Source of the DNA: Pseudomonas extremaustralis | GTDB lineage: Bacteria; Pseudomonadota; Gammaproteobacteria; Pseudomonadales; Pseudomonadaceae | Length of the DNA stretch: 64,000 bases | Reading direction: 5' to 3' | Assembly (NCBI RefSeq): GCF_900102035.1 | Contig: NZ_LT629689.1 | Coordinates: 6,296,501-6,360,500, forward strand | Shown: positions 1 through 64,000 of the stretch, one piece after another | Layout of the letters: each line of letters starts with the position of its first letter | Numbering within the stretch: the first letter of the stretch is position 1 | Translations under genes and position numbers: made by a program | Notes under the pieces: generated by a model | Told to the model about the DNA's origin: nothing | The model's input: the letters and a program-made list of their open reading frames with translations, nothing else | The model's database searches: none

Positions 1-128
1 AATACGCCATCCTCCTTGATTCGCTCGAGCGTGCTGGGTTTATCAACACAGGCGCTGAGCATCAGGAAGAGTCCGGTTGCGATGAGCCATCTGGCACATC
101 GCGGGCGCAAAGCAGTTGGTGAGAACAT
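1..128 (-). CDS. mltF: Membrane-bound lytic transglycosylase F, N-terminal fragment
   Basis: Only the first 42 codons lie in the window; the gene runs off the left edge. Reading leftwards from an ATG at 126-128, the product has a basic N-terminus, a hydrophobic stretch and a lipobox (Leu-Ser-Ala-Cys), followed by [15 protein letters not shown], which matches the start of mature MltF as I know it. MltF is an outer-membrane-anchored murein hydrolase with a solute-binding-like domain and a transglycosylase domain. The divergent position next to purL is the usual Pseudomonas arrangement and supports the call. Catalytic residues are outside the window and cannot be checked. Confidence 0.85.
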
Positions 129-366
129 CTGCGCAGTATACGCAAACGGCCCACGGCGCCATATCTCGACAGCGGCGGACTTGTCTGCTAGCGCCGGCAA
201 AACGGGGCTGCAGCCCGCAGAAACGTGGCTTGGCGAACGATTGTGACGGTTAAAATATCTGCGTCCAATGCCTGGGATAACGCGTCGATACGGCGCAAAC
301 CGTGCCAACTGACGTCCGGCAGCGGCCACCGGTGCCGTTTCGGGTGCCGTTGACGACGGTTTACGC

Positions 367-372
367 TAGAAT
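367..372 (+). promoter_or_regulatory. Possible -10 element for purL
   Basis: TAGAAT lies 43 bases before the purL ATG in the mltF-purL divergent region (129-414). No good -35 hexamer is visible at the standard spacing, so this is a weak call. I see no recognisable operator or RNA element in the rest of this intergenic region. Confidence 0.3.
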
Positions 373-414
373 GCACGGCCTCAAAGCACACCCCTTCCCG
401 AGGCTGTCCCGAAG

Positions 415-3400
415 ATGTTGATCCTGCGCGGCGCTCCTGCCCTTTCTGCCTTTCGCCACAGCAAACTCCTTGAGCAACTGAGCCAGAAGGTTCCAGCTGT
501 TACAGGCTTGTATGCTGAATTTGCTCATTTCGCCGACGTGACCGGCGTCTTGACCGCCGACGAACAGCAAGTGCTGGCACGCCTTCTGAAGTACGGCCCA
601 AGCGTTCCCGTTCAAGAGCCGACCGGCCGCTTGTTCCTGGTTCTGCCACGGTTCGGCACCATTTCGCCCTGGTCGAGCAAGGCCAGCGATATCGCCCGTA
701 ACTGCGGCCTGGAAAAAATCCAGCGCCTGGAACGCGGCATCGCCTTCTATGTCGCCGGGCAGTTCAGCGAGGCTGAGGCCGAGCTGATCGCCAGCAGCCT
801 GCACGACCGCATGACCCAGATCATCGTCGGCCAGCTGGAACAGGCCGCCGGCCTGTTCAGCCACGCCGCGCCCAAGCCGCTCACCGCGATCGATGTGCTC
901 GGCGGTGGCCGTGCCGCCCTCGAGAAGGCCAACACCGAACTGGGCCTGGCCCTGGCCGAAGACGAGATCGACTACCTGGTCAACGCCTTCATCGGCTTGA
1001 AGCGCAACCCCCACGACATCGAACTGATGATGTTCGCCCAGGCCAACTCCGAGCACTGCCGTCACAAGATCTTCAACGCCAGTTGGGATATCGACGGCGA
1101 AAGCCAGGAAAAAAGCCTGTTCGGCATGATCAAGAACACCTACGTGATGCACAGCGAAGGCGTTCTGTCGGCTTATAAGGACAACGCCTCGGTGATCGTC
1201 GGCAGCGTCGCCGGCCGTTTCTTCCCGGACCCCGAGACCCGCCAGTACGGCGCGGTGCAGGAGCCGGTGCACATCCTGATGAAAGTCGAGACCCACAACC
1301 ACCCGACCGCGATTGCCCCGTTCCCGGGCGCAGCCACCGGTTCGGGCGGCGAGATCCGCGACGAAGGTGCCACCGGCCGTGGCGCCAAGCCCAAGGCGGG
1401 CCTGACCGGTTTCACCGTGTCCAACTTGCAGATCCCCGGCTTCGAACAGCCGTGGGAAGTGCCGTATGGCAAGCCTGAGCGCATCGTCACCGCGCTGGAC
1501 ATCATGATCGAAGGCCCCCTGGGCGGCGCCGCGTTCAACAACGAATTCGGCCGTCCGGCACTGACCGGTTACTTCCGTACGTTCGAGCAATCCATCACCA
1601 CCCCACGCGGCGACGAAGTGCGCGGCTACCACAAGCCGATCATGTTGGCCGGCGGCATGGGCAACATCCGTGAAGAACACGTCAAGAAAGGCGAGATCCT
1701 GGTCGGCTCCAAGCTGATCGTGCTCGGCGGCCCGGCGATGCTGATCGGCCTCGGCGGCGGCGCGGCCTCGTCCATGGCCACCGGCACCAGCTCGGCCGAC
1801 CTCGACTTCGCTTCCGTACAGCGCGAAAACCCAGAGATGGAGCGTCGCTGCCAGGAAGTCATCGACCGTTGCTGGCAGTTGGGTGACAAGAACCCCATCA
1901 GCTTCATCCATGACGTCGGCGCCGGCGGTCTGTCCAACGCCTTCCCGGAACTGGTCAACGACGGTGACCGTGGTGGCCGTTTCGAACTGCGCAACATTCC
2001 AAACGACGAGCCGGGCATGGCCCCGCACGAAATCTGGAGCAACGAATCCCAGGAACGTTACGTGCTGGCCGTCGGCGCCGACGACTTCGCGCGCTTCCAG
2101 GCCATCTGCGAACGCGAGCGTTGCCCGTTTGCCGTGGTCGGCGAAGCCACTGCCGAACCGCAACTGACCGTTACCGACAGCCACTTCGGCAACAGCCCGG
2201 TGGACATGCCCCTCGAAGTGCTGCTGGGCAAAGCCCCGCGCATGCACCGCTCGGCGGTACGCGAAGCCGAACTGGGCGATGATTTTGACCCAAGCGCGCT
2301 GGACCTGGCCGACAGCATCGAACGCGTGCTGCACCACCCGGCCGTGGCGAGCAAAAGCTTCCTGATCACCATCGGCGACCGCACCATCACCGGCCTGGTG
2401 GCCCGTGACCAAATGGTCGGTCCATGGCAGGTGCCGGTAGCCGACGTGGCCGTCACCGCCACCAGCTTCGACGTCTACACCGGCGAAGCCATGGCCATGG
2501 GCGAGCGCACGCCGCTGGCCCTGCTGGACGCCCCGGCGTCGGGCCGCATGGCCATCGGTGAAACCCTGACCAACATCGCTGCGTCGCGAATCGCCAAGCT
2601 GTCCGACATCAAACTGTCGGCCAACTGGATGTCCGCCGCCGGTCACCCCGGCGAAGACGCGCGCTTGTACGACACCGTCAAGGCTGTCGGCATGGAGCTG
2701 TGCCCGGAGCTGGGCATCACCATTCCGGTGGGCAAGGACTCGATGTCCATGGCCACCCGTTGGAACGATGAAGGCACCGACAAGAGCGTCACCTCGCCGC
2801 TGTCGCTGATCGTCACCGGTTTCGCGCCGGTCACCGACATCCGCCAGACCCTGACCCCGCAGCTGCGCATGGACAAGGGCACCACCGATCTGATCCTGAT
2901 CGACCTGGGCCGTGGCCAGAACCGCATGGGCGCGTCGATCCTTGCGCAAACCCATGGCAAGCTCGGCAAACACGCGCCGGACGTCGATGACGCCGAAGAC
3001 CTCAAAGCTTTCTTCGCGGTGATCCAGGGCCTCAACGCCGACGGTCACCTGCTGGCCTATCACGACCGTTCCGACGGCGGCCTGCTGACCAGCGTGGTCG
3101 AAATGGCCTTCGCCGGTCACTGCGGCCTGAACCTGGTGCTCGACAGCGTTGCCGAGGATGCGTCCGAGATCAACGGCATCCTGTTCAATGAAGAACTGGG
3201 CGCGGTGATCCAGGTGCGCCAGGACGCGACGCCTAACGTCCTCGCACAATTCAGCGCCGCTGGCCTGGGTGACTGCGTGGCGGTGATCGGCCAGCCGATC
3301 AACAACGGCCAGATCGACATCGTCTTCAACGGCGACACCGTGTTCGAAGGCCAGCGCCGCCTGCTGCAACGCCAGTGGGCCGAGACCAGCTACCAGATCC

Positions 3401-4311
3401 AGCGCCTGCGCGACAACGCCGACTGCGCGGAGCAGGAATTCGACGCGATCCTGGAAGAAGACAACCCGGGCCTGAGCATCAAGCTCAGCTTCGACGTCAA
3501 CCAGGACATCGCCGCGCCGTACATCAAGAAAGGCATCCGCCCACAGGTTGCCGTACTGCGTGAGCAGGGCGTCAATGGCCAGGTGGAAATGGCGGCAGCG
3601 TTCGACCGCGCCGGCTTCAATGCGATCGACGTGCACATGAGCGACATCCTCGCCGGTCGCGTCGACCTCAACGAGTTCAAAGGCCTGGTGGCCTGCGGCG
3701 GTTTCTCCTACGGCGACGTGCTGGGTGCCGGTGAAGGCTGGGCCAAGTCGGCCCTGTTCAACAGCCGTGCCCGCGATGCGTTCCAAGGGTTCTTCGAGCG
3801 CAACGACAGCTTCACCCTGGGTGTGTGCAACGGTTGCCAGATGATGTCCAACCTCCACGAGCTGATCCCTGGCAGCGAATTCTGGCCGCACTTCGTGCGT
3901 AACCGTTCCGAGCAGTTCGAAGCCCGTGTGGCCATGGTGCAGGTGCAGGAATCCAACTCGATCTTCCTGCAAGGCATGGCCGGTTCGCGCATGCCGATCG
4001 CCATCGCTCACGGTGAAGGCCATGCCGAGTTCGCCAGCGAAGAAGCCCTGCTCGAAGCCGACCTGTCCGGCTGCGTGGCCATGCGTTTCGTCGACAACCA
4101 CGGCAAGGTCACCGAGAGCTACCCGGCCAACCCGAACGGCTCGCCGCGCGGGATCACCGGCCTCACCAGCCGCGACGGTCGCGTCACCATCATGATGCCG
4201 CACCCGGAGCGTGTATTCCGTGGCGTGCAGAACTCGTGGCGCCCGGAAGAGTGGAGCGAAGACGGCGCCTGGATGCGCATGTTCCGCAACGCCCGCGTGT
4301 GGGTGAACTAA
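415..4311 (+). CDS. purL: Phosphoribosylformylglycinamidine synthase
   Basis: Makes FGAM from FGAR, ATP and glutamine in de novo purine synthesis (fourth step), in the cytoplasm. At 1298 residues it is the long single-chain form typical of gammaproteobacteria. It has an N-terminal PurS-like part, two tandem AIR-synthetase-like halves (for example the [10 protein letters not shown] and GKDSMSM segments), and a C-terminal class I glutamine amidotransferase. The amidotransferase nucleophile sits in GVCNGCQMM near residue 1137, with the HGEGH and PHPER motifs near the C-terminus. The ATG gives the expected start [13 protein letters not shown]. The NIF3-like gene follows after four bases and probably shares the transcript. 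Confidence 0.98.
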
Positions 4312-4315
4312 GGCC

Positions 4316-4627
4316 GTGTACAAGCTCGCCTTCTTTGTGCCCGGCAGCCATGTGGAGGCGGTGAAAACCGCCGTCTTCGCAGCCGGCGGCGGGCGCATCG
4401 GCGACTACGACAGCTGCGCCTGGCAAGTGCTGGGCCAGGGCCAATTCCGCGCATTGGACGGCAGCCAGCCGTTTATCGGGCAAGTGGGCCAGGTTGAAGT
4501 GGTTGAAGAATGGAAGGTTGAGCTGGTGGTGGCCGATGAGCTGATCGTGGCCGTCGTGGCGGCGTTGAAGCTGAGCCATCCCTATGAGACGCCGGCGTAT
4601 GAAGTGTGGCAGTTGGCGAATTTCTGA
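4316..4627 (+). CDS. NIF3/YqfO-like small domain protein
   Basis: A 103-residue protein starting at a GTG four bases after the purL stop. The start YKLAFFVPGSHVEAVK and the end SHPYETPAYEVW match the small PII-like domain (often called YqfO or NIF3-like) that is inserted in, or stands apart from, NIF3 proteins; the HPYE(T)P motif is characteristic. No enzymatic function is established for the stand-alone form. Close spacing to purL suggests co-transcription, and the intrinsic terminator starting at 4649 closes the unit. Confidence 0.8.
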   Translation: MYKLAFFVPGSHVEAVKTAVFAAGGGRIGDYDSCAWQVLGQGQFRALDGSQPFIGQVGQVEVVEEWKVELVVADELIVAVVAALKLSHPYETPAYEVWQLANF

Positions 4628-4648
4628 TCTGTTGGCCGCATAAACAAG

Positions 4649-4685
4649 AAACCCGCTGGGCCTGTTTGGTCAGCGGGTTTTTTGC
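4649..4685 (+). terminator. Rho-independent terminator after purL unit
   Basis: Inverted repeat AACCCGCTG ... CAGCGGGTT with a 12-base loop, followed directly by a run of T. It lies 20 bases after the stop of the NIF3-like gene. Confidence 0.9.
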
Positions 4686-4718
4686 TGCTCGCAAGCAAAC
4701 CGAATTGCAAATCCCCCT

Positions 4719-4818
4719 GTAGGAGCGGGCTCGCCCGCGAAAAACGTCAACGATAACGCAGCGCTTTCAGATGGCCCGTGTCGTCTGTGAGTTTTTCGCG
4801 AGCAAGCTCGCTCCTACG
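4719..4818. repeat. REPIN copy 1 (two inverted REP sequences)
   Basis: Begins TGTAGGAGCGGGCTCGCCCGCGAA and ends TTCGCGAGCAAGCTCGCTCCTACG on the same strand, so two REP palindromes face each other across about 50 bases. This is the REPIN layout of fluorescent pseudomonads. An almost identical copy follows 160 bases later. The stretch 4628-5034 has no gene: it holds the terminator, these two repeats and short spacers. Confidence 0.9.
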
Positions 4819-4878
4819 GTTGTCGGGTGTTCGGAGATTTCTGATATGTCTCTCAGGTTGTCCCTCGGAACTCGTGTT

Positions 4879-4978
4879 GTAGGAGCGGGCTCGCCCGCGA
4901 AAAACGTCAACGATAACGCAGCGCCTTCAGGTGGCCCGTGTCGTCTGTGAGCTTTTCGCGAGCAAGCTCGCTCCTACG
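4879..4978. repeat. REPIN copy 2, tandem with copy 1
   Basis: Differs from the unit at 4719 by only about three substitutions over 100 bases. The similarity continues a few bases past the REP (GGTTGT.GGGTGTTCG), so the duplicated block extends beyond the REPIN itself. Confidence 0.9.
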
Positions 4979-5034
4979 GTTGTTGGGTGTTCGAAGCTTG
5001 TGTCATTCGCCTTTGTGGGTCGCTGGCCATTCGC

Positions 5035-8000
5035 TTACGGCGCAGGGGTCAGTTGCACTTGGGCGCGAATGGCATCGATCAAGGTGTTCTGGTAGACAAA
5101 GCGCTGCGGCGCCATGCCCCAGCGATCAATGAAAAACAGGCCCTGATCGTCCACTTGGATCGGGGTCGAGACGATTTCGCCAGTGCGGGATTTGTGCAGC
5201 AGATGAGTCTGTGCCATCGACGGGCGCTCGATCAGAAAGTGTCCGGGTTCCTTCAGTCGGGTCCGGTCCAGGGGGACGAACGCGGTGGGTTCGCGCCTGC
5301 CGGGTACGCCGAGTTCCAGGGTGAAGTCACTGCGCAGCGCTGCCCAGCGGGTTTCCAGGTTCGTCTCCCAGCGGCCGGGACGGATGTTGCTCGACAGCGA
5401 GGGGGCGGTATCGCGGATGTGCAGGCTGACCGCGCCTTGCAGTTCGGCCAGGCCGGGCACTTGCAGGTGGGTGTTGGTGTGAGCGCTGCCGATGAACGCC
5501 ACCCATTTGTGCGGGCCATGTGCCGCCTGGTCGGCGTTGATCACCTGGGAGGCAAAGTAGCTGAACATCTGGTGACGGGCCTCGGGGTTGGCGCCTTTGA
5601 CGTAGTAGCTGGCGGTGCAGTCGAGTGCGCGAATCCGCAGGCCGTGTTTGTTGGCTTGCTGGATCACTTCAAAATAACTGTTGGCACCGCTGTAGAGCGG
5701 CATGTGCCCGGCGTCCTGGCGTTTGAGGTAGTCCTTGAGAGTGGGCGAAAGGCGTTTTGACTGTCGGAATAGATCCAAGTCTGCCTGGTGCATGTCCGTG
5801 AGCACATGTTCGACGTACAGCGTTTCAAACTTCAGCGCCTTGAGGGTTTTCATGTGGTTGATGAGAAACGCTTTGCTCGATTGCGCGCTGTGGGCTTCGC
5901 CGATGACCAGCCCCGCCAGTTGGCTGTCGCTGACGGTTTGCATGAACGGCTCCGGCAGGGTTTGCCCGTTGAGCCGCGCCAGTTCGGGCCGGGCCGGCAG
6001 TGTCTGCGCGCTCAAATGCTGCTGGGCGTCCAGAGTGAGGCGGTCCCGCGTGCTTTTGAAGGCATAAAACGCTTTGCGGTGCGCGGCTGAGGGCAAATAG
6101 CGGGTATCCAGGCCACGGTACTGGTTTGATTGGATGAAGATGCTCTCGCGCAGCTCCGGGGCGATGTCGTAGTCGCTGTAATGGGAAACCGTCGGGGTGG
6201 GCGCCGCCGTGGACGAACCTGGCAGGTCGGCGGGTTTGTAGGATGTTTGCACTGCCAGCACGTAATCGGCGGTCGTGGTGTTGTCGATACGCACCCCCAC
6301 GGTCTGGCCGGCGCCGAGACCCTCTACGCGCACCGCGATGGCCGGGTGTAGATCGGCCAGCCCCGGTGTTTGATCGACGCTGGTCATGCGCGCCGGGTCG
6401 ACCAGGGCGATCCAGCGTTCGTCGGGCACGGCTTCGCTGTCGGCTTCCAGCACCTTGTGGGAATAGAAGTTGCGCAGCCCGGCGTCGCGTGCTGTGGTCG
6501 GCGGGGTATCGCCCAGGTTCAGGGCGTCGTCCAGGTGGTAGGAGGTCGAGGCGTCCAGCGCTTTGATCTTGAGGCCTTTGGCCGAGGCTTTACGCACCAG
6601 GGCCAGGTAGGAAGCGTCGGCGTTTTCGGCGATGCCCAGGGCTTTGTCGACGATCTTCAGATGGCGCTCGATATGCTTCCAGGATTTGCCGCTGTTGAGC
6701 TTCTCCAGTTTCGCGCGGAAGACATCGCCGGGCAGGTACTCCACGTACAGGCGCTTGAAGCCTTTTGCGATCAACCCATCGAGGTGTTCGATCACAGCCT
6801 GCAGACCGGCGACCGCGCCGGGGGCGGCACCGACGATCAGGTTCGGCGCTTGGGTGAAGGCCGGGTTGTCCATGAGCGCGGCGAGGGATGTATCCGCCGC
6901 GACCGCCGGTACTTCGGCGCGGGGACGCGCAGCCTGTTGGCTGAAAAAGTCCCGGGCATCCTTGCTCAGTTGATCGACCTGCTGTTGGTACACCTCGCGC
7001 AGCGGTTGCAGATCCCTGGCGGCGACTGCAAGGCTGAGGTGCGGATTGTCGTAGAGCCCTTCCCCTTGTCTGCTCAGCAGCGCCTTGAGTTCGGGGTTGA
7101 GCACGTGTTCCAACTTCTCGGCGTATTTGGCCGGCATCTCGTAGTTTTTCAGGGCGTCGGGCGAGTCCGGGACTTTTTCGTACTTCGGCGCGCCGCCGCT
7201 CACGCCGGTGCGTCTCCAGATGCCCTGGGCATCCGGCGCGGCCAGGCGGGTGGTCGAGACCAGCCTGCCGGTGGCCGGGTCGAGGCGATAGAGCAAATAG
7301 CGACCGATCGGGTCCGGGGTGTGATGGGCCCAGAGGAATTCGCCGTTGAACAGTACCGACTGCATGTCCAGAGGCGCGGGCGACGTCGGTTCGAGGGGGC
7401 TGATCAGCTTCAGCGCCGGGCTCTGCACGAGGCGTCGCGGGGCCTGGCGCGCGGCGGGCCGTACCAGGTGGTGCAAGGCGCCGAGGGCCGGCCGCAGATC
7501 GGTGAACAGCCCGCCGGCACTGTTGAGCAGGTAACCGATGAAATGCTCCAGGGCCTGGGCATTGTCGCCTTGGTGGTAGGCGTGCAGGGCGAGCATGGCG
7601 TCCTTGAACGCCAGCGCCAGGCCAACGCTCAGGCTCAGCAACGGGAAGGGCGCGGTGGCGACGGCGGCAACCCACTCCACGCAGGTCCAGAAGATGCCGC
7701 TGATCATCGTGGTGCGGTTGACGGTGGTGGCGTGCACGTCATCCAGGCGGCGTTGCAGCTTCAGGTCGTAGACCTCGCGCCGCAGGTCCTGTATCTGGGT
7801 TTGCGGGCGGATAGGGTCATGGCGTGGCGGGCTGGCGCTGGTTTTGTTCAGGTCTTCGGGCAGTTGGCGCCGGGCGTCTTCCAGATACGCGCGCACCCGC
7901 GCCTGGGATTGCACCGCGACGCGCTGCACCAGGTACCCGAGCATGCCGGGGAGTTTTTTCAGCAGGTAGTTGAACTGCCGGGCTTCGCGCAGGCTGATGC

Positions 8001-10773
8001 CGTCCGGGGCGTTGGGGGTGTAGAGCAGGGTCGGGTGATCGTCGTGGGTGAAGAGGTAGCAGCCGATCACCCATTCGCCGTCGAGGCTCAAGCGATGGAT
8101 CGCATGGTCGCGCCGGATCACCGGCGAGGTCTCGCCCATGCGCGAAATGCTGCGCTCCAGCCACTGCCGGTCGACCGAGGCGATATGCCCCTGCAGTTGG
8201 CACTCAAGGGCGGCGCTGCGCAGTTGCCCTTGGGTCAGGGCCAGGGTGGTGTCGCGCCGCAGGTCGTAGTCCGGGCTGCCGACGTTGAGCAGCCGGCTTT
8301 TGACCTCATTGATGTAGCGTTGGCCGATCCAGACCCCAGTGACCGAGCGCGCTACTTTTTCCGCCGTGAGTGCGCTCAGGTCCACGCCGTCGGGGCCTTT
8401 GAAGCGTGCCGAGCGTGAGAATTTCTCGTCGAGAAAGCCGATGCCGTCGGCATATCCGTCGCGGTACAGCTGGGTGTAGCTGATGGGCGCGGGCGTCGAG
8501 GAACCGATCAGCGCGGGGGGCGAATAGGCCCATACCGTGTCGGGGTCGACATCGTTGTGCGGTCGCCCCAACAAGCCGTTCAGGCGTTTGCGCGCCTGCT
8601 CGTGCAGGTAGGTGGTGAAGCTCGGTACGCGGGCTTCGGACAAGGGGTATTCAGTGTAGGCGCGCAAACCGCCCTCGGTGTCGTCGGCCAGCTTCATCAG
8701 GGTGCGTCGCGTGGCCAGCGGGGCCGAGCGGTACCAGCCGGGCGTGCTGAACTCATCGTCATCCAGGCGCGTGGCCAGCACATGGGTGGCCATGGCCTTG
8801 AGGCATTCGGCGTGGCTGACGGCCTGGCCGAAGCTGATTTCCCGATGTTCCAGGGCGTGAAACCTATAGCTCAGGCCGCTGAGCACTTGTTTCATCTTGT
8901 CGCGAAAGCGCAGGGCCACGCGGGTGATCAGGTAATCGGTCAGGGTACCGGGTGGCGAGGTGCGGCCGTCGTCCAGCGTCCAGCCGAGGATGTGGTTCTG
9001 GCAGGCGATTTCACTGTCGAACGCCTGGAACTGCTGCGCGCGTGGCGCCTCGGGCGTGCACAGCAACACGCGCTTGACCACTCCGTTGGCGTCGCGCTGG
9101 CGCAGCACCCAGAGGTCTTGCAACTGGGCTTCGTGCAGCGCCAGGGTCGAGGCGCTCAGGCGTGTATCGCTGCCTTGGCGCAGGCGCTGGATCAGCTCGA
9201 GATCCTGTTCGCTGAGATGCCCTTGCAGCATGGCGGCATAGGCCAGGGCGTTGATCCTGTGATCGAGCATCGCTTCAATCGCCTGGCAGGCCTCGGGTTT
9301 GGCTTGCAGTTGTTTTTGCAGAGCGTTGAAGTCCAGGCGCGGCTGCAAGGTCGCCAATTGCTGGACGAGCCAGGCGGGCGTCAGGGCTTGATAGACGTCG
9401 GGCAGGGGCGCGTCATCGTAGGTGAGGGTGGTCTTTTTCAGGAAGTCCGAGTCGGCGCGTTCATCGTCCGGGTGCAGGCCGCGCAGGGCCAGTTCGACCA
9501 GGCTGCGCTGGTGGGCATAGTCACCGATGGGGCTGACGAAGCGGCGGGTGGTGACCTGCAGTCGGTCCGGGTCCAGGTCGTGAATGTCCAGCTCATCGCT
9601 CAGGCGTTCCAGCCATTGGTGCCGGGCCAGGGCGTGCGGCGTGGTCAGGGGCACGAACACTTGCTCCAGGTTGTGCCGGGCCTGGTTGTAGTGATGCAGG
9701 TACTCGGCCAGCCGGGCGCGCCGAGTGGCGTTGGCGCTGCGGTACCAGTCGGGCGCGCTGTGTCGCAGCCAGCGGTCCAGCAGGGCCTGGGCGCGCCATT
9801 GCAGGCGTGGGCCGAGGTCGGGCACGGCGCTGGCGATGGCCTGGTCCAGTGCGCCGATCAGTGGTTGCGGGTCGTGGCCGGGATTGTCCACCAGGCTCAG
9901 GGCGCGGGCGATGTCTTCGCTGCGTTTGGCGATCAGCGCATTGTCGAGGTGTTTGAACAGCGGGTGGTCGCTGATCGGGGCCAACGCCAGCGGCCAGATC
10001 GCGTGCGGCGTCAGTGCGTGATAAGCGCTGGCGAGCAGGTTCATGAAGTGCTGGCGTTCGCTCGGCGCGCTGAGGCGCTGGAACAACTGGGTGTCGAGGT
10101 CGGCCAGTGCGTCGAAAAACTCGATCCCGCGTGACGGGGTGAACAGCGCCACACGGCCCACCGCCGGGGTCGATCGAAGGTCGGTCACCACCGGGCTGGC
10201 ATGTTGGGTGAGCACAAACGCCCCGGCCAGTTCGACGGTTTGCCCCTGGTACTGGAAAGTCAGTGCATACAACCCGGGGCGTTGGGTGAGCCCCAGTGGG
10301 ACGCGCTCGAGGATCGCCCGCTCCTCGGGATGCAACAGGCGATCCGCCGCGCCAAGTGCGGCCTCGTTGGCCAGGGCGGTGTAGCCGGCTTCAAAGGTCA
10401 TGAAGGAGGCGCGCGCTTTGCCGTCGATCTGCTCGCGTCGATCCATTTCCAGCAATTGGTTGTTCAGGCTGCTCCTGAGCGCGGTCAGCAAGGTCTGGCC
10501 TTCGGCGCTATGCAGATCGTTTTGGGCCAGGTCCTGGTAGAGCGCACGGCTCTTGGCCAGGAAGTGTTGGCGGTACTGGCGCAGATGGGTGTCCAGGCGT
10601 TCCAGGTAGGCCAGTTCGGCGGACGCTGTGTGGCTGGGCAGCAGCGGCGTCTCGACGTTGAGCAGGTGCTGGCCGATCAGGTTGAGTGAGCCTTTGATCT
10701 CGTCAAAGGCCAGGGCTGGGGGGGAAGTGCTCACGGGCACGGGCTCCATGCTGAGGGAAAGAGCCTTCAGCAT
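5035..10773 (-). CDS. Giant orphan toxin-like protein with two GExH-type C-terminal domains
   Basis: About 1912 residues from the ATG at 10771-10773. The longer reading frame starting at 10866 would overlap nagE; no clear Shine-Dalgarno decides the start. The first ~1000 residues are helical and carry repeated P-x-W-Y-R-S-A...R-R segments, as in Pseudomonas proteins with the DUF6543 ('dermonecrotic toxin') region. A hydrophobic segment (ISGIFWTCVEWVAAVATAPF, near residue 1080) may insert into membranes. At the C-terminus a domain with VIGEAHS, LYVEH and FIGSAHTNTH (roughly residues 1620-1790) resembles the Tiki/EreA/ChaN/PMT-C2 group of GExH proteins. A related domain (roughly 1310-1490) precedes it but reads IVGAAPG and LVDPARM at the equivalent places. 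No signal peptide, immunity gene or secretion genes are adjacent. Toxin function is inferred. Confidence 0.75.
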   Translation of the reverse strand: MLKALSLSMEPVPVSTSPPALAFDEIKGSLNLIGQHLLNVETPLLPSHTASAELAYLERLDTHLRQYRQHFLAKSRALYQDLAQNDLHSAEGQTLLTALRSSLNNQLLEMDRREQIDGKARASFMTFEAGYTALANEAALGAADRLLHPEERAILERVPLGLTQRPGLYALTFQYQGQTVELAGAFVLTQHASPVVTDLRSTPAVGRVALFTPSRGIEFFDALADLDTQLFQRLSAPSERQHFMNLLASAYHALTPHAIWPLALAPISDHPLFKHLDNALIAKRSEDIARALSLVDNPGHDPQPLIGALDQAIASAVPDLGPRLQWRAQALLDRWLRHSAPDWYRSANATRRARLAEYLHHYNQARHNLEQVFVPLTTPHALARHQWLERLSDELDIHDLDPDRLQVTTRRFVSPIGDYAHQRSLVELALRGLHPDDERADSDFLKKTTLTYDDAPLPDVYQALTPAWLVQQLATLQPRLDFNALQKQLQAKPEACQAIEAMLDHRINALAYAAMLQGHLSEQDLELIQRLRQGSDTRLSASTLALHEAQLQDLWVLRQRDANGVVKRVLLCTPEAPRAQQFQAFDSEIACQNHILGWTLDDGRTSPPGTLTDYLITRVALRFRDKMKQVLSGLSYRFHALEHREISFGQAVSHAECLKAMATHVLATRLDDDEFSTPGWYRSAPLATRRTLMKLADDTEGGLRAYTEYPLSEARVPSFTTYLHEQARKRLNGLLGRPHNDVDPDTVWAYSPPALIGSSTPAPISYTQLYRDGYADGIGFLDEKFSRSARFKGPDGVDLSALTAEKVARSVTGVWIGQRYINEVKSRLLNVGSPDYDLRRDTTLALTQGQLRSAALECQLQGHIASVDRQWLERSISRMGETSPVIRRDHAIHRLSLDGEWVIGCYLFTHDDHPTLLYTPNAPDGISLREARQFNYLLKKLPGMLGYLVQRVAVQSQARVRAYLEDARRQLPEDLNKTSASPPRHDPIRPQTQIQDLRREVYDLKLQRRLDDVHATTVNRTTMISGIFWTCVEWVAAVATAPFPLLSLSVGLALAFKDAMLALHAYHQGDNAQALEHFIGYLLNSAGGLFTDLRPALGALHHLVRPAARQAPRRLVQSPALKLISPLEPTSPAPLDMQSVLFNGEFLWAHHTPDPIGRYLLYRLDPATGRLVSTTRLAAPDAQGIWRRTGVSGGAPKYEKVPDSPDALKNYEMPAKYAEKLEHVLNPELKALLSRQGEGLYDNPHLSLAVAARDLQPLREVYQQQVDQLSKDARDFFSQQAARPRAEVPAVAADTSLAALMDNPAFTQAPNLIVGAAPGAVAGLQAVIEHLDGLIAKGFKRLYVEYLPGDVFRAKLEKLNSGKSWKHIERHLKIVDKALGIAENADASYLALVRKASAKGLKIKALDASTSYHLDDALNLGDTPPTTARDAGLRNFYSHKVLEADSEAVPDERWIALVDPARMTSVDQTPGLADLHPAIAVRVEGLGAGQTVGVRIDNTTTADYVLAVQTSYKPADLPGSSTAAPTPTVSHYSDYDIAPELRESIFIQSNQYRGLDTRYLPSAAHRKAFYAFKSTRDRLTLDAQQHLSAQTLPARPELARLNGQTLPEPFMQTVSDSQLAGLVIGEAHSAQSSKAFLINHMKTLKALKFETLYVEHVLTDMHQADLDLFRQSKRLSPTLKDYLKRQDAGHMPLYSGANSYFEVIQQANKHGLRIRALDCTASYYVKGANPEARHQMFSYFASQVINADQAAHGPHKWVAFIGSAHTNTHLQVPGLAELQGAVSLHIRDTAPSLSSNIRPGRWETNLETRWAALRSDFTLELGVPGRREPTAFVPLDRTRLKEPGHFLIERPSMAQTHLLHKSRTGEIVSTPIQVDDQGLFFIDRWGMAPQRFVYQNTLIDAIRAQVQLTPAP

Positions 10774-10816
10774 GGAGAGGGTCGCCGTGGTCCGGGCGGT
10801 AGATAGGTAGGGGGGA

Positions 10817-12511
10817 TCAGGCGTCGGCGCGGATCGGGTTGCGAGGGGCCAAGGCTTTGAGTGCATCGCTCAAGCCTTGGGCCTGATCGCCCACCAGCAG
10901 GTGCCACACGCCATCTTCAAGTCGGCTGACCCCTTGGCAACCGAGAGCCGCGAGGTGTCGCTGCGACAGGGCTTTTTCGTCGGCCAGTTGCAGGCGAATG
11001 CGGGTCATGGCGACGCAGTCCAGTTGCACGATATTGTCCCGGCCACCCAGGGCCTCCAGCCATTGTTGCGCCTTGGTGCTGGCTTGAGGTGCGGCGGCAG
11101 CGGTGGCTGATGGCGCCTGGCTGGAGCCCTGCATCGCCAAGCGAATCTCATCGGCAATGCTGTCGGCCATCGGCCCCACTACCACCTGCAAGCTCCCACC
11201 ATTGCCCGGCCGCACCACAGCCATGGCGCCGAGGGCCTTGAGGTCGGCGTCCACGGCCTTGTTGCGATCAACCATGTCCAGGCGCAGTCGAGTGGTGCAG
11301 GCGCCGACGCTCAGCAGGTTCTGCGCACCGCCCAAGGCGCGGATGTAGGCCGTGGCGCGCTGGTTGTCGCTCAGCGCTTCGGCCGGCGTCACCGGAATCT
11401 CTTCGCGGCCCGGGGTCTTGAGGTTGAAGTGGCGGATGCAGTAGCTGAACACGGTGTAGTAGATCGCCGCGTACGCCAGCCCCACCGGCACCACCAGCCA
11501 GCCGTTGGTGGACTTGCCCCAGCCCAGCACCATGTCGATGAAGCCACCGGAGAAGGTAAAGCCCAGGTGGATATTCAGCAGGTTGGTCACGGCCATCGAC
11601 AGGCCGGTGAGCAGCGCGTGGATCAGGTACAGGAATGGCGCGAGGAACATGAAGGCGAATTCGATGGGTTCGGTCACCCCGGTGAGGAACGAGGTCAGCG
11701 CCATCGACAGGAAGATCCCGCCCATCACCTTGCGCCGCTCCGGCAGGGCATTGCGGTACATCGCCAGGCACGCGGCGGGCAGGCCGAACAGCATCACCGG
11801 GAACATGCCGGTCATGAATTGGCCGCCCTTCGGGTCGCCGGCAAAATAGCGGGTCAGGTCGCCGGTCACTACGGCGCCGGTGGTCGGGTCGGTGAAGGTG
11901 CCGAACACGAACCAGGCCATGTTGTTGAGGATGTGGTGCAGGCCGGTGACGATCAGCAGGCGGTTGAACACGCCGAACACGAAGGCACCCAGGCTGCCGC
12001 TTTCCATCAGCAGCACGCCGAAGCTGTTGATGCCATGCTGGATCGGCGGCCAGACCAGGCCAAAGATCACGCCCAGGCCCACCGCGCTGAACCCGGTGAC
12101 AATCGGCACGAAGCGCCGCCCGCCGAAGAACGCCAGGTACTCCGGCAGCTTGATGTCCTTGAAACGGTTGTACAGCGCGCCGGCCATCAAGCCGCTGGCG
12201 ATCCCGGCGAGCATGCCCATGTTGATGCTGGTATCCATCACCTTGAGGGTGGAGATCATCACCAGGTAGCCAATCGCGCCGGCCAGCCCGGCCGTGCCGT
12301 TGTTGTCGCGGGCAAAGCCCACGGCGATGCCGATGGCGAAGATCAGCGCCAGGTTGGCGAAGATCGCCTGGCCGGCGTCGTGCATCACCGCGATGTCGAG
12401 CAGGTCGGTGTCGCCCAGGCGCAATAGCAGGCCGGCGATCGGCAGGATGGCGATGGGCAGCATCAGCGCGCGGCCCAGGCGTTGCAGCCCTTCGATGAAG
12501 AGTGGGTACAT
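10817..12511 (-). CDS. nagE: N-acetylglucosamine PTS transporter, EIICB with extra EIIB-like domain
   Basis: A 564-residue inner-membrane transporter that takes up and phosphorylates GlcNAc. The start at the ATG 12509-12511 is set by AAGGAG seven bases upstream, and MYPLFIEGLQRLGRALM is the usual NagE beginning. The EIIC part is a glucose/GlcNAc-type permease of about 380 residues. EIIB follows with the phospho-cysteine in GACTTRLRL (near residue 405). A second EIIB-like domain occupies roughly residues 485-560, but the aligned segment reads VAMTRIRL, so the phosphorylated cysteine is replaced by alanine. The phosphoryl donor is the EIIA-HPr-EI fusion encoded just upstream, 26 bases away. Confidence 0.93.
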   Translation of the reverse strand: MYPLFIEGLQRLGRALMLPIAILPIAGLLLRLGDTDLLDIAVMHDAGQAIFANLALIFAIGIAVGFARDNNGTAGLAGAIGYLVMISTLKVMDTSINMGMLAGIASGLMAGALYNRFKDIKLPEYLAFFGGRRFVPIVTGFSAVGLGVIFGLVWPPIQHGINSFGVLLMESGSLGAFVFGVFNRLLIVTGLHHILNNMAWFVFGTFTDPTTGAVVTGDLTRYFAGDPKGGQFMTGMFPVMLFGLPAACLAMYRNALPERRKVMGGIFLSMALTSFLTGVTEPIEFAFMFLAPFLYLIHALLTGLSMAVTNLLNIHLGFTFSGGFIDMVLGWGKSTNGWLVVPVGLAYAAIYYTVFSYCIRHFNLKTPGREEIPVTPAEALSDNQRATAYIRALGGAQNLLSVGACTTRLRLDMVDRNKAVDADLKALGAMAVVRPGNGGSLQVVVGPMADSIADEIRLAMQGSSQAPSATAAAAPQASTKAQQWLEALGGRDNIVQLDCVAMTRIRLQLADEKALSQRHLAALGCQGVSRLEDGVWHLLVGDQAQGLSDALKALAPRNPIRADA

Positions 12512-12537
12512 GGCGGGACTCCTTTTTCTTGTTGTTG

Positions 12538-15063
12538 TCAGCTCAGCGGCCAGTGGTGGTGGCAGGCTTGGCGAACGGCCTTGGCGCTGCTCAGGTCGAG
12601 CAGGGCCTGGCTCAGTTGCTGGCATTGCGCCGCGTCGAGGTGACGGACGCGGTCCTTGATTTCACCGATCTGCGGCGGGCTGACGGACAGCTCGCTGACC
12701 CCCAGGCCGATCAGCACCGGCGTGGCCAGCGGGTCGGACGCCAGGGCGCCGCACACGCCGACCCAACGCCCGTGTTTGGCCGCGCCCGAGCAGGTCTGGG
12801 CGATCAGCCGCAACAGCGCCGGGTGCAGCGCATCGACCCGTGCGGCGAGGCCGGCGTGGTCGCGGTCCATGGCCAGGGTGTACTGGGACAGGTCATTGGT
12901 GCCGATGGACAGGAAGTCCGCATGTTGGGCCAGTTGTTCGGCCATCAGCGCGGCGGCGGGCACTTCGATCATTACCCCCAGTTCCGGGCGTTGGCTCAGC
13001 TGGAGTTCGGCGCACAACCCATCCAGGCGCCGGCGGATCTGCAGCAGTTCGTCCACTTCGCTGACCATCGGCAGCAGGATGCGGCAGCGATGCAGCGGGC
13101 TCACTTGCAGCAGCGCGCGCAGTTGCTGGTCGAGCAGATCGGGGCGCACTTGGGCCAGGCGAATGCCGCGCAGGCCCAGCACCGGGTTGGCTTCGACCGG
13201 CAGCGGCAGGTAGTCGAGCTGTTTGTCGCCGCCCACGTCGATGGTGCGGATGATCACCGACTTGTCGCCCATCGCATCCAGCACGGCCTGGTAGGCCTGG
13301 CGCTGTTCCTGTTCGTCCGGCGCGGTGTGGCGGTCGACGAAGAGGAATTCGGTGCGCAACAGGCCGACGCCATCGGCGCCATTGTCGAACGCCAGTTGGG
13401 CTTCGGCGCTGGAGGCGACATTGGCCGCCACTTCAATGCGTACCCCATCGGCGGTGATCGCCGGCCCTTGAGCCTGGGCGTGCTGTTGCTGGCGGTGCAG
13501 GGTTAGCGCGTCGCGAATCCGGTGCACTTCGGCGTGGCGCGCGTCGCTGGGCGCCAGTTCCAGGCGAGCGTGGGTGGCGTCCAGCACCACCCGTTGGCCT
13601 TGGGGCACAGCGAGTACGTCAGCACCCAGGGCGACCACGCAGGGCAGGCCTTTGCCCCGCGCCAGGATCGCCACATGGGAAGTGGCGCCGCCTTCGGCCA
13701 TGCAGATCCCGGCGACCTGTTGCGCGCTCAGTTGCAGCAGATCCGAAGGGGTCAGTTCGTGGGCGCTGACGATCGCCCCGGCGGGCAACTCGACATGCCA
13801 GGCTTCACCGAGCAGCGCGCGCAGTACCCGTTGTTGCAGATCGCGCAGGTCGTTGGCGCGCTCGGCGAACAACGGCTTGCCCAGGGCCTGCAACACCGCG
13901 CATTGGGCCTGGATCGCATCGCGCCAGGCGTGGGTGGCGGCGCTGCCGTGTTCGATGGCGGTGGTGGCGGCGTCCAGCAGGGCCGGGTCTTCGAGCAGGG
14001 CGAGGTGGGCGGCGAAGATCTCTTCTTCTTCGACTTGCTGGCGTTGGCGGGCGTGTTCGAGGGTGGTGCGGATTTCGCCGCGCACTTGCTCCAGGGCGGC
14101 ATCCAGGCGTTGCTGTTGTTCGTCGGCGCGGTGATTGCCGGGGTCGGCCGGCAGCTCGATGGCAGCCAGGCGCAACAGCGGCCCGCAGACCAGGCCTGGG
14201 GCGGCACACACGCCTTGCAGCACATCGGCTTCGGTGTTCGCCCGGCGTGGTGCGACGGCGACCGGTGCGGGGTGCGCCGCGTTGCCGGCGACCGAGAGCA
14301 CGGCGACCAACGCGTGCAGCGCCGCTTCGGCGTCCTTGCCGCGACAGCTCACGCGCACCTCGTCGCCTTCGCCGATTCCCAGCCCCATCAGGCCGATCAG
14401 GCTGTCGCAGGCGGCCGACTTATCACCCAGGTGCACCTGCGACTCGCTGCTGAAACCCAGGGCCGTCTTGCGCACCAACGCCGCCGGCCGGGCGTGCAGG
14501 CCGCCGCGATGGTTGACGCGCACGCTGGTGCTGGCGTGCACCAGCGAGTTATCCACAGCCGTTTGCAGAGGCGCGACCGAACGCGGGGCAATCTGCAGCA
14601 ACGGCTCGCCGACCTTGACCGTCTTCAGGTCCAGGACGCGCAGCTCGAAGTGTTCGCCATTGGTCAGGATGATCGGGCTGACCAGGCTCTTGCACTGGCG
14701 CGCAATGCAGTCCAGATCAAACTGCACCAGCACCTGGCCCTGGCTGACGCGCTCACCTTGCTTGACCCGCAGCGCGAACCCTTCGCCGTTGAGCGCTACG
14801 GTGTCGATGCCGATGTGCATCAGTAACTCGGCACCGTTCTCGGCGCGAATCGTCAGTGCATGCCCGGTGCGGGCGACATGGATGATCACTCCGTCGCAGG
14901 GCGCGTGCAGGCAATCGTTCAGCGGGTCGATGGCCACGCCGTCGCCCATGGCGCCGCTGGCGAACACTTCATCCGGGACGCTATCCAGGGTCAGCACCGG
15001 CCCGCTGAGGGGGGCGCCGAGGGTCAATTCATTATTGTTGTTGGACATGGGCACGGTACTCAT
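12538..15063 (-). CDS. PTS EIIA(Glc)-HPr-EI fusion phosphotransferase
   Basis: An 841-residue cytoplasmic protein that passes phosphate from PEP to NagE. Domains in order: glucose-type EIIA (about 1-150, active His in LLMHIGID near residue 82), HPr (about 175-260, His in GGLHARPAAL near 188), and enzyme I (about 280-840, His in GATSHVAIL near 462, C-terminal PEP-binding barrel). This multi-domain form dedicated to GlcNAc is called NagF in P. aeruginosa by my recollection. Two starts are possible, the ATG at 15063 or an in-frame ATG at 15048; neither has a strong Shine-Dalgarno. Confidence 0.93.
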   Translation of the reverse strand: MSTVPMSNNNNELTLGAPLSGPVLTLDSVPDEVFASGAMGDGVAIDPLNDCLHAPCDGVIIHVARTGHALTIRAENGAELLMHIGIDTVALNGEGFALRVKQGERVSQGQVLVQFDLDCIARQCKSLVSPIILTNGEHFELRVLDLKTVKVGEPLLQIAPRSVAPLQTAVDNSLVHASTSVRVNHRGGLHARPAALVRKTALGFSSESQVHLGDKSAACDSLIGLMGLGIGEGDEVRVSCRGKDAEAALHALVAVLSVAGNAAHPAPVAVAPRRANTEADVLQGVCAAPGLVCGPLLRLAAIELPADPGNHRADEQQQRLDAALEQVRGEIRTTLEHARQRQQVEEEEIFAAHLALLEDPALLDAATTAIEHGSAATHAWRDAIQAQCAVLQALGKPLFAERANDLRDLQQRVLRALLGEAWHVELPAGAIVSAHELTPSDLLQLSAQQVAGICMAEGGATSHVAILARGKGLPCVVALGADVLAVPQGQRVVLDATHARLELAPSDARHAEVHRIRDALTLHRQQQHAQAQGPAITADGVRIEVAANVASSAEAQLAFDNGADGVGLLRTEFLFVDRHTAPDEQEQRQAYQAVLDAMGDKSVIIRTIDVGGDKQLDYLPLPVEANPVLGLRGIRLAQVRPDLLDQQLRALLQVSPLHRCRILLPMVSEVDELLQIRRRLDGLCAELQLSQRPELGVMIEVPAAALMAEQLAQHADFLSIGTNDLSQYTLAMDRDHAGLAARVDALHPALLRLIAQTCSGAAKHGRWVGVCGALASDPLATPVLIGLGVSELSVSPPQIGEIKDRVRHLDAAQCQQLSQALLDLSSAKAVRQACHHHWPLS

Positions 15064-15084
15064 CAGGGAATCGCGGCAATCGAC

Positions 15085-16107
15085 TCAGTGGGTGCGGGTC
15101 ACTTTGCTCAGGTGGCGGGGTTGGTCCGGGTCCATACCACGGGCAACCGCCAGGCCGGCGGCCATCACATAGAAACTCTGGATCGCCAGGATCGGGTCCA
15201 GGCTCGGGTGTTCGGCGCGGCTCAGGGTCAGGTCGCGCTCGGCGATATCGTCCGGCGCGGCCAGCAGCACGCGGGCGCCGCGCTGGCGCATGTCGGCGGC
15301 CAGGCTCAGCAGGCCGGCCTGCTCGGCACCACGTGGGGCGAAGACCAGCAGCGGGTAGTCAGCGCCGATCAAGGCCATCGGCCCGTGGCGCACTTCGGCG
15401 CTGCTGAAGGCTTCGGCCTGGATCGCCGAGGTTTCCTTGAGCTTGAGCGCGGCTTCCTGGGCAATGGCAAACCCGGCGCCACGGCCGATCACCATCAATT
15501 GCTGGCAGTCGCGCAGGGCGTCGATGGCGTTGCTCCAGTCCTGCCGGGCGGCTTCGCGCAGGCCATCGGGCAGGGCGCGGCACGCTTGCAGCAAGTCGGC
15601 CTCCTGGTTCCAGTGGCCGATCAGCAGCGCGCTGGCACTGAGGGTGGCGATGAAGCTTTTGGTCGCGGCCACGCTGAGTTCCGGCCCGGCGCACAGCGGC
15701 ACGTGGTATTCGCAGGCCGCTTGCAGGGGCGAGTCTTCGGCATTGACCAGCGAAATGCCCAAGGCACCGCGTGTGCGCAGCAGGCGCAGGCTGTCGACCA
15801 GATCCGGGCTCTGCCCCGACTGCGAGAACCCGAACGCCACCTGGCCGCTGACTTTCAACGGGGCTTGCAGCAACGTCACCACGGACATCGGCAATGACGC
15901 CACCGGAATGCCCACGTGCTGCATGGCCAGGTAGGCGAAGTAACTGGCGGCGTGGTCCGAACTGCCGCGTGCGATGGTCATCGCCACGTGCGGTGGCTGG
16001 CGGCGCAGGCGCTCGGCGATGTGTTCGAGCGTCGGGCCCAGGCGTTGCAGTTGGGCCGCGACGGCGTCACGGGAGGCCAATGCCTCTTCAAGCATTTGGG
16101 AAGACAA
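15085..16107 (-). CDS. SIS-domain sugar-phosphate isomerase/deaminase-like protein (GlcN-6-P deamination)
   Basis: A 340-residue protein with two SIS domains like the isomerase half of GlmS. It has ARGSSDHA and GFSQSGQSPDLV in the first domain, and VIGRGAGFAIAQEAALKLKE with AEAFSSAEVRHGP in the second. In nag clusters lacking classical NagB it is thought to convert glucosamine-6-P to fructose-6-P. I choose the TTG at 16105-16107: AAGGAG lies six bases before it, while the ATG at 16095 has no such site. The start lies inside the end of nagA (20-base overlap), which suggests translational coupling. A longer frame upstream merely overlaps nagA. Confidence 0.88.
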   Translation of the reverse strand: MSSQMLEEALASRDAVAAQLQRLGPTLEHIAERLRRQPPHVAMTIARGSSDHAASYFAYLAMQHVGIPVASLPMSVVTLLQAPLKVSGQVAFGFSQSGQSPDLVDSLRLLRTRGALGISLVNAEDSPLQAACEYHVPLCAGPELSVAATKSFIATLSASALLIGHWNQEADLLQACRALPDGLREAARQDWSNAIDALRDCQQLMVIGRGAGFAIAQEAALKLKETSAIQAEAFSSAEVRHGPMALIGADYPLLVFAPRGAEQAGLLSLAADMRQRGARVLLAAPDDIAERDLTLSRAEHPSLDPILAIQSFYVMAAGLAVARGMDPDQPRHLSKVTRTH

Positions 16108-17194
16108 TGGTTTCTCCTTCGACCATGACGTCGGTGAGGTGCAGGGAGCGGTCCAGGCGCACGCAGTCGGCAAAGCTGCCAGGTTGCAGGCGGCCGCGTT
16201 CTTCCAGGCCGAGGTAGTCCGCCGCAAATTGCGACAGGCGTTGTGAGGCTTCGCTGATGGACAGGCCGATCTTCACCAGGTTGCGCAGTGCCTGATCCAT
16301 GGTCAGGGTGCTGCCGGCCAAAGTGCCATCGGCCAGGCGCACGCCGCCCAGGCATTTGGTCACGGTGTGGCTGCCCAGCTTGTATTCGCCGTCGGGCATG
16401 CCGGCGGCGGCGGTGGAATCGGTGACGCAATACAGGCATGGGATCGCGCGCAAGGCCACGCGCATGGCGCCGGGGTGTACGTGGAGCAAATCCGGGATCA
16501 ATTCCGCGTACTTGGCGTGGGCCAGCGCGGCGCCGACGATGCCCGGTTCGCGGTGATGCAGCGGGCTCATGGCGTTGTACAAATGGGTAAAGCTGCTGGC
16601 CCCGGCGGCGAGGGCGGCGACGCCTTCTTCGTAGCTGCCCAGTGTGTGGCCGATCTGCATGCGCACGCCGCGCTCGCTGAGGGCGCGGATCAGCGCATCG
16701 TGGCCAGCGATTTCCGGGGCGATGGTGATCACCCGGATCGGTGCCAGGCGCAGGTAGGCCTCCACTTCTTCCATTAATGCGGTGTGGGCGAAGTTGGGTT
16801 GTGCGCCGAGTTTTCCTGGATTGATGTAGGGGCCTTCCAAGTGCACGCCGAGCACCCGGGCGCTGCCGGCGGGACGCTGTGCGCAAAAGGTGCCGAGCTG
16901 GCCGAGCACACTGGAGATCTCGTCTACCGGCGCGGTCATGGTGGTGGCCAGCAGCGAAGTAGTGCCAAAGCGCACGTGGGTGCGGGTGATGGTCTCGAAA
17001 GCGCTGGCGCCTTCCATGATGTCCTTGCCGCCGCCGCCATGCACATGCAGGTCGATGAAGCCCGGCAGCAAATACGGCAGGTCATTGTCGGCCGGATCGC
17101 AGGGCGCGCCGTCGATGGCCGTCACCTTGCCATGGGCGTGCACCAGGCGGCCGCGCATCCAGCCGCGGGGCGTGAGGATATTGTCTTCGGACAT
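16088..17194 (-). CDS. nagA: N-acetylglucosamine-6-phosphate deacetylase
   Basis: Removes acetate from GlcNAc-6-P, giving glucosamine-6-P for the next gene. It is 368 residues long from the ATG at 17192-17194 (start SEDNILTPRGWMRGRLV). An amidohydrolase fold is shown by the PGFIDLHVHGGGG metal-binding segment near residue 50, EGPYINPGKLGAQ in the middle, HLYNAMSPLHHREPG, and the catalytic Asp in CVTDSTAAAG. Lies between the GntR regulator (37 bases upstream) and the SIS gene, whose start it overlaps. Confidence 0.95.
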   Translation of the reverse strand: MSEDNILTPRGWMRGRLVHAHGKVTAIDGAPCDPADNDLPYLLPGFIDLHVHGGGGKDIMEGASAFETITRTHVRFGTTSLLATTMTAPVDEISSVLGQLGTFCAQRPAGSARVLGVHLEGPYINPGKLGAQPNFAHTALMEEVEAYLRLAPIRVITIAPEIAGHDALIRALSERGVRMQIGHTLGSYEEGVAALAAGASSFTHLYNAMSPLHHREPGIVGAALAHAKYAELIPDLLHVHPGAMRVALRAIPCLYCVTDSTAAAGMPDGEYKLGSHTVTKCLGGVRLADGTLAGSTLTMDQALRNLVKIGLSISEASQRLSQFAADYLGLEERGRLQPGSFADCVRLDRSLHLTDVMVEGETIVFPNA

Positions 17195-17231
17195 GGGCAG
17201 TTCTCTAAAGCCGCGGTTGGGCGGCACGGTC

Positions 17232-17963
17232 TCAGCGGCGCAGTTCTGCGACGAAGTCGTAGTAGTCGTTGCGGCAGTAGGTGTCGGTGATTTCGATCGG
17301 CGTGTTGTCGGCGGTGTAGCCGACCCGGGTCATCAGCAACATGGCGGTGCCGGGGGCGATGCCCACCAGGGTGGCGAACTCGTCCGAGGCGTTGATCGCC
17401 TGGATATGCTGCAGGGCGCGCACGACGGGCTTGCCGATGCGTTCCAGGTATTCGTACAGCGAATGGCCGATGGCCTGCGGCTGTGGCAGCACCGAAGCGG
17501 GCAGGGTGGTCATCTCGATGGCCATCACCGTGTCGTCGGCTTTGCGCAGGCGCTTGAGGCGCGCCACCTTGTCGGTCGGCGACAGGCACAGGCGGATCAG
17601 CTCCTCGTGGGTCGGCGGGGTGATGTCGCGCTCCAGCCACTGGGAGCTGGGCACGAACCCCTTGAGGCGCAACATCTCGCTGAACCCCGACAAGCGCGAC
17701 AGCGGCTGTTCCAGGCGGGGGGTGATAAAGGTGCCGGAGCCCTGACTGCGGCGGATCAGGCCTTGGGTAAGCAGGACTTCCAGGGCTTTACGGGCGGTGA
17801 CCCGCGAGATGCTCAACTGCTCGCTGAGGGCGCGCTCGGAGGGCAGGGCCTGTTCGGATTTCCACTGGCCGGCGTGAATTGCCGCTTCCAGATTGCGTGC
17901 CAGTTGCAGGTACAGCGGCGTGGACTGTTTGTCGTCGGGACGCAGCGTCAGGATGGGGTTCAT
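17232..17963 (-). CDS. GntR/HutC-family regulator of the nag cluster
   Basis: A 243-residue transcription factor. The winged helix is at about residues 14-80 (QALPSERALSEQLSISRVTARKALEVL, then GLIRRSQGSGTFI), and a UTRA ligand-binding domain occupies the C-terminal two thirds. Its position at the head of the nag genes makes it the likely GlcNAc-6-P or GlcN-6-P responsive repressor (NagR/NagQ type). It would be transcribed from the upstream region that contains repeated TGGTAT boxes, so autoregulation is plausible. Confidence 0.9.
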   Translation of the reverse strand: MNPILTLRPDDKQSTPLYLQLARNLEAAIHAGQWKSEQALPSERALSEQLSISRVTARKALEVLLTQGLIRRSQGSGTFITPRLEQPLSRLSGFSEMLRLKGFVPSSQWLERDITPPTHEELIRLCLSPTDKVARLKRLRKADDTVMAIEMTTLPASVLPQPQAIGHSLYEYLERIGKPVVRALQHIQAINASDEFATLVGIAPGTAMLLMTRVGYTADNTPIEITDTYCRNDYYDFVAELRR

Positions 17964-18019
17964 CTGTCAGGTTTCCGATGCGGTTATTGGTGTGTTGTCG
18001 CTCGGTAGTGATCGGAAAC

Positions 18020-18111
18020 TAATACCACTTGAATACCATGTCAATGCAGCAAAAACCCTCGATCTCCTGGTTTATGGGCGCATTTATGCAGCCTGGCGGT
18101 AAGTGGTATTA
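18020..18111. promoter_or_regulatory. Candidate GntR operator region upstream of nag genes
   Basis: TAATACCACTT (18020-18030) and its exact reverse complement AAGTGGTATTA (18101-18111) lie 70 bases apart. A further ATACCA at 18033-18038 forms a direct repeat with 11-base period with the one at 18022-18027. These TGGTAT boxes resemble half-sites of HutC-type regulators (TGGTCTAGACCA-like dre sites). The assignment to the adjacent GntR protein is inference. Confidence 0.55.
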
Positions 18112-18143
18112 GAGAGGTCTTGATGGGGCGCAGAAATGCGCCG

Positions 18144-18175
18144 CCCTGCCGGTGAACTGGTATTCACCGGCAGGG
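18144..18175. terminator. Strong hairpin between L,D-transpeptidase gene and nag promoter region
   Basis: Perfect 13-bp stem CCCTGCCGGTGAA / TTCACCGGCAGGG with a CTGGTA loop. It sits 50 bases past the stop of the minus-strand L,D-transpeptidase gene, so it may end that transcript, but no T run follows in the minus direction. The loop contains another TGGTAT box (18158-18163). Confidence 0.5.
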
Positions 18176-18225
18176 GCAGCCGTTGGCGGGCATGTTTTTT
18201 GATTTATTTTACGAACGGTCCGGGG

Positions 18226-18729
18226 TTACGGCCGAATCTCGATCAGGGTGCCGTCTTTGACCAGGTTCCAGACTTCGCGCATGTCGACGTTGCGCATGCC
18301 GATGCAGCCGTCGGTCCAGTCCAGGGTGTGGAACCACTGCTCCGGGTATTCGTCGGAGTCGGGTGTGCCGTGGATCATGATCATGCTGCCCGGGTTCACG
18401 CCTTCGCGGCGGGCGCGGGCCGAGTCGCTGATATTGGGGTAGGAGATGTGCATGGCCAGGTTGTAGTGCTCGCTGGTCTTGCGCCAGTCGATCCAGTAGA
18501 GGCCTTCGGGTGTGCGGCGGTCGCCTTCGATCAACTTTTGACCCTTGGGGTTTTTGCCCAGGGAAATGCGGTAGGTCTTGAACGGCTTGCCGTCGTTGAT
18601 CAACTGCAATTGATGGGCGGATTTGAGGACCAGGACTTTCTCGACCGTTTTACCGTGCAGGGTGTGCAGGGTGGAGGCTGACGACAGCGTGGCGAACGAC
18701 AGACAGAACAGAGCAAGCAACCAACGCAT
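18226..18729 (-). CDS. Periplasmic L,D-transpeptidase (YkuD domain)
   Basis: A 167-residue exported protein that probably forms or exchanges 3-3 or protein-peptidoglycan crosslinks. A signal peptide of about 18 residues (LLALFCLSFATLSSAS) is followed by one YkuD domain with MIMIHGTPDS and the catalytic motif TDGCIGMRN (His, Cys and Arg present). It resembles the YafK/ErfK single-domain type. Transcribed away from the Nudix gene upstream, 37 bases apart and in the same direction, so co-transcription is possible. Confidence 0.9.
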   Translation of the reverse strand: MRWLLALFCLSFATLSSASTLHTLHGKTVEKVLVLKSAHQLQLINDGKPFKTYRISLGKNPKGQKLIEGDRRTPEGLYWIDWRKTSEHYNLAMHISYPNISDSARARREGVNPGSMIMIHGTPDSDEYPEQWFHTLDWTDGCIGMRNVDMREVWNLVKDGTLIEIRP

Positions 18730-18766
18730 TAAAACGATTTCCCTTGGGCGACGATTTGCCGGGTGA

Positions 18767-19315
18767 TTATTGGGCGGGTTTGGACAGCGGCGGGACGGCT
18801 TCGCTGCGCACCGGGAACGTCTGCTGGCGACGGTCGGCGAAGAAGTATTCTAGGGTACGCCCGACCGTGCGGAAAGCCAGCTCGGACCAGGGGATGTCGG
18901 CTTCGCCGAACAGCTTCACTTCGAGGCTTTCGGGGCCGGCGGCAAAGTTGAGGTCGACCAGTTCGGCGCGGTAGAACACATGCACCTGGCTGATATGCGG
19001 TACGTCGATCAGGGTATAGATGCTCAGGTTGCGCACGCGGGCGCAGGCTTCTTCCAGGGTTTCGCGCATGGCGGCCTGTTCCACGGTCTCGCCGTTCTCC
19101 ATGAAGCCGGCCGGCAGGGTCCAGTAACCCATGCGCGGCTCGATGGCGCGGCGGCACAGCAGCACCTGATCGCCCCACACCGGCAGGGTGCCGGCGACGA
19201 TATTGGGGTTCTGGTAGTGAATGGTGGAGCAGTGATCACACACAAAACGCAGGCGGGCGTCGCCTTCGGGAATGCGTTGGGTGACCGGTTTACCGCACTG
19301 GCTGCAGAAATTCAT
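18767..19315 (-). CDS. Zinc-ribbon Nudix hydrolase
   Basis: A 182-residue protein starting at the ATG 19313-19315 (AGGA upstream); the open frame extends further upstream without support. The N-terminus holds a zinc ribbon (CSQCG ... CDHC). The Nudix box reads GFMENGETVEQAAMRETLEEA, with all Gly, Arg and Glu positions present, near residue 70-90. Members hydrolyse nucleoside diphosphates linked to another moiety, such as NADH or ADP-ribose; the exact substrate cannot be told from sequence. Confidence 0.85.
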   Translation of the reverse strand: MNFCSQCGKPVTQRIPEGDARLRFVCDHCSTIHYQNPNIVAGTLPVWGDQVLLCRRAIEPRMGYWTLPAGFMENGETVEQAAMRETLEEACARVRNLSIYTLIDVPHISQVHVFYRAELVDLNFAAGPESLEVKLFGEADIPWSELAFRTVGRTLEYFFADRRQQTFPVRSEAVPPLSKPAQ

Positions 19316-19461
19316 GCTGGGGTTCCTGGAAAGTGCGTCTATCTTGGCGTGGCCTGCCGGGCCCTGCAAGTTGTCGTTTCGCGACACCGCCCGGGTTTTG
19401 GGGTTGGGCGACCGCACGCTTTGGTGCATGATGCAAGGTAGCCAACAGATCGAGATGACTC

Positions 19462-20076
19462 ATGCTGGACGAGCTACTTCGCCGGGTAAGCAATCACACG
19501 CCTCAATTGCTCGAGACTGACGGGCGTTTCCCCGAGGCCGCTGTGTTGGTGCCGATTACCCGCAGTGACGAACCTGAGCTGATCCTGACCCTGCGCGCCA
19601 GCGGCCTGTCGACCCATGGCGGCGAAGTGGCCTTTCCCGGCGGGCGTCGCGACCCCGAAGACCCGGACCTGATCTTCACCGCACTGCGCGAAGCCGAAGA
19701 AGAAATCGGCCTGCCGCCCGGCCTGGTGGAAGTCATCGGCCCGCTGAGTCCGCTGATTTCCCTGCACGGCATTCGCGTGACGCCCTATGTGGGCGTGATC
19801 CCCGATTACGTCGACTACCTGGCCAACGATGCCGAGATTGCCGCCGTCTTCAGCGTACCCCTGGAGTTTTTCCGACAGGACCCGCGCGAACATACCCACA
19901 GAATCGATTACCAGGGCCGCAGCTGGTACGTGCCCAGCTATCGGTTCGGCGAATACAAAATCTGGGGGCTGACGGCAATCATGATCGTCGAGTTGATCAA
20001 TCTGCTCTATGACGACGCCAAGATCAGCCTGCATCACCCACCCAAGAGCTTCATCAATAGTCAAGCCATCGACTGA
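19462..20076 (+). CDS. CoA pyrophosphatase-like Nudix hydrolase
   Basis: A 204-residue protein with [31 protein letters not shown], the UPF0035/CoA signature, overlapping the Nudix box with [11 protein letters not shown] near residues 75-85. The family (NudL, PCD1) cleaves CoA to 3',5'-ADP and phosphopantetheine. It diverges from the zinc-ribbon Nudix gene and is followed after 23 bases by the carbonic-anhydrase-like gene, so the two probably share a transcript. Confidence 0.88.
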
Positions 20077-20099
20077 ATGGCCCGCCGAGAGGGAACACC

Positions 20100-20620
<521 letters not shown>

Positions 20621-20624
<4 letters not shown>

Positions 20625-20836
20625 GCCCGACAGAACGCCCCGTCGCCTCGCCGTGCGTGAGCATTTGCGCGCTGGACGATGACGATATCTGCACCGGCTG
20701 CCAGCGCACGGCGGATGAGATCACACGCTGGGGCCGCATGGACAATGCCGAGCGCCGAGCGGTGCTGGGGTTGTGCCATGAACGGGCGGTGGCGGATGGG
20801 TTGGTGTGGATGACGCCGGGGAAATCGAGCGCCTGA
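20621..20836 (+). CDS. DUF1289 small cysteine-rich protein
   Basis: A 71-residue protein overlapping the preceding stop by four bases. It contains [21 protein letters not shown] followed by E-x-x-x-W, the four-cysteine pattern of DUF1289 (YdhL-like). It may bind metal or an iron-sulfur cluster; function not established. Translational coupling to the carbonic-anhydrase-like gene is likely. Confidence 0.85.
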
Positions 20837-20845
20837 ACCATTGCA

Positions 20846-20917
20846 ATCGGGAGCAAGCCCCTTCCCACACTTTGAATGTATTCACACTTCAAAATGTGGG
20901 AGGGGCTTGCTCCCGAT
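20846..20917. repeat. Inverted REP pair forming a long hairpin
   Basis: ATCGGGAGCAAGCCCC TTCCCACA ... TGTGGGA GGGGCTTGCTCCCGAT is a nearly perfect inverted repeat with a short AT-rich centre. It belongs to another REP subtype (GGGAGCAAGCCCC) than the GTAGGAGC units. It follows the DUF1289 stop by ten bases and may also help end transcription. Confidence 0.85.
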
Positions 20918-20985
20918 AGGTCCATCCCGGACGACATCCCTGTAATTGTGTACCCTGTGCAGCATTACCCACAGGTCCATCCCCC

Positions 20986-21453
20986 ATGCTCTTCCTTATC
21001 GCCTATATCAGCAGCGTCGTGCTGATCAACTTCGCCTTCTCCACCGCCCCGCACCTGGATGTCATCTGGTCCGCCTGGGGTGGCCTGGTGTTTATCCTGC
21101 GCGACATGGTGCAAACCCGCTTCGGCCATGGGGCGATCATCGCCATGCTGGCGGCGTTGGCGCTGTCGTATATCACCTCCGACCCGTCCATCGCCCTGGC
21201 CAGTGCCACAGCGTTCGCGGTGTCCGAGTGCATCGACTGGCTGGTGTTCAGCATCACCAAGCGCCCGCTGCACGACCGTCTGTGGATCAGTTCGGCGCTG
21301 AGCATTCCCCTCGACACCTTCATCTTTTTCGGCCTGATCGGCGCGCTCACGCCTGCCGTGGTGGGCACTGCCCTGGCATCGAAATTCGCCGGGGTCACGG
21401 CGGTGTGGCTGATCATGGTCTGGCGTGTGCGCCGGCGAGCCGTCGCCAACTGA
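20986..21453 (+). CDS. VUT-family integral membrane protein (YhhQ/QueT-like)
   Basis: A 155-residue protein with about five membrane segments. The pattern WGGLVFILRDMVQTRFG and ASATAFAVSECIDWLVF is that of the VUT (vitamin uptake-like) family. YhhQ-type members import 7-deazaguanine precursors of queuosine; this short form has not been assigned a substrate as far as I know. No preQ1 riboswitch is visible upstream. Confidence 0.7.
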   Translation: MLFLIAYISSVVLINFAFSTAPHLDVIWSAWGGLVFILRDMVQTRFGHGAIIAMLAALALSYITSDPSIALASATAFAVSECIDWLVFSITKRPLHDRLWISSALSIPLDTFIFFGLIGALTPAVVGTALASKFAGVTAVWLIMVWRVRRRAVAN

Positions 21454-21522
21454 GGCCAATTTTTGCAGTTCATGTAAAATGCCGGCCTTTCTCCCCATGA
21501 TCCGCTCCCCTGAGGACCTGAG

Positions 21523-22704
21523 ATGACCCGAATCGGAACTCCATTGTCGCCAACCGCGACCCGCGTTTTGCTGTGTGGCTGCGGTGAACTGGGCAAGGAA
21601 GTGGTAATCGAACTGCAACGCCTGGGCGTTGAAGTGATTGCCGTGGATCGCTACGCCAACGCGCCGGCCATGCAGGTGGCGCATCGCAGCCACGTGATCA
21701 ACATGCTCGACGGCGCCGCCCTGCGTGCGGTGATCGAAGCGGAAAAACCACACTTCATCGTGCCGGAAATCGAAGCCATCGCCACCGCCACCCTGGTGGA
21801 GCTGGAAGCCGAAGGCTTCACCGTGATCCCGACGGCCCGCGCCACCTTGCTGACCATGAACCGCGAAGGTATCCGTCGCCTGGCCGCCGAAGAGCTGGAC
21901 CTGCCGACCTCGCCGTACCACTTCGCCGACACTTTCGAGGCCTACAGCAAGGCCGTCCAGGACCTGGGCTTCCCGTGTGTGGTCAAGCCGGTGATGAGTT
22001 CGTCGGGCAAGGGCCAGAGCCTCTTGCGCAGCGTCGATGACGTGCAGAAAGCCTGGGATTACGCCCAGGAAGGCGGGCGTGCCGGCAAGGGCCGCGTGAT
22101 CATCGAAGGCTTTATCGACTTCGACTACGAAATCACCCTGCTGACCGTGCGCCACATCGGCGGCACTACCTTCTGCGCGCCGGTTGGCCATCGTCAGGAG
22201 AAGGGCGATTACCAGGAATCCTGGCAGCCCCAGGCCATGAGCCCGATTGCTCTGGCCGAGTCCGAGCGCGTGGCCAAGGCGGTGACGGATTCCCTGGGTG
22301 GTCGCGGCCTGTTTGGCGTGGAGTTGTTCATCAAGGGCGACCAGGTGTGGTTCAGCGAAGTCTCGCCGCGTCCCCACGACACTGGCCTGGTGACCCTGAT
22401 TTCCCAGGATCTGTCGCAGTTTGCCCTGCACGCCCGCGCCATTCTCGGCTTGCCGATCCCGTTGATCCGTCAGTTCGGCCCTTCGGCCTCGGCGGTGATC
22501 CTGGTGGAAGGCCAATCGACCCAGACTGCCTTCGCTAACCTCGGCGCAGCCTTGAGCGAGCCTGATACGGCGCTGCGACTGTTCGGCAAGCCGGAAGTGA
22601 ATGGTCAGCGCCGCATGGGCGTGGCGTTGGCGCGGGATGAGTCGATCGAAGCGGCTCGGGCCAAAGCGACCCGCGCTTCCAAGTCGGTCGTCATAGAACT
22701 GTAA
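21523..22704 (+). CDS. purT: Formate-dependent GAR transformylase
   Basis: A 393-residue ATP-grasp enzyme that makes formyl-GAR from GAR, formate and ATP, the folate-independent third step of purine synthesis. Seen: N-terminal Rossmann-like [10 protein letters not shown], the ATP-grasp loop [13 protein letters not shown] near residue 155, and the metal-binding [22 protein letters not shown] near 270-290. TGAGGA lies before the ATG. Complements purL in the same window, though they are separate units. Confidence 0.97.
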
Positions 22705-22712
22705 CCCCAACC

Positions 22713-22810
22713 TGTAGGAGCGAGCTTGCTCGCGAAGATCGTCAACGATAACGCGCACATTCTGGATGCATGCGTTGTCCTTGAGTTTTTCGCGAGTAAG
22801 CTCGCTCCTG
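22713..22810. repeat. REPIN between purT and MHS transporter gene
   Basis: TGTAGGAGCGAGCTTGCTCGCGAA at one end and TTTCGCGAGTAAGCTCGCTCCTGCA at the other, with the shared inner GTCAACGATAACGC also found in the units at 4719 and 4879. It sits between convergent genes, the usual place for REPINs. Confidence 0.9.
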
Positions 22811-22824
22811 CATGAGGTGGGCTG

Positions 22825-24135
22825 TCAGGTGACTTTGTTCAAATCGTTATTGCGCGTCTCTTTCAGGCACAGCACGGCAATCAAGCTAAGTAACGCTGCC
22901 GCCGACACATACCCGCCGACATAACTCAGCCCGCCCATCGCCACCAGCTTGGTCGCGAAGAACGGTGCGGCCGAAGCACCGACAATTCCCCCCAGGTTAT
23001 ACGCCGCCGAAGCACCGGTATAACGCACGCGGGTTGGGAACAGTTCCGGCAGCAGCGCGCCCATCGGTGCAAACGTCACCCCCATCAGGAACAACTCCAA
23101 GGCCAGGAACAGCGCAACGGCCCACGTGGAGCCGTGGGTCAGCAGTGGCTCCATGGTAAAGCCCGACAGGATCGCCAGTACCGCGCCGACAATCAGCACC
23201 GGTTTACGCCCATACCGATCACTGGCCAGGGCTGCCAGTGGCGTAGCCAGGCCCATGAACAGCACCGCAAAGCACAAAAGGCCCAGGAACGTCTCACGGC
23301 TGTAGCCCAGGGTCGAAACCCCGTAGCTCAGGGAAAACGCCGTGGTGATGTAAAACAGCGCATAGCACACCACCATCGACGCGGCGCCCAGCAACACCGG
23401 CAGCCAATGCTGGCTGAAGAGTTCCACCAGCGGCACTTTCACCGGCGCCTGTTTGGCCACGGCATCGGCGAACACCGGGGTTTCATGCAGCTTCAGGCGC
23501 GCATACAGGCCGACCATCACCAGCACAGCACTGAGGATGAACGGGATACGCCAGCCCCAACTGCGGAACTGCTCGTCGTTCAGGCTCATGGCCAGGATCA
23601 GGAACAAGCCGTTGGCCGCCAGGAAACCGATGGACGGGCCCAACTGCGGAAACATGCCAAACCAGGCGCGCTTGCCCTTCGGGGCATTCTCGGTGGCCAG
23701 CAACGCCGCGCCGCCCCATTCCCCACCCAGGCCCAAGCCTTGGCCGAAACGCAGCACGCACAACAGGATCGGCGCCCATGCCCCGATGCTGTCGTAGCCG
23801 GGCAGCAAGCCGATCAGCGTGGTGCACACGCCCATCAGCAACAGCGAGGCCACCAGGGTGGATTTGCGGCCGATACGGTCGCCAAAGTGGCCGAATAGCG
23901 CCGAACCCAACGGGCGAGCGATAAAGGCGATGCCAAAGGTCAGGAACGACGCGAGCATCTGCGCCGTACCGGAGCTCTGGGGAAAGAACACCGGGCCGAT
24001 CACCAGCGCGGCTGCGGTGGCATAGATGTAGAAGTCGTAGAACTCGATGGCGGTGCCGACGATGCTCGCGGTGGCGACGCGTGCAGTCGAGTTGGTCGGG
24101 GCGGCGGTCGCGGCCTCGTTATAGGTGGTGCTCAT
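22825..24135 (-). CDS. MHS-family metabolite:H+ symporter
   Basis: A 436-residue major facilitator protein with twelve predicted membrane segments. The opening ASIVGTAIEFYDFYIYATAAA and the loop FGHFGDRIGRKSTL are typical of the MHS subfamily (KgtP, ShiA, ProP relatives). FGQGLGLGGEWGGAALLATENAP is the next conserved block. The substrate, probably an organic acid, cannot be predicted. Upstream 24136-24402 holds no gene or obvious site that I can see. Confidence 0.88.
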   Translation of the reverse strand: MSTTYNEAATAAPTNSTARVATASIVGTAIEFYDFYIYATAAALVIGPVFFPQSSGTAQMLASFLTFGIAFIARPLGSALFGHFGDRIGRKSTLVASLLLMGVCTTLIGLLPGYDSIGAWAPILLCVLRFGQGLGLGGEWGGAALLATENAPKGKRAWFGMFPQLGPSIGFLAANGLFLILAMSLNDEQFRSWGWRIPFILSAVLVMVGLYARLKLHETPVFADAVAKQAPVKVPLVELFSQHWLPVLLGAASMVVCYALFYITTAFSLSYGVSTLGYSRETFLGLLCFAVLFMGLATPLAALASDRYGRKPVLIVGAVLAILSGFTMEPLLTHGSTWAVALFLALELFLMGVTFAPMGALLPELFPTRVRYTGASAAYNLGGIVGASAAPFFATKLVAMGGLSYVGGYVSAAALLSLIAVLCLKETRNNDLNKVT

Positions 24136-24402
24136 GGCGTTATCCCTGACGGTCAGTGCGCGTTTGGACGCGGATTATTATTGGTCGAACACCCATGGAT
24201 CAGGGTTGTGAGCGGAGCGGCTCGGGATGGGAGCGAACACCGGTCAGACACGAAAAGGCGGTGCCTGGACGCGCTCAGTGCGGATAGCACGCGGTCGGGC
24301 GCGGCTCTGGTAAGCCGCAGGGATTATAGGAAGGGGGTTGGCGATACAACAAGGGGGATGACCTGCCCATCGCAGCAGATCCAATCTGGGAGTCAGGGGG
24401 CG

Positions 24403-25641
24403 CTATACGGCGACCGGCACGCGGCTGGTATGCCAGATCAGCACCTTGCTGACGCGGTTGTCCTCGGTCTCGAGGATTTCCAGGCGATAGCGACCGATCT
24501 TCAGGCATACCGCACAATCCGGGATGGTCTCCAGTGCTTCGGTCACCAGGCCGTTGAGGGTCTTGGGGCCGTCGCTGGGCAGGTGCCAGCCCAGGCTCTT
24601 GTTCAATTCGCGGATCGACGCAGCGCCGTCGATGATATAGCGGCCATCGGGTTGTGCCTGGATATGTGGGTTGTCGCCAACCTGGTCGCTTTCGAATTCG
24701 CCGACGATTTCTTCGAGAATATCTTCCAGGGTGACAATGCCCAGCACTTCGCCGTACTCATCCACCACCATGCCCAGGCGCCGCTGTTGCTTGTGGAAAT
24801 TCAGCAGTTGCAGCTGCAGGGCGGTGCTTTCCGGAACGAAATAGGGTTCGTAGGCGGCCGCGAGCAGCGCTTCTTTGGTCAGGCTGGCATCCGGCAGCAG
24901 GTGCTGGATCAGCCGGGTGTTGAGCACCGCTTCGACCTGGTTGATGTCGCTGTGGAACACCGGCAATCGCGTGCGCTGGGAGTTGCGCAGTTGTTCGATG
25001 ATCGCTTCGATCGAATCATCCAGGTTGATGCCGTCCACTTCGCTGCGGGGCACCAGGATGTCGTTGACGGTGATGTTGTCCAGGGCGTGGATGCCGGGCA
25101 TGCCGGGGGTGCGGTCTTCGTCGGCTGCGGATTCGGGTTCGTCGTCATGCTCGGGCAGCGGGTCGTCGCTCTTTTTCACCACGCTGGCCTTGCGGGCGAA
25201 CGGGCGCAGTAGCAACAGGCTGATGCCATTGAGCAGCCAGGCCAGTGGGTAGAGAATTTTCAGCGGCACGCCCAGCAGCGCATTGCCAAAGCCCAGTATC
25301 GCTTGCGGATGGCGAGTGGCGAGGGCGCGGGGCAGGTAGTCGGCAAGTATCAGCAGCACGGCGCAGGAGATCAGCCAGCCGAGCCACGGGCCGTTCTGCG
25401 CCCAGGCATAGATCGCCAGCAAGGTGCAGAGAATCACCACTGCGGCACGACACAGGCTGTTGCACAGGATCAGGCTATGGCGCGGGAAGCTCAGGCGGGT
25501 CGCGGCCTTGTCGCCCTGGCGCGTGCCGGGGCGCAGGGCCAGCAGATGTTGCTGCGCCGCTTCGATGGCAGTGAACAGTGCCGCCCATAACACCAGCAAG
25601 GCGATTACGGCGAGCATCGGCCCCAGGGGCAAGTTGTCCAT
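24403..25641 (-). CDS. CNNM/CorC-type membrane protein with CBS pair
   Basis: A 412-residue protein in order: DUF21 transmembrane region (about 1-150), a charged linker with many acidic residues, a CBS pair (about 175-310, with ILVPRSEVDGI and VVDEYGEVLGIVTLEDILEEIVGE), and a C-terminal CorC/HlyC domain. Relatives (YfjD/YtfL) are linked to Mg2+ or Co2+ efflux and stress tolerance. It lies 12 bases after ypjD on the same strand, so they form an operon. Confidence 0.9.
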   Translation of the reverse strand: MDNLPLGPMLAVIALLVLWAALFTAIEAAQQHLLALRPGTRQGDKAATRLSFPRHSLILCNSLCRAAVVILCTLLAIYAWAQNGPWLGWLISCAVLLILADYLPRALATRHPQAILGFGNALLGVPLKILYPLAWLLNGISLLLLRPFARKASVVKKSDDPLPEHDDEPESAADEDRTPGMPGIHALDNITVNDILVPRSEVDGINLDDSIEAIIEQLRNSQRTRLPVFHSDINQVEAVLNTRLIQHLLPDASLTKEALLAAAYEPYFVPESTALQLQLLNFHKQQRRLGMVVDEYGEVLGIVTLEDILEEIVGEFESDQVGDNPHIQAQPDGRYIIDGAASIRELNKSLGWHLPSDGPKTLNGLVTEALETIPDCAVCLKIGRYRLEILETEDNRVSKVLIWHTSRVPVAV

Positions 25642-25653
25642 GATTGCCGCCCG

Positions 25654-26466
25654 TCAGATATGCAAGATGTATTCGCGGACCAGCTTGCTGCCGAAATAGG
25701 CCAGCATCAGCAGGCAGAAACCGGCCAGGGTCCAGCGGATCGCTTTGTGCCCACGCCAGCCGAGGCGGTTGCGGCCCCACAACAATACGCTGAACACCAC
25801 CCAGGCCAGGCACGCCAGCAGGGTCTTGTGCACCAGGTGCTGGGCGAACAGGTTCTCGACGAACAGCCAGCCGGAAATCAGCGACAGCGACAACAATGTC
25901 CAACCGGCCCACAGGAAGCCGAACAGCAGGCTTTCCATGGTTTGCAGCGGCGGGAAGTTCTTGATCAGCCCCAACGGGTGCTTGTGCTTGAGCTGGTGGT
26001 CCTGCAGCAGCAGGAGCAGGGCCTGGAACACGGCGATGGTGAACATGCCATAGGCCAGGATCGAGAGCAGGATATGGGCGAGGATTCCCGGTTCTTCGTC
26101 AATCACCTGCACCGTGCCGGTGGGGGCGAATTGCGCCAGCAGCACCGTCAGCATGCCCAGGGGGAAGAGTAGGACCAGCAGGTTTTCCACCGGGATACGC
26201 GCGCAGGCGACCAGCGTCAGGGCGATCACGGCGGCGGCGATCAGGCTGGCGGCACTGAAAAAATCCAGGCCCAGGCCGACCGGCGTCATCAGGTGGGTGA
26301 ACAGGCTCGCGGCATGGGCCAGCAGCGCAAGAACGCCAAGGCCGGTCAGCAGGCGTTTGTCGGCCTTGGCACATTTGGCCAGGCGGATGCCCTGATAGAG
26401 GGTCGCAGCGGCATACAGCAGGGCGGCGGCGAGACTGGGTAGCAAGCTGGGTGACAAAGGGAGCAT
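25654..26466 (-). CDS. ypjD: CcsA-like inner membrane protein YpjD
   Basis: A 270-residue protein with eight or so hydrophobic segments, starting at the ATG 26464-26466 with AGGA upstream. It belongs to the cytochrome c assembly protein family (CcsA/ResC-like), with the conserved SILAYGMFTIAVFQALLLL and a WVVFSVLLWGR segment. E. coli YpjD lies next to ffh in the same divergent layout, as here. Its role in haem or metal handling is not firmly known. Confidence 0.85.
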   Translation of the reverse strand: MLPLSPSLLPSLAAALLYAAATLYQGIRLAKCAKADKRLLTGLGVLALLAHAASLFTHLMTPVGLGLDFFSAASLIAAAVIALTLVACARIPVENLLVLLFPLGMLTVLLAQFAPTGTVQVIDEEPGILAHILLSILAYGMFTIAVFQALLLLLQDHQLKHKHPLGLIKNFPPLQTMESLLFGFLWAGWTLLSLSLISGWLFVENLFAQHLVHKTLLACLAWVVFSVLLWGRNRLGWRGHKAIRWTLAGFCLLMLAYFGSKLVREYILHI

Positions 26467-26570
26467 AAATCCTGTTAGGCAAGCCCGAAAGGCGCTGAGT
26501 TTGGCATACACCTGCGTTCCACGAAAGACTCCCGGACCAGACAGCGGGTGTGCATGGGCGCAGTCTTCGC

Positions 26571-26576
26571 TATAAT
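26571..26576 (+). promoter_or_regulatory. -10 element for ffh
   Basis: A consensus TATAAT 110 bases upstream of the ffh start, in the ypjD-ffh divergent region. The -35 position (around 26549) reads TGTGCA and is weak. Confidence 0.5.
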
Positions 26577-26685
26577 CCGCGACCTGCCCACGCCGCAGGC
26601 TCGCCGAGCGCTGTTTTTAATAGCGATTTACCACAGCCTGGGCCGCCATTACCTCGGTCTACCATAGGGCCTGAAAGGATCGCGC

Positions 26686-28062
<1,377 letters not shown>

Positions 28063-28069
28063 AGTATTC

Positions 28070-28092
28070 GAGCGGGAGCCTGGCTCCCGCTC
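28070..28092 (+). terminator. Stem-loop after ffh
   Basis: GAGCGGGAG CCTGG CTCCCGCTC, a perfect 9-bp stem seven bases after the stop. There is no T run, so termination strength is uncertain; the core also resembles REP half-sites. Confidence 0.55.
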
Positions 28093-28214
28093 CGACCCAC
28101 AGGGATGTGGGATCTCCAGCAAACCCGCCGTCTGGCGGGAGCTGACTTGCCGTTTTAACCGACGGCTCTATAGCAGATCTGAATGGCGAGCCGATAGGCG
28201 CCAGAAAAAGACAT

Positions 28215-28242
28215 TTGCAAAAGTCCGGATATTCCTTAGAAT
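28215..28242 (+). promoter_or_regulatory. Promoter of the rpsP-rimM-trmD-rplS operon
   Basis: TTGCAA at 28215-28220 and TAGAAT at 28237-28242, separated by 16 bases, about 72 bases upstream of the rpsP ATG. Fits a sigma-70 promoter. Confidence 0.65.
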
Positions 28243-28314
28243 ATGCGGCCTTTCGGGCACCTATGCCCGCTGTGCATTTAGATTTGCAGCACCGACTACA
28301 GGAACGATGTTCAC

Positions 28315-28566
28315 ATGCTAACAATCCGTCTTGCCCTTGGCGGCTCCAAAAAGCGCCCGTTTTACCACTTGACCGTAACCGACAGCCGCAACCCGCGCGA
28401 CGGTTCGCACAAGGAACAGGTTGGTTTCTTCAACCCTGTTGCCCGTGGTCAAGAAATTCGTCTGTCCGTGAACCAAGAGCGCGTAGCCTACTGGCTGAGC
28501 GTTGGTGCACAGCCATCCGAGCGTGTTGCCAAGTTGTTGAAGGACTCGGCTAAGGCCGCAGCCTGA
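28315..28566 (+). CDS. rpsP: 30S ribosomal protein S16
   Basis: An 83-residue basic ribosomal protein. [23 protein letters not shown] is the family start, and [14 protein letters not shown] lies near the end. First gene of the rpsP-rimM-trmD-rplS operon; rimM begins five bases after its stop. Confidence 0.99.
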
Positions 28567-28571
28567 GCAAT

Positions 28572-29108
28572 ATGAACGCGACGCCAGCTGTTGCTGATGA
28601 TTTGATCGTTATCGGCAAGATTTATTCTGTTCATGGCGTTCGCGGCGAAGTGAAGGTGTATTCCTTTACTGATCCGACTGAAAACCTGTTGCAGTACAAA
28701 ACCTGGACGCTCAAGCGCGAGGGGAGTGTGAAACAGGTCGAGCTGGTCAGTGGACGCGGGAACGACAAGTTCCTGGTCGCAAAGCTCAAGGGTCTTGATG
28801 ATCGTGAAGAAGCTCGTCTTCTGGCCGGTTACGAGATCTGCGTGCCGCGCAACCTGTTCCCTGAATTGACCGACGGCGAGTACTACTGGTACCAGCTGGA
28901 AGGTCTGAAGGTTATCGATCAACTCGGGCAATTGCTCGGGAAAATCGACCATCTTCTGGAAACCGGCGCCAATGATGTAATGGTGGTCAAGCCTTGCGCT
29001 GGCAGCCTGGATGATCGCGAACGCCTGTTGCCCTATACCGAGCAATGCGTGTTGGCCGTCGACCTGGCCGCGGGCGAGATGAAGGTGGAATGGGACGCGG
29101 ACTTCTAA
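28572..29108 (+). CDS. rimM: Ribosome maturation factor RimM
   Basis: A 178-residue protein that helps assemble the 30S head and binds S19. The N-terminal beta-barrel ([23 protein letters not shown]) and a C-terminal PRC-barrel ([14 protein letters not shown]...LPYTEQCV) are both present. Located between rpsP and trmD as in most proteobacteria. Confidence 0.98.
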
Positions 29109-29110
29109 GC

Positions 29111-29863
29111 GTGGCTAATTTGCGCATTGAAGTGATCAGTTTGTTTCCCGAGATGTTTTCCGCCATCAGCGAGTACGGCATCACCAGTCGGGCGGTGAAA
29201 CAGGGGCTGTTGCAGCTTACCTGTTGGAACCCGCGAGACTACACGACGGATCGACATCACACTGTGGACGATCGCCCCTTTGGCGGTGGCCCGGGCATGG
29301 TGATGAAGATCAAGCCCCTGGAAGACGCATTGGCTCAGGCCAAGGCTGCAGCAGGGGAGAAGGCGAAGGTCATTTACCTGTCCCCTCAAGGCCGTCAGCT
29401 GAAACAGGCGGCGGTACGCGAACTGGCGAATGAGGAAGCACTGATCCTGATTGCCGGTCGCTATGAAGGCATTGACGAGCGTTTTATTGAAGCTCATGTC
29501 GATGAAGAGTGGTCGATTGGGGACTATGTTCTGTCTGGCGGCGAGCTGCCGGCGATGGTCCTGATAGATGCGGTTACACGACTGCTGCCTGGAGCTTTAG
29601 GGCATGCGGACTCCGCGGAGGAAGATTCCTTCACGGATGGTTTGCTGGATTGCCCGCACTACACCCGACCGGAGGTGTATGCGGATCAGCGTGTTCCCGA
29701 CGTATTGCTAAGTGGCAATCACGCACACATCCGGCGTTGGCGTTTACAGCAGTCCCTTGGTCGGACCTATGAACGACGCGCCGATCTTCTGGAAAGCCGC
29801 TCGCTTTCTGGAGAAGAGAAGAAGCTGCTCGAGGAATACATCCTCGCGCGGGACGATAGTTAA
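29111..29863 (+). CDS. trmD: tRNA (guanine37-N1)-methyltransferase
   Basis: A 250-residue SPOUT methyltransferase that modifies G37 of tRNAs reading CNN codons. I take the GTG at 29111-29113, two bases after the rimM stop, giving the family start [15 protein letters not shown]; the frame is open further upstream inside rimM but that part lacks homology. Knot motifs: [38 protein letters not shown]. Confidence 0.97.
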
Positions 29864-29908
29864 CAACGTATCGATGGTAGGTCCATTGACTTACCTTAGG
29901 AGCACAGC

Positions 29909-30259
29909 ATGACTAACAAAATCATCCTTGCACTCGAAGCAGAGCAGATGACCAAAGAGATCCCTACCTTTGCCCCGGGCGACACCATTGTCGTTCAGGT
30001 GAAAGTGAAGGAAGGCGACCGTTCGCGTCTGCAAGCGTTCGAAGGCGTGGTAATCGCCAAGCGTAACCGTGGTGTGAACAGTGCTTTCACTGTTCGTAAA
30101 ATCTCCAACGGTGTTGGCGTAGAGCGTACTTTCCAGACCTACAGCCCGCAAATCGACAGCATGGCCGTCAAGCGTCGCGGTGACGTACGTAAAGCCAAGC
30201 TGTACTACCTGCGTGACCTGTCCGGTAAAGCAGCTCGCATCAAGGAAAAACTGGCTTAA
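29909..30259 (+). CDS. rplS: 50S ribosomal protein L19
   Basis: A 116-residue ribosomal protein at the 30S-50S interface. Conserved [30 protein letters not shown] and the C-terminal [17 protein letters not shown]. Preceded by TTAGGAG and closed by a strong terminator. Confidence 0.99.
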
Positions 30260-30279
30260 GTCCAGCTTCCCGATGCAGA

Positions 30280-30306
30280 AAAAAGCAGCCTACGGGCTGC
30301 TTTTTT
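30280..30306 (+). terminator. Terminator after rplS
   Basis: AAAAAGCAGCC TACG GGCTGCTTTTTT: eleven-base stem, UACG tetraloop and T run, 20 bases after the stop. Confidence 0.95.
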
Positions 30307-30402
30307 GTGCCTGGAATTTGTTGGCTGATCCGGGTCGCAGGCAAGCCAGCGCCTGCACTTGATCATCAGTGGTCATAAAATCGATGCACGACACAAATCC
30401 AA

Positions 30403-30428
30403 TGTAGGAGCAGGCTTGCCTGCGATAG
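30403..30428. repeat. Single REP sequence upstream of xerD
   Basis: TGTAGGAGCAGGCTTGCCTGCGATAG is one REP half without an inverted partner nearby; it lies 38 bases before the xerD start. Confidence 0.75.
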
Positions 30429-30465
30429 GATCTACCAGACACCACCTTCACCTGCCTGAGCCCCC

Positions 30466-31362
30466 ATGCCCGCCATCGACCACCCTCTGATCGACCGCTT
30501 TCTCGACGCCCTCTGGCTGGAAAAAGGCCTGTCTGACAACACTCGCCAGGCTTACCGCAGCGACCTGGCCCTGTTCAATGGCTGGTTGCAGGAAAAGAAT
30601 CTCGAATTGATCAATGCCGGTCGCGAGCTGATCCTTGATCACCTGGCCTGGCGCCTGGAGCAGAACTACAAGCCGCGCTCCACTGCGCGCTTCCTTTCCG
30701 GCGTGCGTGGTTTTTATCGCTACCTGCTGCGGGAAAAACTCATCGCCCTCGACCCGACGTTACAGATCGACATGCCGCAGTTGGGCAGGCCACTGCCCAA
30801 ATCCCTGTCGGAAGCTGACGTCGATGCATTGCTCGCCGCCCCCGACCTGAGCGAAGCCATCGGTCAGCGCGATCGCGCCATGCTGGAGGTGCTGTACGCC
30901 TGTGGCCTGCGGGTGACTGAGTTGATTAGCCTGACCCTGGAGCAAGTCAATCTGCGCCAGGGCGTGCTGCGGGTGATGGGCAAGGGCAGCAAGGAGCGGC
31001 TGGTGCCCATGGGGGAGGAGGCGATTGTGTGGGTCGAGCGCTACATGCGCGAGGCCCGTGGCGAACTGCTTGGCGGGCGCCCCAGCGACGTGCTGTTCCC
31101 CAGTCAGCGCGGCGAGCAGATGACCCGCCAGACCTTCTGGCACCGCATCAAGCACCAGGCCAAGGTGGCCGGGATCGGCAAGGCGCTTTCGCCCCATACG
31201 TTGCGCCATGCATTCGCCACCCATTTGCTCAACCACGGCGCGGATCTGCGCGTGGTGCAAATGTTGCTCGGGCACAGCGACTTATCCACAACCCAAATCT
31301 ACACCCACGTGGCGCGGGCGCGCTTGCAGGATCTGCATGCCAAGCACCATCCTCGGGGGTGA
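30466..31362 (+). CDS. xerD: Site-specific tyrosine recombinase XerD
   Basis: A 298-residue recombinase that works with XerC at dif to resolve chromosome dimers. SAM-like N-terminal domain (LEKGLSDNTRQAYRSDL), catalytic domain with Arg in ACGLRVTELI, Lys in GKGSKERLVP, His-x-x-Arg in SPHTLRHAFATHLL, His in LLGHSDLSTTQIY and the nucleophile Tyr in the same segment. All catalytic residues are intact. Next to dsbC as in P. aeruginosa. Confidence 0.97.
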   Translation: MPAIDHPLIDRFLDALWLEKGLSDNTRQAYRSDLALFNGWLQEKNLELINAGRELILDHLAWRLEQNYKPRSTARFLSGVRGFYRYLLREKLIALDPTLQIDMPQLGRPLPKSLSEADVDALLAAPDLSEAIGQRDRAMLEVLYACGLRVTELISLTLEQVNLRQGVLRVMGKGSKERLVPMGEEAIVWVERYMREARGELLGGRPSDVLFPSQRGEQMTRQTFWHRIKHQAKVAGIGKALSPHTLRHAFATHLLNHGADLRVVQMLLGHSDLSTTQIYTHVARARLQDLHAKHHPRG

Positions 31363-31501
31363 AAAGCGCCAATTTATCCCGCCACGGGCTGCCCTGCGGC
31401 CCAACTGTGGTAGGCTTTGCCGGTTCGCAAAGGGGACGGCTCAGACCCGTGTTTCCAAGCGGTGTTACTTCCCGTCCCTGCATCTGCCTTCAGGAGTTCC
31501 C

Positions 31502-32233
31502 ATGCGCTTGACCCAGATTATTGCCGCCGCAGCCATTGCGTTGGTTTCCACCTTTGCCGTCGCCGATGACGCTGCCGAGCAGACCATTCGCAAGAGCCTG
31601 GCCAACCTGCAGCTCGACACGCCGATCGAAAGCATCAGTGCCAGCCCGATGGCCGGCCTGTACGAAGTCAAGCTCAAGGGCAGCCGCGTGCTGTATGCCA
31701 GTGCCGACGGCCAGTACATCGTCCAGGGCTACCTGTTCCAGTTGAAGGACGGCAAGCCGGTCAACCTGACCGAGAAAGCCGAACGCCTGGGTGTGTCCAA
31801 GTTGATCAATGGCATTCCGGTGGCTGAAACCGTGGTGTATCCGGCCATCGGCGAGACCAAGACCCACATCACCGTGTTCACCGACACCACCTGCCCTTAC
31901 TGCCACAAGCTGCATGCCGAAGTGCCTGCGCTGAACAAGATGGGCGTGGAAGTGCGCTATGTAGCGTTCCCGCGCCAGGGCCTCGGTTCGCCGGGTGATG
32001 AGCAGTTGCAGGCGGTCTGGTGCTCGGCCGACAAGAAAGCGGCGATGGACAAGATGGTCGACGGCAAGGAAATCACGGCGGCCAAGTGCGCCAATCCGGT
32101 TTCGAAACAGTTCGCCCTGGGCCAGTCCATCGGTGTGAACGGTACGCCGGCCATCGTTTTGGCTGACGGTCAGGTGATCCCGGGCTACCAGCCGGCGCCG
32201 CAAGTTGCCAAACTGGCGCTCAGTGCCAAATAA
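31502..32233 (+). CDS. dsbC: Thiol:disulfide interchange protein DsbC
   Basis: A 243-residue periplasmic disulfide isomerase. Signal peptide of about 21 residues (ending TFAVA-DD), N-terminal dimerisation domain, then a thioredoxin-like domain with the active CPYC in FTDTTCPYCHKLH near residue 132 and the cis-Pro loop VNGTPAI. A second cysteine pair (WCSADKK...AAKCANP) matches the structural disulfide of DsbC. The ATG at 31502 follows AGGAG; the open frame upstream is unsupported. Confidence 0.96.
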   Translation: MRLTQIIAAAAIALVSTFAVADDAAEQTIRKSLANLQLDTPIESISASPMAGLYEVKLKGSRVLYASADGQYIVQGYLFQLKDGKPVNLTEKAERLGVSKLINGIPVAETVVYPAIGETKTHITVFTDTTCPYCHKLHAEVPALNKMGVEVRYVAFPRQGLGSPGDEQLQAVWCSADKKAAMDKMVDGKEITAAKCANPVSKQFALGQSIGVNGTPAIVLADGQVIPGYQPAPQVAKLALSAK

Positions 32234-32240
32234 ACCAGCG

Positions 32241-32258
32241 TCGTCGAATTTTCGACGA
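32241..32258 (+). terminator. Hairpin after dsbC
   Basis: TCGTCGAA TT TTCGACGA, a perfect 8-bp stem eight bases after the stop, without a T run. Confidence 0.5.
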
Positions 32259-32296
32259 TCAAGACCCTTCGGGCAGTCGACGGGTCATTAATTGAA

Positions 32297-32344
32297 AGCC
32301 GCAAGTTGTGCGGCTGTTTTCCACGGCCGACCTCGCGTCGGCCG
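32297..32344 (+). promoter_or_regulatory. Two successive hairpins in the hom leader
   Basis: AGCCGCA AGTTG TGCGGCT followed by GTTTT (terminator-like, 32297-32320), then CGGCCGAC CTCGC GTCGGCCG (32324-32344), which ends six bases before the hom Shine-Dalgarno. May be an attenuator or ribosome-access control for threonine/methionine synthesis; no leader peptide rich in Thr was found. Confidence 0.4.
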
Positions 32345-32363
32345 TTTCATGGGGAGTTCTTCA

Positions 32364-33668
32364 GTGAAACCGGTCAAAGTAGGCATCTGTGGGTTAGGGA
32401 CCGTCGGTGGCGGCACCTTCAACGTACTTCAGCGTAATGCTGAAGAAATTTCCCGCCGTGCAGGGCGCGAAATTGAAGTGGCGCAAATTGCCACGCGTTC
32501 GCCAAAGCCTCAGTTCCAAACGACCGGTATTGCGATGACCAACGACGTCTTCGCCGTGGCCACCAACCCTGAAATCGATATCGTCATCGAGCTGGTAGGC
32601 GGCTACACGATTGCCCGCGAGCTGGTGCTCAAGGCCATCGAAAACGGCAAGCACGTGGTCACCGCCAACAAGGCGCTGATCGCAGTGCACGGTAACGAGA
32701 TCTTCGCCAAGGCCCGCGAGAAGGGCGTGATCGTGGCCTTCGAAGCTGCCGTGGCCGGTGGTATCCCGGTGATCAAGGCGATCCGTGAAGGCCTGTCCGC
32801 CAACCGCATCAATTGGGTGGCCGGCATCATCAACGGCACCGGTAATTTCATCCTCACCGAAATGCGCGAGAAGGGCCGCACCTTCGAAGACGTGCTGGCC
32901 GAAGCCCAGGCCCTGGGTTACGCCGAAGCCGACCCGACCTTCGACGTGGAAGGCATCGACGCGGCGCACAAGCTAACCATCCTGGCGTCCATCGCCTTTG
33001 GTATCCCGCTGCAGTTCGACAAGGCCTACACCGAAGGCATCACCCAGCTGACCACTGCCGACGTGAATTACGCCGAAGCCCTGGGCTATCGCATCAAGCA
33101 CCTGGGCGTGGCGCGCTGCACCGCAGCCGGTATCGAGTTGCGTGTACACCCGACGCTGATCCCGGCCGACCGCCTGATCGCCAACGTCAATGGCGTGATG
33201 AACGCGGTGATGGTCAACGGTGACGCCGCGGGCTCGACCCTGTTCTACGGTGCCGGCGCCGGTATGGAGCCGACCGCTTCGTCGGTGATCGCCGACCTGG
33301 TGGACGTGGTTCGCGCCATGACCAGCGACCCGGAAAACCGTGTGCCACACCTGGCCTTCCAGCCCGATTCGCTGTCGGCTCACCCGATCCTGCCGATCGA
33401 GGCGTGCGAAAGCGCCTACTACCTGCGCATCCAGGCAAAGGATCATCCGGGTGTGTTGGCCCAGGTTGCCAGCATCCTGTCCGAGCGTGGCATCAACATC
33501 GAGTCGATCATGCAGAAGGAAGTCGAGGAGCAGAACGGCCAGGTGCCGATGATCCTGCTGACTCACCGCGTGCTCGAGCAGCATATCAACGATGCCATCA
33601 CCGCCCTGGAAGCCTTGCAAGGCGTAGTGGGCCCGGTGGTACGGATTCGCGTCGAACACCTGAACTAA
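32364..33668 (+). CDS. hom: Homoserine dehydrogenase
   Basis: A 434-residue NAD(P)-dependent enzyme converting aspartate semialdehyde to homoserine for Thr and Met. I choose the GTG at 32364-32366, seven bases after GGGGAG; it gives the start KPVKVGICGLGTVGGGTF with the Rossmann GxGxxG motif. Catalytic region GIINGTGNFILTEM and EADPTFDVEGIDAAHK near 175-210, C-terminal ACT domain (YLRIQAKDHPGVLAQVASIL) from about 350, suggesting threonine feedback. Followed by thrC, 67 bases away. Confidence 0.97.
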   Translation: MKPVKVGICGLGTVGGGTFNVLQRNAEEISRRAGREIEVAQIATRSPKPQFQTTGIAMTNDVFAVATNPEIDIVIELVGGYTIARELVLKAIENGKHVVTANKALIAVHGNEIFAKAREKGVIVAFEAAVAGGIPVIKAIREGLSANRINWVAGIINGTGNFILTEMREKGRTFEDVLAEAQALGYAEADPTFDVEGIDAAHKLTILASIAFGIPLQFDKAYTEGITQLTTADVNYAEALGYRIKHLGVARCTAAGIELRVHPTLIPADRLIANVNGVMNAVMVNGDAAGSTLFYGAGAGMEPTASSVIADLVDVVRAMTSDPENRVPHLAFQPDSLSAHPILPIEACESAYYLRIQAKDHPGVLAQVASILSERGINIESIMQKEVEEQNGQVPMILLTHRVLEQHINDAITALEALQGVVGPVVRIRVEHLN

Positions 33669-33735
33669 CCGATTTGTGCCAGGGGCCCCGTACATTCGGC
33701 GGCCTCTGTTCGAGAATGATTTAGAGGAGCCAGTC

Positions 33736-35145
33736 ATGCGTTACATCAGCACCCGCGGCCAGGCACCGGCCCTGAATTTCGAAGACGTTCTGCTGGCAGG
33801 CCTTGCCACCGACGGCGGCCTGTACGTGCCGGAAAACCTGCCCCGTTTCACCCAGGAAGAAATCGCGTCCTGGGCGGGCCTGCCGTATCACGAACTGGCC
33901 TTCCGGGTGATGCGCCCGTTCGTCACCGGCAGCATTCCGGATGCGGACTTCAAGAAGATCCTGGAAGAGACATACGGCGTGTTTTCCCACAGCGCCATCG
34001 CGCCTTTGCGCCAACTGAATGGGAACGAGTGGGTCCTCGAGCTGTTCCATGGCCCGACCCTGGCGTTCAAGGACTTCGCCTTGCAACTGCTGGGTCGCTT
34101 GCTCGATTACGTGCTGGAGAAGCGCGGCGAGCGCGTGGTGATCATCGGCGCGACCTCCGGTGATACCGGCTCGGCGGCCATCGAAGGTTGCAAGCACTGC
34201 GAAAACGTCGACATCTTCATCCTGCACCCGCACAAGCGCGTGTCGGAAGTACAGCGTCGCCAGATGACCACCATCTTCGGTGAGAACATCCATAACATTG
34301 CCATCGAAGGCAACTTCGATGACTGCCAGGAAATGGTCAAGAACAGCTTCGCTGACCAGAGTTTCCTCAAAGGCACGCGCCTGGTGGCGGTGAACTCGAT
34401 CAACTGGGCGCGGATCATGGCCCAGATCGTCTACTACTTCCACGCAGCCCTGCAGCTGGGCGGGCCGGCGCGTTCGGTGTCGTTCTCGGTGCCCACCGGC
34501 AACTTCGGCGACATCTTCGCCGGTTACCTGGCGCGCAACATGGGCCTGCCGATCAACCAGTTGATCGTCGCCACCAACCGCAACGACATCCTGCACCGCT
34601 TCATGAGCGGCAACCAGTACGTCAAGGAAACCCTGCACGCCACGTTGTCGCCGTCCATGGACATCATGGTGTCGTCGAACTTCGAACGCCTGCTGTTCGA
34701 CATGCACGGTCGCAATGGTGCGGCGATTGCCGGCTTGATGGACACCTTCAAAAGCGGTGGCGGTTTCAGTGTCGATCAAGAGCGCTGGACCGAAACCCGC
34801 AAGCTGTTCGATTCCTTGGCCGTGGACGATGCACAGACCTGCGAAACCATCGCCGAAGTCTATGCCCAGACCGGCGAACTGCTGGACCCGCACACTGCCA
34901 TCGGTGTGAAGGCCGCCCGCGAATGCCGCCGCAGCCTGGACATCCCGATGGTGATCCTTGGTACCGCACACCCGGTCAAATTCCCGGAAGCGGTGGAGAA
35001 GGCGGGCGTTGGCAAGGCGCTGGAGTTGCCGGCGCACTTGGCTGACCTGTTCGAGCGTGAAGAGCGTTGCACCGTGCTGCCGAATGACTTGAAGGCGATG
35101 CAGGCGTTTGTCAGCCAGCATGGCAATCGGGGCAAGCCGTTGTAA
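33736..35145 (+). CDS. thrC: Threonine synthase
   Basis: A 469-residue PLP enzyme converting phosphohomoserine to threonine. The ATG at 33736 follows AGAGGAG and gives RYISTRGQAPALNFEDVLLAGLATDGGLY, the family start. The PLP lysine is in TLAFKDFALQ near residue 113; the phosphate loop is GATSGDTGSAA. Together with hom it forms the threonine branch; an intrinsic terminator follows. Confidence 0.98.
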   Translation: MRYISTRGQAPALNFEDVLLAGLATDGGLYVPENLPRFTQEEIASWAGLPYHELAFRVMRPFVTGSIPDADFKKILEETYGVFSHSAIAPLRQLNGNEWVLELFHGPTLAFKDFALQLLGRLLDYVLEKRGERVVIIGATSGDTGSAAIEGCKHCENVDIFILHPHKRVSEVQRRQMTTIFGENIHNIAIEGNFDDCQEMVKNSFADQSFLKGTRLVAVNSINWARIMAQIVYYFHAALQLGGPARSVSFSVPTGNFGDIFAGYLARNMGLPINQLIVATNRNDILHRFMSGNQYVKETLHATLSPSMDIMVSSNFERLLFDMHGRNGAAIAGLMDTFKSGGGFSVDQERWTETRKLFDSLAVDDAQTCETIAEVYAQTGELLDPHTAIGVKAARECRRSLDIPMVILGTAHPVKFPEAVEKAGVGKALELPAHLADLFEREERCTVLPNDLKAMQAFVSQHGNRGKPL

Positions 35146-35173
35146 GGCAAAAGGTTGGCGCCTTGGCGCAGAC

Positions 35174-35212
35174 AAAACGCCGCTTTCCCCTCCTGGGGTC
35201 AGCGGCGTTTTT
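35174..35212 (+). terminator. Terminator after thrC
   Basis: AAAACGCCGCT ... AGCGGCGTTTTT with a C/G-rich loop; symmetrical, so it may also serve the small minus-strand gene that ends at 35242. Confidence 0.9.
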
Positions 35213-35241
35213 CGTTTCTGGCAGCTTCGACAGCATCCTGA

Positions 35242-35463
35242 TTACAACAGCAATTTAATTGCCATCCCGGTGATTGAAGCAATCGTTGCGACAACGGCCA
35301 TCGCTACACCCATGGGGTACCAAAACGTCTTACAGGTTATCTTCAGGGATTCTGCGTTGAGCTTGCCTTGCTCTGCATGCATGCGTGATATCTCTGCATA
35401 GATGCGTAATACGTCGGCATGCATCTTTGCCATCGACGCCTGTTGTTCGTTGTGTTCCACCAT
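35242..35463 (-). CDS. Small single-span membrane protein, unknown function
   Basis: A 73-residue protein from the ATG 35461-35463, with AAGGA eight bases upstream. About 40 residues form a charged helix rich in Met-His-Ala and Glu (MHADVLRIYAEISRMHAEQG), likely a coiled coil. A single membrane segment of about 23 residues follows (PMGVAMAVVATIASITGMAI) and the protein ends at the membrane with KLLL. Not recognised. Stand-alone gene convergent with thrC. Confidence 0.6.
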   Translation of the reverse strand: MVEHNEQQASMAKMHADVLRIYAEISRMHAEQGKLNAESLKITCKTFWYPMGVAMAVVATIASITGMAIKLLL

Positions 35464-35775
35464 CCTGTTCGTCCTTCGCAATAAGGGCCTTTGACATGCA
35501 CTTTTATCTGCGTGGCAGAGTGATCAGCGCTTACCGAGTATAGGATTTGCCCCCAGTCTCGCTGGACGGCACTCCCCAAACGGTCGCCCATTGCGTAAGC
35601 AGTTATGTGCGTCCGTTTTTTGGTTGTCATGTTGCAAGCGCATGCTGGAGCAAGTCACGCCCTGGCGGCCCCATAAAGATGAAAAAGCGAACTTTCCTAC
35701 GTGACAATCCGTCCATTAGGATAGATGCAGCACCCGTTGAAACGATTGTTCCCGAACTATTGAGTGGTGATCGAG

Positions 35776-36060
35776 ATGGAAAGTATCAGCCTATTGCTCG
35801 AAGAAGCACTGAGCCCCTATCAGGTTACGCTGACTCCCTCTGGTGTGCAGGGCGAGTGCCTGGTGACTGTGAAGAATCCTGCTGGCGCTATCGTGGTCGA
35901 GCGTGATGTCGACCGGGCGCAGTTGATGGATAAACGTTTATTGGTAGACGTTGTGGACTGCCTGCTGCGCGACCTCAAAATCGCCGAAGGACGTCTGGAA
36001 CCCTCGGTGATCGCCGCCCTGCGTAGCGCAGCACAAACCCGTGGCGGCGCCGTGGCATGA
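35776..36060 (+). CDS. DUF3509-like small protein
   Basis: A 94-residue acidic cytoplasmic protein (start ESISLLLEEALSPYQVTLTP). The pattern LVTVKNPAGAIVVERDV...LVDVVDCLLRDL resembles the Pseudomonas-restricted DUF3509 family as I remember it; function unknown. The longer GTG-initiated form at 35764 is possible. The preceding 35482-35775 holds no gene that I can support. Confidence 0.6.
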   Translation: MESISLLLEEALSPYQVTLTPSGVQGECLVTVKNPAGAIVVERDVDRAQLMDKRLLVDVVDCLLRDLKIAEGRLEPSVIAALRSAAQTRGGAVA

Positions 36061-36180
36061 AGAATTGTTTACCTGTTGAAACTTCCTATGGCATGGCCTG
36101 TCAGATTTTGTAACAGCAAGAGCGAACATTGTGCTCCGGTGTTTGTGCCTTGTTGTACTGGTCTTTGTAGGCCACGTTTA

Positions 36181-36217
36181 ACCCCGAAGTGTTTCCCCAC
36201 GCTTCGGGGTTTCTTTT
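36181..36217 (+). terminator. Bidirectional terminator
   Basis: ACCCCGAAG ... CTTCGGGGT followed by TTCTTTT, between the DUF3509-like gene and the convergent solute-binding gene. Confidence 0.85.
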
Positions 36218-36229
36218 GCCTTGGATTTG

Positions 36230-37114
36230 TCACGGCGTTGGAACTTCCTGGAAAAAATTCGGGTTGTCGCGCAGGTAGTGTTCGCGCATGACCGGGTCCA
36301 GCCATGCGGCGTAGGACTTTTGCACCTGCTCCACTGGGATGTCATGTAGCGCTTGATCGATCCGTTCGATGGCCTCGCGGCCCTGGGGGGTGTCCGAACA
36401 ACCGATATGGGTACGTTGGTAGGGCGCCGAGCCTTTGATGGGGTAGAAGCTCAGGTCGTCGACGGCGATCCCCTGCCGCAGCGCGTGATAGCGGATTTCC
36501 GGCCAGTAACCCAACACCGCTTCCAGTCGTCCCAGGCGTTGCATCTGCAACAAGCTGCCCAGGGCGTCGTTGCCATAGTGAAGCGCCAGGCTTTGTGCAT
36601 CGGCCTGCCTCAATCGTTCATCGATGACCGGGCCGTAGCTGCGTTCTGCAATCGCGCCCACCCGGGCTTTATGGGCGTCGAGAAAGGCTTGCAGATCGAA
36701 CTGGCCGTCCACGATAAACGCTGTCACGGCCTCCTGTTGACTGCGCCGGATCGTGATCCCATTGCTGACGGAAATAAACGCCTGGCGGGAAAACACGATG
36801 TATTTGGCGCGCTCTGGTGTCCACAGTAACGAGGGGTCGCAGGTGAACGTGGATTCGCGCAACATCTGCATGCCCCGTGCGCGATTGACGTGCAACACCT
36901 GATGTCGATACTGCGGCAAGTGCTCGATCAGCATCGGTAACAGTTGGTCCAGCGCACCCTGGTCTTTGCCCGGGCCATCAAAAATGGTCAGTGGAGGCAG
37001 GTCGCGCAGCAACCAGATCAGTGTGTCCTCGGCCTGCGCCGACAATGACCAGCCGCCCGCCATCATGGCGGTGAGGCACAACTGAATCAGCCAGCGTTTG
37101 TATCGATCGATCAT
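36230..37114 (-). CDS. Periplasmic solute-binding-like protein (TIGR02285-type)
   Basis: A 294-residue exported protein. Signal peptide of about 28 residues ending SAQA-ED. The fold appears to be a type 2 periplasmic binding protein (family 3 SBP-like): DLPPLTIFDGPGKDQGALDQLLPML near the N-terminus and a Cys pair (FTCDPSLL ... HIGCSDTPQG). No ABC permease is adjacent, so it may act as a sensor or has lost transport partners. Its ATG overlaps the stop of the upstream CoA-transferase gene (TGATG), a sign of translational coupling between two seemingly unrelated proteins. Confidence 0.7.
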   Translation of the reverse strand: MIDRYKRWLIQLCLTAMMAGGWSLSAQAEDTLIWLLRDLPPLTIFDGPGKDQGALDQLLPMLIEHLPQYRHQVLHVNRARGMQMLRESTFTCDPSLLWTPERAKYIVFSRQAFISVSNGITIRRSQQEAVTAFIVDGQFDLQAFLDAHKARVGAIAERSYGPVIDERLRQADAQSLALHYGNDALGSLLQMQRLGRLEAVLGYWPEIRYHALRQGIAVDDLSFYPIKGSAPYQRTHIGCSDTPQGREAIERIDQALHDIPVEQVQKSYAAWLDPVMREHYLRDNPNFFQEVPTP

Positions 37115-38313
37115 CAGATCGCGCCTTCCTCGCGCAAGCGGACAATGGCGGCGGTGTCGTAGCCCAATTCACCGAGCACCACGTTGTTGTGTTCGCCCAG
37201 TTGGGGCCCGACCCATTCGCAGCTGCCTGGGGTCTGCGATAACTTAGGCACGATGCCCGGCATCTTGAAGTCTTTGCCGTCGGGCAATTGGGCCTTGAGG
37301 AACATTTCGCGGGCGAGGAATTGCGGATCACCCAGCATGTCTTCGGCGCTGTAGATGCGACTGGCGGGCACCTCGGCCTTGTTGAGCTGTTCCACCACTT
37401 GCTCCAGCGGCAGCGAGTTGACCCAGCGATCGATCACGCCATACAGCTCATCGCGGCGGCTGTCGCGTCCGTCATTGCTGGCCAGCACAGGGTCGTTGGC
37501 CAGGTCTTCACGCCCGATGGCCGACATGAAGCGCTTGAAGATCGCATCACCGTTGGCGCCGATCTGCACATGTTTGCCATCCGCGCTGGTGTGGATCGAG
37601 GACGGGGTGATGCCGGGCATGATGTTGCCGGTGCGTTCGCGAATGAATCCAAACACGTCGAACTCGGGGATCATGCTTTCCATCATGGCGAAAATGGCTT
37701 CGTACAGGGCCACGTCCACGACCTGGCCCAGACCGCCATTGACCTCGCGATGACGCAGTGCCATCAAGGCGCCGATCACCGCCCACAATGCGGCGATGGA
37801 GTCGCCGATGGAGATCCCGGTGCGTACCGGCGGGCGGTCCTCGAAACCGGTGATATAGCGCAGCCCGCCCATGGACTCGCCCACTGCACCAAACCCCGGC
37901 TGGTCCTTCATCGGCCCGGTCTGACCAAAACCGGAGAGGCGTACCATCACCAGCTTGGGGTTGAGCGCATGCAGGGTTTCCCAGCTCAGGCCGAGCTTTT
38001 CCAGGACGCCGGGGCGGAAATTCTCGATCAGGATGTCGGCGTCCGCCAGCAATTGCTTGAGGATCGCCAGGCCGTCCGGGTGCTTGAGGTTGAGTGTCAG
38101 CGACTTTTTGTTACGCGCCTGCACAAACCACCACAGCGAAGTGCCTTCATACAGCTTGCGCCATTTGCGCAGCGGGTCGCCGCCATCGGGCGATTCCACC
38201 TTGATCACCTCGGCGCCGAATTCGGCGCAGATGCGTGAGGCGAACGGGCCGGCGATCAGGGTGCCGAGTTCGATGACTTTCAAGCCGGCAAGCGGTTTGG
38301 CATTAAACGACAT
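37114..38313 (-). CDS. CaiB/BaiF family CoA-transferase
   Basis: A 399-residue class III CoA-transferase. Conserved LAGLKVIELGTLIAGPFASRICAEFGAEVIKVE at the start, ENFRPGVLEKLGL, and the likely catalytic Asp in GISIGDSIAALWAVIGAL near residue 170. It moves CoA between carboxylic acids; the substrate pair cannot be predicted. AAGGATCATC precedes the ATG. Divergent from yaeQ. Confidence 0.9.
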   Translation of the reverse strand: MSFNAKPLAGLKVIELGTLIAGPFASRICAEFGAEVIKVESPDGGDPLRKWRKLYEGTSLWWFVQARNKKSLTLNLKHPDGLAILKQLLADADILIENFRPGVLEKLGLSWETLHALNPKLVMVRLSGFGQTGPMKDQPGFGAVGESMGGLRYITGFEDRPPVRTGISIGDSIAALWAVIGALMALRHREVNGGLGQVVDVALYEAIFAMMESMIPEFDVFGFIRERTGNIMPGITPSSIHTSADGKHVQIGANGDAIFKRFMSAIGREDLANDPVLASNDGRDSRRDELYGVIDRWVNSLPLEQVVEQLNKAEVPASRIYSAEDMLGDPQFLAREMFLKAQLPDGKDFKMPGIVPKLSQTPGSCEWVGPQLGEHNNVVLGELGYDTAAIVRLREEGAI

Positions 38314-38461
38314 GATGATCCTTGTCTGCGCAGGGCGGTGATGTGAAGCCTTTTAACATAGGCGAGTGGCCCAGGGATAAGGATGATGCAGAGCATGATT
38401 CGTTGAATGGCTTCGCCATCGGTTAGACTGGCCGCCTTTTCCTGTCTCTAGAAGTCCGTTC

Positions 38462-39004
38462 ATGGCCCAGCCGTCCACGACCTACAAGTTCGAACTCAAC
38501 CTCACTGACCTCGATCGCTCGGTGTACGAGAGCGTCAAACAGACCATCGCCCGCCATCCTTCGGAAACCGAAGAGCGCATGACTGTGCGCCTGTTGGCCT
38601 ACGCCCTCTGGTACAACGAGCAAGTGTCGTTCGGCCGTGGCCTGTCAGATGTCGACGAGCCAGCCCTGTGGGAAAAAAGCCTGGATGACCGCGTCTTGCA
38701 TTGGATCGAAGTCGGCCAGCCCGATGTCGACCGCCTGACCTGGTGCTCGCGCCGCGCCGAACGTACCAGCTTGCTCGCTTACGGCAGCCTGCGTGTGTGG
38801 GAGGGCAAGGTGGTGCCAGCGGCGAAAAGCATGAAAAACGTGCACATCGCGGCGGTTCCGCAGGAAGTCCTCGAGACGTTGGCCAAGGACATGCCGCGCG
38901 TGATCAAGTGGGACGTGATGATCAGCGAAGGCACGATCTTCGTCACCGATGATCGCGGCCAGCACGAAGTGCAGTTGCAGTGGCTGGTCGGCGAGCGCGG
39001 TTGA
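38462..39004 (+). CDS. yaeQ: YaeQ family protein
   Basis: A 180-residue protein with a PD-(D/E)XK-nuclease-like fold by family knowledge. Start STTYKFELNLTDLDRSVYE, middle EKSLDDRVLHWIEVGQPDVDRL, and C-terminal MISEGTIFVTD. Nuclease activity has not been shown for the family. 57 bases upstream of recJ, which supports the Pseudomonas yaeQ-recJ order. Confidence 0.92.
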   Translation: MAQPSTTYKFELNLTDLDRSVYESVKQTIARHPSETEERMTVRLLAYALWYNEQVSFGRGLSDVDEPALWEKSLDDRVLHWIEVGQPDVDRLTWCSRRAERTSLLAYGSLRVWEGKVVPAAKSMKNVHIAAVPQEVLETLAKDMPRVIKWDVMISEGTIFVTDDRGQHEVQLQWLVGERG

Positions 39005-39061
39005 GCTGGCGCTTGAAGCTTGCCGCTAACATTTCCCCTACAGAGAATTCCCCACCGTCCC

Positions 39062-40771
39062 ATGCGTATCGATCCCCGTCCGTTACCCGCTGTCCTGCCG
39101 TTTCTCGGTGAATTGCCACCGCTGTTGACCCGTCTCTATGCCGCGCGCGGGGTACGGTCAGAGGCTGAGCTGGACAAGAGCCTGGCGCGGTTGATTCCCT
39201 ACCAGCAGCTCAAGGGCATCGACGCGGCGGTAGACCTGCTGGTGACGGCCCTGGAGCAGCGCCAGCGCATCCTGATCGTCGGCGACTTCGATGCCGACGG
39301 CGCCACCGCCAGCACGGTGGGCACCTTGGGCCTGCGCTTGCTCGGTGCGGCCCACGTCGATTACCTGGTGCCCAACCGCTTCGAATACGGCTACGGCCTG
39401 ACCCCGGAAATCGTCGCCGTGGCCTTGCAGCGCGAGCCGCAGTTGCTGATTACCGTGGACAACGGCATCTCCAGTGTCGAAGGTGTGGCGGCGGCGAAGG
39501 CCGCTGGGCTCAAAGTGCTGGTGACCGACCACCACTTGCCGGGGGATGAATTGCCGGCGGCGGATGCCATCGTCAACCCGAACCAGCCGGGCTGTGAGTT
39601 TCCCAGCAAGGCGTTGGCCGGGGTCGGGGTGATCTTTTATGTGTTGCTGGCCTTGCGTGCCCGCTTGCGCAGCCTGGGCTGGTACGAGAATAAGCAGCAG
39701 CCGAACCTTGGCGAGTTGCTCGACCTCGTCGCCCTGGGCAGCGTCGCCGACGTGGTGCCGTTGGACGCCAATAACCGCATCCTTGTGCATCAAGGCCTGG
39801 AACGCATCCGCGCCGGTCGCGCGCGGCCAGGGATCAAGGCGATCCTCGAAGTGGCCAAGCGTGACCACGCCCGTATCACCTCCACCGACCTGGGGTTTAT
39901 CCTCGGGCCTCGCCTGAACGCCGCCGGGCGCCTGGATGACATGAGCCTGGGCATTGAATGCCTGCTCACCACCGACGTTGCCGCCGCCCGGGAAATGGCC
40001 GCGCAACTGGATGGCATGAACCAGGATCGCAAATCCATCGAGCAAGGCATGCAGCGCGAGGCCCTGGCCCAGCTCAAGGATTTGCCGGTGGAGTCGATGC
40101 CCTACGGTTTGTGCCTGTTCGATCCGGAGTGGCACCAAGGGGTGATCGGCATTCTGGCGTCGCGCATGAAAGAGCGCTACTTCCGTCCGACCATCGCTTT
40201 TGCCGACGCGGGCGATGGCTTGCTCAAGGGCTCGGGCCGTTCCGTGCAGGGCTTTCACATCCGTGATGCGCTGGCGGTGGTGGCGAGCCAGCATCCCAAC
40301 CTGATCACCAAATACGGTGGCCACGCCATGGCGGCGGGGCTGACCTTGCCCGAGGAACATTTCCCACTGTTTGCCGAAGCCTTTGATGCCGAGGTGCGTC
40401 GGCAATTGCGCGAAGAAGACCTCACCGGCCGGCTGTTGTCCGATGGCACCCTGGCGGTGGAAGAGTTTCACTTGGAACTGGCCCGCGCCCTTCGCCACGC
40501 CGGGCCTTGGGGGCAGCACTTTCCCGAACCGCTGTTTCACGGGGTGTTTCAGTTGGTGGAGCAACGGGTGGTAGGGGAGCGGCACCTGAAGGTGGTGCTC
40601 AAGAGCGAGTGCGGCTCAGTGAAGCTCGATGGCATTGCGTTTGGGGTGGACCGTGAAGTCTGGCCGAACCCGACCGTGCGTTGGGTGGAGTTGGCCTACA
40701 AGCTGGACGTGAACGAATTCCGGGGACAGGAAACCGTGCAGTTGATGATTGCGCATATCGAACCGCGCTAG
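39062..40771 (+). CDS. recJ: Single-stranded-DNA exonuclease RecJ
   Basis: A 569-residue 5'-3' exonuclease for recombination and mismatch repair. DHH-type phosphoesterase motifs: VGDFDADGATA near 80, LITVDNGISS, VTDHHLPGDELP near 157, then DHHA1 with KYGGHAMAAGLTL and a C-terminal OB domain. I take the ATG at 39062 (start RIDPRPLPAVLP); the longer frame upstream lacks support. Confidence 0.97.
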   Translation: MRIDPRPLPAVLPFLGELPPLLTRLYAARGVRSEAELDKSLARLIPYQQLKGIDAAVDLLVTALEQRQRILIVGDFDADGATASTVGTLGLRLLGAAHVDYLVPNRFEYGYGLTPEIVAVALQREPQLLITVDNGISSVEGVAAAKAAGLKVLVTDHHLPGDELPAADAIVNPNQPGCEFPSKALAGVGVIFYVLLALRARLRSLGWYENKQQPNLGELLDLVALGSVADVVPLDANNRILVHQGLERIRAGRARPGIKAILEVAKRDHARITSTDLGFILGPRLNAAGRLDDMSLGIECLLTTDVAAAREMAAQLDGMNQDRKSIEQGMQREALAQLKDLPVESMPYGLCLFDPEWHQGVIGILASRMKERYFRPTIAFADAGDGLLKGSGRSVQGFHIRDALAVVASQHPNLITKYGGHAMAAGLTLPEEHFPLFAEAFDAEVRRQLREEDLTGRLLSDGTLAVEEFHLELARALRHAGPWGQHFPEPLFHGVFQLVEQRVVGERHLKVVLKSECGSVKLDGIAFGVDREVWPNPTVRWVELAYKLDVNEFRGQETVQLMIAHIEPR

Positions 40772-40783
40772 CCCAACCAACCC

Positions 40784-40813
40784 ATGTGGGAGGGAGCAAG
40801 CCCCCTCCCACAT
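40784..40813. terminator. REP-type stem-loop between recJ and acvB
   Basis: ATGTGGGAGGG / CCCTCCCACAT around an AGCAAGCC loop, between convergent genes; one of several single REP palindromes of the GGGAGCAAG subtype. Confidence 0.75.
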
Positions 40814-40836
40814 TGGGTTTTGCGTACAGCCCGGAA

Positions 40837-42117
40837 TTACTCGGATTTGGCCTGGTGCTTGACGATGATATCCACCAAGCGCTTGGCCAGTGCCGGGTAG
40901 TTCTCGTCGAAGTGATGCCCGCCAGGCAGTTTCACCGCCTCGCCTACCGCCGTCTTGTCGGTACAGCCACTCTCGTCGACTTCTTCGGCACCGTAGATGC
41001 ACACCACCTTGTCCGCCGGCAGCTTGGCCATTTCCGGGCCGGTCGCGGCTTCTTTGCCGGCGTTGCCCAGCCAGCCTTCCACTTCGATTTCAAAGCTGCC
41101 GGTGCGGGCGAAGGCCAGCAGGATGATGGCGTCGACCCGCTGCTGTTCGTTTTCCGGCATGCGGTTGTAGATCGCTGGCAGTACGTCGGCGCCGAACGAG
41201 TAACCGGTCAGCACGAAGCGTTTGGTGCCCCACTTTTGCCGGTAGTGCTGCATCAGTTCGGTGAGGTCCTTGGCGCTCTGTTCCGGAGTCTTGTGCTGCC
41301 AGTAGTAGCGCAGGGTGTCGATGCCGACCACCGGGTAGCCGATCTTGGCCATTTCGCCGGCCACGTCGCGGTCCAGGTCACGCCAGCCGCCATCGCCGGA
41401 GAGGAACAGGGTCACGGTGTCCTTGGCCTGGCCGGCGGGGACTTCCACCACGGGAATCGCCAGGCCGCCGTTGTCCGAACCGACCAGCTGTTTGCGCAGT
41501 TCGTTGTTCAGCACTTGCGGGTAGTGAATGTCGTAGTCGCTGATGCTGGTGGTGGCGCGCGGTGTGTCGCGTACGAAACTGGCGCTTTCATCGTCAGGGT
41601 TGTCGTTCCACGCCACCAGCCAATTGCCATGGGCGGCGGTCTTCGGCAGCGGGTCCTTGCAGCCTTCCTGTACCAGGGTGAAGCCAACGGAGATCGCGTT
41701 GGCTTTGTCATCGTTCTGTGTGGCCAGCCAGCGCCAGGCAAGGGCGGCGCCAGGGCCGATGCCGCTCACCAGCGTCGGTGCGCCCTTGAGCTGGGCCAGG
41801 GCGCCTTGTAGCGCCTGTTCCTGCAGCGTGCAGTCGTCTTTGGGCAGGATCACCTGAACGATTTGTGCCTTGCCGCCCTGGCTGAGGGCGATCAGTTGAC
41901 TGTCGGTCAGGACTTCATCCGCCATCACCGCTACGGCCACGCGGGCTTTTGCTGTTCCGGCTGGCGTCACGCGGGTCATCACCGAACCGTCGGCCTGGGG
42001 CAGTTGCTCCAGGGTCGGTTGCGGGGCAGGGCGGTTCCAGTACCAATAGCCACCCCCCAGGATCAGGGCCAGCAGCACTACAACGGCCAATACATACCGC
42101 CAGGAGCGTCGAATCAT
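40837..42117 (-). CDS. acvB: AcvB/VirJ-family aminoacyl-phosphatidylglycerol hydrolase
   Basis: A 426-residue membrane-anchored periplasmic protein: one N-terminal membrane segment (YVLAVVVLLALILGGGYWYW), then two alpha/beta-hydrolase-like VirJ regions. The nucleophile is the Ser in VLTGYSFGADVLP near residue 305; the C-terminal His lies in LPGGHHFDENY. In P. aeruginosa the neighbour of mprF (PA0919) removes alanine from Ala-PG; that function is inferred here from order and family. Its ATG overlaps the mprF stop (TGATG), so it is coupled to mprF translation, relevant because mprF is frameshifted. Confidence 0.88.
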   Translation of the reverse strand: MIRRSWRYVLAVVVLLALILGGGYWYWNRPAPQPTLEQLPQADGSVMTRVTPAGTAKARVAVAVMADEVLTDSQLIALSQGGKAQIVQVILPKDDCTLQEQALQGALAQLKGAPTLVSGIGPGAALAWRWLATQNDDKANAISVGFTLVQEGCKDPLPKTAAHGNWLVAWNDNPDDESASFVRDTPRATTSISDYDIHYPQVLNNELRKQLVGSDNGGLAIPVVEVPAGQAKDTVTLFLSGDGGWRDLDRDVAGEMAKIGYPVVGIDTLRYYWQHKTPEQSAKDLTELMQHYRQKWGTKRFVLTGYSFGADVLPAIYNRMPENEQQRVDAIILLAFARTGSFEIEVEGWLGNAGKEAATGPEMAKLPADKVVCIYGAEEVDESGCTDKTAVGEAVKLPGGHHFDENYPALAKRLVDIIVKHQAKSE

Positions 42118-44758
42118 CAGCGTTTCACCAATCCAGTCAGGCCACCCGCGATCAGGGCGGCGGTATCGGCCAGTGCCACCAGCGGATCAAGTCCTGCGGG
42201 CACGGCCATGTAACGGGGTTCCCAGTCAGGCTGGAATTTGTCTTTGAAGCGGCGCAAACCTTGGAAGTTATACAGCTGTTCGCCACGACGGAACACCATC
42301 GAGCCCAGGCGTTGGGTCAGCGGCGCGCCACGGCGGGGTTGCAGGCCCGACAATGGCACCATGCCGAGGCTGAAGCGAGCATAGCCATGACTCTTATAGT
42401 GTTGAATCAGGCCGACCATCATGAACTCCATGGTCAGCTTGGGCGCATCGGGGTGGGCGCGCATCAGGTCGAGGCTGGCCAGGTCGTGGTTGTAGGTTTC
42501 AAGCAGGTTGGCGAAGGCCACCGGGTGCCCTTCGAAGCGAACGATCGCGATACGGAAGTGCCTGAGGTAGTCGTTGCTGAAGCGGCCCAGGGAAAAGCCC
42601 TTCTCGCGCACATTCTTGCCGGTCAGCCAGGCGTCGGAAATGACCTTGAGCTCGTCCATCGGCGCGGTGCCCGGTTCGTGGATTTCCAGGGACAGGCCGT
42701 CCCGGGTGCCACGGTTCCAGGTGTAGCGCAAATCCTTCATCTCTTTGCCCTTGGCTTCCAGGTCAAAGCGTTTGAGGTCGACGCGGGCTTCTTCGCCCAG
42801 CTTGATCGCGGTCAGGCCGATGTCCATGTAGTACGGCAGGTTCTCCGCACGCACCTGATAGAACACCGGGCGCGCATGGTGGATGTCGCACAGGTCGCGG
42901 AACTGCCAGATCATCTCGGCGCGGGGCTGGGTCGGGCCGATCGGATCATACAAGGCCACCAGGCTGCGACCGCGACGGGCATACATCAGGAAGGCTTCGT
43001 CGTTGGGGTGGAACAGCAGCGCCTTGTCGCCGGTGAGCGCCAGGCCGCCGTCGGGTTGCGACGAGGCCATCAGGATCTTGGTGGCGCGTTCCAGTTCTTC
43101 CGGCGTTGGCAGGTGAATCACCGGGCGCGCGGTACGCAGCAGCCAGGTCAGCGACACGATCACCAGCAATACCGCAGCCCCAGCAGCGAGCGCAGGCCGC
43201 GCGGGGCGTTGGCGTCGAGGGTGAACTGCCACCACAGTTGATGGCTATAAGGGACGTCTTGATAGGCGAACAGCAGCAGCCAGATCGAAGCCCCGAGCAC
43301 GCAGACGCTGGCCACCAGGTACAGCGGCGAGAACGGCAGTTCGGTCAAGCGGCTGGCGCGATAGAACGAGCGCCGGAAGATGGCCAGCAACACTGCGGTC
43401 ATGGTCATCAGGCTGGCTTCTTCCCAGTCGAAGCCCTTGAGCAGGGACAACAGGGCGCCGGCCAGCAGCAACACCATGGTCAACATCCAGGCCGCCGACA
43501 AGCGTCGACGCAGGCCCTGGGCCAACAGCAGGCACAGTACGCCGATCAGGCTGGCGCCAAAGTGCGAAGCATCAATCAGGCGGTGGGGAATCAGAAAGCC
43601 GATGTTTTCCAGGCGTGAGTCGATTTCTGGCGTGGCGCCGGAAAACAGCAGGACCACGCCGGACAAAAAAACCAGCACGGCCAGTACCGGCGCCGCCAGG
43701 CCCGAGGCGACCCGCAGGCTCTGCTGGGTCTGGAACAGGCGTTGGGCTTCGTTGATCAACAGGAACACGCAGGCGATCAACAGCGGCAGCACCACATAGA
43801 TCATGCGATACAGCAGCAGGGCGGCGGCCAATGGCGCGGCACCCAGCTTGTCGGCGAAGGCGGCGAGCAGGATGGCTTCGAAGACACCCACGCCACCGGG
43901 CACATGGCTGAGCACGCCAGCGGCCAGGGCCAACAGGTACACCAGCAGGAACGGCCCGAAGGGCGGCGCTTCCGGCAACAGCATATAAAGGACCGTGGCC
44001 GCCGCCGCGACGTCCAGGGCCGTGATGATCAACTGCAGGAAGGTCAGGCGACGACCGGGCAGACGCAGGGTGCGACGGCCGGCCTTGACCATCAGGTTGT
44101 CCGGGTAGGGTTGTTCCGGCAGGCGACGGCGATAGATGCCGATGCACAGCATCGCCGACAGCAACAGCACGGCGCCGGCCACACCGCCGAGCAGCATTTG
44201 CGGGAGATGCAGGTAGGTCGAGGCTGCCGGCAGGTTACTCAGCGTGGCTAGCGCCGCCAACGGTGGCAGGGCACAGCCCAGGGCCAGGCTGGCGAACACG
44301 GTCATGTGCGCGACTTCCGAAGCGCCGAGGCCATGGCGTGCATATAAACGGTAGCGAACCGAGCCGCCCGAGAGCATCGATAAGCCGATGGCGTTGCCGA
44401 TGGCGAACGCGGTGAACCCACCCAGGGCGAGGGTCTTGGCGGGCAGTTTCACCCCGGCGTAGCGTGCGCCGGAAAACTCATAGCCCAACAGAACGACGAA
44501 ACCCGCGACTGCAGCGGCAAATGCACCGAGCAACGCTGGCTTGGGCACTTCCAGGATCGAGTCATGGAGGGCGTAGAGGTCCAGCTCGAGCAGCAGGTGG
44601 CGGCAGGCGACGAGGGCGATTGCAAACAGCAGCAACGTAACCGCCAGCCCGATGGGCTGGCGGTACTTGCTTAACAGATCCAGCCAGCGCAAGCGGGTGG
44701 GAGCGATCGGTTGTTCTGCTGTGACGGTGTCTTGTGGTTCAGACGAGTTGGCGCGCAT
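42117..44758 (-). pseudogene. mprF: Aminoacyl-phosphatidylglycerol synthase MprF, split by a one-base frameshift
   Basis: MprF moves an amino acid from tRNA onto phosphatidylglycerol and flips the lipid, protecting against cationic peptides. The first frame (ATG 44756-44758 to a stop at 43160, about 532 residues) holds the multi-span flippase region. A second frame (down to 42117) holds the last membrane segment and the DUF2156 synthase domain (for example FSLGRFSNDYLRHFRIAIVRF). The frames meet at GGGG (plus-strand CCCC at 43178-43181): adding one G gives RSLLGAAVLLVIVSLTWLLR and one uninterrupted 880-residue protein, the family's normal size. No other damage is visible. It could be a true mutation, phase variation, -1 recoding, or a sequencing error. 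Confidence 0.9.
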
Positions 44759-44986
44759 CAATCACCTCGTGGATTGTGCGCGACAGGATGGAGGTATCCA
44801 GCCAAGTTACCAATCCCTATGGACAAAATAATTACAAATATTAACGCGTATCACCGGGGTCGGCGACTGCGGCCATTGGTCGTAGAGGATTAAGCATAGC
44901 GTGCAATGACATGGACTCTATAAAACCCGTACGGTTTCATGAAAGATGCCATGCCATTGTTTCAGAAGAACTTTTTTATCAGATAC

Positions 44987-45018
44987 AAAAAAGGCCACTC
45001 TTTCGAGCAGCCTTTTTT
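44987..45018 (-). terminator. Terminator of tRNA-fMet copy 1
   Basis: AAAAAAGGC CA CTC TTTC GAG CA GCCTTTTTT, just past the CCA end of the minus-strand tRNA gene. Confidence 0.8.
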
Positions 45019-45024
45019 GATGTT

Positions 45025-45101
<77 letters not shown>

Positions 45102-45275
45102 TCTGTGGGCGGCATTCTACAGCCAAGCGGCAGGCTGTCAACCGTTAATGGGCCAATGGGGCAAATAAGTGTGAATTAGCCGCTGGATTGCGACGATGTG
45201 CGGTAAGTGCACGCAAGGAAAAGGTTTTTTGTCGGACAATCGTCCAAGGCGAAAACCTGCGGTCGCAAAAATGCC

Positions 45276-46400
45276 TTACCGCAAGGTCGCAACGGACTGG
45301 CGGAACAGCAGCAAGCTCATCACCAGAAAGGTCACGCCCATCACCAGGACCGTCACGAACTCTTTCCAGACGATGTCGAGGCCCGCGCCGCGATACACGA
45401 TCGCCTGCATGAAGCCCACATAGTGCCGCGACGGGAAAAACCACGTCACGTACTGGACCCATTGCGGCTGGCTCTCGATGGGCGACATGCCGCCCGACAG
45501 CATCATCATCGGCATCACGGCCATCATCATCAGCAGGGCAAATTGCGCCATGGTGCGGGCGAGGGTGCCGAGGAAGATGCCGATCGCCGCCGTGGCGAAG
45601 ATGTAGATGAGGGTGCCGAGCAGCAGCACACCGCGCGAACCGGCAATCGGCACGTCGAGGACGCCCTGGACCACGAATAGAAGAGAACAGATGAAACCGA
45701 TCATGATCACCAGCCCGCTCGACCAGACTTTGGCGAGCGCAATCTCGAAGGCGGTCAGCGGCATCACCAGCAGGTGTTCAATCGTACCGTGCTCGCGCTC
45801 GCGCAACAGCGCCGCGCCGGTCAGGATAATGATCAGCATCGACAGCTGATCGGCAAGGCCGACGACCGCGCGGAACCAGGATTGTGTGCCGTTGGGATTG
45901 AACGCGCGGCGGATGACGAGATCGGACGAGAGCCCGGCGGTTCGCTGCATTTGCTGGCGGTAGCGCGTGACCTCGTCGGTCACCATGTTCTGGATATAGC
46001 CCCCACCCAAGGACGCCTGCTGGACGGCGGTGGCGTCTGCGTTGACCTGAACCTCGATATCGCGTCCCTTGCGTACATCCGCTTCAAAGCGTGGAGGAAT
46101 GACGACGACAAGGGTGTACAGACCCTTGTCCATGGTGCGATCGATATCGGCGGCGCTGATCATTTTGGCCGCCTGGAAGTATGGGGGATAAAAAAGCCCG
46201 GCGATCGATCGCGAGAGGGCGGAATTGTCCTCGTCGACGATCGCCACGGAGGCATTGTGGACGGTCTCGCCGGCGCCGGTCGATTGCATATAGATGCTGA
46301 TGCCGAAGGAATAGAAGATGAAGAGGATCATCATCAAGTCCTTCGACAGGGCCCGCAGATCCTTGATACCGAGCCAGAATATGTTGGCGAGGCTGTTCAC
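45276..46400 (-). CDS. yhhJ: ABC-2 type permease (YhhJ/YbhR-like)
   Basis: A 374-residue inner-membrane protein starting at a GTG, with GGAG eight bases upstream inside the end of the RbbA-like gene. One N-terminal membrane segment, a large extracytoplasmic domain (about 45-175), then five segments including ILTGAALLREREHGTIEHLLVMPLT, the ABC-2 signature, and MMLSGGMSPIESQP. Probably the second membrane half of the exporter. The spacing of one base to the upstream gene shows an operon. Confidence 0.88.
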   Translation of the reverse strand: MNSLANIFWLGIKDLRALSKDLMMILFIFYSFGISIYMQSTGAGETVHNASVAIVDEDNSALSRSIAGLFYPPYFQAAKMISAADIDRTMDKGLYTLVVVIPPRFEADVRKGRDIEVQVNADATAVQQASLGGGYIQNMVTDEVTRYRQQMQRTAGLSSDLVIRRAFNPNGTQSWFRAVVGLADQLSMLIIILTGAALLREREHGTIEHLLVMPLTAFEIALAKVWSSGLVIMIGFICSLLFVVQGVLDVPIAGSRGVLLLGTLIYIFATAAIGIFLGTLARTMAQFALLMMMAVMPMMMLSGGMSPIESQPQWVQYVTWFFPSRHYVGFMQAIVYRGAGLDIVWKEFVTVLVMGVTFLVMSLLLFRQSVATLR

Positions 46401-46401
46401 C

Positions 46402-49143
46402 TTATTTCTCCTGTTTGCGCAAGAGCAACGCCGACAGCAACAGGAAGGCCGGACCGAACAGGGTCAGCGCCAGCAGATCGGTCGCCATGTCGGTGAAGCC
46501 AAGTCCCTTGGTGAACGCGCCGACACTCATATGCAGGTAGTAGCTCGTCGGCCACAGGTACCCCATGAAGCGTGCGCCGCCCTCCAGCGTCGAAACGGGC
46601 TGCATCATGCCGGAGAACTGCATGGTCGGTAGCATCGACAGCACCGCTCCGGCGAACACCGCTGCGACCTGGCTCGACGTGAAGGTCGAGATGAACAGCC
46701 CGTAGCCGGTGGCCGCCGCCACATAGAAAAGCGCGCCCAGGGTCAGCGTGAGACCGTCACCCTTCAGCGGGACATCGAAGAGGAGCAGCACAGTCGTGGT
46801 CATGATGAAAAAATTGATCATGCCGACACCGATGTAGGGCAGTTGCTTGCCGATCAGGAACTCCAGGCGCGTGGTGGGGGTGGCGTAGAAGTTCGTGATC
46901 GTGCCGATCTCCTTTTCGCGGGCGACGCTGACAGCGGTCAGGATGGCAAGAAACATCATCAGCAGCATCGCCGGCACCGCAGGCCCGATCGCGTAGATGC
47001 TCTCGGCGGTTGGGTTGTAACGGTTGCGGATCACGATGCTGGTCGTCGGTTTCGTGCTCGTTGCGGCGCTGGACTGCCGCGTTCTCTGTTCGGAGAAGAG
47101 ATTGTGCGCCGACTGCACGTAACCCTCGATGGTGGCGGCGCGCGAGGTGTTGGCGCCGTCGATCCAGGCCGATACCTGCCAATCCGCACCGCGCTTTACC
47201 AAGCGTCCGAAGCCGGGTGGGATTTCGATCGCCAGCGTGATGTCGTTCGACTTCAGGCGTCGCTGCATTTCTTCCACGCTGTGGAGCGGCGCCTTTTCAG
47301 TGAAATAGCGAGAACTCGAGAAATTGGCCAGATAGTCTCTGCTCTCCGGCGTCTCGTCGTGGTCGAACGCCGCATAGGTGAGGTTGGTCACATCGCTGGA
47401 AACACCGAAGCCGAAGATCAACAGCATGATGAACGAGCCGAGAAAGGCGAAGGCAAGCCGCACCGGATCGCGCATCAGCGACAACGTCTCGCACTTGGCA
47501 AAGGCCAGGAGGCGGCGCAGCGGCATGAAGGCCCAGCGCCTGGACGACAAGGCCACTCCATCCGGCTGTGTCTGCATAGTGATCGCTGCCGCAGGGGGCG
47601 CGGGCGAAGACGGTTCGGCGTCTTCGATATAGGCGATGAACGCCTCTTCGAGATTTGTGCTGCCCTTGGACGCGATGACGTTCTGCGGTGTGTCGCAGAC
47701 GAGGACGCGACCGGCATGCATCAAGGAGATGCGGTCGCAGCGCATGGCCTCGCTCATGAAATGCGTGGAGACGAAGATCGTGACGTTACGGGAGCGTGAG
47801 AGATCGCCGAGCAAACGCCAGAACTCATCGCGCGCCAACGGGTCGACGCCTGACGTGGGCTCGTCGAGGATCAGCAACTCGGGATCGTGCACGATCCCCA
47901 CGGCCAGCGAGAGACGCTGCCGCACACCGAGCGGCAGCGAACTCGCTTCGGTGTCGGCGTAGTCGACAAGGCCGACATCGATCATGAGCTGGGCGATACG
48001 TTCGTCAGCGCGGTCCGCGGCCAGATGAAAAAGCCGCGCATGCAGACGCAGGTTCTGCCGCACGGTCAGTTCGCCATAGAGCGAGAACGATTGCGACATG
48101 AAACCCACGCGCCGGCGGACCGACAGGTCGTTGGCATCGACCGGCTTTCCGCAGACGTCGGCCTCTCCCTCGCTGGGCGCCAGCAACCCGGTCAGCATCT
48201 TCATGGTCGTGGTCTTGCCGCTGCCGTTCGAACCGAGGAAGCCGAAGATTTCCCCGCGTTCGATGGCGAAGCTGACGCGATCGACCGCAGTAAAGCTGCC
48301 GAAACGGCGGGTCAGGTTCCTTGCGACAATCACCGGCGCCTCTGTGCCTGGCTGGCGTGGCGCAATGACCAGCCGCGGCGGTGCCGATTTCTGTCCCGGT
48401 TGCAGGGCGGCGAACACTGCTTCCATGTCTTGTTGGCCCGTCTTTGCGCGCAGCTCGTCCGCGGTGCCGCAGGCCAGCACGCGTGCGTGATCCATCGCGA
48501 TAAGCCAATCGCATTGGCCCGCCTCATCCATATAGGCGGTGGAAATGACCACGCTCATGGTCGGACGCTCGCGCCGCAAGTCGCCAATCAGATCCCAGAA
48601 CTGTCGGCGCGACAGCGGATCCACGCCGGTCGTCGGTTCATCGAGAATGAGCAGGTCGGGGTCGTGGATGAGTGCGCAGCACAACCCGAGTTTTTGCTTC
48701 ATGCCGCCCGACAGCTTTCCGGCAGGCCGGTCGAGAAAGGGCAGCAAACCGATGGCGGCCGCCAGGCGCTGTGTGCGTGCGTCGCGTTCCGATGCGGACA
48801 GACCGAAGAGGGTCGCGAAGAAGGCCAGGTTCTCGCGGACGCTGATCTCCTGATAGAGATTTTTGCCGAGTCCTTGCGGCATATAGGCAATGCGCGTGCA
48901 CACGGAGCGCCGATGCCGGGCATTGTCCATGCTACCGCCGAGGACCGTGACCGATCCGGCCTGTATCTTTCGTGCTCCGGCGATCAGGCCGAGCAGCGTG
49001 GACTTTCCCGCAGCGTCAGGGCCGATGATGCCCGTCATCTGGCCGCTCGGCAGTGCGAGCGATACAGCGTCGAGCGCTCGGACCTTGCCATACAGATGGG
49101 TTGCGTTGGACACCTCGGCGATCAGCGGCGCGCGAGTCACCAT
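46402..49143 (-). CDS. rbbA: RbbA-like fused ABC transporter (two ATPase domains plus permease)
   Basis: A 913-residue protein. First nucleotide-binding domain about 5-235 (Walker A GPDAAGKST, signature KLSGGMKQKLGL, Walker B DLLILDEPTTGVD); second about 270-500 (Walker A GSNGSGKTT, signature-like SLPLGVRQRLSL, Walker B LLILDEPTSGVD). The C-terminal ABC-2 permease has about six segments (REKEIGTITNFYATPTTRLEF). In the second domain the usual LSGGQ is LPLGV, so its signature motif is degenerate. E. coli RbbA was described as ribosome-associated, but here an exporter role with the flanking HlyD and permease genes is more likely. Confidence 0.9.
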   Translation of the reverse strand: MVTRAPLIAEVSNATHLYGKVRALDAVSLALPSGQMTGIIGPDAAGKSTLLGLIAGARKIQAGSVTVLGGSMDNARHRRSVCTRIAYMPQGLGKNLYQEISVRENLAFFATLFGLSASERDARTQRLAAAIGLLPFLDRPAGKLSGGMKQKLGLCCALIHDPDLLILDEPTTGVDPLSRRQFWDLIGDLRRERPTMSVVISTAYMDEAGQCDWLIAMDHARVLACGTADELRAKTGQQDMEAVFAALQPGQKSAPPRLVIAPRQPGTEAPVIVARNLTRRFGSFTAVDRVSFAIERGEIFGFLGSNGSGKTTTMKMLTGLLAPSEGEADVCGKPVDANDLSVRRRVGFMSQSFSLYGELTVRQNLRLHARLFHLAADRADERIAQLMIDVGLVDYADTEASSLPLGVRQRLSLAVGIVHDPELLILDEPTSGVDPLARDEFWRLLGDLSRSRNVTIFVSTHFMSEAMRCDRISLMHAGRVLVCDTPQNVIASKGSTNLEEAFIAYIEDAEPSSPAPPAAAITMQTQPDGVALSSRRWAFMPLRRLLAFAKCETLSLMRDPVRLAFAFLGSFIMLLIFGFGVSSDVTNLTYAAFDHDETPESRDYLANFSSSRYFTEKAPLHSVEEMQRRLKSNDITLAIEIPPGFGRLVKRGADWQVSAWIDGANTSRAATIEGYVQSAHNLFSEQRTRQSSAATSTKPTTSIVIRNRYNPTAESIYAIGPAVPAMLLMMFLAILTAVSVAREKEIGTITNFYATPTTRLEFLIGKQLPYIGVGMINFFIMTTTVLLLFDVPLKGDGLTLTLGALFYVAAATGYGLFISTFTSSQVAAVFAGAVLSMLPTMQFSGMMQPVSTLEGGARFMGYLWPTSYYLHMSVGAFTKGLGFTDMATDLLALTLFGPAFLLLSALLLRKQEK

Positions 49144-49145
49144 GG

Positions 49146-50189
49146 TCAGTCCTCGGCATCGGCAGGGTCGCCCTCAACGCGTTTTTGCAGGTTATCCGGC
49201 CAATCTGGCGGGTTCGGATCGAGGCGCACATAGCCGATGCCGCGGGTCCCGGTTTTCACTTGGTTGAGATGGCGCGCGATGAGGCTCGGCGGAATGCGCA
49301 GCTTGATCCGGAACATGAGCTTGTCGCGCTCGCTGCGGGTTTCGACCTGTTTGGGCGTGAACTGAGCGTCGGGCGAGACGAAACTCACTTTGGCCGGGAC
49401 GGCGAAGTCGGCACCGTCGAAGACAATTCGTGCGGCCGACCCAATCGTCACGCGCATGGCCTGTTCGGAGGGGAGATAGATCTCCATGTAGATCTCTGAC
49501 AGGTCGATGATCGTCAGCACCTTTCCGCCTGCCGCAACCACTTCTCCTGGGTTGGCGAGACGATAGAGCACGCGGCCCTGCACCGGCGCCAAAAGAATGG
49601 TATCGACGATCTGGGCGTCGGTCTGATTGACCAGGGCTTGCGCGGCCACGACCGAGCGCTCGCGTGCGGTCACGGTCTTCTGTGCGGCTTCGAGCACGGC
49701 GCGGGCAGAATCGCGTTCGCCCAGAGCCTCGTCGCGGTTGTCCTCACTGATCGCTCCGGTCACGATCAACTTGAGGGCGCGGCGAAGCTTTGCTTCCTTG
49801 AGGGTCAGTTCCGCCTGGCGTTGCACGACGGTTGCCTTTGCCTCGAGCATCGAGGCCTCCTCGGACGCCACGTCGGCGGCATATTTGGCGCGTTGCGCTT
49901 GCAACTCCGTGGTATCGAGGCGGGCGAGCACCTGGCCTTCGGTGACGAGATCGCCTTCCCGGGCCAGCACCTCGCGCACGCGTCCGGCGGACTTCGCGGC
50001 GATGTCGATTTGGTCGGATTCGATACGGCCGTTGCCTGATACCAGCCCCTGGGGCAGCTTGCCTTGCTGGCTATGCCACCAATACCAGGCGCCGCCGGTA
50101 CCGGCGGCCAACACTATGGCAAGGATCAGAAGAATTCTTGCGGCGCGCCGCCAAGACCACGTTGCATCGGTACTCGGGATGGGCGTCAT
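49146..50189 (-). CDS. yhiI: HlyD-family membrane fusion protein (YhiI-like)
   Basis: A 347-residue periplasmic adaptor. Single N-terminal membrane anchor (ILLILAIVLAAGTGGAWYWW), lipoyl half (GNGRIESDQIDIAAKSAGRVREVLAREGDLVTEGQVLARLD), a coiled-coil hairpin of about 100 residues, second lipoyl half (LLAPVQGRVLYRLANPGEVV), then a beta-barrel. First gene of the exporter operon, two bases before the RbbA-like gene. An outer-membrane TolC partner must be encoded elsewhere. Confidence 0.92.
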   Translation of the reverse strand: MTPIPSTDATWSWRRAARILLILAIVLAAGTGGAWYWWHSQQGKLPQGLVSGNGRIESDQIDIAAKSAGRVREVLAREGDLVTEGQVLARLDTTELQAQRAKYAADVASEEASMLEAKATVVQRQAELTLKEAKLRRALKLIVTGAISEDNRDEALGERDSARAVLEAAQKTVTARERSVVAAQALVNQTDAQIVDTILLAPVQGRVLYRLANPGEVVAAGGKVLTIIDLSEIYMEIYLPSEQAMRVTIGSAARIVFDGADFAVPAKVSFVSPDAQFTPKQVETRSERDKLMFRIKLRIPPSLIARHLNQVKTGTRGIGYVRLDPNPPDWPDNLQKRVEGDPADAED

Positions 50190-50331
50190 GATCCGATCCT
50201 TGAGCGTGGGTGGGACGTTAAGCGTTGACTGGGGCAGGGGCGTGGCGCTGTGGTAGCGCGAGACGGAAGCGAGATCACGTTATTTCATCGACCGTGTCTG
50301 GCGAATACCGGTGTTCGCCCATCTCGGTAAA

Positions 50332-50373
50332 TGCTACCAATCGAGTGCAGTGCATAACGTTGATCTTTATCAA
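50332..50373 (-). promoter_or_regulatory. Class II Anr/FNR-type promoter of the exporter operon
   Basis: TTGATCTTTATCAA (50360-50373) is a perfect TTGAT-N4-ATCAA Anr/FNR box. On the minus strand a TAGCAT -10 element (50337-50332) lies at the distance expected if the box is centred at -41.5, placing the transcription start near 50325 and leaving a leader of about 135 bases before the HlyD-like ATG. Confidence 0.75.
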
Positions 50374-50439
50374 GCAATCGAGTTGGAGCCGCGCGCGGCC
50401 CTTGCCCTCAGTCGCCAATCGTTAAAACCGACACAAACA

Positions 50440-50477
50440 AAAACACCGCCTCGACGGTTAGGTCGAGGCGGTGTTTT
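50440..50477. terminator. Terminator of tRNA-fMet copy 2
   Basis: AAAACACCGCCTCGAC GGTTAG GTCGAGGCGGTGTTTT, a perfect 16-bp stem. It lies ten bases past the CCA end of the tRNA gene and insulates it from the exporter promoter. Confidence 0.92.
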
Positions 50478-50486
50478 CGTTTGTGT

Positions 50487-50563
<77 letters not shown>

Positions 50564-50780
50564 TCTGTGTGTCGGCATTCTACAGAGGAACGCTGGTGTG
50601 TCAACCTGTGACCGGAAGAAAAGCGCTTGTGGTTCAATCGGTTAGCTCTCCAAGACCGCGCTTGAAAGCTCTGGGAGCCAGTCTGGCCGAGGCTTTCAGC
50701 TCTATTGGGAGGCTAAATTCGATTGAAAAAATAAATTCATCTGAGAATTTTCCTACCGCTCAGAGGGAAGATTCAAACTA

Positions 50781-50796
50781 CTGGTGCTATATACAG
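50781..50796 (+). promoter_or_regulatory. LexA box upstream of dinB
   Basis: CTGGTGCTATATACAG fits CTG-N10-CAG with a perfect TATATACAG half, 45 bases before the dinB ATG. Implies SOS control. The rest of 50564-50840 shows nothing else recognisable. Confidence 0.8.
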
Positions 50797-50840
50797 GGGT
50801 GGATGCGATACTGGCCACCCGTTGAACTGCCTTCTTATCT

Positions 50841-51899
50841 ATGACGCAGCGCAAAATCATCCACGTCGACTGTGATTGCTTCTACGCCGCCATCGAGATG
50901 CGCGATGACCCGAGCCTGGCGCAAAAGCCACTGGCCGTCGGCGGCTCGGCGGATCGACGCGGAGTCATCGCCACCTGCAATTACGAAGCGCGGGCCTATG
51001 GCGTGCGTTCGGCCATGTCATCGCGCCATGCCCTGAAGCTGTGTCCGGACCTGACCATCGTCAAGCCGCGCATGGATGCCTATAAAGAAGCATCGAAAGA
51101 AATCCAGACGATTTTTCGCGACTACACCGACCTGATCGAGCCGCTGTCGCTGGATGAAGCCTACCTGGACGTGTCCGACAGCCCGCACTTTGGCGGCAGT
51201 GCCACGCGCATCGCCCAGGACATCCGGCGCCGGGTCTCCAATCAACTGCATATCACCGTGTCGGCAGGCGTGGCCCCGAACAAATTCCTGGCCAAGATCG
51301 CCAGTGACTGGAAAAAGCCCAATGGCTTGTTTGTGATCACACCGGACCAGGTCGAGGACTTTGTCTCCCAATTGCGCGTGAGCAAGTTGCACGGGGTGGG
51401 CAAGGTCACGGCCGACAAACTGGCGCGCCTGGGCATCGAGGACTGCCTGCAGTTGCGCGAGTGGAACAAGTTGGCGCTGGTGCGTGAATTCGGCAGTTTT
51501 GGTGAGCGGCTGTGGAGCCTGGCCCGTGGGATTGATGATCGCGCGGTGCAGAACGACAACCGGCGCCAATCCATCAGTGTGGAAAATACTTACGATGTGG
51601 ATCTGCCTGATCTCTCAAGTTGCCTGGCGAAACTGCCCGAACTGATGGAAACCCTGGCCGGGCGCATGGCGCGTATCGACAGCAGTTATCGCGCGGGCAA
51701 ACCCTTCGTCAAAGTGAAGTTTCATGACTTTACCCAGACAACGCTGGAGCAGGCGGGGGCGGGGCGGGACCTGGAGAGTTATCAACAGCTGCTGACCCAG
51801 GCGTTCAATCGCGGCGGCAAACCGGTGCGGTTGCTGGGGATTGGGGTGCGGTTGCTCGACCTGAGTGGTGGCAATGAACAGCTCGAGTTCTCCTGGTAG
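50841..51899 (+). CDS. dinB: DNA polymerase IV
   Basis: A 352-residue Y-family translesion polymerase. Catalytic acids in KIIHVDCDCFYAAIEMR and PLSLDEAYLDVSDS; SAGVAPNKFLAKIASDWKKPNG; helix-hairpin-helix HGVGKVTADKLARLG; little-finger domain from about 240. The C-terminal QLEFSW is a beta-clamp-binding motif. The steric gate position after CDCF is Tyr/Phe as expected. Confidence 0.97.
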   Translation: MTQRKIIHVDCDCFYAAIEMRDDPSLAQKPLAVGGSADRRGVIATCNYEARAYGVRSAMSSRHALKLCPDLTIVKPRMDAYKEASKEIQTIFRDYTDLIEPLSLDEAYLDVSDSPHFGGSATRIAQDIRRRVSNQLHITVSAGVAPNKFLAKIASDWKKPNGLFVITPDQVEDFVSQLRVSKLHGVGKVTADKLARLGIEDCLQLREWNKLALVREFGSFGERLWSLARGIDDRAVQNDNRRQSISVENTYDVDLPDLSSCLAKLPELMETLAGRMARIDSSYRAGKPFVKVKFHDFTQTTLEQAGAGRDLESYQQLLTQAFNRGGKPVRLLGIGVRLLDLSGGNEQLEFSW

Positions 51900-51913
51900 A
51901 ACCCGCAAACCAG

Positions 51914-51942
51914 ATGCGGGAGGGAGCAAGTCCCTCCCGCAT
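51914..51942. terminator. REP-type stem-loop between dinB and lipoprotein gene
   Basis: ATGCGGGAGGGA GCAAG TCCCTCCCGCAT, 12-bp perfect stem between convergent genes, related to the hairpin at 40784. Confidence 0.75.
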
Positions 51943-51967
51943 TTGGATCTACAGCGTTTTCGAGGGC

Positions 51968-52921
51968 TCAGCGTGCGCCAGGATCCGCGACGAGTCGTCC
52001 CGCATCCTTGGTCAGCGCTTGCAGGAATTCCTGCTGCAACTCTGGATCATTACGGGTCAGTTCAATCAGGCTTTGTTCCAGTTCGCTGGCTTCTTCCTCC
52101 AGGCCCAGTTCCGACAGGCGCTTGACCCGGTGCACCCACTGGTTGACTTCATCGTCTTCCAGATCGTCGTAGATCAGGCTGTGGGCTTCGAGCAACTTGC
52201 CGCGCAGGGTGTTGCTGATCGCCAGGGTCGAGTCCGAGTGGGCATCGTCCTGGCCATCTTCCACGCTGATCTTCAAGGTTGTGACACGATTCAGGTCCTG
52301 CTCGGCGAACGGGCTGTCCAACAGGTTCAAGCGCAGTACACCGTTGCGGTCGGTGGTCAGCTCATGGGTCTGCTTGCCGGCCGTCACCTGTACCGGGCGT
52401 TCGCTCCAGGGCAGGCTCGAATACTCCACACGCTTGTCGCGCTGGACTTCATCGATACCCGCCAGGTTCTGTTGCGCACGGCCATGGGATTGTACGTTCA
52501 TGAACGGGTTGAGGCCGTCGATGCCGTAGATCAGCCAGTCGTGGGTCATGCTGGTCGGCAGGTTGCCGAGGGCGAAGACATTCGCCACGTTGGCGCCCGC
52601 GCCGGCCACCAGGGCGACCGCGCCCAAGGGCATTTCGTAGAGTTTGCGCCAGGGTTGGTAGGGGGTGTAGCGATCGTAACGACGGGTGACTTCGAATTCG
52701 GTGACCTCGAAGGTCTTCTGCTCGTGAATGCGAACCCGGCGTTGCGGCAGTTCCAGCACTTTGGGTTCGCCGACATCGATCTGCAGGCTGTGGTCGAGCA
52801 ATTTACGCTCGACCCGCTCCTCGTGCTCACTGCGTTGCGACATCTGGTTGGCGCAGCCGCTGACCAGCAGGGCGCCGCACAAGGCGGCGCCCCCCAGGGC
52901 TCTGGTGTTTCGCTTGAACAT
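51968..52921 (-). CDS. Predicted lipoprotein, unknown function
   Basis: A 317-residue protein with a signal peptide and lipobox (GALLVSGC-A, cysteine near residue 23), so it is probably an outer- or inner-membrane lipoprotein. The middle has a glycine/alanine-rich stretch (LGAVALVAGAGANVANVFALG) and the C-terminus is helical and acidic. Not recognised beyond a Pseudomonas-conserved hypothetical next to proS. It lies 20 bases after proS on the same strand and may be co-transcribed. Confidence 0.75.
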   Translation of the reverse strand: MFKRNTRALGGAALCGALLVSGCANQMSQRSEHEERVERKLLDHSLQIDVGEPKVLELPQRRVRIHEQKTFEVTEFEVTRRYDRYTPYQPWRKLYEMPLGAVALVAGAGANVANVFALGNLPTSMTHDWLIYGIDGLNPFMNVQSHGRAQQNLAGIDEVQRDKRVEYSSLPWSERPVQVTAGKQTHELTTDRNGVLRLNLLDSPFAEQDLNRVTTLKISVEDGQDDAHSDSTLAISNTLRGKLLEAHSLIYDDLEDDEVNQWVHRVKRLSELGLEEEASELEQSLIELTRNDPELQQEFLQALTKDAGRLVADPGAR

Positions 52922-52941
52922 GACTTCTCTTGATCTGGTTT

Positions 52942-54657
52942 TCAGCGACGAATACGCGCCTGAAGGAAAGACAGCACGTCAGCCACCGGCAACGGTTGGG
53001 CTTCGGCTTCGGTCCGGCTCTTGTATTCCAGATTGCCATCGGCCAGGCCACGGTCACTGACCACGATCCGGTGGGGGATGCCAATCAGCTCCATGTCGGC
53101 GAACTTGATGCCGGGGCTGGTTTTCTTGTCGCGGTCATCCAGCAGCACTTCAAAACCGGCGGCCGTCAGTTCGGCATACAGTTTGTCGGTGGCTTCACGG
53201 ACTTGCTCGGTTTCATAGCGCAGCGGCACCAGGGCCACCTGGAACGGCGCCAGGGCGTCACTCCAGATAATGCCTTTCTCGTCGTTGTTCTGCTCGATGG
53301 CAGCGGCAACCACGCGGGAGACGCCAATGCCGTAGCAACCCATTTCCAGGGTGATCGGCTTGCCGTTTTCGCCCAGCACTTCGCACTTCATCGCCTTGCT
53401 GTACTTGTTGCCCAGCTGGAAGATGTGCCCGACTTCGATGCCGCGCTTGATTTCCAGGGTGCCCTTGCCATCCGGGCTTGGGTCACCGGCGACCACGTTA
53501 CGCAGGTCGGCCACGGTCGGTACTGGCAGGTCGCGTTCCCAGTTCACGCCGAAGTAGTGCTTGTCGTCGATGTTCGCGCCGATAGCGAAGTCGCTCATCA
53601 GCTCGACCGAGCGGTCGATGATGATCGGCAACGGCAGGTTCAGCGGGCCGAGGGAACCGGCACCGGCGCCAATGGCGTCGCGCAGTTCGGCATCGGAGGC
53701 CATGACCAGCGGGCTGGCTACGCCCGGTTGCTGGGCAGCCTTGATTTCGTTGAGTTCGTGGTCGCCACGGATCACCAGGGCGATCAGCTTGCCGGCTTCC
53801 TCGGCGTGAACGATCAGGGTCTTGATGGTCTTTTCAATCGGCAGATTGAATTTTTCCACCAGGGCCGCGATGGTCTTGGTCTGCGGGGTGTCCACCAGGC
53901 GCAGCGCTTCAGCCGGGGCTGGGCGGGAGGTTTCCCGTGGCACGGCTTCGGCTTTCTCGATGTTCGCCGCGTAGTCGGAACCGTTGCTGAACACGATATC
54001 GTCTTCACCGGACTCGGCCAGTACGTGGAACTCGTGGGAGCCGGCGCCGCCGATGGAACCGTTGTCCGCCTCAACCGGGCGGAACTTCAGGCCCAGGCGC
54101 GTGAACACGTTGCAGTAGGCAGCATGCATGCGGTCGTAGGTGACCTGCAGGGACGCCTGGTCGGCGTGGAACGAATACGCATCCTTCATGATGAACTCGC
54201 GGCCGCGCATCAAGCCGAAGCGTGGGCGGATTTCATCACGGAACTTGGTCTGGATCTGATACAGGTTGAGGGGCAGCTGTTTATAGCTGCTCAACTCGTT
54301 GCGCATCAGGTCGGTGATCACTTCTTCGTGGGTCGGGCCAGCGCAGAAGTCGCGGCCATGACGGTCCTTGAAGCGCAGCAATTCAGGACCGTATTCTTCC
54401 CAGCGCCCGGATTCCTGCCAGAGCTCGGCCGGTTGGGTGCTCGGCATCAAGACTTCCAGGGAACCGGCAGCGTTCATTTCTTCGCGAACGATGGCTTCGA
54501 CCTTGCGCATCACCTTCAGGCCCATGGGCAGCCAGGTGTACAGGCCGGAAGCCAGCTTGCGGATCATACCGGCGCGCAGCATCAGCTGATGGCTGATCAC
54601 AACCGCGTCGGAAGGCGTTTCTTTCAGTGTGGCGAGCAAATATTGACTGGTACGCAT
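52942..54657 (-). CDS. proS: Prolyl-tRNA synthetase
   Basis: A 571-residue class II synthetase of the bacterial type with an editing insertion. Start [34 protein letters not shown]; motif 2 around [26 protein letters not shown] near 145; INS editing domain about 230-390 ([14 protein letters not shown]); motif 3 [15 protein letters not shown] near 435; anticodon-binding domain at the end. The open frame continues upstream beyond 54657 into the ampG antisense region, which is not coding here. Confidence 0.98.
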
Positions 54658-54764
54658 GGTAGGCCGTTGTCGGTTGCTTGGACTTGAAGTGACTTGGGAT
54701 TGTACGGGCGCAAATTGCTCGCGTACAGGATCGCGGCTGACATGTGCCCGTAGGAACCGGTGTG

Positions 54765-56297
54765 TCAGTCTTCTTCGGGCGGGCTCAGGCGTATCCGCCG
54801 ATTTTCCTGGAACCAATGCAACGCGATCAGCAGCAGCGTGGGCACACCCAGTACACAGGTGATCAGGAAGAAATTGTGATACCCGAACTTCTCCACCATC
54901 ACCCCTGAGTACCCGCCGATCAGACGGGGCAGCAGCAGCATGATCGAGCTGAGCAGCGCATATTGGGTGGCGGAGAACTTCAGGTTGGTCAGGCTCGACA
55001 GGTAGGCCACGAACGCCGACGTGGCCAGGCCCGAGCTGAAGTTGTCCAGGGAGATGGTGAAGATCAGCATCTGCAGGTCCGGGCCCATGTCGGCGAGCAT
55101 CACGAACAGCAGGTTGGTGGCGGCCGACGCCACGCCGCCGATGAACAGGATCGGCAGGATACCGAACCGCACGATCAGCAGGCCGCCCATGCCGGCGCCG
55201 ATCAGGGTCATGATCAGGCCGAAGATCTTGCTGACCCCGGCGATCTGGTCCTTGGTAAAGCCCTGGTCGATATAGAACACGTTCGCCATCACGCCCATCA
55301 CCGTATCGGACATGCGATAGGTGGCGATCAGCCCCAGCAGCAGCAGCGCCTGCCAGCGATAGCGCAGGATAAAGTCGTTGACCGGCGTCAGCACCGGCGC
55401 CAGGCCACGGCGGCCCATGGTCGAGAGGCACAGGGCGGAGAGGGTGATATAGAGGATGGCGCGCAGGAAGGCGCGGTCTTCCATCAGCAGGTCCCACAGG
55501 CTTCTGCCCTGGAACAGCACGCTGGCAAAATCGGTGTTGTACAACTGGGTGAACATGGCCGGCACGGACACCAGCAATATGATCAACACGAACACCGACA
55601 CGAGTTGGTGCACGAAGCTGTAGCGCCCCGCCTGCAACTGGGTGCGCAGCGGCACGTTCGGTTCGCGCATGAACAGGGTGGTCAGCAGCGCCGGGATCAT
55701 CAGCACGCCGAACAGCACATAGGTGCCGGTCCACGCCGTGTGTTTATAGCTGAAGCCGGTGGAGCCGAAGCCTTCGGCAAAAAACAGTGCGCCCGCCGTG
55801 GCCAGCAGGGCCGCGATGCGATAGCCGGACATATAGCTGGCGGCCAGGGCGGCCTGGCGGCTGTCGTCGGCGATCTCCAGGCGATAGGCGTCGACCGCGA
55901 TGTCCTGGGTGGCGGACGCGAACGCCACGATGACGGCAATGGCGATCAGCCAGGACAAATGTTTTTGCGGGTCGCAGAAACCCATGCCGATCAATCCGAG
56001 GATCACCAGCGATTGGGCAAGGACCAGCCAGGAACGACGACGTCCGAGTTTGCCGAGCAGCGGCAGGCGCCATTGGTCGAGCAGCGGCGACCATACCCAT
56101 TTGAAGGCATAGGCCAGGCCGATCAGGCTCGCATAGCCGATGGTCTCGCGGGCCACACCGGCCTCGCGCAACCACACCGAAAGCGTCGAGAACACCAACA
56201 TGTAAGGCAAGCCGGCGGCAAAGCCGAGCAACAACAGCACTAACGTCGAGGGGCTGGCATAGGCGGCGAGCGCGGCGCGCCAGGTTTTACGGGGCAT
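54765..56297 (-). CDS. ampG: AmpG-like muropeptide permease
   Basis: A 510-residue major facilitator protein with about 12-14 membrane segments. [28 protein letters not shown] and [30 protein letters not shown] are the AmpG signature; [15 protein letters not shown] follows. It imports GlcNAc-anhydroMurNAc peptides for recycling and so feeds the AmpR signal for beta-lactamase induction. Located between proS and the Atl gene. Confidence 0.9.
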
Positions 56298-56340
56298 GGG
56301 CTGGAGTCTGCCTCAGATTCACGGAAACAAAGCGCGCACT

Positions 56341-56694
56341 CTAACCGCTGTGCTCTACCGGGCGCCAGCCATGGCGCTGAATATCCACACGATTGTTGCG
56401 GACCGTGACGCCTTCTTCACGCAAACGCGCGCGTTGTTCGTCTCCCGAGGCGCTGCCGGCCGGCAGACTTATCCGACCGCCGGCACCCAGCACCCGATGC
56501 CAGGGCAGCCGGGTGTCCTCGGGAAGCTGGCTGAGGGTGCGTCCCACCCAGCGGGCTGCGCGTCCGAGGCCAGCAAGGTGGGCCAGCTCGCCGTAACTCA
56601 CCACGCAGCCAGCAGGCACTTGCGCCAGCGTCAGGTACAGCGCGGTGCGGCGCATCTCGGCGGGGCTTTGCGGAGTATCGGCAGGGTGATTCAT
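56341..56694 (-). CDS. Alkyltransferase-like protein (Atl/YbaZ)
   Basis: A 117-residue MGMT-fold protein. The active-site PCHR of O6-methylguanine methyltransferase reads PWHRVLG, so the acceptor cysteine is tryptophan. This is the hallmark of ATL proteins, which bind alkylated guanine and flag it for nucleotide excision repair without transferring the alkyl group. Conserved VPAGCVVSYGELAHLAGLGRAARWVG with the helix-turn-helix and Arg finger. Confidence 0.92.
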   Translation of the reverse strand: MNHPADTPQSPAEMRRTALYLTLAQVPAGCVVSYGELAHLAGLGRAARWVGRTLSQLPEDTRLPWHRVLGAGGRISLPAGSASGDEQRARLREEGVTVRNNRVDIQRHGWRPVEHSG

Positions 56695-56848
56695 GGCGTA
56701 CCTATCCTTTCGGATTGACGGTCTATCTGAAAGAAAGACGTGCGAGCGTGCTGATGAGAATTGAACTCACTATTAATCCGTGAGTCAGTCTTAGCTATCT
56801 AACACGATAATCGCCCTTTTTCGCCAATCTTGAGCTCCCTATCTGCTT

Positions 56849-57856
56849 ATGTTGTCCAGAACCCTGCTGTGCCTCGCTGTTCTCAGCGCTTCCACGCCCT
56901 TGCTGGCCGATACCGTCTGGTTGAAGAACGGTGATCGCCTGACCGGCAAGATCAAAGTCTTCGACGGTGGCAAGTTGCTGATCCAGACTGACTACGCAGG
57001 GGCGATCCCGGTGGACTGGAAGCAGGTGAAAACCCTGGAAAGCGATCAGGAGTTGCTGGTCAAGCAGGATGCCTATACTGGCGAGAAGGCCAAGTCGCTG
57101 AAAGCGGCGGAGGATGGCAAGGTGGTGCTGGCCAATGGCGAGGCGCCCAAGACCGTCGAGCTGGCGAGCATCCAGCAGATCATCAAGCCCAAGCCGCTGG
57201 TCGAAGACCTGGTGTGGAAGGGCAATGTCGATCTGGCGCTGGACTACAAGCGTGCCGAAAAAGACACCAACGACTACGACATCGACTTCAAGACCACTGC
57301 GCGGCATGGCCAATGGCGCCATACCGGGCAGGGCGAATACAACCGCGAATTCCAGGACGACGTGACCACCACCGACAACTGGGCCCTGGAATATGACCTG
57401 GACCGCTTTATCACTGAGCATTGGTTCTGGCAGGGGCGCCTGACCTACAAGCGCGACAAGGTTGAAGACCTGGCCCGTCAACGCACCGTCGGTACCGGCC
57501 CGGGCTACCAGTTCTGGGATGACGAGTTGGGGGCGTTCTCCCTCGGTTCGCTGGTCAACCGCACCGACTATGAATATGCCGACGGTGGCAAGGATCATTT
57601 CTACTCGCTGGCCATGAAGTGGGACTACAACCGCTACCTGGTGGGCAAGACCGTCGAATTCTTCACCAGCGGCGAGCTGGGGCGGCCCATCGACGGGCCG
57701 GTCGATTACTCCCTGGATGCGCAAATGGGCTTGCGCTACAAAGTCACCGAGTGGGCGTCCCTCAATCTCAAGGCCGAGCGCGACATTGTCAGCGGCGACT
57801 CGGAAAGCAGCCTGAGCAAGACCCGCTACACCGCAGGGTTCGGTGTCGCCTGGTAA
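56849..57856 (+). CDS. DUF481 outer-membrane-like protein (YdiY family)
   Basis: A 335-residue exported protein: signal peptide ending PLLA-DT, a short N-terminal region with DTVWLKNGDRLTGKI and VDWKQVKTLES repeats, then a C-terminal DUF481 domain of alternating amphipathic strands ending in FGVAW (terminal aromatic as in outer-membrane beta-barrels). Function unknown; osmotic or acid induction was reported for YdiY in E. coli as I recall. Confidence 0.85.
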   Translation: MLSRTLLCLAVLSASTPLLADTVWLKNGDRLTGKIKVFDGGKLLIQTDYAGAIPVDWKQVKTLESDQELLVKQDAYTGEKAKSLKAAEDGKVVLANGEAPKTVELASIQQIIKPKPLVEDLVWKGNVDLALDYKRAEKDTNDYDIDFKTTARHGQWRHTGQGEYNREFQDDVTTTDNWALEYDLDRFITEHWFWQGRLTYKRDKVEDLARQRTVGTGPGYQFWDDELGAFSLGSLVNRTDYEYADGGKDHFYSLAMKWDYNRYLVGKTVEFFTSGELGRPIDGPVDYSLDAQMGLRYKVTEWASLNLKAERDIVSGDSESSLSKTRYTAGFGVAW

Positions 57857-57960
57857 GCGGGCTGTAAAACCCGCTTGGCAACCTTCGCCGATATTGATTA
57901 CCTTGCATCGAGATCCATTCCCATAGCCTATGGGCCGTCGAATACCCGAGGAGTCATACG

Positions 57961-58692
57961 TTGAGCGCACAGGTTGCCAAGAACGCCCGAGAGCTGTTGC
58001 TCAAGGAATACCGTGGGGCCCTCTCCACATTGTCCAAGGCTATGCCCGGTTTTCCGTTCGGTTCGGTCGCGCCTTACTGCCTGGATGAGCAGGGCCGCCC
58101 GCTGATCCTGATCAGCCGTATCGCCCAGCACACCCATAACCTGCAAAAAGATCCCAAGTGCTCGCTGCTGGTGGGCGAGCGCGAAGCGGATGATGTGCAG
58201 GCGGTGGGACGCCTGACTTACCTGGCCGAAGCCGAGAAACTGGAGGAGGGCGCAGCCATCGAGGCGGCGGCCGAGCGTTACTATCGCTACTTCCCCGAGT
58301 CGGCCAATTACCACAAGGCCCACGACTTCGACTTCTGGGTGCTCAAGCCGGTACGCCACCGTTATATAGGCGGTTTCGGCGCGATTCATTGGATCGACCA
58401 GTTGACCCTGGCCAACCCGTTCGCGGGCGCGACCGAGCGCAGCATGGTCGAACACATGAACAGCGACCACGCCAAGGCTATCGCCCATTACGTCGCCTTG
58501 ACCGGCTTGCCCACCCACGAACCCGCGCAACTGGCTGGCATCGACAGCGAAGGCATGCACCTGCGCATCGGTCAGTCACTGCACTGGCTACCCTTTGCAA
58601 CGCCTTGCAACACGCCGACACAAGTACGCGAGGCCCTGGTTTCATTGGCTCACGCCGCAGCCTGGCCGAAAAAAGCCAGCGTCGATGCTTGA
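57961..58692 (+). CDS. HugZ-like haem-utilisation/pyridoxamine-oxidase-fold protein
   Basis: A 243-residue protein starting at TTG with GAGGAG seven bases upstream. N-terminal split-barrel flavin/haem domain (FPFGSVAPYCLDEQGRPLILISRIAQHTHNL), C-terminal DUF2470 (SMVEHMNSDHAKAIAHYVAL). HugZ-type members cleave haem; whether this protein keeps haem-degrading activity cannot be told. Upstream of fxsA-groESL as in P. aeruginosa. Confidence 0.85.
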   Translation: MSAQVAKNARELLLKEYRGALSTLSKAMPGFPFGSVAPYCLDEQGRPLILISRIAQHTHNLQKDPKCSLLVGEREADDVQAVGRLTYLAEAEKLEEGAAIEAAAERYYRYFPESANYHKAHDFDFWVLKPVRHRYIGGFGAIHWIDQLTLANPFAGATERSMVEHMNSDHAKAIAHYVALTGLPTHEPAQLAGIDSEGMHLRIGQSLHWLPFATPCNTPTQVREALVSLAHAAAWPKKASVDA

Positions 58693-58758
58693 ATTCACGA
58701 AACGGCGACGTCATCTAAGGTGCACTGGCAAGGCATTCTTGCGTTGAGGAACCATTTG

Positions 58759-59235
58759 ATGCGCCCTTTTTTATTGCTCTTTCTGCTGTTCCCGGTGCTG
58801 GAGCTGTTCGTATTCGTTCAAGTCAGCAGCGCGATCGGGTTTTTCCCGGCCCTGTTGCTGATCATTCTCGGCTCGATGCTCGGCGTCCTGGTGCTGCGTA
58901 TCGCCGGCCTGGCCACGGCGCTGCGTGCCCGTGAAAGCCTGAATCGCGGTGAATTGCCGGCCCAGACCATGCTTGAAGGCCTGATGATGGCTTTGGCGGG
59001 CGGGCTGTTGATCCTGCCGGGCTTCATCAGTGACGTGGTCGGCCTGATCATGTTGCTGCCGTTCACCCGCAAGCTGCTGGCCGGCAAGATACGCCAGCGT
59101 GCCGAAGAAGCAGCGATTCGCCAGCGTGCATTCGCCGATGACCTGCAACCCCGTGGCGGCCCGGCACCGCGCCGGCCGCTGGGGCGTGAAGGCAATGTGA
59201 TCGAAGGCGAGTTCGAACACCGCGACAGTCACTAA
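58759..59235 (+). CDS. fxsA: FxsA family inner-membrane protein
   Basis: A 158-residue protein from the ATG 58759, with GAGGA upstream. Three to four membrane segments (FLLLFLLFPVLELFVFVQVSS; LLLIILGSMLGVLVLRI; MALAGGLLILPGFISDVVGLIMLLP), then a basic cytoplasmic tail. FxsA relieves phage T7 exclusion by F PifA in E. coli when overproduced; its own role is unknown. Directly upstream of groES. Confidence 0.9.
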   Translation: MRPFLLLFLLFPVLELFVFVQVSSAIGFFPALLLIILGSMLGVLVLRIAGLATALRARESLNRGELPAQTMLEGLMMALAGGLLILPGFISDVVGLIMLLPFTRKLLAGKIRQRAEEAAIRQRAFADDLQPRGGPAPRRPLGREGNVIEGEFEHRDSH

Positions 59236-59248
59236 CCGCTTCACTGGC

Positions 59249-59268
59249 ACGGCACCCTTGGGTGCCGT
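59249..59268 (+). terminator. Stem-loop after fxsA
   Basis: ACGGCACCC TT GGGTGCCGT, a 9-bp stem followed by GTTGCATT; a likely but weak terminator separating fxsA from groES. Confidence 0.6.
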
Positions 59269-59314
59269 GTTGCATTCACCCGGCCCCAGGCTCAAAAAAT
59301 TTCATCTGCGGCCC

Positions 59315-59340
59315 CTTGTAATAAGCATATACGCCCTTAT
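59315..59340 (+). promoter_or_regulatory. Candidate sigma-32 heat-shock promoter of groES-groEL
   Basis: CTTGTAA at 59315-59321 and CCCTTAT at 59334-59340, 12 bases between, resemble the sigma-32 pattern CTTGAAA ... CCCATNT. About 142 bases before the groES ATG. Confidence 0.55.
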
Positions 59341-59482
59341 GTAACGGTCACCGCAAGGTTTCTGGTGGTGACATCAGACAGACTTCCGCGACTTGCCCAG
59401 CGAGCCGCGACCGGCACCGCCGGAATTTAACCCGCCGGAATTGATACCGGCCGATGAAAATCACAATTAGGAGAGATCGACA

Positions 59483-59779
59483 ATGAGCAAGCTTCGTCCT
59501 CTGCACGACCGCGTCGTCATCCGTCGCAGCGAAGAAGAAAAGAAAACCGCTGGCGGGATCGTTCTGCCAGGTTCGGCTGCTGAAAAAGCCAACCACGGTG
59601 TGATCATCGCTGCAGGCCCAGGCAAGACTCTGGATAACGGTGATGTGCGCGCGCTGGCCGTGAAAGTGGGTGACAAGGTTGTTTTCGGCCCTTACTCCGG
59701 CAGCAACACTGTGAAAGTTGACGGCGATGACCTGCTGGTAATGGCTGAGAACGAAATTCTCGCTGTACTGGAAGACTGA
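59483..59779 (+). CDS. groES: Co-chaperonin GroES
   Basis: A 98-residue heptameric lid of Gro[32 protein letters not shown] includes the mobile loop; ending [12 protein letters not shown]. Preceded by TTAGGAGAG. 51 bases before groEL. Confidence 0.99.
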
Positions 59780-59818
59780 TCTTCCCCGCTCATTTTCCCG
59801 TTACTACAAAGTATTTAA

Positions 59819-61477
<1,659 letters not shown>

Positions 61478-61502
61478 GCCAGCCTTACCCGGCGACTGAA
61501 AA

Positions 61503-61535
61503 ACCCCGCCTGCAGCGATGCAGGCGGGGTTTTTT
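61503..61535 (+). terminator. Terminator after groEL
   Basis: ACCCCGCCTGCA GCGA TGCAGGCGGGGT TTTTT: 12-bp stem with tetraloop and T run. Confidence 0.97.
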
Positions 61536-61573
61536 ATGTTCGGTGGAAAGTGGCCGGTGACTTGTCCGGGTAT

Positions 61574-62284
61574 TTACCGTGCTTCAGCGATGGCGGGGCG
61601 GTAGAGCAGGAGGCAATACAGCCCCAGGCAGATCAGCCAACAGAAAATCGCGGTCCACACGTTATGGGAAAAGAAGTGCGCCCCTTGCAGCATGCGGCTG
61701 ATCGAAAAGACGCTGCCCAAGGCGACGGCAAAGATGAACGCCTTGCGCGCCATCCGCGGCCTGCGATCACGCAGGGCAAAGAACCAGGCGAACAAGGCAA
61801 ACCCGGTGGCCGCATGCCCGCCTGGCCAGCAGCGTCCGGGTTTATCGGTGGATGGGCGCGGGCTGAGCAGTTCGCTGTAGGTTTCGGTCCCGCCGAATTC
61901 CTTCAGGCTCCACGGGCACTGCACGGCGGTGATGGTTTTCAACGGTGAGACGAATGCGGTGGCCAGTCCCAGGGACAGGACCAGGCAGCCCAACTCCCGG
62001 CGGTAGGGCTTGAGCCGTTGCAGGATAAAGGTGCCGACAAATCCCGCGATGGCCAGCACTGAAAACAAGATGACCAATTGTTTGGCGCGGTCGTGGAGGA
62101 TGTCTTCGAGGAAGAAACTGTAGCGTCCGACGAAGCCCCCATCTGCGGCGTTGTAGAAGCGCTTGGCGAGGTCCATGTCCAGCGAGGTCAGCTCCAGCAA
62201 CAGCATCAGGAGCGCCGCACCGGCGGGGATACCCAGGCACAGCCAGAAATTGAGCGGTTTGGACGCCGGCGCGGTGGTACTCAT
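61574..62284 (-). CDS. PAP2-superfamily membrane phosphatase
   Basis: A 236-residue protein with about six membrane segments. The phosphatase motifs are variant: KTITAVQCPWSL instead of KX6RP, PGGHAATGFAL for PSGH, and SRMLQGAHFFSHNVW for SRX5HX3D. The CPW and GGHA forms are typical of the COG3907-like subgroup as I recall, so the enzyme is probably active on a lipid or lipid A phosphate. It lies 48 bases after the LTA-synthase-like gene on the same strand, suggesting joint action on envelope lipids. Confidence 0.85.
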   Translation of the reverse strand: MSTTAPASKPLNFWLCLGIPAGAALLMLLLELTSLDMDLAKRFYNAADGGFVGRYSFFLEDILHDRAKQLVILFSVLAIAGFVGTFILQRLKPYRRELGCLVLSLGLATAFVSPLKTITAVQCPWSLKEFGGTETYSELLSPRPSTDKPGRCWPGGHAATGFALFAWFFALRDRRPRMARKAFIFAVALGSVFSISRMLQGAHFFSHNVWTAIFCWLICLGLYCLLLYRPAIAEAR

Positions 62285-62332
62285 GGTGAACCCCGAAAGA
62301 AGTCCCGCACTCGCGTGTACGGGACGTTTTGG

Positions 62333-64000
62333 TTAGCGTTCGCTTAGGACCGGGGCCTCGTCTTTGGGCGCCCTCCAGCCCAGCAGTTGTTGTTTGAAGC
62401 CATAGCTGGCGGCTTGGTAGTAGGTGATGGCCCGTTGGATCAAGGGGTCATCACTGCCTACCTGCAACTCCTGGCTCTCGCCCAGGGCCTGATCGTGGCG
62501 ACGCAGGCCCTGGCGTGGGCTGAGAATCGCCAGGTCCTTGCCGTCGAATAAGCCCAGGTGCTGATAGTTGCCGACCACGACGCGCGGTGGCAGCGGGTTG
62601 TCCTGCAGCAGGTTGCGGCCAAAGAAGGTCGACTCGTAGCTCTGGTTGAGCAGGCCCAACAGGGTCGGCGCCAGGTCGATCTGGCTGGCCAGTTGTGCGT
62701 TTTCCCGTGCATCGATCAGCTTGGGCGCATAAATGAACAGCGGTATCTGGTAGTTGGTGATGGGCAGGTCTTCCTTGCCTGCGCTGCCCGCCGTGTGGTC
62801 GGCGACGAACACAAAGATCGTGTTGTCGAACCAGGGTTTCTGCCTTGCTGCTTCCAGGAATTGACCGATGGCGTGATCGGTGTACTTCACCGCGCCGTCG
62901 CGACCGTTGCCGGATTTGATGTCGATACGCCCGTCCGGGTAGGTGTAGGGGCGATGATTGGAGGTGGTCATCAGTTGCAGCAGAAACGGCTGCTGCTTGG
63001 CGTAGTCAGCGTCGGCCAGCTTCAGGGTTTGTTTGTAGAGGTCTTCATCTGCCATGCCCCAGGCGTTTTTAAATGAGATTTCCGTCTCGGGCACGCTGCT
63101 CTGGTCGACGACGCGATAACCGTTGCCGCTGAAAAACGCGTTCATATTGTCGAAATAACCGCGCCCGCCATAGACGAACACGCTGTCGTAACCGATGGCG
63201 CTGAGTTGTTGGCCCAGGCTGGCAAAGCCACTTTCCCGACCGATGCGCTTGACGATGGAGCGCCCGGGCGTCGGTGGAATCGCCAGGGTGATCGCCTCCA
63301 GGCCGCGGTCGGTGCGGGTGCCGGTGGCATAGAAATTATTGAAATACAGGCTCTGTTTACGCAGCGCATCCAGGTTAGGCGTGAGGTCGCGCCCATCGCC
63401 ATTGCTGCCCATGTATTTGGCGCTGAAGCTTTCGATGGTCACCAGCACGATATTGGGTTTGCGCGGGGTGCCTGGGTTGGTGATGGCACGGCGGATATCC
63501 AGCGGGTCCTGGCCGATAAAGCGGGCGTTGGGCTCGCTGAGTTCGGCGCGCAACTGCTTGGCGACCACATCGGTGGGCAGGCTTTTATAGAACTGTGTGT
63601 AGTCCAGTTCGTTATTGCGGAACGCTGCGAAGAACTGATACGGGCCGTTGCTGGCCAGTTCGTTCTTGTAGGCGTTACCCCCCTGGGCACGCGGGCTGTC
63701 CTGGCTGATCAGTTGCAGGCTCAGGCCTACGACGAGCAACAGCGCCAACGCATCGAGCAGGCGACCACGCAACGGCGGCAGCGGGGCGCTCATCGCGGCA
63801 TTGAACGGTTTGCGCAAGGCCAGGCTCAGCACGATGGCGAGCATCGCCAACAGGCTCAGCAGTTTGCCGATCGGGTAGGACTCCAGCAGGTTGTTCAGGA
63901 CTTCATCGGAGTACACCAGGTAATCGACGGCGATAAAGTTGAAGCGCACGCCGAATTCATCCCAGAACAGCCACTCGGCAACTGAGGTGAACAGCATGGC
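62333..64000 (-). CDS. LTA synthase-like sulfatase-fold membrane protein, 5' end missing
   Basis: Partial: about 555 residues are in the window and the reading frame is still open at the right edge, so N-terminal membrane segments are probably lost (relatives are near 650-700 residues). The extracytoplasmic domain has VTIESFSAKYMG (metal Glu), the Thr nucleophile in NNFYATGTRTDRGLEA, and FVADHTAGSAG (Asp-His). The family transfers phosphoglycerol or phosphoethanolamine; in gram-negatives, OpgB/EptA-like roles are known. Substrate here is undetermined. Confidence 0.85.
   Translation of the reverse strand, partial: AMLFTSVAEWLFWDEFGVRFNFIAVDYLVYSDEVLNNLLESYPIGKLLSLLAMLAIVLSLALRKPFNAAMSAPLPPLRGRLLDALALLLVVGLSLQLISQDSPRAQGGNAYKNELASNGPYQFFAAFRNNELDYTQFYKSLPTDVVAKQLRAELSEPNARFIGQDPLDIRRAITNPGTPRKPNIVLVTIESFSAKYMGSNGDGRDLTPNLDALRKQSLYFNNFYATGTRTDRGLEAITLAIPPTPGRSIVKRIGRESGFASLGQQLSAIGYDSVFVYGGRGYFDNMNAFFSGNGYRVVDQSSVPETEISFKNAWGMADEDLYKQTLKLADADYAKQQPFLLQLMTTSNHRPYTYPDGRIDIKSGNGRDGAVKYTDHAIGQFLEAARQKPWFDNTIFVFVADHTAGSAGKEDLPITNYQIPLFIYAPKLIDARENAQLASQIDLAPTLLGLLNQSYESTFFGRNLLQDNPLPPRVVVGNYQHLGLFDGKDLAILSPRQGLRRHDQALGESQELQVGSDDPLIQRAITYYQAASYGFKQQLLGWRAPKDEAPVLSER

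What the first reader, a model, noticed from the sequence alone, without database searches (positions are those of the whole stretch)
42117..44758. mprF split by loss of a single G, with the partner hydrolase gene intact
The two frames join at GGGG (plus CCCC at 43178-43181). One extra G restores an uninterrupted 880-residue MprF with sensible sequence (RSLLGAAVLLVIVSLTWLLR). The break falls at the border between flippase and synthase domains, the downstream acvB is intact and translationally coupled (TGATG), and nothing else in mprF is damaged. Options: assembly or sequencing error, recent null mutation, homopolymer phase variation of membrane charge, or ribosomal -1 slippage giving both a flippase-only and a full-length product.
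Basis: partly seen in the sequence, partly recalled or inferred. Interest (0 to 1): 0.7.

Follow-up and report, generated by a model that had tools for sequence, protein, structure and literature searches.

The report
One-base break in Pseudomonas mprF gene
In this one Pseudomonas genome the gene for a membrane-lipid-modifying enzyme is cut in two by a single missing base; it is most likely an ordinary recent mutation, or a sequencing error, and not a genetic switch.

Summary
On the minus strand mprF is in two frames: 532 codons (43160-44758) and an overlapping downstream frame (42117-43235); the acvB/virJ-type hydrolase gene below is whole and overlaps by TGATG. Each piece matches its own half of MprF; neither reaches the full-length cut-off. 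Of 109 relative loci (106 distinct sequences), 107 read mprF as one frame, and all 108 measurable ones have a longer junction: the break is private among what I searched.
Nothing supports a mechanism: the G run is four long and not a conserved tract, no stimulatory RNA fold, no relaxed selection. In a survey of 398 Pseudomonas genomes mprF is in two frames in 8 of 362 bearers, at different places; alaS, as long and essential, in 3 of 397. So such mprF breaks are often real, but about a third could be errors.
The break lies before the catalytic domain, not at the flippase border. One curiosity: the premature TGA overlaps an in-frame GTG. Verdict: ordinary private frameshift (real about 0.58, error about 0.33); low interest.

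The parts
43160..44758 (-). mprF N-terminal frame, 532 codons plus TGA: membrane part of MprF
   Evidence: NF033480 positions 3-497; 97% identical to residues 1-528 of the one-frame G017 protein
42117..43235 (-). mprF C-terminal frame: the whole soluble aminoacyl-PG synthase domain and a short hydrophobic stretch before it; homology begins about residue 15 of this mechanical ORF
   Evidence: PF09924 322.9 bits; NF033480 positions 489-840; residues 34-372 cover chain 4v34, the crystallised Ala-PG synthase domain
43178..43181 (-). short G run at which the two frames meet; junction shorter than in all 108 measurable relative loci
43160..43163 (-). GTGA: premature TGA (43162-43160) overlaps an in-frame GTG of the C frame (43163-43161), a possible re-initiation site
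   Evidence: read; function not tested
40837..42117 (-). acvB/virJ-type aminoacyl-PG hydrolase gene, whole, 426 aa; start overlaps the mprF stop (TGATG)
   Evidence: PF06057 VirJ 266 bits

Best explanation
The strain, or a recent ancestor, lost one base in a short G run near codon 528 of mprF. Ribosomes leave the frame and stop a few codons later at TGA. The membrane part is made without its catalytic domain, so aminoacyl-PG synthesis is lost or nearly lost, while the downstream hydrolase gene stays intact but without substrate. The event is so recent that neither piece shows decay. Shown: the break in the record, its absence in the relatives searched, the wholeness of the rest of the gene. 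Inferred: that it is in the living strain's DNA and that lipid aminoacylation is lost.
For: Private among the relatives searched. The genome is a single contig, 100% complete by the tool's figure; its alaS aligns whole, 847 of 847 residues in one frame. In 1.19 Mb screened against G017, 22 of 546 conserved ORFs came out split; 20 of the 21 other than mprF were scanned for families (B154 was not), and only recD, a hybrid sensor kinase and a solute-binding protein (the last more likely broken in G017) have the break inside conserved coding sequence with a known family; in the ten newly scanned ORFs that have a family the break lies ahead of the domain. A second whole recD lies about 112 kb from the broken one, as a tolerated real loss would allow. 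mprF is in two frames in 8 of 362 bearing Pseudomonas genomes, at different places, against 3 of 397 for alaS; one-sided Fisher p 0.08 for all, 0.05 for genomes at least 99% complete with assumed denominators. dN/dS of both pieces lies within the spread of 20 relatives, as for a very recent event.
Against: All of this also fits a base-calling error: the site is a G run, there is no second lesion and no clear relaxed selection. mprF, recD and the kinase all lack one base next to a G/C run of 4 or 5, the pattern of homopolymer undercalls as well as of slippage. The mprF/alaS contrast is weak, and one two-frame mprF genome (G034) also has a broken alaS. dN/dS of the pieces is slightly above the relatives' median (rank 4 and 3 of 21), too little to decide anything.
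Confidence: 0.58

Rival explanations
1. Sequencing or assembly error: the living strain has an ordinary one-frame mprF and the record dropped one base at a G run.
For: G run at the site; nothing else damaged against close relatives; near-normal dN/dS; mprF, recD and the kinase all lack one base beside a G/C run of 4-5; 3 of 397 genomes of the same collection carry a frame-broken alaS, which can hardly be real, about a third of the mprF rate.
Against: Genome is one contig and complete, alaS whole; 487 of 546 conserved ORFs whole in the screen and most of the split ones explained by upstream extension or shadow ORFs.
Confidence: 0.33
2. Split but working MprF: translation ends at the TGA and re-initiates at the overlapping GTG, giving a membrane part and a separate synthase domain.
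For: GTGA overlap at 43160-43163; the C frame holds the complete crystallised domain; in S. aureus the two modules work when expressed as separate proteins (PMC2774229, passages including the abstract).
Against: In S. aureus MprF expressed in E. coli, six membrane segments besides the soluble domain were needed and shorter forms made no Lys-PG (PMC2774229 passages); here only a stump would remain. The overlapping letters are coding in several relatives, so the overlap is likely accidental. None of the relatives searched shares the split.
Confidence: 0.05
3. Phase-variable switch of membrane charge by G-run slippage.
For: The break is in a G run.
Against: Run of 4 (10 G/C runs of four in this gene, 246 in the window); in relatives the longest G run nearby is 2 to 5 and follows codon choice. 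An assembly cannot show a mixed population, so this is not excluded outright.
Confidence: 0.02
4. Programmed -1 ribosomal slippage yielding a short and a full product.
For: Frames overlap in the right sense for a -1 slip at the run.
Against: 107 of 109 relative loci encode one frame, so nothing is conserved; the 93 nt from the run fold no better than shuffles (z -0.06, 90 of 200 at least as stable); no Rfam family at the site at gathering threshold.
Confidence: 0.02

Closest known systems
Pseudomonas aeruginosa MprF / alanyl-PG synthase PA0920 with its hydrolase PA0919 (passage in PMC9022664)
   Same: Same two-gene order (synthase, then hydrolase) and domains; the pieces align end to end to solved chains 9goe and 9j8q, named phosphatidylglycerol lysyltransferase (organism not shown by the calls)
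   Different: Here the synthase gene is in two frames; each piece fails the full-length family cut-off
Agrobacterium lpiA-acvB operon (PMC13197417, abstract and section list)
   Same: Aminoacyl-PG synthase gene followed by an AcvB/VirJ-type hydrolase gene
   Different: Lysyl lipid; synthase gene described as working
Other two-frame mprF genes in Pseudomonas (G034, G080, G129, G326, G336, G361, G379; strain TH31, L078)
   Same: Gene in two pieces within one contig
   Different: Each break is at another place; none at this site

Membership tests
Bifunctional MprF (NF033480) | One protein over the full-length cut-off of 600 bits | tested here: not met
   Pieces score 389.5 and 459.4
Bifunctional MprF (NF033480) | Synthase domain PF09924 | tested here: met
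   C piece 322.9 bits against 27.5
Bifunctional MprF (NF033480) | Membrane flippase domain PF03706 | tested here: inconclusive
   N piece 27.3 bits, under Pfam's 33.4, but NF033480 positions 3-497 and 97% identity to the one-frame G017 protein
Bifunctional MprF (NF033480) | Makes aminoacyl-PG and moves it across the membrane | not testable with these tools
   Needs lipid analysis
Frameshifted (pseudo)gene | One frame in relatives, broken by an indel here | tested here: met
   107 of 109 loci one frame; junction longer in all 108 measurable loci
Frameshifted (pseudo)gene | Relaxed selection or further lesions | tested here: not met
   No further lesion; dN/dS within the spread of relatives: recent, or an error
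Phase-variable gene | Long or length-variable homopolymer tract at the switch (recalled criterion) | tested here: not met
   Run of 4; no conserved tract in 108 relative loci
Phase-variable gene | Mixed lengths within the population | not testable with these tools
   Only an assembly is at hand
Programmed ribosomal frameshift gene | Frame change conserved in relatives | tested here: not met
Programmed ribosomal frameshift gene | Stimulatory structure downstream of the slip site | tested here: not met
   z -0.06

The most novel reading that the evidence does not exclude
A natural split MprF: a chance frameshift put the premature TGA on top of an in-frame GTG (GTGA), so that the soluble aminoacyl-PG synthase domain is made as a separate protein by termination-reinitiation, uncoupling lipid aminoacylation from the membrane part while the coupled hydrolase gene stays translated.
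Probability: 0.05. Interest if true: 0.4.

Novelty: already known. Interest (0 to 1): 0.12.

Why it matters
Mainly as a caution: frame breaks in this dispensable ~880-codon gene are not rare (8 of 362 Pseudomonas bearers), and the alaS control (3 of 397) gives a yardstick for how many may be assembly errors. If real, it is one more natural loss of lipid aminoacylation in a fluorescens-group Pseudomonas.

Tried and rejected
Programmed slippage: rejected on lack of conservation and of structure. Phase variation: rejected on tract length and relatives. Decay of an old pseudogene: rejected, no further lesion and near-normal dN/dS. An error-laden assembly throughout: not supported (487 of 546 conserved ORFs whole; alaS whole). 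The 22 split cases (mprF included) contain many that are no gene breaks: B113 is a shadow ORF opposite a whole ffh-like ORF (ffh recognised by eye, no family search); in ten of the twelve ORFs a Pfam domain begins only after the break, so the split is in an upstream extension (leuS-like B16 among them), and the other two of the twelve (B115, B791) had no family; B523 looks broken in G017 rather than here, since its G017 protein leaves the profile at 209 of 250. Of the 22, 11 were inspected as DNA: nine showed one single-base indel, B16 three, B154 a 20-base insertion; the other 11 were not inspected as DNA. B131, B182, B582 and B948 (no family) stay unresolved, and the cases were not polarised with a third genome, save recD and the kinase. 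A conserved break position in the genus: rejected. A library search for a frameshifted Pseudomonas mprF (terms mprF, frameshift, Pseudomonas: 19 papers, 12 listed, only listing and abstract starts seen) showed none on this; that is no proof of absence. A first Fisher value of 0.012 assumed no broken alaS among the more complete genomes; one search showed one (G306), so it is withdrawn. Alignment A1 had three useless rows (L011, L012, L015, wrong strand).

Full report
What is there. The window is 6296501-6360500 of a one-contig genome of 6.67 Mb. By its mprF it belongs with the Pseudomonas fluorescens group: the nearest named copy fetched is 91.3% identical in DNA, from P. marginalis ICMP 3553_3. 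No closer copy was among the loci fetched, but warns that records very near the window may be left out, and the 90% protein clusters could hide conspecific copies. On the minus strand lie an N-terminal frame (44758-43160), an overlapping C-terminal frame (43235-42117) and the hydrolase gene (42117-40837). Pfam and NCBIfam place the N frame on the membrane half and the C frame on the synthase half of MprF, and the third gene in VirJ.

Is the break in the record and private. Yes. Anchors on both sides of the junction were found in 108 of 109; the distance is longer than in the window in all 108. Among proteins, the best relative of the N piece is an 880-residue cluster of 1795 members, 98% identical (best 120 of 739 listed). 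Separate C-terminal proteins also exist in that collection (P0121-P0124); whether they come from frame breaks or contig ends was not checked.

Where it cuts. The N piece matches G017 to residue 528 of 881. Residues 34-372 of the C piece cover chain 4v34, which shares its sequence with 4v35, the crystallised soluble domain of P. aeruginosa MprF. The cut is thus just ahead of that domain. The P. aeruginosa cryo-EM paper names TM1-8 as the flippase domain and TM9-14 as the part that connects to the soluble domain (PMC11980842, passages); for S. aureus MprF six membrane segments plus the soluble domain were needed for synthesis, and shorter forms made no Lys-PG (PMC2774229, passages). So the break does not separate the two known working modules, and the expected result is loss of synthesis (inference).

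How long ago. Both pieces look about as constrained as in 20 relatives: median dN/dS 0.036 against 0.029 (N, codons 1-520) and 0.031 against 0.025 (C, last 341 codons), rank 4 and 3 of 21. Either the break is very recent or it is not in the living strain.

Error or mutation. Three lines. First, a frame-break screen of 1.19 Mb of this genome against 1.20 Mb of G017: 546 G017 ORFs have a best hit of at least 80% identity, 487 whole, 22 split, mprF among them; the other way 534, 482 and 12. Of the 21 others, 20 were scanned for families; the break lies inside conserved coding sequence with a known family only in recD, a hybrid sensor kinase and a solute-binding protein that is more likely broken in G017. 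A second whole recD lies about 112 kb from the broken one. The kinase is whole in 18 of 18 other Pseudomonas genomes searched and in two pieces here. mprF, recD and the kinase all lack one base beside a G/C run of 4-5, which fits slippage and miscalling equally. This genome's alaS is whole. Second, a genus survey: of 398 genomes, 380 have a match and 359 one over the MprF cut-off. I looked closer at 12 with weak best scores: 8 are in two frames within one contig (this one included), 3 are cut by a contig start (G250, G293, G350), 1 is one frame with what looks like a short in-frame duplication (G007). Three of the 12 are under the cut-off, so 8 of 362. The 18 genomes with best E between 2.4e-70 and 7.6e-25 were taken to lack the bifunctional protein and were not inspected; breaks near either end of the gene would have escaped the choice by score. 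Third, the control alaS (essential: recalled), 847 profile positions: of 397 genomes with a match, 7 have a weak best score; 5 of these were inspected, of which 3 (G034, G101, G306) have it in more than one frame within one contig and 2 (G350, G400) show contig ends or partial contigs; the other 2 (G242, G304) and the one without a match (G386) are incomplete genomes and were not inspected. The difference is weak (p 0.08; 0.05 for genomes at least 99% complete with assumed denominators), and the ratio of rates, 0.34, says that about a third of mprF breaks could be errors. I put a real recent mutation at 0.58 and an error at 0.33.

No switch. The run is four long; the window holds 246 G/C runs of four. 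The longest G run nearby is 2 to 5 in 108 relative loci. The 93 nt from the run onward fold like shuffles; in 42000-45200 the only RNA family match is the tRNA at 45028-45101. No promoter-like site by the simple scan lies between the pieces.

An open curiosity. The premature TGA overlaps a GTG in the C frame (GTGA, 43160-43163). Re-initiation there would make the catalytic domain alone and keep the coupled hydrolase gene translated; without it the hydrolase gene might suffer polarity (inference). The same letters are coding in several relatives, so the overlap is likely accidental; a reporter test would settle it.

Context. That PA0920 makes Ala-PG and PA0919 hydrolyses it is from a passage of PMC9022664. 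The lpiA-acvB operon is from the abstract of PMC13197417. That spontaneous and sequencing indels favour homopolymers, that phase-variable tracts are usually longer, and that P. marginalis rots crops is recalled.

Noticed in passing
G000:C1:6092177-6094149 and 5978448-5980409 (outside the window): The recD at the place that matches G017 is in two pieces, while a second recD about 112 kb away is whole (with a further fragment at 5970507-5970713): perhaps a second recBCD set made the first dispensable.
   Followed up: partly
G000:C1:227858-231339 (outside the window): A 1161-residue hybrid sensor kinase is broken near residue 88 here and whole in 18 of 18 other Pseudomonas genomes searched.
   Followed up: partly
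mprF of G000, G034, G080, G129, G326, G336, G361, G379: All 8 two-frame mprF genes break in the membrane part (profile 1-497 of 841; chance about 0.015 if even, counted after the fact); strain TH31 (L078, about codon 578-673) is a counter-example.
   Followed up: partly
G007:C16:7617-10181: mprF in one open frame of 936 codons with what looks like a short in-frame duplication near profile position 446-462.
   Followed up: no
G034, G101 and G306: Genomes with frame-broken alaS (95%, 86% and 99% complete): probably assemblies with indel errors, to be used with care.
   Followed up: partly
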